A stretch of DNA of 21,825 nt from a virus: IMG/VR virus record IMGVR_UViG_3300032047_001627, positions 1-21,825 of that record. One strand, written 5' to 3'. The position numbers were made by a program, and so were the translations under genes. This document shows positions 1 through 21,825 of the stretch, one piece after another. Each line of letters opens with the position of its first letter. Position 1 is the stretch's first letter. The notes below the pieces were generated by a model. The model was not told the DNA's origin. It ran no database searches and saw only the letters and a list, made by a program, of their open reading frames with translations.

Positions 1-135
1 CACTGTCTATCCATATCTATACATATACGTACATGAAGGGGGTACCCCAAGCGGGGGGTGGGGTGCTGTGCTCACGTGGCGGACATCAATTCGCGCAGGC
101 GCGCGCACGAACCACTCTTTCCGCGCGGGCACGTA

Positions 136-160
136 AAATATAGATCTCCGATCTATATTT
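136..160. repeat. Hairpin 1: perfect 11-bp stem, TCC loop
   Basis: AAATATAGATC (136-146) pairs without error with GATCTATATTT (150-160) around a 3-base loop TCC (147-149). Its loop-proximal part TATAGATC/GATCTATA is shared with hairpins 2 and 3. No T-tract follows, so it is not a typical intrinsic terminator. Confidence 0.9.
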
Positions 161-187
161 CTGCTGGCTGGCTGGCTGGGGTTGGAC

Positions 188-233
188 TGGAATATATATT
201 TATAGATCTACGATCTATAAATAATATATTCCA
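188..233. repeat. Hairpin 2: 21-bp stem, one bulge, TAC loop
   Basis: Positions 188-208 pair with 212-233 around the 3-base loop TAC (209-211). The stem has 21 pairs and one extra base (A224). It shares the TATAGATC/GATCTATA core with hairpins 1 and 3 but has its own AT-rich outer arms, and these are still complementary to each other. Confidence 0.9.
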
Positions 234-235
234 AC

Positions 236-284
236 TTGTTGGTTGTTTATTATAGATCTCCGATCTATAATAAACAACCAACAA
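236..284. repeat. Hairpin 3: perfect 23-bp stem, TCC loop
   Basis: Positions 236-258 and 262-284 are perfectly complementary over 23 bp, with loop TCC at 259-261. The outer arm (TTGTTGGTTG) differs completely from hairpins 1 and 2, while the inner 8 bp match theirs. A perfect 23-bp stem with a 3-base loop is very unlikely by chance. Confidence 0.95.
243..271 (+). promoter_or_regulatory. Possible promoter inside hairpin 3
   Basis: TATAAT at 266-271 matches the bacterial -10 consensus exactly. TTGTTT at 243-248 lies 17 bases upstream and matches 3 of 6 bases of the -35 box. Transcription would start near 278 and read through hairpins 4 and 5 into the first gene. Because the site is inside a palindrome, the same -10 hexamer also occurs on the other strand. 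The AT-rich palindrome could produce this match by chance. Confidence 0.25.
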
Positions 285-293
285 AGGTTTCTG

Positions 294-334
294 AATATTG
301 TATTTCATAATCGGAGATTATGAAATACAATATT
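294..334. repeat. Hairpin 4: perfect 19-bp stem, GGA loop
   Basis: Positions 294-312 pair perfectly with 316-334 around loop GGA (313-315). The stem sequence is unrelated to hairpins 1-3 except for AT-rich content and a loop that is the complement of TCC read backwards. Spacer to the next hairpin is 7 bases. Confidence 0.93.
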
Positions 335-341
335 TGAGATC

Positions 342-403
342 TTGGGGGCTCTTTTTATCTGAACCCCTCACGAAGTGAGGGTTCAGATAAAAAGAGACCC
401 CAA
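342..403. repeat. Hairpin 5: 28-bp stem, GAA loop
   Basis: Positions 342-371 pair with 375-403 around loop GAA (372-374). There are 28 pairs, one bulged C (364) and one G/A mismatch (348/397). It ends 14 bases before the Shine-Dalgarno sequence of the first gene. No T-run follows the stem, so a role as an mRNA 5' structure, an RNase III site or a DNA signal is at least as likely as termination. Confidence 0.93.
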
Positions 404-429
404 CCAGAAAATTTGCTAAGGAGGCAAAA

Positions 430-774
430 ATGGAAACACAAACCGCGCTACTTAAGACCCTAAAGGGTCTTAAGAGCCAAATCGAAGCCCTTGAGGCGCA
501 AGTTGCTGCTACGCAGCAACCAGCAGGGAAATCCCCTGCGACTGAAGTTCCTACGGAACTTCCGAAACTGACAAAAGCGGAACGCCGCGAACGTAATCGC
601 TCGCAGTACCGCCAAGTCCTCGGGTTCCGTGGCGAAGCCACGAAACAGGCTAAAGCAGGGGATCTCAAGAAAGCCCGTGCGGCGATTAGCAAGGCTAATC
701 GGATAGCAACCGAGCGTGGTTGGACCAGCGAGATCTCTCGCAACAACCAACACCTAAAGGTGTTGGTTGGTTAG
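430..774 (+). CDS. Unknown 114-residue basic protein with coiled-coil N-terminus
   Basis: I do not recognise this protein. The start is well supported: AAGGAGG at 418-424 lies 5 bases before the ATG. Residues 5-28 are heptad-like with Leu, Ile and Val spacing, which suggests a short coiled coil. Residues 29-48 are Pro/Thr/Glu-rich and probably flexible. The rest is rich in Lys and Arg, with a KAERRERNR stretch and many Ala/Lys residues, so binding of nucleic acid is plausible but unproven. It is the first gene after the hairpin leader. Its own DNA is unusual: about half of the coding sequence falls into perfect short inverted repeats with 3- or 4-base loops (listed separately). An antisense open frame (318-746) appears to be a by-product of these repeats. 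Confidence 0.7.
   Translation: METQTALLKTLKGLKSQIEALEAQVAATQQPAGKSPATEVPTELPKLTKAERRERNRSQYRQVLGFRGEATKQAKAGDLKKARAAISKANRIATERGWTSEISRNNQHLKVLVG
451..769. repeat. Series of perfect short hairpins inside the first coding sequence
   Basis: Within the gene at 430-774 these stems can be read: 451-460/465-474 (10 bp, loop TAAA); 502-509/513-520 (8 bp, TAC); 523-528/534-539 (6 bp, AAATC); 544-551/555-562 (8 bp, TAC); 577-580/585-588 (4 bp); 628-633/637-642 (6 bp, GAA, extendable past one bulge); 683-690/694-701 (8 bp, AAG); 728-733/736-741 (6 bp, only 2 bases between); 744-754/759-769 (11 bp, TAAA). The last stem ends just before the stop codon. Loop sizes match those of the leader hairpins, so the series looks like a continuation of the same array. 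Confidence 0.88.
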
Positions 775-784
775 TCCCCTCGTG

Positions 785-812
785 TGAGATCCCCCCTTCG
801 GGGGGGATCTCA
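785..812 (+). terminator. 12-bp GC-rich stem with TTCG tetraloop
   Basis: TGAGATCCCCCC (785-796) pairs perfectly with 801-812 around TTCG, the very stable C(UUCG)G tetraloop when transcribed. It lies 11 bases after the stop codon of the first gene. No T-tract follows, so it would be a weak intrinsic terminator. It may instead protect the 3' end of the first mRNA or pause RNA polymerase. Confidence 0.55.
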
Positions 813-817
813 TCGTT

Positions 818-865
818 CACGTTACACGTATGTGTAGCGTGTGCGATGAGATAAATTATCTCGTC
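818..865. repeat. Two adjacent hairpins before the second gene
   Basis: Positions 818-827 pair with 832-841 (10 bp, one G-T wobble, loop GTAT). Positions 845-853 pair with 857-865 (9 bp, one wobble, 3-base loop AAT). They directly follow the TTCG hairpin and end 19 bases before the Shine-Dalgarno AAGGAG (884-889) of the next gene. They are the last members of the continuous hairpin array. Confidence 0.75.
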
Positions 866-894
866 TTGAATATGCACTCACGTAAGGAGCGATG

Positions 895-1245
895 ATGAAG
901 TATTCAGAATATGTAGCCGCAGGTGTGAACCCTGCGCTGGCATCTGCGTTATGCGTTAAGGCGCGTCCAGATGCGTATACGCTAGGGGAGCGTGAATTGG
1001 TGCGCATGTTAGCATGTGCACGTAATGACGACGTGTCCGCTAGGGGGCTAGACATAGACGCTAGTCATGACCAAGAGTATGTAGGCGTGGTGAAGAATAC
1101 ACGTGTGTCTGCACCGTACGGCGATAGGTACGTGGATCTTATGCCATGTCTTACGCTTGAGGAACGTATGCGGGCAAGTGACACCGCTACGTACTGGGGT
1201 CAAATGGTAATCAACGCTAAAGCACGCAAGGAGGTGCAGGTATGA
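895..1245 (+). CDS. Unknown 116-residue early phage protein
   Basis: Not recognised. Two ATG codons stand side by side at 892 and 895; AAGGAG at 884-889 gives a better 5-base spacing to the second, which I chose. The protein has no membrane segment or signal peptide. It is mixed in charge, with a helical N-terminal half (an Ala- and Leu-rich stretch around residues 6-45) and a C-terminal part rich in Tyr, Met and Arg. The gene overlaps the next one by four bases (ATGA at 1242-1245), so the two are probably translationally coupled. The DNA contains a 9-bp hairpin at 1000-1021 (one wobble, loop TTAG) and a 6-bp one at 918-936, a weaker echo of the array upstream. Confidence 0.7.
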   Translation: MKYSEYVAAGVNPALASALCVKARPDAYTLGERELVRMLACARNDDVSARGLDIDASHDQEYVGVVKNTRVSAPYGDRYVDLMPCLTLEERMRASDTATYWGQMVINAKARKEVQV

Positions 1246-1538
1246 GTGAGATTATTGAGGTAAACGCCATAGGCGTGGAATTGGACTACAGGTCCTCTTA
1301 CGGGTACGCTGACTTTATGAGGTTAGTTGAACTCGCATACACGGCTAGGAGCGAGCATGGGAAACACCATGGGCAAGAGGTGCTCTACGGGCGTGTGTTG
1401 TTTGATATGTTGATGAAGCATAGACCACGCATGGCCGAAGAGTTGCGTAGTTCCTACCTAGACCCGTTCCATAGGTCTAGAGCGAAGGTAAAGCCTTCAC
1501 TGTACGAATACATGCGGCGAAATTGGGATTTAATTTAG
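1242..1538 (+). CDS. Conserved-type small phage protein with a DPFH motif
   Basis: The start overlaps the stop of the previous gene (ATGA), and GGAGG at 1230-1234 precedes it. The 98-residue protein has a central helix, then a segment of the form YGRVLFDMLMKHRPRMAEEL, followed by DPFH and a C-terminal YMRRNW. This pattern (a short helical domain, then x-DPF-x, then an aromatic Arg-rich end) recalls hypothetical proteins found in many phages and plasmids, whose function is unknown to me. No catalytic motif is visible. The gene is followed by a 101-base gap with a strong hairpin. Confidence 0.72.
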   Translation: MSEIIEVNAIGVELDYRSSYGYADFMRLVELAYTARSEHGKHHGQEVLYGRVLFDMLMKHRPRMAEELRSSYLDPFHRSRAKVKPSLYEYMRRNWDLI

Positions 1539-1561
1539 TCTCACGCCGTATGTATGAGGAC

Positions 1562-1603
1562 CCATTATTCCGTCTCTCAATTTATTGAGAGACGGAATAA
1601 TGG
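1562..1603. repeat. 19-bp perfect hairpin, copy 1 of a covarying pair
   Basis: Positions 1562-1580 pair perfectly with 1585-1603 around loop TTTA. It starts 24 bases after a stop codon and ends about 25 bases before a Shine-Dalgarno sequence. A near-identical element lies at 2714-2755. The two differ at one base pair, C1571:G1594 here and T2723:A2746 there, so pairing is kept. No T-tract follows. Possible roles are mRNA processing or stabilisation between cistrons, or a protein binding site. Confidence 0.9.
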
Positions 1604-1639
1604 AATAGAAATTCTGTTTAACTAATGCGAGGAGGCATT

Positions 1640-1813
1640 ATGAGTGATACAGCAATTAAAATAGAGTTATACGTGATTATACCCGATCACGTGGAACCTG
1701 AGGAAGTCGGTAGGGTTCTCCGTGAGGATTTGCGTGAAGATGGCTTAGAGCCTGTTTACGTGACCACTGAGGAGATCCCTATGCAAGACGCTATAACGAT
1801 GGCGCTTGCTTAG
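1640..1813 (+). CDS. Unknown acidic 57-residue protein
   Basis: I chose the ATG at 1640 because GAGGAGG (1629-1635) lies 4 bases upstream; an in-frame ATG at 1625 sits on top of this Shine-Dalgarno sequence and is less likely. The protein begins MSDTAIKIELYVIIPDHVEP and is strongly acidic. Alternating hydrophobic residues near the start suggest a beta strand, followed by a helix (EEVGRVLREDLRED) and another strand, a ferredoxin-like beta-alpha-beta arrangement. It has no membrane segment, metal motif or catalytic signature. Small acidic early phage proteins often bind host proteins, but nothing here proves that. Confidence 0.65.
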   Translation: MSDTAIKIELYVIIPDHVEPEEVGRVLREDLREDGLEPVYVTTEEIPMQDAITMALA

Positions 1814-1826
1814 TCGCTCCTTGCAA

Positions 1827-1975
1827 GGCGCCCTAGTGAAGCCACAGACGCCGCCCGTCTAAGTGCTTCGCTAGGGCGTTTATTCGCAGGTTTAGGCGCT
1901 TCCCTAGCGTGGGGAATAGGATAGGCGTTGGAGGCTGGTTCCGATGATCCCCTTTAGCAACGCTAGGTGAGGCGC
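1827..1975 (+). ncRNA. Candidate structured RNA or leader between genes
   Basis: A 193-base gap without an open frame contains two strong domains. In the first, 1829-1842 pairs with 1865-1878 (14 bp, one wobble; two more G-T pairs extend it), and the apical part can form a 4-bp stem (1846-1849/1857-1860). In the second, CCTAGCGT (1903-1910) pairs with ACGCTAGG (1960-1967), and inside it GGGGA (1911-1915) pairs with TCCCC (1948-1952). Self-complementary GCGC at 1896-1899 and 1972-1975 could close it. I checked for a tRNA and found no T-arm consensus. It could be the 5' leader of the gene at 2007 or a separate small RNA. Confidence 0.45.
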
Positions 1976-2006
1976 ACCACCACAATAGGTAGCGATTGGA
2001 GGAAAT

Positions 2007-2258
2007 ATGGCTACGTTTATTACTACATACACAAGCGTGAGTACGGGTCGTCCGTATAGGTTGGAATTGACTGCTTACGTGAGCATGACTAAGGACGTTG
2101 TATGGCGTTGGTCCGTGATGAATAGCGATGTGCTGTTTTACAATGAGGGCTTCGTGCGTGATAGGCACACAGGCATAGGTATGGCTATAGGTATGGCTGA
2201 TGTGTTTGAAGAGCAGGAAATTGATTTAGCGGAAGGAGAAGATGGTGTCGTTATATGA
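2007..2258 (+). CDS. Unknown 83-residue protein
   Basis: GGAGG (1998-2002) lies 4 bases before the ATG and supports this start. The protein begins MATFITTYTSVSTGRPYRLE, is rich in beta-type residues in the first 55 positions (Tyr, Val, Thr, Trp-Arg-Trp), and ends in an acidic tail (EEQEIDLAEGEDGVVI). I recognise no family. It shares 17 bases at its 3' end with the next small gene, whose Shine-Dalgarno sequence lies inside this one. Expression may be tied to the structured gap upstream. Confidence 0.68.
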   Translation: MATFITTYTSVSTGRPYRLELTAYVSMTKDVVWRWSVMNSDVLFYNEGFVRDRHTGIGMAIGMADVFEEQEIDLAEGEDGVVI

Positions 2259-2340
2259 ATTTGCTTATATACTCGCGTTAGGTTCGGGCATATGCTTCGT
2301 GCTTACGATAGTTGTTTGGTTCTTTGAGCGTGAAAGGTAA
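2242..2340 (+). CDS. 32-residue single-pass membrane protein
   Basis: This short reading frame starts at an ATG preceded by AAGGAG (2233-2238) inside the end of the previous gene. It encodes a short N-terminus (MVSLYE), then a hydrophobic stretch of about 22 residues (Phe-Ala-Tyr-Ile-Leu to Val-Val-Trp-Phe-Phe), then a charged ERER tail. This is the layout of a small single-span inner-membrane protein with a cytoplasmic C-terminus. The stop is 3 bases before the next ATG, consistent with an operon. Function is unknown; small phage membrane peptides include exclusion factors, lysis regulators and holin partners, and the early position argues against a main holin. Confidence 0.6.
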   Translation: MVSLYEFAYILALGSGICFVLTIVVWFFERER

Positions 2341-2343
2341 ACT

Positions 2344-2703
2344 ATGAGCGCTTTAGGAGAGAAAATACTATTAACGATGGTTAAGGACTGTCCCAATATG
2401 GGAAGTGGCAAGTGTGCGTTCGTGCATACTTGTGTTATATATACAGATACTGGGGAGGTATCAGGAATGAGTGAAACAGCAACAAGTAATTACGCAGACA
2501 TAAGCGTGGTTATGGATCTAGAAGGTCCAGACGGCAATGCGTTCGTAATCCTAGGTAGGGTTGCTAAAGCAATGCGTAGTGCTGGGGCTACAGAAGAGGA
2601 AGTAAACGCATATCAAGCGTCCGCCACAAGTGGCGATTACGACAATCTGCTTAAAGTAACAGGCGAAACAGTTGATTTTGCTGCTTCTTTGAGCACATTG
2701 TAG
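2344..2703 (+). CDS. Small phage protein with a possible internal start
   Basis: The frame starts 3 bases after the previous stop. Residues 42-119 (from the internal ATG at 2467) read as a known type of small phage protein: strand, then GPDGNAF, a helix with GRVAKAMRSAG, then EEEV and the phrase TSGDYDNLLKV. Relatives I recall begin near this internal methionine. GGGGAGG at 2452-2458 lies 8 bases before it, so a 78-residue product is likely, alone or together with the 119-residue form. The extra N-terminus has a Cys-rich stretch (CPNMGSGKCAFVHTC) that could bind metal or could be untranslated. Function of the family is not known to me. Confidence 0.7.
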   Translation: MSALGEKILLTMVKDCPNMGSGKCAFVHTCVIYTDTGEVSGMSETATSNYADISVVMDLEGPDGNAFVILGRVAKAMRSAGATEEEVNAYQASATSGDYDNLLKVTGETVDFAASLSTL

Positions 2704-2713
2704 GTGAGAGGTC

Positions 2714-2755
2714 CCATTATTCTGTCTCTCAATTTATTGAGAGACAGAATAATGG
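2714..2755. repeat. 19-bp perfect hairpin, copy 2 of a covarying pair
   Basis: Positions 2714-2732 pair perfectly with 2737-2755 around TTTA. The sequence equals copy 1 at 1562-1603 except for one compensated base pair (T2723:A2746 replaces C:G). The copy starts 11 bases after a stop codon, and both copies are preceded by a GAGG(A/T)C sequence. Placement between cistrons is the same as for copy 1. Confidence 0.9.
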
Positions 2756-2803
2756 CTTTCAAAAAGTTAATTCATACACACACATGTTGCATAGGAGGTA
2801 ACA

Positions 2804-3235
2804 ATGAGTGATTACATAGAACTCACGGTGGATATCCCATCGCTAGAGGCAGAAGTATCTATCAACGCAGACGACCTGTTTGAGGTTGATGCTTTCCGCG
2901 AGGCAATCGCAAGAGAAGCAAAAGACATGCAAGAAACCCTAGAGCGTACGCCTGTACATGAAGGCGATGATCGTAGGAGTGCCTTGTGTAGCGACGGCAT
3001 GAAGATTTATGACCTTGTTGCCAAGATCGTGGAATTACACATAGACGGGAATGAGAAACTTGCGTGCAAATGCGCAACGGTTACAGACCCGAAAGAAGTA
3101 CCTGTAGGCATAAGCAATCGCTTACAGGCAATAGAGAAGTTTATGCGTCGCCAGTCTAACGACATGTACGACACATTCACTAGATTACAGTCACCCGCAC
3201 AACAGGCGGAACTACACGATGAGGAGCCTTTCTAA
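2804..3235 (+). CDS. Unknown 143-residue acidic protein
   Basis: AGGAGG (2792-2797) gives a good Shine-Dalgarno sequence 6 bases before the ATG. The protein starts with a likely beta strand (IELTVDI), then an acidic helical region (about residues 20-50, with EAFRE-type repeats), a short Cys-containing central part (LACKCATV near residues 86-93) and a Met/Gln-rich C-terminal helix. It has no membrane segment. I do not recognise a family. Its stop overlaps the start of the next gene (TAATG), so the two, and probably the following three, are translated in a coupled row. Confidence 0.68.
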   Translation: MSDYIELTVDIPSLEAEVSINADDLFEVDAFREAIAREAKDMQETLERTPVHEGDDRRSALCSDGMKIYDLVAKIVELHIDGNEKLACKCATVTDPKEVPVGISNRLQAIEKFMRRQSNDMYDTFTRLQSPAQQAELHDEEPF

Positions 3236-3450
3236 TGGCGATGAGTAGGAAACATTATACGGAAGCCGCACGAATACTTCATGCGCATAGAGTACACATG
3301 GACAAAACCTTAGTTAGGGGAAACCCTGATACGCCTGATGAATTGTTTTACAGGCTCGCTAATGCGTTTGGTCACATGTTTTACGAAGATAACGAAAACT
3401 TTGACTGGGATCGCTTTAGGCAAGCGTGTGGAGTGGAGGCTTCAGCATGA
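3235..3450 (+). CDS. Small conserved phage or plasmid protein
   Basis: The ATG overlaps the previous stop by one base; a second ATG two codons later (3241) is an equal candidate. The 71-residue protein has an N-terminal helix (HYTEAARILHAHR), a central helix (FYRLANAFGHMFYEDN) and the closing phrase NFDWDRFRQACG. That ending, of the kind N-x-x-F-D-x-x-R-F-x-x-A-C-G, is typical of small hypothetical proteins in many phages and plasmids; their function is not known to me. The gene ends inside the start codon of the next one (ATGA at 3447-3450). Confidence 0.72.
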   Translation: MAMSRKHYTEAARILHAHRVHMDKTLVRGNPDTPDELFYRLANAFGHMFYEDNENFDWDRFRQACGVEASA

Positions 3451-3779
3451 GTGAGGTAGTGAAAGAGTCAGAAATTGACTTTAAGCGTAAAGGGTTTGGC
3501 TCTACAAGCAAGTACAAAGAGTTGGGCGACTCTGTTATGGCGCTTAAAGAAGGTGAACTTTTAAAGTGCCATTTAGGTTACGATTTTATGCCAGAAGTCT
3601 TTACAGACAAGCAAACATATCCAACTGGTTGGACGTGCACTGTAGGGGCTGAGCATAAAGTGATGAACCAGTTTCGTTCCGCTTTCTACAATTACATGCG
3701 CATTAACCATAATGTAAAAATTACTACAGCCATTGATGGTGACTGCATGTACCTGAAAGTTGGGAGCGTTGTGAAATGA
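3447..3779 (+). CDS. Unknown 110-residue small phage protein
   Basis: I start it at ATG 3447, which overlaps the previous stop as ATGA and has GGAGG (3435-3439) 7 bases upstream; a GTG at 3426 in the same frame would place the ribosome site inside the gene and is less likely. The protein opens with Glu/Lys-rich sequence, then a KYKELGDSVMALKEGELLKC segment, and later NQFRSAFYNYMRINHNVKIT followed by a beta-rich end. The arrangement (short strand, charged linker, helix with Arg-Ser-Ala, final strands) recalls small phage proteins that may bind DNA, but I cannot name a family. Its stop overlaps the start of the small membrane gene that follows. Confidence 0.7.
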   Translation: MSEVVKESEIDFKRKGFGSTSKYKELGDSVMALKEGELLKCHLGYDFMPEVFTDKQTYPTGWTCTVGAEHKVMNQFRSAFYNYMRINHNVKITTAIDGDCMYLKVGSVVK

Positions 3780-3898
3780 GTTACGGTCAAGCGGTCATAG
3801 GACTGCTATTGGTGTCCGCCTTGATATGGGCGTTCAGATATATCAAAAATAAAACATATCAACTTAGTTCGCGGAAGGAGGAGAATAACCGTGAATGA
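3776..3898 (+). CDS. 40-residue single-pass membrane protein
   Basis: The ATG overlaps the preceding stop (ATGA) and the frame overlaps the next gene by 8 bases, so it lies exactly between two coupled neighbours. Residues 5-20 are hydrophobic (QAVIGLLLVSALIWAF), followed by a basic and polar tail (RYIKNK, then RKEENNRE). This predicts one membrane span with a cytoplasmic C-terminus. It is the second such tiny membrane gene in the early region (the other is at 2242-2340). The tight overlaps on both sides argue that it is real despite its size. Function unknown. Confidence 0.62.
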   Translation: MSYGQAVIGLLLVSALIWAFRYIKNKTYQLSSRKEENNRE

Positions 3899-4940
3899 AA
3901 GAAACCAGATAGATAACGTCAATGGGCAGATGTGGCTAGTTGGGAGTAAAAACTCTCAGCATGGCGGCATCGTCGTTGGCGATAAGCAATCAGTCGTAGA
4001 CGTTGCTAGAGAAGCGGGTGCAGACTTTGAAGTCCAGTACACGCCATCTGGCTATGTGTATGAAACTGAAGAGGGGAAGAGAGCCTTTCGTATCCCTAGA
4101 TACGAGGACGGCGTTTACCAGAATGAACCGCTAGATGTTTACATCGTGCGTAACGATACTGGTGACATCGTGGGTAGTCACTCAGGGAAATACCCTAAGA
4201 GAGATGGCTACAGGCACGTATTTAATACGTTAGAAGATCTGTTCCCACAGACATGTGAAAGTATTACCGTCTATGGTAATGGTGAGCAAGTGGTTGTAGA
4301 GCAATGTTTAGGTGAGCCTAAAGACTTAGGCATTAGCCTTCGTGGTCATGGCTTCGGAACAGAAACCTTACAACCATACGTTTATACTCGTATGAGTTTG
4401 AATGGTAAATGGCGCACAGAGATCATTCCAATGCACAAACGTGCAGCATGTGAAAACATGCTTGGATCTGATGCATCTGTTGTAGCAGTAAGAGCGACAC
4501 GCAACCATGACAGCATACTTTCTATGCGTTCAGAGATACTGAACGAAACCATTAAAGATGGTGAGCGTTTAGCGATCAAGGCACAAGAGATGTCAGAAAC
4601 CCTTATGACACATAAGGAGTTCAGTGACATGATTAACAACCTGTTGCCCTACCCTAAAGATCCAGACACCTCGCAACGTGCTTTGAATAAGATTTCAAAT
4701 ACACGTGGCGCTGTACTGAATCGCTGGGCAGAGGAACTTGGTATGGACCCGCTTACAAGGGGTACACACTGGGTGGCTTGGAATTGTTTTCAAGGTGCAG
4801 AACAGCACAGGGTAAACCATAATTTCAATAACAGGGTAAAAGATCAAGAGCGTGGCTTGTCTAAGATGTTAGACCAGACCACACCTCTTGCGGATCAGGC
4901 AGAAGAATACCTAAGGACATTAACTTCTGCTACTATATAG
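3891..4940 (+). CDS. DUF932-like phage/plasmid protein
   Basis: The start is a GTG with AAGGAGG (3875-3881) about 9 bases upstream, overlapping the small membrane gene. At 349 residues it is in the usual size range of the DUF932 group (phage/plasmid-like TIGR03299 proteins). Supporting features are an N-terminal beta-rich half with a short KRDGYRHVFNT segment near the position where these proteins carry it, a central MHKRAACENMLGSD followed by AVRATRNHDSILSMRSEIL (the usual C-x-N-x-L and R-x-T-x-N pattern), and a helical C-terminal third with WNCFQGAEQH. Such proteins are common on phages and plasmids next to replication genes; their biochemical role is unknown. It is by far the largest gene of the early block. 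Confidence 0.68.
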   Translation: MNERNQIDNVNGQMWLVGSKNSQHGGIVVGDKQSVVDVAREAGADFEVQYTPSGYVYETEEGKRAFRIPRYEDGVYQNEPLDVYIVRNDTGDIVGSHSGKYPKRDGYRHVFNTLEDLFPQTCESITVYGNGEQVVVEQCLGEPKDLGISLRGHGFGTETLQPYVYTRMSLNGKWRTEIIPMHKRAACENMLGSDASVVAVRATRNHDSILSMRSEILNETIKDGERLAIKAQEMSETLMTHKEFSDMINNLLPYPKDPDTSQRALNKISNTRGAVLNRWAEELGMDPLTRGTHWVAWNCFQGAEQHRVNHNFNNRVKDQERGLSKMLDQTTPLADQAEEYLRTLTSATI

Positions 4941-4944
4941 AAGC

Positions 4945-5077
4945 GTTAGATCGCTCTATATGGTTGATCCCCTCCGCTCCATAGAGCGGTCTAACAAGGA
5001 GTAGGGGGGTGCACCTCCTTAGGGGCGTTTACTCATTGAGTCGCCACTGCACCCCTCTACTCTCTACTGAGAGGAGG
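4945..5077 (+). promoter_or_regulatory. Structured leader with possible ribosome-site switch
   Basis: Stem P joins 4945-4959 with 4981-4995 (15 bp, one wobble). Stem Q joins 5001-5013 with 5048-5060 (13 bp, one wobble) and encloses a smaller hairpin (5024-5027/5042-5045 and 5031-5034/5038-5041). CTCCTT at 5015-5020 can pair with AAGGAG at 4996-5001. The overlapping CCTCCT at 5014-5019 can pair with the Shine-Dalgarno sequence AGGAGG at 5072-5077 of the gene at 5082. CTCTC (5060-5064) can also pair with GAGAG (5069-5073) and cover part of that site. These alternatives suggest translation control by refolding. No known riboswitch class was recognised. Confidence 0.5.
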
Positions 5078-5081
5078 ACCA

Positions 5082-5270
5082 ATGGCAGGTCCACACAACT
5101 ATTGCGTGTATTTCTCTACCGTTGTAGAGATGCACATATTGGTTGATGCCAATTCTGAAGAGGAAGCCACACAGTTGGTGGAGGGCTTCAGCAATACTAT
5201 TGACTGGAACAGCGCAAGTAAAGGCGTGTTTGGTCAAGAGGAAATTACCGTACACGGTGTGACAGCATAA
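5082..5270 (+). CDS. Unknown 62-residue protein
   Basis: AGGAGG (5072-5077) lies 4 bases before the ATG. The protein starts MAGPHNYCVYFSTVVEMHIL and continues with a VDANSEEEATQLVEG helix. The order strand-helix-strand, with the wording VDA-x-S-E-E-E-A, is typical of small alpha-beta domains in which a strand is followed by an amphipathic helix, as in many short phage hypothetical proteins. No catalytic or metal motif is present. It follows the structured leader at 4945-5077, which may control its translation, and its stop overlaps the next start (TAATG). Confidence 0.65.
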   Translation: MAGPHNYCVYFSTVVEMHILVDANSEEEATQLVEGFSNTIDWNSASKGVFGQEEITVHGVTA

Positions 5271-5464
5271 TGGCGTTGGAACACAATCATAGAACCTACC
5301 AAAAAGGGTTATGCCGTTGCGGTATATGCAAAGAGGCGCGTCTGCGTTACGACGCAGAGCGTAAGCGCCTCAGACAAGCGCGGGTGCCTGTGCGCCCGCT
5401 TAGATTAGACAAAATGGTGCACGACACGATAACACGTGAAGAGTACAACAAAGCGAGAGGATAG
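5270..5464 (+). CDS. Small His/Cys zinc-binding-type phage protein
   Basis: The ATG overlaps the previous stop. The 64-residue, very basic protein has the pattern H5-x-H7, T9-Y10, then G-L-C15-R-C17-x-x-C20-x-x-A. A layout of H-x-T-x-x-Y-x-x-G-C-R-C-x-x-C-x-x-A is shared by many short proteins of actinobacterial phages. The His and Cys residues could hold one zinc ion. A Lys/Arg-rich helix follows (residues 21-42), which would suit contact with nucleic acid. Function is not established. This family resemblance is one of the reasons to suspect an actinobacterial host. Confidence 0.7.
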   Translation: MALEHNHRTYQKGLCRCGICKEARLRYDAERKRLRQARVPVRPLRLDKMVHDTITREEYNKARG

Positions 5465-5469
5465 TCATT

Positions 5470-5970
5470 ATGGCTAAAATTATCAGTGAGTTCCCTACAG
5501 TAGGAAGAACTCGTTCAAGTAAATACCCGTGGGGTGAATGGCTTGACGGCCAGACACGCTGTTTAGAAAAGGCATTCTTAGGTGATGAGGGTGACTTTGA
5601 TTGCAGTCCTAAGTCTTTCCGTCTTAGTATTTACCAAGCGGCTAAAAAGGCTGGCGTTAAAGTCAGAACAGCGCAAGATATAGATGCGAATGGAAGAACC
5701 ATTATCTATGTTCAAGCGTTTAATGATGGACCCTATTTCAAGGGTACTACGGCATCAGGCGTTGATGTCTTTGATGACGAACCGCAGACAGAGGAACATG
5801 AAACCTCTGACATAGCGAACGTTATTACGGACCTAAACAACTTTGAAGATGAATTAACGCAATCAATAGAGGAAGCATTACAAACTGCCTCAGCAACGTT
5901 AAACGAACTTCAAGAAACCGCAGACCAACTTGATGGTCCGTCTGACATCTTCTTTGAAGATGAACTGTAA
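5470..5970 (+). CDS. Unknown two-part protein with acidic coiled C-terminus
   Basis: The start ATG has AGAGGA (5457-5462) upstream, a moderate ribosome site. Residues 17-79 hold SSKYPWGEWLDGQTRCL, then DFDCSPKSFRLSIYQAAKKAG and a VKVRTAQD strand. A compact domain of this kind (Tyr-Pro-Trp-x-x-Trp-x-D-G, a Phe-x-x-x-x-Tyr-x-Ala-Ala helix, a basic strand) occurs in small proteins of actinobacterial phages and may bind DNA; that is inference. Residues 100-166 are highly acidic with a heptad-like stretch (LNNFEDELTQSIEEALQTAS) that probably forms a coiled coil. The acidic half could mimic DNA or bind a partner protein. Confidence 0.65.
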   Translation: MAKIISEFPTVGRTRSSKYPWGEWLDGQTRCLEKAFLGDEGDFDCSPKSFRLSIYQAAKKAGVKVRTAQDIDANGRTIIYVQAFNDGPYFKGTTASGVDVFDDEPQTEEHETSDIANVITDLNNFEDELTQSIEEALQTASATLNELQETADQLDGPSDIFFEDEL

Positions 5971-5988
5971 CTGTCACACAACTGTAAT

Positions 5989-6083
5989 ACTTTCGTAGCA
6001 CGAAAGTCACATTGCGTTGATAGGATCAAATGGTACTTAGTTCCCGCCCCCACTTAAACAGAGTGGGGGCGGTTACTTAGTAC
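5989..6083 (+). repeat. Two hairpins before the replication operon
   Basis: A small hairpin joins 5989-5995 with 6001-6007 (7 bp, loop TAGCA). A larger one joins 6044-6054 with 6062-6072 (11 bp, GC-rich, 7-base loop) and continues outward to 6033/6083 with nine more pairs and three mismatches. The outer arms also contain the direct repeat TACTTAGT (6034-6041 and 6074-6081). The element ends 13 bases before the first replication gene. It could end early transcription or bind a regulator; there is no T-tract after the stem. Confidence 0.7.
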
Positions 6084-6096
6084 AGTCTGGAGAAAC

Positions 6097-6885
6097 ATGA
6101 GTAAATACCCTATTCACAAAGATGAAAAGGGCCGCTGGGTCCACACTTGGGTGAGACAATCTGCAATTAAAACTGCAGATATGTGCCTTGAAAGATTTCG
6201 TACTGACATCTTTAACGTACACCCACCTTTAGAGAAGGACGCAGCAGCATTAGGTACAGCGTGCCATCAAGCGGCGGAAGATGTATTGAACGCCAAAGTA
6301 GATGGCATAGCAGAGATGAGCGAGAGCGACGCAGTAGCGGCTTTCATGTATGCGTGGTCGGAAGCAATAGACGACATAGATGCATGGGAGAGTTACACCG
6401 TTGAGCAAGCCACAGAAATAGGTGCGGAAAAGGTAACGAGTTGGTACAGGGAAGTTTATCCCGAACTCAAACCCTTATTCGTGGAAAAACACTTTGATGT
6501 GATGCTTTACGAAGATGACGAGCGCGTCGTCAGGCTTTCAGGGACCATAGACTTGGTTGAACGTGACCGTTTATGGGACTGGAAATTCCCCAAAAGGGAT
6601 TATTCAAGAGAGAAATGGCAATACGAGCGTTGGGATATCCAAAGCATCGCTTATTGTTATGCCTTAGGTATACCGAATTTCTCTTACAGAATTATGCACC
6701 CTAAAGGTGTAGGACATATAGATTTAGAGCGTAACCAAACTCACTTTGATTGGTTACGCACAAAAGTCTTGGCACTCTGCCACGTCGTTGAGTCACAAAC
6801 ACCCGCGCCTTGGGTGTTAGGCGACAACGGTTGGTGGTGTTCCGAGAAATGGTGCGACAACTGGTCGCACTGCAAGGGCCGTTAG
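6097..6885 (+). CDS. RecB/Cas4-like PD-(D/E)XK nuclease, probable Fe-S type
   Basis: This 262-residue protein matches the RecB/Cas4-like exonuclease fold. Visible motifs are H57 in GTACHQAAE, E130 in VEKHF, D152 in SGTIDLVE, D161-x-K163 in WDWKF, and QSIAYCYAL, the Q-x-x-x-Y motif of the family. One Cys near the N-terminus (C30, in ADMCLERF) and three near the C-terminus (C248, C253, C259) stand where Cas4 and AddB-type nucleases hold a 4Fe-4S cluster. The usual role is degrading DNA ends, here to create single strands for phage recombination or to process replication ends. A Shine-Dalgarno-like TGGAGA precedes the ATG. It opens the replication operon, with an SSB-sized unknown protein, an ATPase and a primase behind it. 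Confidence 0.85.
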   Translation: MSKYPIHKDEKGRWVHTWVRQSAIKTADMCLERFRTDIFNVHPPLEKDAAALGTACHQAAEDVLNAKVDGIAEMSESDAVAAFMYAWSEAIDDIDAWESYTVEQATEIGAEKVTSWYREVYPELKPLFVEKHFDVMLYEDDERVVRLSGTIDLVERDRLWDWKFPKRDYSREKWQYERWDIQSIAYCYALGIPNFSYRIMHPKGVGHIDLERNQTHFDWLRTKVLALCHVVESQTPAPWVLGDNGWWCSEKWCDNWSHCKGR

Positions 6886-6898
6886 GAGGATAACTAAC

Positions 6899-7627
6899 AT
6901 GGCTTTTAAACCAATGAGTCCGCAAGAGCGGGCAAGCATAGAAGCACAAGTGCTGATAAAGGCAGGCGCTGAACTCGCAGTTGCAGAAATTGCAAACGGC
7001 GATGAAGGCGTTGCGGTAACGATGGCGATAGATAATGCCAAAGCGTTAGCGCAAGCAATGCCAGCACTTAAGCAGGAACTGGAAGGTTCCATAGTTGCGA
7101 CAACAACTGCTACCGCCATGAGGGCGATCACCGATACTTTTGGTGAAGTGGAAGCAGTTGCTCCGCAACAACAAGCACAAGCACCTGTTAATGCAGGTGG
7201 GGCAAGACCGTCAATGTATATTGACGATAGCGAGTACTCTTTAGTACATAGGCTTTTCCTGTTTGAGAAACAAGCGGGCATAGCATATGGGTCTAAAGAC
7301 TCATTCTTTATGGATAACCAAGCCATACGGAAATTGTTCCAAGACGGACAGCGCCAATTCCCCGCCGATTACTGGGCTGAATCAATGCGCGGCAAAGACA
7401 TACCTATAACCAAGAACGGTAAATGCGGGCTTGGAGACTTTAGAGTCAAGAAGGGTGTGACTGCCGCAGAGGACGGTACATTTTATGTAGCGCAAGGAGA
7501 AGGCACTTATGGCGTTGCCAATAAGAGCGGATACTTTGGTGCTTTAGTTAAGCACACTCCGTTCAACTGGGCTGAACGTCCGCAACCTTTAGACCCACAG
7601 GGTTGGTTAGTTGGTGCTGATGGTTAA
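6899..7627 (+). CDS. Unknown 242-residue replication-cassette protein
   Basis: AGGAGGA (6884-6890) stands before the ATG. Residues 1-60 are Ala-rich and helical. Residues 75-105 form a Gln/Ala/Pro-rich linker. Residues 105-242 hold a folded part with aromatic residues and glycines (SKDSFFMDNQAIRKLF, then KCGLGDFRVKKG, then GYFGALVKHTPFNW). I do not recognise it. Its place between a nuclease and a helicase-like ATPase is where phages often keep a single-strand binding or annealing protein. That is suggested only by context; the usual acidic tail of SSB proteins is missing. Its end overlaps the next start by 8 bases. Confidence 0.7.
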   Translation: MAFKPMSPQERASIEAQVLIKAGAELAVAEIANGDEGVAVTMAIDNAKALAQAMPALKQELEGSIVATTTATAMRAITDTFGEVEAVAPQQQAQAPVNAGGARPSMYIDDSEYSLVHRLFLFEKQAGIAYGSKDSFFMDNQAIRKLFQDGQRQFPADYWAESMRGKDIPITKNGKCGLGDFRVKKGVTAAEDGTFYVAQGEGTYGVANKSGYFGALVKHTPFNWAERPQPLDPQGWLVGADG

Positions 7628-8639
7628 GCGGCTCTCTCCAGAGGCTGCCCAAGCACTTGTTGGTAAGGGGGGGGCAACCCCCTCTGCCAGTAAGAAAGAA
7701 GAGGGGATATCATCTACAGACCTAAAGCGTTTGTTCACTCCCAAATCTGAGCAAGTGAAGCGTATGCGACATGACCTCAGATCAGGTGGAGAATGGACAT
7801 TCGGCGTTAGGGCCTTTGATGAGGCAACCTTAGGCGGGGCGCGGCCAGGCCAGTTAATTACGTTAATTGGTAAAACGCATACAGGTAAGACGATGATGGC
7901 TATGAACATGGTTGCTAAAAACCGAGGACATAGGACATTGTGGGTAAGCCCAGACGAAACTGAAACAATGTTTTGGGGGCGTTACGCTGCTATGCGTTTA
8001 GAAATAAGTCAGAAAGATTGGATAAGTAGGCTCATTCGTGAAGATGAACAAGCGTGGATAAGAACAGGCGAGATCATTGGAAGCGAAACGAACCTACATT
8101 TTGAATCTACTGGCATGTCCGTAGACGACTTAGATAAGGCAATGCGTATTGCGGCGAGCGAACTCTGGAACGGAGAACGCCCGCACGTTCTCGTATACGA
8201 TTATCTTGAACTCATTCGTGGAGGAGGATCTGGCGATGCCGCCAGCGTCCAATCCAAGATTGAATCATTCAAGCAACTCGTATCCGACTGGCGTGTCATC
8301 GGTGTTGTTCTTCACCAATCAGGTAGAGGATCAGGCACTAGAGGACAAGCAGGCGGCATTGACTCTGGTAGGTTCGCATCTACAAGTGAAAGCCATTTCG
8401 TGTTTGAAACATGGAGGCGTTGGGACGACACCAATTTGGAAGAAGAGGTGCGTCACCACTACATTGACGAAGTTAGTGTAGGCTTGTGGAAGAACAAAGC
8501 AGGCGAAGGCGAAAAAGCAGAAGTAAACTTAACTATACACCCTAGTGGCAGGCTCTTAGAGCCAGGAGTTACGTGGGAGCAGTTAAGTTTTAAAGATAAC
8601 GAGGTGGAAGATTATGCCGAGTATGAAGAAACTGTTTGA
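7620..8639 (+). CDS. RecA-fold helicase-like ATPase (DnaB/RadA-type core)
   Basis: I start it at ATG 7620, inside the end of the previous gene; a TTG at 7611 is the alternative. Counting from this ATG, Walker A is GKTHTGKT at residues 84-91, and Walker B is HVLVYDYLEL with D194. A later GVVLHQSGRG segment corresponds to the His/Gln sensor motif of RecA-fold helicases. The domain is preceded by about 60 residues with no DnaB-type N-terminal domain, and GV-x-x-FDEATLGGARPGQL is the typical entry to a RecA core. This suggests a stand-alone phage replicative helicase or a KaiC/RadA-like ATPase. It is followed immediately by a primase, which supports a helicase role at the fork. Confidence 0.82.
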   Translation: MVKRLSPEAAQALVGKGGATPSASKKEEGISSTDLKRLFTPKSEQVKRMRHDLRSGGEWTFGVRAFDEATLGGARPGQLITLIGKTHTGKTMMAMNMVAKNRGHRTLWVSPDETETMFWGRYAAMRLEISQKDWISRLIREDEQAWIRTGEIIGSETNLHFESTGMSVDDLDKAMRIAASELWNGERPHVLVYDYLELIRGGGSGDAASVQSKIESFKQLVSDWRVIGVVLHQSGRGSGTRGQAGGIDSGRFASTSESHFVFETWRRWDDTNLEEEVRHHYIDEVSVGLWKNKAGEGEKAEVNLTIHPSGRLLEPGVTWEQLSFKDNEVEDYAEYEETV

Positions 8640-9627
8640 GGGCTTTCCCTATGCTTATGGGACAGATGAAGGCGGTTGCCGTTGGGCAGACGTCACTGAT
8701 TCCCTGTTTGAGCGCCACTTAGTCGGTGAAGAGATGATTGGGATATACCCAATGGTCTACGACCCAGAAGAAGAGGCGTCGCCAGCAGGTTGCACAGCAT
8801 GGAAAATGGACGACGGACGACGGATTTACGAATCCGTTAATCCCGACCTATGGAAATGTTTGTGGGGCGCTATAGACATAGACGAGGGAGAGGACTCAAT
8901 AGTCCTTGCTCAAAATGCTACAGCACTTTTGAGAGCCTTGAATATAAACGCTTGGCCTGAACTGTCACGCAGTAAGGGTTGTCACGTTTGGGTTTTCTCT
9001 GCTGACTGGGTTAAGGCTTCTATTATGCGTAGAGCCTTAATGGCTGTCATGCAAAAAGGAGACATACCGTATGATGCGGTCTACCCTAAGCAAGACACCC
9101 TAGACGGACCCCCAGGAAATTACATGCGGCTACCATACGGAGGTAAGAGTCCACTTGGTAGGCAAGTAATCTTAGATGAGGAAGATAAGCCAATGTCTGT
9201 GTCTAACTTTGTGTATGAGGCTGAACATAATCGTACAGCAGTTGAATACATAGAAGAAGCCGCAACCTTATGGGAACCACCAGTATCCAAACTCCCACCA
9301 AATCGTGAATACTCTAAAGAGCCTTTAATGGCAGTAGATGGAACACGCTTACGAGGAGTTGCAAAACGAATGTGGGAAGATGGACCCGTCGCCTACTATA
9401 CTGCCGCTGAAGGCGCAGGTAGAGGTAGACACGGTTTTCTTAACAGGTTCGCAAGAGCAATGTGGGAAGCGGGATACCAAACCAATGACATAATGACGTG
9501 GACTAAAGACCTAGACTCACGCTTATCTAATTGGTGGCCCGAAGGATCAAAGTTCATAGGCAGACCAGATTGTGACAAGCAAATTGAAAAACTCGTCAGT
9601 AGCGCCCACCAACAAGCCAGAAGGTGA
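8614..9627 (+). CDS. Archaeo-eukaryotic-type primase (AEP superfamily)
   Basis: The ATG overlaps the ATPase gene by 26 bases, with GGTGGAAG before it. Three AEP signatures are present in order: the metal-binding D88-x-D90 in GAIDIDEGED, SKGCHVWVF (S120-K121-G122-C123-H124), and GNYMRLPYGGK (168-178). The C-terminal part (about residues 240-337) is helical, with GRHGFLNRFARAMWEAG and a regular RPDCDKQIEKLV end, and resembles the PriCT-type domains that follow such primases. The enzyme would make primers for phage replication, together with the ATPase in front. No DNA polymerase gene is in the window. A primase-polymerase activity cannot be excluded. Confidence 0.83.
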   Translation: MPSMKKLFEGFPYAYGTDEGGCRWADVTDSLFERHLVGEEMIGIYPMVYDPEEEASPAGCTAWKMDDGRRIYESVNPDLWKCLWGAIDIDEGEDSIVLAQNATALLRALNINAWPELSRSKGCHVWVFSADWVKASIMRRALMAVMQKGDIPYDAVYPKQDTLDGPPGNYMRLPYGGKSPLGRQVILDEEDKPMSVSNFVYEAEHNRTAVEYIEEAATLWEPPVSKLPPNREYSKEPLMAVDGTRLRGVAKRMWEDGPVAYYTAAEGAGRGRHGFLNRFARAMWEAGYQTNDIMTWTKDLDSRLSNWWPEGSKFIGRPDCDKQIEKLVSSAHQQARR

Positions 9628-9982
9628 ATATTCCTTTGTCGTGCAAGGCCGTCCCCGAACCAAGGGGCGGCCACGCATGTCAAAGGGAGGAAGAGTCTAC
9701 ACACCGCAAGAAACTGTACGCGCTGAAAAAGAGTACATAACTGCGGTAGGTGACAACCCGCCTGTGTTTGAAGGCCCTGTCTCACTTGAACTAACGTTCA
9801 TGGAAGATGCCACCCTAGTTACGATTAAGCCAGTAGAAACTTGGGACACCCCTTTAAGGGGTGACCTAGACAACTACTGCAAACTAGCCTTAGATGGCAT
9901 ACAACGTGCAGGAGTCTTAAAAGACGACAGACAGGTAGTGATACTTTCTGCTGTGAAGATACGGTCAGGAGAAAACGAATGA
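9572..9982 (+). CDS. RusA-like Holliday junction resolvase
   Basis: The protein reads VVQGRPRTKGRPRMSKGGRV near its start and GDLDNYCKLALDGIQRAGVL, then DDRQV, near its end. These are the RusA signatures: G-x-P-x-x-K-x-R-x-R, then the acidic D98-x-D100 and D118-D119 that bind Mg2+. RusA enzymes work as dimers and cut Holliday junctions or branched replication DNA before packaging. No ATG lies upstream of the conserved core, so translation must begin at a GTG (9572, used here) or TTG (9584), both within the end of the primase gene (56 or 44 bases of overlap). No clear ribosome site precedes either, so coupling is likely. The gene ends in an ATGA overlap with the next one. Confidence 0.85.
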   Translation: MTSKLKNSSVAPTNKPEGEYSFVVQGRPRTKGRPRMSKGGRVYTPQETVRAEKEYITAVGDNPPVFEGPVSLELTFMEDATLVTIKPVETWDTPLRGDLDNYCKLALDGIQRAGVLKDDRQVVILSAVKIRSGENE

Positions 9983-10410
9983 GTTTCAAAGATCAATCTT
10001 TCAAACAGCGCTTTCAAACGATGGGAGACATAGCAGAGCGTGCCTATGAGGAAACAACGACAGTTAAGTTCTGTCGTTTCGGACTCAACCGCCCGCCAAT
10101 AAACATGTCTATGTTGCCCTTAGAACTAAGGCACACACCAGACTACCTAACCTCTTACGGCCTTGTAGAAGTACAAGGTTTTGGAGATGACCAAACGCTT
10201 AAAGTTAAATTAGACAAACTAAAAGCACTTGAGTGGTGGAACAAGGTTCACCCAGTTTCTTTATTCGTATACGACTCAAAGCACAATAGAACTTGCTCCT
10301 TGAGTATGAGCGACGTAAAGAAACTTGCACGCAAAGCAACAGTTGAAATGTTTCCTGAAGGTAAAAGATACTACGCCATACCAGCAGTGCTAATATGGCC
10401 TGATGTCTAG
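9979..10410 (+). CDS. Putative PD-(D/E)XK-like nuclease with E-x-Q motif
   Basis: The start overlaps the RusA-like gene (ATGA). The 143-residue protein begins with a helix (SFKQRFQTMGDIAERAYEE, E20), continues through FGLNRPPI, and then gives HTPDYLTSYGLVEVQGFG followed by a KVKLDKLKALEWW helix. The order E20, D55, E64-x-Q66 and then lysines on a helix resembles the core of PD-(D/E)XK nucleases, with Gln in place of the usual Lys. I recall similar proteins in other phages as conserved hypotheticals. Next to a resolvase, a second branched-DNA or end-processing nuclease would make sense. The nuclease assignment is inference. Confidence 0.6.
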   Translation: MSFKDQSFKQRFQTMGDIAERAYEETTTVKFCRFGLNRPPINMSMLPLELRHTPDYLTSYGLVEVQGFGDDQTLKVKLDKLKALEWWNKVHPVSLFVYDSKHNRTCSLSMSDVKKLARKATVEMFPEGKRYYAIPAVLIWPDV

Positions 10411-10777
10411 GAAAGAATTTTTACGTGACCCTATAGAGTACGAGTGGCTGTTTGATAAAGGATCAACAAGTTCACCTAAACAACCAGCCACCGTACTGCA
10501 GGTTCTTCAAGAGTCTGCACCACATGCGGTCATGCCCATTTCAGCAGAAGAACGCTTCCACCTAAGAGAACTAATAATAGACACATTAGAAACTCTCACA
10601 GATATGGAAATTTGGATAATAAACGCATTGCTATTTGAACGCATGAGTTTAAGAAGAGCAGGGTTCATACTAGGTATACCTAAAACAACCCTTGCTCGTA
10701 AGCGAGATGCAATCCTTAAAGGACTGCAAGAAAAATTATTACAACACGAGTACATAAAGGAGTACTTAAATGACTGA
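10403..10777 (+). CDS. Sigma-region-4-like helix-turn-helix protein
   Basis: The ATG overlaps the previous gene by 8 bases. In this 124-residue protein, residues 50-112 form a sigma-region-4-like domain: LETLTDMEIWIINALLFERM, then SLRRAGFILGIPKTTLARKR (the helix-turn-helix, about 81-104) and a C-terminal LKGLQEKL helix. The phrase S-x-x-x-A-G-x-x-L-G-I-P-K-T-T is typical of sigma-70-family region 4 and related regulators. Residues 1-45 are not recognisable as sigma region 2, so it is not a full sigma factor. It may direct host RNA polymerase to later promoters or be a DNA-binding regulator. Its position near the end of the early operon would suit a middle-to-late switch. Confidence 0.65.
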   Translation: MSRKEFLRDPIEYEWLFDKGSTSSPKQPATVLQVLQESAPHAVMPISAEERFHLRELIIDTLETLTDMEIWIINALLFERMSLRRAGFILGIPKTTLARKRDAILKGLQEKLLQHEYIKEYLND

Positions 10778-11327
10778 ATTAGCACCTAGAATACTCCCAA
10801 CAACATGGGACGATGCCGCCGAATTGGCGGCATATTGGATAGACACCAAACGCAAAGAGGGCTTTAAACACCCGCACATGTCTAAAGAACACGCCATAAC
10901 TATCATGCGTAACGAGTTTGACGACTTTGCCGCCAAGTTTTACGGGAATCCGCCAGAAGATCAAATAGGCGGAGACTGGTTTATCGCTATGGCTATTGTC
11001 ACACTAGACGCAGAAGAACATTTCGTAGATGAAAGGGACCTTGTAGGCGATGGAGCCACAGGAAATATACCGCACCTAAGAAGCAAGATGGAAGATTACG
11101 GTCACAACAATATCCAAAGATTCGGACTTGATGGACTAATAGTGCGCATACACGACAAGATAGCGCGCTTAGAAAACCTTACAGAAAGGGACTCAGGTTC
11201 TCCGAACCATGAGTCCATAAATGACACGTTTACAGATATCGTGGGCTACTGCATCATAGGTTGGCAAGTAATGCTCAACTGCTGGTTGCTTCCCTTAAGA
11301 GAGAACGACGAAACACTAGAAAGGTGA
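10770..11327 (+). CDS. DUF1599/Nmad1-like phage protein
   Basis: The ATG overlaps the previous gene by 8 bases. The C-terminal two thirds of this 185-residue protein show the pattern of the small DUF1599 (Nmad1) domain: MEDYGHNN (107-114), GLDGLIVRIHDKIARLENL (119-137), then HESINDTFTDIVGYCIIG (147-164). The D-Y-G, R-x-x-D-K, E-S-I-x-D-T and D-I-x-x-Y segments fit. Nmad means nucleotide-modification-associated; such proteins occur in phages beside base-modification genes, though no other modification gene is in this window. The N-terminal 100 residues are helical, with TWDDAAELAAYWIDTKRKEG. It is the last gene of the rightward operon and its 3' end overlaps the opposing operon by 12 bases. 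Confidence 0.6.
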   Translation: MTELAPRILPTTWDDAAELAAYWIDTKRKEGFKHPHMSKEHAITIMRNEFDDFAAKFYGNPPEDQIGGDWFIAMAIVTLDAEEHFVDERDLVGDGATGNIPHLRSKMEDYGHNNIQRFGLDGLIVRIHDKIARLENLTERDSGSPNHESINDTFTDIVGYCIIGWQVMLNCWLLPLRENDETLER

Positions 11328-11660
11328 GTCGTCGTCGTCTACCTCAAACTTGTATATGTCAGAAGTTAGTTCAGTTGCCTTCATTAAAAGTTCAGTAACC
11401 ATACTAAAAACGTAATTATGCACAGGGCTACGCGCAAAATCTCCACTTAAATTTTCTTGAGCAAAAGCCATAACATGCTCAAAAGGTAAGAGGATCAACA
11501 TTCCTAGATCACCCTCATGCCATACCGCATGACTTCCTTGCTCTAAGGACATCAACTCTGAAGATTCCTTCATGCTCTCCCGAATAGACTCAGCAAGAGA
11601 ATCGCCTTCAGCGATCAGCCACTCTTCAAAAGCAGCGTCCTCTTCGGGGCCGATAGACAT
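11316..11660 (-). CDS. Unknown acidic 114-residue protein at the end of the late operon
   Basis: Translation starts one base after the stop of the holin-like gene (TAA-C-ATG). The protein is very acidic, with helices in the first 40 residues (EEDAAFEEWLIAEGDSLAES), an aromatic and hydrophobic centre (MLILLPFEHVMAFAQ) and an acidic DDDD-type end. The central hydrophobic part is too short and interrupted for a clear membrane span. I do not recognise it. Being last in the row amidase, holin-like, this gene, it could help lysis or be an unrelated late protein. Its 3' end overlaps the convergent operon by 12 bases. Confidence 0.65.
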   Translation of the reverse strand: MSIGPEEDAAFEEWLIAEGDSLAESIRESMKESSELMSLEQGSHAVWHEGDLGMLILLPFEHVMAFAQENLSGDFARSPVHNYVFSMVTELLMKATELTSDIYKFEVDDDDSPF

Positions 11661-11661
11661 G

Positions 11662-11832
11662 TTATTTTTTCAACACGCCTACAGGGTTTCTCATCACAAG
11701 ACCACCAACGAAAGTTATAGCGGCTTCTCCCGCTATATCTCCAGTAATAGCCAAAACAATGATACCTATAAGAGCGACCATGCTCATTAACTCTGTCTTA
11801 TATTGCATTACGTTGTCCATAAGTGTTTCCAC
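11662..11832 (-). CDS. Holin-like small membrane protein
   Basis: This short gene overlaps the end of the amidase gene by 25 bases. I chose the GTG at 11832 because AGGAAAGG lies about 4 bases upstream; an in-frame ATG at 11820 gives a 52-residue version. The product has a short polar N-terminus (with MDNVMQYKTEL), then a hydrophobic segment MVALIGIIVLAIT, a turn with GDIAGEAA, a second weaker hydrophobic segment (ITFVGGLVM) and a basic end (RNPVGVLKK). Two short spans with a basic tail directly next to an endolysin fit a small phage holin. Holins open the membrane so that the endolysin reaches the wall. The assignment rests on context and hydrophobicity. Confidence 0.6.
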   Translation of the reverse strand: METLMDNVMQYKTELMSMVALIGIIVLAITGDIAGEAAITFVGGLVMRNPVGVLKK

Positions 11833-12551
11833 GTTACCTTTCCTACTACACCATCTTGCTTGATAGCGAAATTTTTCTGAAACTTTTTAACAGCATTCCT
11901 AGTATTACGGCCAAATACACCGTCTACGGATAAATTTAACCTTAGACGAGTATTTAGCCGCTCTTGTAGCATCGTCACGTATTTCCCCTTTGACCGCATT
12001 CTTAGCGGTTTCTTTGCGAGAGAATCTCCGATTGCTAATACATACTTAGTGATAGCGTCCCAATCTATCTCACTAGGGTTTCCCTCATCAACACCCATTC
12101 CCCCTTTTACCCACGCAGCAAGATTATCGCTAGGGCAATAGGTGGCTTTAAAGTCTCTATGACACTTGATGTATAAATGCTCACCATACTTTTTCCGTGT
12201 AGCCTCAACTACAACCAGTATGGCTTCCTTAGCCTTATCAGTAATTGCGTCACCATCTCCGATGTAAGATATAGCAATAGTATTATGGTTGTGCCCCTTC
12301 GTGGCCCCTCCAACAGTCCACCCGCGACCCTCAAATATTTGCCCATCTTCAGATATTAGCCAGTTGTACGCGATAGTTCTCCAACCACGACCTTCCACAT
12401 GGTACCTATCATGCCCCTGAATCTGTTTATAGGGGTCTTTAGGGCTACCAGTAGTGTGATGGAACACGATGCCCTTCATACGCCTTCTAAACGCCACTAA
12501 AGGCTTTCCAGTATCTATAGCGCCCCACTCTTCTCTGCTTATATATTTCAT
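11808..12551 (-). CDS. Endolysin: amidase with peptidoglycan-binding domain
   Basis: The 247-residue protein has an N-terminal Amidase_2/PGRP domain (about 1-150). The signatures are FHHTTGSP with zinc ligand H31, AYNWLISEDG with Y62, and IKCHRDFKATYCPSD with H131 and C139. The C-terminal 65 residues form a PG_binding_1 domain (KYVTMLQERLNTRL, then VDGVFGRNTRNAVKKFQ, then DGVVGKVTWKHL). Such N-acetylmuramoyl-L-alanine amidases cut the link between sugar and peptide in the cell wall to release phage. There is no signal peptide, so export through a holin is expected; the small membrane gene after it fits that. The start overlaps the giant gene by four bases (ATGA). Confidence 0.92.
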   Translation of the reverse strand: MKYISREEWGAIDTGKPLVAFRRRMKGIVFHHTTGSPKDPYKQIQGHDRYHVEGRGWRTIAYNWLISEDGQIFEGRGWTVGGATKGHNHNTIAISYIGDGDAITDKAKEAILVVVEATRKKYGEHLYIKCHRDFKATYCPSDNLAAWVKGGMGVDEGNPSEIDWDAITKYVLAIGDSLAKKPLRMRSKGKYVTMLQERLNTRLRLNLSVDGVFGRNTRNAVKKFQKNFAIKQDGVVGKVTWKHLWTT

Positions 12552-15500
12552 CTTAACCCTTCTATCTCTGAATCTATTCTATACATGTCTCTAAGGTCTT
12601 GTAAATCTCTTCTTTGCTCTTGAAGCCTGTAACGCCTCTGACGTGCTTGCTCTTCAAGAGAGTTGTGCCTTAAACCGATCCCAAGCAACCAACTCATTAC
12701 AGAAGCAAGCCTATTTTCCTGACCTCTTTTAGTGTCTGGCATAACCCTACTTAAAGATTGCAAAGGCGGGAACAAACTCCTCATACTATTAAGGTACGAA
12801 TCTTTCATCACCCAATTTCCATCTGGCGTTTTACGTGCAATGTTATCTCCAGTTATCAGAGAAATAGGTTGCATCAAAAGGTCATTGTTGAATGGAAAAG
12901 GAACCTGTTTAAAGTCGCCCTTGTAACTATAACCTTGGAAAATATTCCTATTCATGGTCATCTCAATAGGCGCTTTTATCAGTGGTGACATCATGTTTCC
13001 TATAGGTTGCAAAGCCGCACCCACACGCTCTAAAGGACTCATATCTGGTTGAGTCATAGGGTTTATTGTTTCCATAAGGACCCTAGGAGGCAAGTCAAGA
13101 GTAAGCCAGCCATGTTGGCCATCAGCGCCAAACATGTTTACAGGGATACCGCCCCCAGTTTGTATCCACTCAGGCACAGAATCAAGATCCTGCATGTCTC
13201 CTTGAAGAGAATCTTCCATTCTGTTCATTGCATATACGTATCTATGCATTCTGGCAGGGTTCCTAAATGACTGTTCTAAAACACGTGGAATCGCAAAACG
13301 AGTCCACGTGTAAAACGGTATGACTTTTTTAACAACTTTACGCTCAAACGCAGACAGGTCTTGGTAGTTGAATTGGAACTTCCAAACCTTTTCCATACCT
13401 GTAGAAGCAGTACCGCCTTTATTAACTATGTCGTCAAACATTAGGGTTCCACGCAGTATGTCCTCTATTTGACCTACGTTAAATTTTTGCGCCTTTTCTA
13501 AGAGGATAAACTGAGAAGAAGCAGGGTTTGCTCTCTGTAAGTTTATATCTTTCCCTCCGACACGGACAACTCCCCTGCCTGCGTCTGCAACACGAAACTC
13601 TGTTCCAGCCTGTCCATGTCCAGCCGCACCAGTGGAGTCAATAATTCTTGCAACCTCAACTTCGTAAGGGTCAGTGTGTTTAACTAAATGGTTTAACCAT
13701 TTCTGCTTCTTAGGACCCAAAGAACCTTTACGTATCAGTTCATTCTGTAAACGGACGACTGTACGCGCTGTAACATACTTACCATAAGAGGTAACGTTCA
13801 CCCCTGCAAGGTAGTTCATAAATACACCACCTTGAAGGTTACGTGAATAAAATCCTGGGGACAATATCGCGTAACCCTTCCATACGTTCTGTACTTTATC
13901 GTAATACTCTAAGAACTTACTTCCACCACCATAGTTGCGTTCCATGTCGGTTAAAGAATCTACAAGACTTCTAGGCCCTTGTGACTGCAGCCCAATAGCC
14001 CTAAACCCTTGAATCATTACACGATCAATGGCCTCACCAGTGGCCTTCCTGTGGGCTAAATCTTTAAATACAAACTTGTTGCCCCTGATAGCGTTAAGAT
14101 CTTCTTTAGTGTTAGCCGCAACAATCTTTGTCGCTAAATCAGCATCTTCTTTAACCATTATCTGTATAGCAGACTCAACGTCCTTATATGCTTGAAATAA
14201 CTCCTCACCAGATCCCTTAAAGTCTGGACTCATCTTATTCAACGCCTCAACGGCTTTACGCATTTCCCCATTAAGTAACTCTAATTCAGCAAGTTCCTCA
14301 ACAGCAATCCCCTTATCGGTCCTTAAATTATAGGCGTCCACTTGACTCTGTAAAGTCCACTCATCTGCTCTTTGCTTTACAAACCAATCTTGAGCAAGTT
14401 GTTCTCGTATCTCAGCGGCCTCATCTACCGTCCGTAATAGGTCGTCGTATAAGTCATCTTGACTGCGCTGTGCCCTCTTTAAAATCTCTATAGACTGACG
14501 AACCTGATTAGCATTAGTTCCCAGATCACTTGCCGAGAGTAAATATTGGTTATTCACACGCAAAGGAGTAGATTCCTTTCCGAGGTTCATAGACATCATA
14601 AACCTTATAGTGTCGTCCATAGCCTTCTCTTCCCAAGCAGGCAAAATAGACTTAGTGAAAGATTCACCAGTAGAAACGCTTCTCACTTTACCAGCAAGAG
14701 GGTTAGTTAAATTGACACTAAAGTTGTAGGGGCGAGCGTATGCGTCAGGATTCCTTGCTAAATTATTAGCCCAACCTGTACCAACATAACCTTCTCGCCC
14801 TAAACCTGTATGGTAAGACTCCCAAAGTCTTGCCAAAAGGTGTGCTTCACGATCCATAGGATCTTCCGCTATTGACCTGCTGGTCCTCTTCAAAAAGGCA
14901 TCAGCGTCATCAGCGTGACCCCAAGTAGCCGACTTAGCCGAACGTGTAGATCTGTACTGTATATGTAGACCAGCCATGAAATCATTCACTACATCTCTGG
15001 CATCTCTCTGAGCGAGGGAATAGGCTCTGTTTTGTCCGCCTAGTGTTCGTAGGCCGTTAAAGTTTTTAACTTCAAAATCAAAACCAGCGGGTTTAGCAAG
15101 TTCACGTAGGTAGGCTTCCCTGTCAGCGAAATCATCTACAAGTCTACTGACCTCATCTAATGTCATTGTTTGCCTCTTGTACATTACCCATTCAAGAATG
15201 CTTTGATAAGCGTCATTGTCTACGGAACCTAGTTCAAATTTTGCCCTTAAGTGTGGGGTTTGAAAAACCTTCTCCACAACAGACATCGTTTCAACAGAAT
15301 CCCTCACTGCATGATTAACATATTTAATCATGTCAGGTCCACCATATTTACTATCTTGCATGGAACCCTTACCACCACGAAGCGCTCTATTCACAATTCC
15401 AGAATCAGCAATATGAGAACGCATAGGATACATGTACCATTCGCCTAGATTCAAAGCGGCGTCATCATATGCTTCAAAAATATTTTTAGCACTTAATTTC

Positions 15501-18500
15501 AAGGGAGTCATGTAGGCAAGAATCTCAGACCTTAATTGAGGTCCAGCCTTACCCAACATATCTAAAGACATCAAAGCCTGAACGCCCCTCAAATGATCCA
15601 TGCCTGTCCAAGAATCTATAGCACCATAAGGGCTTGTGAAAAATTCTGTTGCTATCTGATCTAAAATCTCAGCCTGTTGAACAGGAGTTAAAGCAGGGTC
15701 AAGAGACTTAGACAGAAGATGATGCGCTTCTTGATTCATTCCATAAAGTTTTATACTCGCCAAATCATTAGGAAGGGCAATCTCTACATCTGCCGTAGGT
15801 ACATTCTGAGCCTTCTGCCAAGCCATAGGGTGTAACGCAAAGTCACTACTTGCCTCGTCTATCCAAGGCATCAAATTAGACGTAGACCTAGGAGCACCAA
15901 GATACACATTACCAACAGGGGTTCCCCACACAGGGTTTGAATGAAATCCAGCAGTTAAAGGTACACCAAACATCTCTGTTTGCTGCGTAGGCGAAAGAGC
16001 CTCAAAGTTTATCGGCATTCCTGTAGATGAAACATCTCTAGGGTTTTGAATAGCGGGAAGAACTCTTGCTCTTCCGTTATACAACATTGGATCAAACAAG
16101 GCATCATCTACCAAGCCTTGATGCCCTTTAAGACCCCTAATAACATAGATAAGGGTTCCGTCTTTGGAAGCCTTTTCTATGGCATCAGGAGCCATACCAA
16201 GATTGAATGCGGCACGCATAGGTAACTGCTCTTCAGGTATGTAAGTTCCACCAAAATTCTCAACAAGCGCCCTAGATCTTGCCTCTAACCACGTCGTGAA
16301 ATAGGCACGTTGCTCTATGGTCGCATCAGGTAAGTAAATTTCAACAAATCTAGCCCACCCACCATGTGAAGCGCGTACATCATTGATCTTACGTATTTGA
16401 GAACGAACTAAATCTTCTACATTAGTTCCTTCCGAACGAAGCATAGGTTGCGCCACACCTGACAAACGTTTCTGACTGTTCAAACCAGCAGTAAAGCCTG
16501 CCGCCTCTTCACCAGCATCATCACCGAACAATAAATAATTTACTTCCTGCGGTCTTGACGCATCGTAATCACCCCTTAAGGCTCTAACTGTTCCACCCAA
16601 CTCTTTCCTAGGAAGCCCATACTCAAAAGGAGTAACACCAGCATCAATTATCTCATCATTAACGCCTAAGAAATCAAACGTTTCCCCTTGATTCACACGT
16701 ACGACAGCGCCGTCACCCTCACGTATCACAATATTAGAGAAGTCCTCTCCTGCAGCGCCCCAGTTGCCTGTTAAAAGATCACCAAGTAATCCTTTCTGAT
16801 ATTCAACTGCCACAGGATTCAACGGAAGCAGATCGCTTCGCGCTCCTTCCGCTATGATCTCAGGGTTTATTAACCTAGGTTCCCCATTCATGCTCATAAC
16901 AATCGTGTCATTTATCTGTGCTTGATTAAGAGATGTGCCTTCAACCCACTCTTTGATAACAAAAACATTTCCTAAATCATCTGTAGAGGTGTAAGAAATA
17001 GGTGCTTCAGCGTCAAAAGCCCTATATATGCGAGAAGAGAGAACGTCAGCGTTCGCTCTTTGAGCAGTAGGGTACTGCTTTACAAAATATCTCTTACCAT
17101 TAGGGCCAACCATTTGTTGCCCACGTTGTGAACCGTATTCAAAAATTTCTCCCACAACAGACAGTTCCTGTATTGTGGGTTGCTGAAATATTCTATGGTC
17201 AGCATCTAAAGCAGCAGCAACACTGTGCTTAAACTTCGTCATCTGGACAATATCACCTATTGTCAAAACCATTGGTTCTTCGTTGATAGAGGTCCCAAGA
17301 ACTGCTTGCTGGATCTCCGTACTTGCAGCAGGGTTATCAGCCAACTCTGCCTGCTTGAGCATTATACGTTGGTTAGCCTCCTCGGCGTAACTGGCTAAAA
17401 ATCTATCTAAATCGCCTACATCTTCTATAACGTTCCTGATAGGTGGATCTAATGGGATACTATTTCTTGCTTGCACAGTGAACATCTCTGACCAACTCTG
17501 GTTGCCCTCTATGACAACACCAAACTCGTTGCCAAACCTGCGTTTCAACTGTGGAGTCATGTCCAACATGCTTGTAAAAAGATCATCTAAGACCTTCGTA
17601 ACGGCTTTTTCTTGGTTGGTTATTAATTCTAAAACCTTAAGGACCTGATCGGGACTAGCCGCTCTGGCTATCCCATCAGCCCCAACTAAAAGATCTTTAT
17701 AGTTGTTAAGTAGTGCATACTCTAAAATTCCGTCATCTTGTAAATTCTTTAAAATAACGTCATAAGTTTCTAGAACGTCCTTCATCATCATTATGTCTAG
17801 GTCGTCTAAGCCTCTTGCGGACATAGATTCAAACATTCTTTCAGGGTCAAAATCATTCGCCACATTCTTCCAGAAAGTCATACCATCTGAAATTTGCTCT
17901 ATACTGCCGTGCAAATAAATCTGATTAAAAGCCTCCCTGTATTCCATAGCCGCATTTTTGGCGGCTTGTATGCTTCCAAAAGCACTAGTTAATTGGTCCT
18001 CTATGAATCTTGTATTCTTGACAGCATCTTCTACCTCCATGTATTTCGTGTAAAACAAGCCGTCCCTGAAATGTTTATCAGGAGTTCCTAGAACTGCATC
18101 ATTCAACCTAGTCTTAAGTGCATCTACTTCACCCTGTAATTGCTTTGCTCTCTGTACAGACCTGCCTGCGGCTGCTCTCACCACACCTTCCGCTTCGTCT
18201 ATTTGTAGTTGCCTTGCCGCTATGTCTGCCTCTATCTGAGATATTTCCATTTCCTTCGCTATGATTGCTTGCTCCCTGTCCATAACGAACTCATTAACTT
18301 CTTCAGCAAATTTCACATTGTTTAAATACAATTCATCAATTTGCCTGATCTGTGCCTCTAACTCAACAATTTCAGCACGTATAATATCTTTGGCTGCATC
18401 ATCAGCATGTACCCCTTGAGATAATTTAACCTCAAGACGTCCTATCAGTTCTTGCCTTTCCTTAAGGTTGTCGTATATGCGTCTAGAAGCAGCACGCTCC

Positions 18501-21352
18501 ACAGTGGTAGGAACACCATTCTTATACAACCATCTATGCTGAAGTACCCCAGCACCCTGCAACTGGCTTTCTAACCATACCTGACCTGTTCTATGTGCAA
18601 GCATGTCTGCGTATGCTGAAAAGGACTTGGATATGCTTTCTTCAAACATATGGTGCCCTACTTTAGCCTCGTCCATAATGGAGTTAATTTGGGCGACAAT
18701 GCTTTGTCCTTCAACAAAGTCTTTGCCTCCGAAACTCATGCGTGCAGGAGTATTCGCAGTATCCATAGCAGATTCAAAAGCAACGCGAACATTGAAAGGA
18801 AGGTCTGCGTCCGCCCAAGGTGCGTCCCAGTTGTAACCATCTGGTAAATCAAATTTCCCTTGTTGCTCTGCGTTTAAATTATTCCACCAATCCTTCGCAC
18901 GGTTCTTATACTCATTAGGAGTTAAATACTTACGCCCATGTTCAGTGCCTGAGCGCTCCATATCAGGAGCGCCTCTACCCTGCCTAAAATTAAACTTGCG
19001 AGCATTTCTTAACTCTTGTGCAAATTCTGGCGTTATAGAACGGTGACCAAAGTCATCTACAAAGTTTAAAAACTGTACACCAGACTGTGCTTCCGCCATC
19101 ATGTGTGCTTCATTTAGTGCCGAACGTAAACCATCTTTTAAATGCATTAAACCTAAATCATCTAAAAGTTTGTCCGCCTCTAAGTCACCTTCTAGTGCTC
19201 GGAAAAACGTTACCTCCGCATCTGCGCGAGAGAGGGAACCATCAGCGCCAGAGATTGCTTCATCTACGGCCAATCCAAGTCTTTGCCTAAATGCAGTTCC
19301 AAGGTACTTTTCCATTTCCCCGCTTTGCAGGTATCTTTGCAACATGACCCTAGCGTGCTGTTGTCCCCAAGGATTCTTTACGTCCTTAACTTTCATCTTA
19401 AGTAATTTTTTTGTACCCCCTACAAAACCAGTTGCTCTTCTCCATGCAGATCCTGGGATATCTGCAAAAATCTTATGGAACTGCATAGGTATAAGCCTTA
19501 TTAGTTCGTCTGCCCTGCTGTTAGGTAGACCTGTTGCAAACTTGAAACCTGTTTGATGCTGTATAGGGGTTTTACCTACCCTGTATCTAACATTATTTAA
19601 AGTTTTGCGACCCCACTCACCAGTCATGGGTATTTTCATACCCCATTGAGTACCAAACGGGGTTGAACCCGCTAGATCCTGAGCAGAAACTAAAGGTATA
19701 TGCTGTTTCCCAACGTTTATATTGTCAGGTAAAAATCTGGTGAGAATCCCGCTACGAGGAGTTCTCACCTGAGAAATCAAACCCTCTGCTTCAATTCTCC
19801 AAATATCATCTTGAGCCGCTCTAGCAGCATCATCTAAAGAATTGTATGCCTCAGTACCGAAAATCTTTTTCTGGCCTTCTTGGTAACTACGAATCCAACC
19901 TGCCCTATGTTGAGCAGCAGTCATACCGTTTCTATCAAGCCCAAACCTATGCATGTATGTGGCTACAACACGTGCTGTATCCGCAGACAGGGCGTTAATA
20001 CCCTTCTCCACTACCCTTCCGCCGTCCATAATTTTTACAATATCTGTAAAGAGGTCATCTGGACCAGCGCTCGCACGCACAGTGCTTGTTACATCATCAA
20101 AAGAGAAAAGAACACGCTTGCCAGTGGCATCAACTGCATTAAGGAAAATGTTGTCGGTTTGAGCAACACCCATGTTGGCTAACCGCTGAGTCCCCCTAGC
20201 AGTTACATTAATGCCTCCTTGTGTAGCCAAGTCCTCAACTACCTCTTCAAAAATTTCCCTTACGCGACCAGCGGCCTGCTTTACAGAGGCCTCTGATGTT
20301 ATATCAATACCTTCCTCTACTAGTCTCCCCATTACTCCATCAGCCAGTTCTCTGGTGCTTCTCTCAATAGATTCTTCGGCTAATTCTTGCCCTGACCTTC
20401 TAGCCACACCCCTGAAAACATTCTCGCCCATTTCCTCAATAATGCTTCGCGTAACAGTCATTGCAACAGTCTCGCCGCTTGCACCTATACCGCTTCTTAA
20501 AGCCTTCGCTACACCCTGAGTTACTCCGAAGCCACCAAGCCAATTTATAGGGTCTAAAATCAAATCAGGGGGTAATGCTAACGCCCCGCTAGTAGAAGGC
20601 CCTATAGACCAACCAGTGCCAAGCGCATTATCCCAATCAAACCAATGTTTGGTACCCCAATGGCTTTCTGGGTTTTGCAACCAGTTAGCGTCCTCAAACA
20701 AGCGACCAAAAGTATAAACTTGATAAAAGTTTTCTGGATCTAATTCTTCAACACTTGTCGTAATCGGATTCTCACCTTGAACAATGCTTTCCCAAGGTAA
20801 AGCGCGACCAAGAACAACAGTGTTCAAAAACATTACAGGATTCAAAGTAGTCAGATATTTTGTCCTGTCGTAAAAATCTGTAAGTTCTTCTTTTCCAGCC
20901 TTGAAATAATTGCTAAAAGAATCTAAACCTTCACCAGAGGCAAGATCAGAACCTAATCTCCACAGATTAGTAATGCCTCCGTCAATGAGTTTGGCTGTAG
21001 CGGCCACAGCAGAGAGCGGTCTACCTAATGTCACTAAAGCGCGACCAATTAGACCACCTATGCGGCTTTGCCAAAAGCCGCCTTCGTTTTGTTGATCTTG
21101 AAAATCTTGCCTTGCCTGAGTATCTACCCAAGGAACAGTGTCATAATTATCTAACGAACCTCTAATTTTAGAAGGATCGTAACGATTAATTACTTGATCT
21201 ATGTTAGTTAAATTGTTTTCGCCTACACCAAAAGTATCTCTTAAGATATCTGTGGTGGATCGTTGATTCCCAGAAGGTCTTTCAACTTCAGGCGGCTTTG
21301 AAAAACTAGGAGGTTTTACTGTATCCAGAAGTTGTTGTCTGTCAATCGCCAT
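12548..21352 (-). CDS. Giant polyvalent virion-associated protein (2934 residues)
   Basis: I chose the ATG at 21352, one base after the preceding stop; a TTG at 21379 would add nine residues. Residue numbers count from this ATG. The protein has no signal peptide. A kinase-like domain near residues 1400-1570 shows K1425 in YFVKQY, a hinge near VIKEWVEG, then GNWGAAGEDFSNIVI and RVNQGETF. Two long coiled coils lie near 954-1085 and 2282-2422. The C-terminal part holds GYAILSPGFYSRNLQGG (about 2490-2507) and VIPFYTWTRFAIPRVLEQ (about 2675-2692), phrases I recognise from giant phage proteins of the large polyvalent type. These are thought to be packed in the virion and injected. I looked for T7/N4-type RNA polymerase motifs and found none. 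Confidence 0.75.
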   Translation of the reverse strand: MAIDRQQLLDTVKPPSFSKPPEVERPSGNQRSTTDILRDTFGVGENNLTNIDQVINRYDPSKIRGSLDNYDTVPWVDTQARQDFQDQQNEGGFWQSRIGGLIGRALVTLGRPLSAVAATAKLIDGGITNLWRLGSDLASGEGLDSFSNYFKAGKEELTDFYDRTKYLTTLNPVMFLNTVVLGRALPWESIVQGENPITTSVEELDPENFYQVYTFGRLFEDANWLQNPESHWGTKHWFDWDNALGTGWSIGPSTSGALALPPDLILDPINWLGGFGVTQGVAKALRSGIGASGETVAMTVTRSIIEEMGENVFRGVARRSGQELAEESIERSTRELADGVMGRLVEEGIDITSEASVKQAAGRVREIFEEVVEDLATQGGINVTARGTQRLANMGVAQTDNIFLNAVDATGKRVLFSFDDVTSTVRASAGPDDLFTDIVKIMDGGRVVEKGINALSADTARVVATYMHRFGLDRNGMTAAQHRAGWIRSYQEGQKKIFGTEAYNSLDDAARAAQDDIWRIEAEGLISQVRTPRSGILTRFLPDNINVGKQHIPLVSAQDLAGSTPFGTQWGMKIPMTGEWGRKTLNNVRYRVGKTPIQHQTGFKFATGLPNSRADELIRLIPMQFHKIFADIPGSAWRRATGFVGGTKKLLKMKVKDVKNPWGQQHARVMLQRYLQSGEMEKYLGTAFRQRLGLAVDEAISGADGSLSRADAEVTFFRALEGDLEADKLLDDLGLMHLKDGLRSALNEAHMMAEAQSGVQFLNFVDDFGHRSITPEFAQELRNARKFNFRQGRGAPDMERSGTEHGRKYLTPNEYKNRAKDWWNNLNAEQQGKFDLPDGYNWDAPWADADLPFNVRVAFESAMDTANTPARMSFGGKDFVEGQSIVAQINSIMDEAKVGHHMFEESISKSFSAYADMLAHRTGQVWLESQLQGAGVLQHRWLYKNGVPTTVERAASRRIYDNLKERQELIGRLEVKLSQGVHADDAAKDIIRAEIVELEAQIRQIDELYLNNVKFAEEVNEFVMDREQAIIAKEMEISQIEADIAARQLQIDEAEGVVRAAAGRSVQRAKQLQGEVDALKTRLNDAVLGTPDKHFRDGLFYTKYMEVEDAVKNTRFIEDQLTSAFGSIQAAKNAAMEYREAFNQIYLHGSIEQISDGMTFWKNVANDFDPERMFESMSARGLDDLDIMMMKDVLETYDVILKNLQDDGILEYALLNNYKDLLVGADGIARAASPDQVLKVLELITNQEKAVTKVLDDLFTSMLDMTPQLKRRFGNEFGVVIEGNQSWSEMFTVQARNSIPLDPPIRNVIEDVGDLDRFLASYAEEANQRIMLKQAELADNPAASTEIQQAVLGTSINEEPMVLTIGDIVQMTKFKHSVAAALDADHRIFQQPTIQELSVVGEIFEYGSQRGQQMVGPNGKRYFVKQYPTAQRANADVLSSRIYRAFDAEAPISYTSTDDLGNVFVIKEWVEGTSLNQAQINDTIVMSMNGEPRLINPEIIAEGARSDLLPLNPVAVEYQKGLLGDLLTGNWGAAGEDFSNIVIREGDGAVVRVNQGETFDFLGVNDEIIDAGVTPFEYGLPRKELGGTVRALRGDYDASRPQEVNYLLFGDDAGEEAAGFTAGLNSQKRLSGVAQPMLRSEGTNVEDLVRSQIRKINDVRASHGGWARFVEIYLPDATIEQRAYFTTWLEARSRALVENFGGTYIPEEQLPMRAAFNLGMAPDAIEKASKDGTLIYVIRGLKGHQGLVDDALFDPMLYNGRARVLPAIQNPRDVSSTGMPINFEALSPTQQTEMFGVPLTAGFHSNPVWGTPVGNVYLGAPRSTSNLMPWIDEASSDFALHPMAWQKAQNVPTADVEIALPNDLASIKLYGMNQEAHHLLSKSLDPALTPVQQAEILDQIATEFFTSPYGAIDSWTGMDHLRGVQALMSLDMLGKAGPQLRSEILAYMTPLKLSAKNIFEAYDDAALNLGEWYMYPMRSHIADSGIVNRALRGGKGSMQDSKYGGPDMIKYVNHAVRDSVETMSVVEKVFQTPHLRAKFELGSVDNDAYQSILEWVMYKRQTMTLDEVSRLVDDFADREAYLRELAKPAGFDFEVKNFNGLRTLGGQNRAYSLAQRDARDVVNDFMAGLHIQYRSTRSAKSATWGHADDADAFLKRTSRSIAEDPMDREAHLLARLWESYHTGLGREGYVGTGWANNLARNPDAYARPYNFSVNLTNPLAGKVRSVSTGESFTKSILPAWEEKAMDDTIRFMMSMNLGKESTPLRVNNQYLLSASDLGTNANQVRQSIEILKRAQRSQDDLYDDLLRTVDEAAEIREQLAQDWFVKQRADEWTLQSQVDAYNLRTDKGIAVEELAELELLNGEMRKAVEALNKMSPDFKGSGEELFQAYKDVESAIQIMVKEDADLATKIVAANTKEDLNAIRGNKFVFKDLAHRKATGEAIDRVMIQGFRAIGLQSQGPRSLVDSLTDMERNYGGGSKFLEYYDKVQNVWKGYAILSPGFYSRNLQGGVFMNYLAGVNVTSYGKYVTARTVVRLQNELIRKGSLGPKKQKWLNHLVKHTDPYEVEVARIIDSTGAAGHGQAGTEFRVADAGRGVVRVGGKDINLQRANPASSQFILLEKAQKFNVGQIEDILRGTLMFDDIVNKGGTASTGMEKVWKFQFNYQDLSAFERKVVKKVIPFYTWTRFAIPRVLEQSFRNPARMHRYVYAMNRMEDSLQGDMQDLDSVPEWIQTGGGIPVNMFGADGQHGWLTLDLPPRVLMETINPMTQPDMSPLERVGAALQPIGNMMSPLIKAPIEMTMNRNIFQGYSYKGDFKQVPFPFNNDLLMQPISLITGDNIARKTPDGNWVMKDSYLNSMRSLFPPLQSLSRVMPDTKRGQENRLASVMSWLLGIGLRHNSLEEQARQRRYRLQEQRRDLQDLRDMYRIDSEIEGLR

Positions 21353-21353
21353 G

Positions 21354-21794
21354 TCATTGTCTAAATTGTGGACCAGCAAGTATGCCTAGATCCGCTGCAG
21401 ATACTGCAGGGCCAGTCTCCTGCCCTCTCATAATATAGTCATACGTATCATAACTAGTGTACGGATCTCCGTGCCTGTTAGGACTCTTGTAAACTGTACC
21501 TTCAAATGGTGGTTGTTCTTGAGATCTAATATCTACTTCATCTACCTGAGTATCTGTAAGAGTGTGATAAACATTCCATGTTGTTGCAACAGCGGTTACT
21601 TCAGACCATTCGTCAGTCTTGCCAACATCTTCACCATAAGAATTTACATCTAAGTATGTATTTTCAATTTGGAGAGCGTTAGCGGTATAAATTGCCATTT
21701 GTTCATCAATGGCTGCTTCGTCATAGAACCAAAATTCTTCTCCGTTAGGTGCCTGCCACCAAGCCCCCTGTTGGTCATCTGTAAAACCAGCCAT
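21354..21794 (-). CDS. Unknown acidic 146-residue late protein, start uncertain
   Basis: The product starts MAGFTDDQQGAWWQAPNGEE and is rich in Asp, Glu, Tyr and Trp, with no membrane segment and no recognised family. The composition resembles small virion accessory proteins, but that is impression only. No stop separates the ATG from the window edge (21825) in this frame, so the true start may be further right. Another frame has a stop at 21805-21807, which may be the end of an upstream gene and would favour the ATG at 21794. The gene ends one base before the giant gene's ATG, so both are probably translated together. Confidence 0.62.
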   Translation of the reverse strand: MAGFTDDQQGAWWQAPNGEEFWFYDEAAIDEQMAIYTANALQIENTYLDVNSYGEDVGKTDEWSEVTAVATTWNVYHTLTDTQVDEVDIRSQEQPPFEGTVYKSPNRHGDPYTSYDTYDYIMRGQETGPAVSAADLGILAGPQFRQ

Positions 21795-21825
21795 AATAAT
21801 GTCTTTATCTTCTTCTAAGGCAGAT

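Follow-up and report, generated by a model that had tools for sequence, protein, structure and literature searches.

A recurrent array of near-perfect hairpins before the first early gene of uncultured phages maintains its structure while its sequence changes

The row of long hairpins that precedes the first early gene of a linear IMG/VR virus record (IMGVR_UViG_3300032047_001627, positions 1 to 21,825; the whole stretch of 21,825 nt is called the window here) is real, recurrent among relatives, and unusual, and it is the structure that is maintained and not the sequence. Judged from comparisons with relatives, the array looks like a selected structure rather than an accident. The reading that we tentatively prefer, while rating it somewhat below an even chance, is that the array forms a structured leader at the 5' end of the first early transcript, where selection acts on it as RNA, although it is made and kept perfect by template switching in the DNA.

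The first-pass annotation had reported five long consecutive hairpins at 136 to 403, each with a 3-base loop, and these are present far above chance expectation. With a stem of at least 10 bp and a loop of 3 to 5 nt, four perfect hairpins were counted in positions 100 to 450, whereas 500 dinucleotide shuffles averaged 0.004. Folding gave the array a z score of -16.9 as RNA and -17.7 as DNA (the ViennaRNA DNA parameters carry no triloop bonus), and it bore out the description of hairpins 1, 3, and 4 as perfect and of hairpins 2 and 5 as interrupted by a bulge or a mismatch. The extent given for the array holds for these five but is too short, as hairpins run on through gene 1 (430 to 774) to about position 870. 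The remark that this is no normal terminator arrangement was also sound: no intrinsic terminator (a G/C-rich stem followed by a T-run) was found in positions 1 to 900. The three roles that the annotation suggested, a processed RNA, a cruciform-forming DNA signal for replication or packaging, and a protein recognition array, all stay candidates. An Rfam scan of the window returned no family at gathering score, a tRNA scan was empty, and a DNA search of the phage collection gave no match. The features of the region are as follows.

1-24, + strand: promoter-like element CACTGTCTATCCATATCTATACAT, occurring once in the window; consensus AACGCACTGtc.ATggaTATCTATACATA
42-66, + strand: G/C-rich hairpin, folded, close to where the early transcript is expected to begin
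136-160: hairpin 1, 11 bp, perfect, loop TCC
163-179, + strand: (TGGC)n repeat next to hairpin 1; L094, L097, L104, and L121 have this GCCA/TGGC repeat flanking their arrays too
188-233: hairpin 2, 21 bp with one bulged A, loop TAC
236-284: hairpin 3, 23 bp, perfect, loop TCC
294-334: hairpin 4, 19 bp, perfect, loop GGA
342-403: hairpin 5, about 28 bp, interrupted by one mismatch and one offset, loop GAA
412-428, + strand: mini-hairpin TTTGC-TAAGGAG-GCAAA, with the Shine-Dalgarno sequence in its loop
430-774, + strand: gene 1, the first early gene, encoding a 114-aa protein; its coding DNA itself contains hairpins
451-474: hairpin in gene 1, 10 bp, loop TAAA
502-520: hairpin in gene 1, 8 bp, loop TAC
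544-562: hairpin in gene 1, 8 bp, loop TAC
683-701: hairpin in gene 1, 8 bp, loop AAG
744-769: hairpin at the end of gene 1, 11 bp, loop TAAA
785-812: hairpin after gene 1, 12 bp, loop TTCG
807-852: second hairpin after gene 1, 21-nt arms, 86% complementary, overlapping the hairpin at 785-812

Farther into the early region, two near-identical 20-bp palindromes with the 4-nt loop TTTA lie between early genes at 1562 to 1603 and 2714 to 2755; a single compensated change, C-G to T-A, separates them.

The array has the conserved promoter-like element upstream of it and the ribosome site of gene 1 downstream, with late genes running leftward and early genes running rightward around it and GC skew following the coding direction. 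The motif TATCTATACAT or a near variant stands at this position in 66 distinct sequences (the single site of the window is at position 14 of the + strand), and many relatives have a C-run/G-run hairpin after the element; under a strict test, a C/G hairpin lies within 75 nt in 25 of the 66. No sigma-70 promoter was called at the conserved element, whose promoter role is putative. Just before the element, L121 and L104 have a hairpin with a T-run behind it (CCCCCACAGGGGGTTCTTTTTTT), oriented in the early direction and resembling an insulating terminator.

A second contig, L085, overlaps window positions 1 to 349 (its own positions 1 to 348) at 99.7% identity, and the sole difference is the bulge of hairpin 2: the bulged A is absent from L085, leaving a perfect 21-bp stem. 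Among the contigs searched, L085 is the only carrier of the core TATAGATCTNCGATCTATA besides the window. Beyond the array it contains terminase, portal, and capsid genes, and because it runs on into the terminase genes, the array is internal, lying where the gene directions diverge in a podovirus-like marine phage. The overlap comprises exactly one 349-bp end of each contig, an arrangement that a direct terminal repeat would produce, but this reading is not favored, since the long relatives have no common ends; the terminase lies at varied contig positions in them. Conserved direct repeats like TTTACTNAGTACC flank a hairpin before the terminase genes at about 400 to 460 in L085 and on the late side of L095, L104, and L121, and in L085, TTTACT-17-TATACT was called promoter-like and is a candidate late promoter.

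Relatives were gathered with one helicase query and three terminase queries, each of which contributed up to 80, for some 200 in total. They are uncultured contigs, apparently mostly marine; one lies inside a MAG named Acidimicrobiaceae TMED189 and one inside a MAG named Euryarchaeota. Queries of viral contigs with the gene 1 and DUF932 proteins found no relatives, a pattern search with the core of L094 matched only L094, and MW202803, a distant relative (54% terminase), has neither motif nor array. Among the genomes gathered, nine, counting the window, have strong arrays before gene 1 and were used (the window, L087, L094, L097, L104, L121, L244, L231, and L252; the contigs of L244 and L252 end before gene 1). 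Such arrays are patchy in the clade, other relatives having shorter or imperfect hairpins. The 450 nt before gene 1 folded better than shuffles in all of the 22 loci except L137, with sense folding z scores from -3.6 to -25 in those 21 (shuffles of the leaders were the sole baseline). The density of strong hairpins is 3.9 per kb in the leaders, 0.97 per kb in downstream early DNA, and 0.03 per kb in late genes.

The first-pass annotation had proposed that its view would fail if related genomes lacked the stems or if their arms varied without keeping complementarity. The observation withstood this check: relatives have stems of different sequence at the corresponding position, and changes in the stems of alignable hairpins are mostly compensated, although some relatives have only weak hairpins or none. 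L152 and L159 share 93% identity; two of their hairpins within the coding sequence of gene 1 together contain four stem pairs that have changed on both sides, and none is broken. Across the leader and gene 1 of two locus pairs at 7 to 8% divergence, uncompensated changes affect 0 to 2% of stem sites versus 7 to 9% of other sites (P values from 2e-3 to 3e-6); for L095 and L119, at 13% divergence, the corresponding figures are 7 to 8% and 18 to 19%. The ten alignable hairpins of L104 and L244 show no uncompensated pairs, and six of their loops have changed, two of them by exact inversion (TAC/GTA and TTTA/TAAA). The last two hairpins of this pair have been replaced by unrelated hairpins of similar size and were read separately, as they inflate the uncompensated counts when aligned. 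L121 and L238 differ by six changes, none in stems, which alone is not significant. These compensatory changes are those of relatives; the array of the window itself is comparable only with that of the near-identical L085. Template switching is known to act on DNA hairpins, homogenizing their arms and inverting their spacers (PMC8794818, PMC8604942), and the occasional exact inversion of loops is a signature of this process.

Stem lengths have a peak: among stems of at least 12 bp, 33 of 58 measure 16 to 18 bp and few measure 13 bp. The nine arrays contain 1,310 Watson-Crick pairs, with 19 of 1,329 pairs mismatched, including 4 G-T. G-U pairs are thus nearly absent, which counts against selection as RNA, because stems selected as RNA usually tolerate them. 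There is no clear strand preference in the loops. GNA triloops make up 26 of 44 in leaders versus 3 of 20 in late genes (P = 9e-4), and TNNA tetraloops make up 20 of 30 versus 1 of 24 (P = 1e-6), the late-gene background being taken from stems of at least 8 bp. When leader stems reach at least 14 bp, 12 of 16 triloops are GNA and 12 of 15 tetraloops are TNNA, and all five loops of the window are GNA when read on one strand; two of the array genomes, L231 and L252, depart from the pattern and prefer ANNT-like loops. TNNA loops are compact in DNA. The unusual stability of GNA-type triloops in DNA is supported by work on phage N4 and Streptomyces (PMC4496689, PMC4513846). That the loops are mostly of these DNA-stable kinds, and not GNRA or UUCG, was likewise counted against an RNA role. 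However, template switching works on DNA hairpins, so these DNA-like traits could reflect how the stems originate while selection acts on the RNA.

Other observations point toward an RNA leader. In the clade, 47 of 141 early genes have a Shine-Dalgarno sequence in a hairpin loop, where 9.9 would be expected, as do 4 of 93 late genes. These hairpins have short perfect stems of wholly variable sequence and loops of 6 to 9 nt, and because a Shine-Dalgarno sequence held in a loop matters only in RNA, they support the leader reading. GGA in a hexaloop resembles CsrA-type sites, which we take as a lead only. The DNA of gene 1 also folds far better than shuffles. Its products form one family of small proteins, recognizable as such by the C-terminal part; the model for the window has a helical C-terminal domain (pLDDT 83) with generic fold matches only. 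Weak fold matches to ribosomal protein bS20 recur (rmsd 1.9, E values of 0.4 and above) in a common three-helix arrangement; kinship with bS20 has no sequence support, an approximate E. coli bS20 query giving no match.

According to the leader reading, transcription would start just downstream of the TATCTATACAT element, and the array is presumably part of the transcript, which would present the G/C hairpin near its 5' end, then the hairpin row, and then the mini-hairpin with the gene 1 Shine-Dalgarno sequence in its loop. Selection would preserve the paired stems, commonly of 16 to 18 bp, while template switching during DNA replication would create stems, restore perfect Watson-Crick pairing, and sometimes invert loops. 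The RNA structure may shield or regulate the early mRNA. Position, recurrence, pairing kept despite sequence change, the length peak, and loop inversion are direct observations, and in favor of this reading the hairpins lie on the transcript side of the promoter-like element across relatives with different sequences. Against it stand the missing sigma-70 call at the element, the patchiness of strong arrays, and the lack of a clear strand preference in the loops. As in structured mRNA 5' leaders, a promoter-like element precedes the hairpins and a ribosome site follows them, but the array differs from such leaders in its tandem perfect hairpins, gauged length, near-total Watson-Crick pairing, and lack of conserved sequence.

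The main competing explanation, a real possibility to which we nonetheless give less credence, is that the palindromes act as DNA, with hairpins or cruciforms extruding from the divergent control region and forming an origin or a single-strand priming array that would serve the primase and helicase of the phage. The product of 8614 to 9627 is an archaeo-eukaryotic-type (AEP) primase with a PrimPol fold, closest to CAPP PrimPol (E value of 1e-14, Z of 22); that of 7611 to 8639 is a DnaB-like helicase, and that of 9572 to 9982 is a RusA-like resolvase. All three belong to the same early region, and no family-A DNA polymerase was found in a search whose control worked. The setting is reminiscent of plasmid RSF1010, in which the AEP primase RepB' recognizes the DNA hairpin ssiA and a replicative helicase is encoded nearby (PMC4434180), but RSF1010 has one ssi site (ssiA or ssiB) per strand where the phages have many hairpins, and the phage primase is nearer CAPP PrimPol than RepB' (Z of 22 versus 8). 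The excess of GNA and TNNA loops in leaders over late genes, the GNA loops of the window on one strand, the near absence of G-U pairs, the lack of clear strand bias, and the loop inversions all suit a DNA element, as does the change of coding direction and GC skew at the array, although the skew merely tracks coding direction and the DNA-type loops may also stem from a template-switch mutation process. A further point against it is that the hairpins keep to the early-transcript side and enter gene 1 and the early intergenic gaps, neither of which an origin needs. A more specific proposal, which we consider doubtful as a whole, is that length-gauged hairpins of 16 to 18 bp with GNA or TNNA loops extrude in replicating phage DNA and are recognized by structure and not by sequence, the readers being replication or recombination proteins of the phage and the array an undescribed kind of origin or control element. 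Our choice of a selected RNA leader over a DNA-level element is a tentative preference.

Mutation without selection is improbable as a full account. In this view template switching makes hairpins everywhere and they survive only in unconstrained sequence. Loop inversions, perfect arms, and the complete exchange of two hairpins seen when L104 is compared with L244 speak for it, as do the constrained late coding regions, which are nearly free of hairpins (0.03 per kb); the perfect arms, multibase compensatory changes, and inverted spacers are indeed those of template-switch hairpins (PMC8794818, PMC8604942). However, stems change less than the surrounding sequence, the peak at 16 to 18 bp with few 13-bp stems is not a decaying distribution, and the hairpins are concentrated in one leader, recurring at one place across large divergence with only 19 of 1,329 pairs mismatched in nine arrays. 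The comparison with N4-type promoters, read by a giant virion RNA polymerase, is attractive at first sight because these are also DNA-encoded hairpins with 3-base loops before early genes, of the GNA kind (the P2 loop is GGA with a sheared G:A pair [PMC4496689]), and the window has GGA loops and encodes a 2,943-aa late protein. Yet N4 stems are 5 to 7 bp with conserved sequence and a T7-like polymerase, whereas stems here span 11 to 28 bp in the window and are mostly 16 to 18 bp, the sequence around them is free to vary, and the giant protein has neither the motif-C HD(S/A) signature nor a PDB or Pfam match as an RNA polymerase, making this reading very unlikely. A PF00940 search gave no match in 17, but its control also matched nowhere. 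The giant protein itself (12548 to 21379, - strand) has no recognized domains, and tblastn found distant relatives in Manatee Spring phages and Cellulosimicrobium phage DS1. A small protein encoded at 10403 to 10777 weakly matches an RNA polymerase sigma factor family and is a possible late regulator. Streptomyces telomeres also contain several tightly packed palindromes, with GCA loops closed by sheared G:A pairs (PMC4513846), but the array is internal to the genome map, with the L085 terminase beyond it, and its sequence is not conserved. An assembly or amplification artifact, which the first-pass annotation had allowed for, is scarcely credible: two contigs do end in or near the array (the window at position 1 and L085 in hairpin 5), but identical or orthologous arrays occur in separate assemblies (window and L085, 99.7% over 349 bp; L121 and L238, 98.9% over about 1.9 kb; L104 and L244), and this recurrence contradicts it. 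Telomere, terminator, Rfam family, N4-type promoter, and artifact were thus all left without support.

Overall, numerous uncultured marine phages keep a near-perfect hairpin array of preferred stem length at one place while swapping its sequence. Such arrays offer a test bed for how long perfect stems originate and are kept up, by template switching or by selection, and for DNA or RNA structure alone as a control signal in phages.

Follow-up and report, generated by a model that had tools for sequence, protein, structure and literature searches.

Can one stretch of DNA encode a conserved protein and at the same time be built from hairpins? The question is raised by g1, the first gene of a 21.8-kb stretch of viral DNA (21,825 nt; IMG/VR virus record IMGVR_UViG_3300032047_001627, positions 1 to 21,825), which we refer to as the window. 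A preliminary description of this DNA had pictured the g1 coding sequence (CDS) as composed of perfect hairpins. We find that the observation is genuine and larger than first noted: it is a recurrent, DNA-type hairpin array within a protein-coding gene. Eight hairpins with a stem of at least 5 bp lie inside window g1 (Table 1), and the last does end just before the stop codon, as described. The proportion of bases said to lie in inverted repeats, about half, was slightly generous, because the hairpins span 153 of 345 bases (44%) and stem bases alone number 124 (36%). With stems of at least 6 bp and loops of 3 to 5 bases, 7 hairpins were counted, compared with a mean of 0.62 and a maximum of 4 among 1000 synonymous shuffles that keep the protein and codons and approximately preserve codon-junction dinucleotides. 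The minimum free energy of g1 has a z score of −6.8 relative to codon-only shuffles.

Table 1. Features of the first-gene region, in window coordinates.
Feature	Position	Strand	Description
CACTGTC	1-7	+	precedes the TATCTATACATA block in the window
TATCTATACATA block	14..25	+	putative promoter-like or protein site; upstream of the array in most relatives
Leader hairpin 1	136..160	strandless	11 bp, loop TCC (GGA on − strand)
Leader hairpin 2	188..233	strandless	loop TAC (GTA on − strand); stem interrupted by one extra A
Leader hairpin 3	236..284	strandless	23 bp perfect, loop TCC
Leader hairpin 4	294..334	strandless	19 bp perfect, loop GGA
Leader hairpin 5	342..403	strandless	~29 bp, one mismatch, apex CAC-GAA-GTG
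Ribosome-binding site AAGGAGG of g1	418..424	+	outside the hairpins; assigned from sequence
g1	430..774	+	345-base gene for a small basic protein of 114 aa, conserved family; first gene divergent from terminase
CDS hairpin	451..474	strandless	10 bp, loop TAAA
CDS hairpin	502..520	strandless	8 bp, loop TAC
CDS hairpin	523..539	strandless	6 bp, loop AAATC
CDS hairpin	544..562	strandless	8 bp, loop TAC
CDS hairpin	624..646	strandless	loop GAA; 6 bp perfect at 628-642, one mismatch when extended
CDS hairpin	683..701	strandless	8 bp, loop AAG
CDS hairpin	728..741	strandless	5 bp, loop ATCT
CDS hairpin	744..769	strandless	11 bp, loop TAAA; ends 2 bases before the stop codon (772-774)
Post-gene hairpin	785..812	strandless	12 bp, loop TTCG; same position as terminator-like hairpins after g1 in relatives
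Two further imperfect post-gene hairpins	807-852, 845-865 (807..865)	strandless	imperfect stems

The hairpins of the leader (136-403) and those after the gene (785-865) are real as well. In the window phage the array runs from 136 to 865 as the single unit that had been proposed; among relatives, however, leader and CDS arrays occur independently, with a leader array only in L169 and essentially a CDS array only in L170, L179 and L185. The counterpart of leader hairpin 2 in a near-identical contig (L114:117-161) is a perfect 21-bp stem without the base inserted in the window, and other relatives also have a long hairpin just before g1, at the position of leader hairpin 5. The 5′ arms of the leader hairpins are C-rich and G-poor (0.36 vs 0.11), and the inter-hairpin spacers of the window (161-191) and of the leaders of L142, L144, L169 and L153 share TGGCTGGCTGGC. 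An Rfam search gave no match at the gathering threshold.

The same near-identical contig, L114, places the array in its genome. It matches window positions 1-349 at 99.7% identity in reverse orientation, then runs on leftward into small and large terminase genes. We therefore rejected a genome end at the window start; the array occupies the divergent region that separates the rightward early genes from terminase. Rightward genes of the window include those for a Cas4-like exonuclease, a DnaB-like helicase, an AEP primase and a RusA-like resolvase, as assigned by protein matches, and many relatives keep the same gene order. Most first-gene regions have the conserved blocks GCATACAG, CGCACTGTC and TATCTATACATA ahead of the leader; TATCTATACATA, with at most two substitutions, is found in most of 30 such regions, as a rule 6 nt downstream of CGCACTGTC. 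Between the small terminase gene and this promoter-like block, the divergent region of most relatives also holds a hairpin with a CCCCA-like loop framed by GGTACTAAGTA direct repeats. Similar hairpins framed by TACTTAGTA occur elsewhere (window ~6030-6081). The array-bearing phages belong to a large family, uncultured and probably marine. A look for the host turned up only two MAG contigs with a related terminase, one in an Acidimicrobiaceae bin and one in a Euryarchaeota bin, and the array is in neither.

The g1 protein is predicted to form a long N-terminal helix followed by a C-terminal three-helix bundle (mean pLDDT 90). A search with this predicted structure returned no significant match, the best being weakly bS20-like (E 0.17). 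As single queries against IMG/VR, window g1 and g3 found no relatives; iterated HMM searches over all loci yielded 45 unique g1 homologs. In at least 29 IMG/VR phages the gene that comes first in the direction divergent from the small terminase gene is a g1 homolog, whose start codon lies 470-1150 nt away from the terminase gene. These 29 first genes contain 158 hairpins, compared with 29.5 expected from synonymous shuffles, and 15-16 of them carry a CDS array beyond the shuffles, with 6-14 hairpins each (among them L134, L144, L153, L141, L154, L166, L170, L179, L185, L193, L201, L174 and L137). Array-bearing proteins are only ~17-33% identical to window g1, and the stems are unrelated. The first gene of L121 (same contig as L164), for example, has 11-12 hairpins in 360 bases, none with stems related to the window's; a ribosome-binding site near-identical to that of window g1 lies upstream of L121:1666, and the second copy of g1, 1.3 kb downstream, is not hairpin-built. 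Eight later paralogs together hold 8 hairpins (2.8 expected).

Both checks suggested with the first description came out in its favor: shuffled sequences do not reproduce the stems, and among relatives stems are kept through double changes and unrelated stems recur in the first gene of ~15 other phages. As a qualification, about half of the first-gene homologs and seven of the eight later paralogs show no significant excess. The structure is therefore not needed for the protein. On a terminase tree, phages with and without the array are scattered and ~8 changes are needed, which means that gain, loss or exchange of the array has happened repeatedly. The terminase sides of L185 and L190 match at 98% identity, yet the two phages have different g1 alleles, with hairpins in that of L185 and none in that of L190. 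Between L185 and both L190 and L178, g1 alleles and right flank differ, with an apparent recombination junction at the array locus. That all this stems from chimeric or fold-back reads during assembly or library preparation is scarcely credible: some contigs do end in or near the array, and the window and L114 differ there by one base, but the arrays encode a conserved protein and hairpin positions are common to contigs from different samples (L141/L154/L166, L193/L201 and L131/L132).

Although stems are unrelated, their tops are not arbitrary. Note that several arrays come from related phages, which bears on the following loop and mismatch counts: GNA or TNC makes up 69 of 86 CDS-array triloops (80%) and 44 of 358 (12%) in hairpins of the family's other early CDSs (Fisher test, P = 2 × 10−34); a C-G pair closes 103 of 124 CDS-array hairpins (83%) compared with 315 of 1003 (31%) elsewhere in early CDSs (P = 8 × 10−29); GNA and TNC occur 58:66 over 18 phages, with no strand preference (P = 0.53); and the 2943 array base pairs of these 18 phages include 22 mismatches, 5 of them A.C and just 1 G.U, a pair that is normally common in selected RNA stems. 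Each of the independent genomes (L121, L153, L134, L144, the window, L137, L174 and L179) has at least 60% GNA/TNC among its CDS triloops. The C-GNA-G hairpin is exceptionally stable, the most stable of DNA minihairpins. Strand-symmetric loops, near-absent G.U and C-G-closed GNA/TNC together favor DNA pairing on both strands over RNA folding. The sequence signature points to C-GNA-G minihairpins or cruciforms, and fits DNA better than the RNA structure implied when SHAPE and ribosome profiling were first proposed for this locus.

An RNA-level function nevertheless deserves consideration. The early transcript might be folded over its full length, as protection against nucleases or to control g1 translation or termination, with RNA hairpins as the object of selection. 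Such a role would predict what we see in the placement of the array, which spans from just past TATCTATACATA to a terminator-like hairpin (with a U-run in L121), between promoter-like block and terminator; this counts against a DNA-level reading. The last leader hairpin also pairs with the Shine-Dalgarno region in L134, L144 and L153, and early genes generally fold better than synonymous shuffles, more so in sense than in antisense. The array itself folds more strongly than such shuffles but lacks RNA-type covariation that includes G.U, and its loops are strand-symmetric with an orientation that flips freely, which a function of RNA loops would forbid. We regard an RNA role as unlikely, though it is a serious contender.

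The loop rule C-GNA-G is the same as that of the promoters used by the virion RNA polymerase of phage N4, and the array could in principle consist of promoters of that kind; the phage has both an early region and a late protein of 2943 aa. However, N4 has few such promoters, not a dozen per kilobase, and the array stems share no conserved bases. The 2943-aa protein, encoded leftward at window 12548-21379, has no above-threshold PHROG (0.01), Pfam or solved-structure (E ≤ 1) match and none of the RNA-polymerase motifs searched for. An N4-like virion RNA polymerase was thus sought and not found in this protein, in a phage genome that is only partly represented. We consider promoters of this type very improbable.

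Folding is also elevated elsewhere in these genomes. Early-gene z scores against synonymous shuffles, sense and antisense, are −2.15 and −1.40 in the window and −1.84 and −1.24 in relatives, compared with sense values of −0.16 to −0.45 in T7, HTVC010P and lambda. Nearly all early CDSs in the window and L006-L085 fold more stably than shuffles, with a mean z of about −2 per 240 nt. Short perfect hairpins are in 2.4- to 3-fold excess genome-wide in the family; the corresponding excess is 0.74 in T7, near 1 in HTVC010P and lambda, 2.0 in P-SSP7 and 2.4 in the distant relative MW202803. We rejected this genome-wide excess as the cause of the g1 array, because loop type differs and so does density, at 13.75 hairpins per kb in first genes and ~2.2 per kb elsewhere, about six-fold.

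Several hairpins outside the array are conspicuous in their own right. The DUF932 gene of the window (3891-4940) has 7 perfect short hairpins, compared with 1.2 expected from codon shuffles. Two intercistronic hairpins of 19-20 bp (1562-1603 and 2714-2755; CCATTATTC[C/T]GTCTCTCAA-TTTA-...) are identical save for one compensatory C-G to T-A change. Such long hairpins lie between early genes in many relatives, often with the apex TGAAC-GAA-GTGAA (possible tandem G.A). In L131:1-1000 and L132, other early genes are also rich in long perfect hairpins, such as ATGAATCATCAAGGG-aagt-CCCTTGATGATTCAT, and most of the loops there are not GNA.

How the stems change between close relatives bears on whether the array is selected. 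We observed 4 compensatory changes and no broken pairs between L193 and L201; 1 compensatory change, 1 double-broken pair and no single breaks between L154 and L141; and 8 compensatory compared with 7 single-broken pairs between L179 and L185, which share hairpin positions at 77% nucleotide identity. A loop is often the reverse complement of its counterpart in the relative (GAA/TTC, TAAA/TTTA and TTCA/TGAA). Polymerase template switching between short inverted repeats is known to homogenize the arms of such repeats within coding genes and to invert their spacers of 3-5 nt, among them TCC/GGA and TTC/GAA (PMC8604942). Because arm homogenization with spacer inversion is the published signature of this process, double changes alone cannot be read as selection.

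The array might have no function, with fold-back synthesis at minihairpins building, perfecting and flipping the repeats as a local mutational process to which this locus simply happens to be exposed. Its clustered double changes and loop flips look like the published ones (PMC8604942), the hairpin excess extends throughout the family genomes, and GNA loops may make the best fold-back primers. Yet family hairpins elsewhere have loops at chance level, only the first gene and its leader show the strong excess, positions persist between diverged phages such as L179 and L185, and a hairpin-free g1 allele exists in the same neighborhood (L190). Template switching can account for perfect arms and flipped loops, but does not readily explain where the array lies or which loops it has. 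We think a purely mutational origin rather unlikely.

The explanation that we favor, with a probability only just short of even, is a selected DNA-level hairpin array in a coding gene that would act as a platform for replication or early control. The leader and g1 CDS together present a dozen short perfect inverted repeats topped by 5′-C-(GNA)-G-3′ on one strand or the other, and these may extrude as hairpins or cruciforms when this divergent control region becomes single-stranded or is under negative supercoiling. Stem sequence would be free and foldability alone maintained; selection for foldability would hold the array at one gene, and template switching would repair arm mismatches and flip loops. 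The likeliest use is perhaps as a supercoil sink or landing platform beside terminase, serving replication or the control of early genes, and the phage-encoded DnaB-like helicase, AEP-type primase and RusA-type junction resolvase could act on hairpin DNA. We hold more tentatively, at somewhat below an even chance, the joint proposal that coding DNA doubles as such a functional hairpin or cruciform array of 6-14 C-GNA-G minihairpins with free stems, in which the redundancy of the code, and even the amino acids encoded at the loops (Pro-Ser or Pro-Lys), serve to keep the minihairpins.

The basis of this DNA-level explanation is observed: the array, its recurrence, position and loop rule, the near-absence of G.U and the arm-preserving double changes. 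Extrusion in vivo, selection and a biological role are our best guess from it. The same DNA seems both to code for a protein and to hold a repeated physical structure, and our best guess at the function is the hairpin platform. The initial idea that protein and structure are both selected is supported, but array-less homologs exist and template-switch mutation may itself keep arms perfect. That about half of the first-gene homologs are without a CDS array counts against the DNA-level explanation, as the array must be dispensable or replaceable; so does the presence of the array in only one of L185 and L190.

A functional array would be a new way for coding DNA to carry a physical signal, and its dozens of natural variants could be used to examine how cruciforms extrude in vivo. 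A purely mutational one would show protein sequence being written by template switching, in an extreme natural form. The choice between function and mutation is testable with close pairs of which one has the array and the other does not, such as L185 and L190. In open-access full text, we found no account of a coding gene composed of sequence-free, loop-constrained DNA hairpins that recur at one locus of a phage family.

Known systems resemble the g1 array in part. Palindromic elements of bacteria, such as REP and the RPE of Rickettsia, lie inside or next to genes and are copies of one repeat sequence, whereas the g1 array has different stems both within a genome and from one genome to another, with nothing but the apex rule in common. 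Some RNA viruses have genome-scale ordered RNA structure (GORS), in which coding sequence folds better than synonymous shuffles; the g1 array differs in belonging to a double-stranded DNA phage, in its perfect Watson-Crick stems almost without G.U and in its focus on one gene. The hairpin or cruciform at the target site of diversity-generating retroelements (DGRs) is similar in that structure matters, the stem is free, the loop is constrained (GRNA) and the site is at a phage gene, but it is one hairpin beside a variable repeat and a reverse transcriptase, whereas the g1 locus has many (PMC3240598). No reverse transcriptase was found among the scanned window proteins of this incomplete phage genome. 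Template-switched repeats share arm homogenization and 3-5 nt spacer inversion inside a CDS but are isolated events, unlike the 6-14 hairpins per gene that follow a shared loop rule at one locus in many phages (PMC8604942). The promoter hairpins of phage N4 are likewise DNA hairpins in an early control region with partly free stem sequence, and a C-G closing pair with a 5′G..A3′ loop is required for their extrusion and stability (PMC4496689). They differ in being few and short, with conserved bases, in serving as promoters for a virion polymerase, which was not found here, and in forming no CDS array (PMC4496689).
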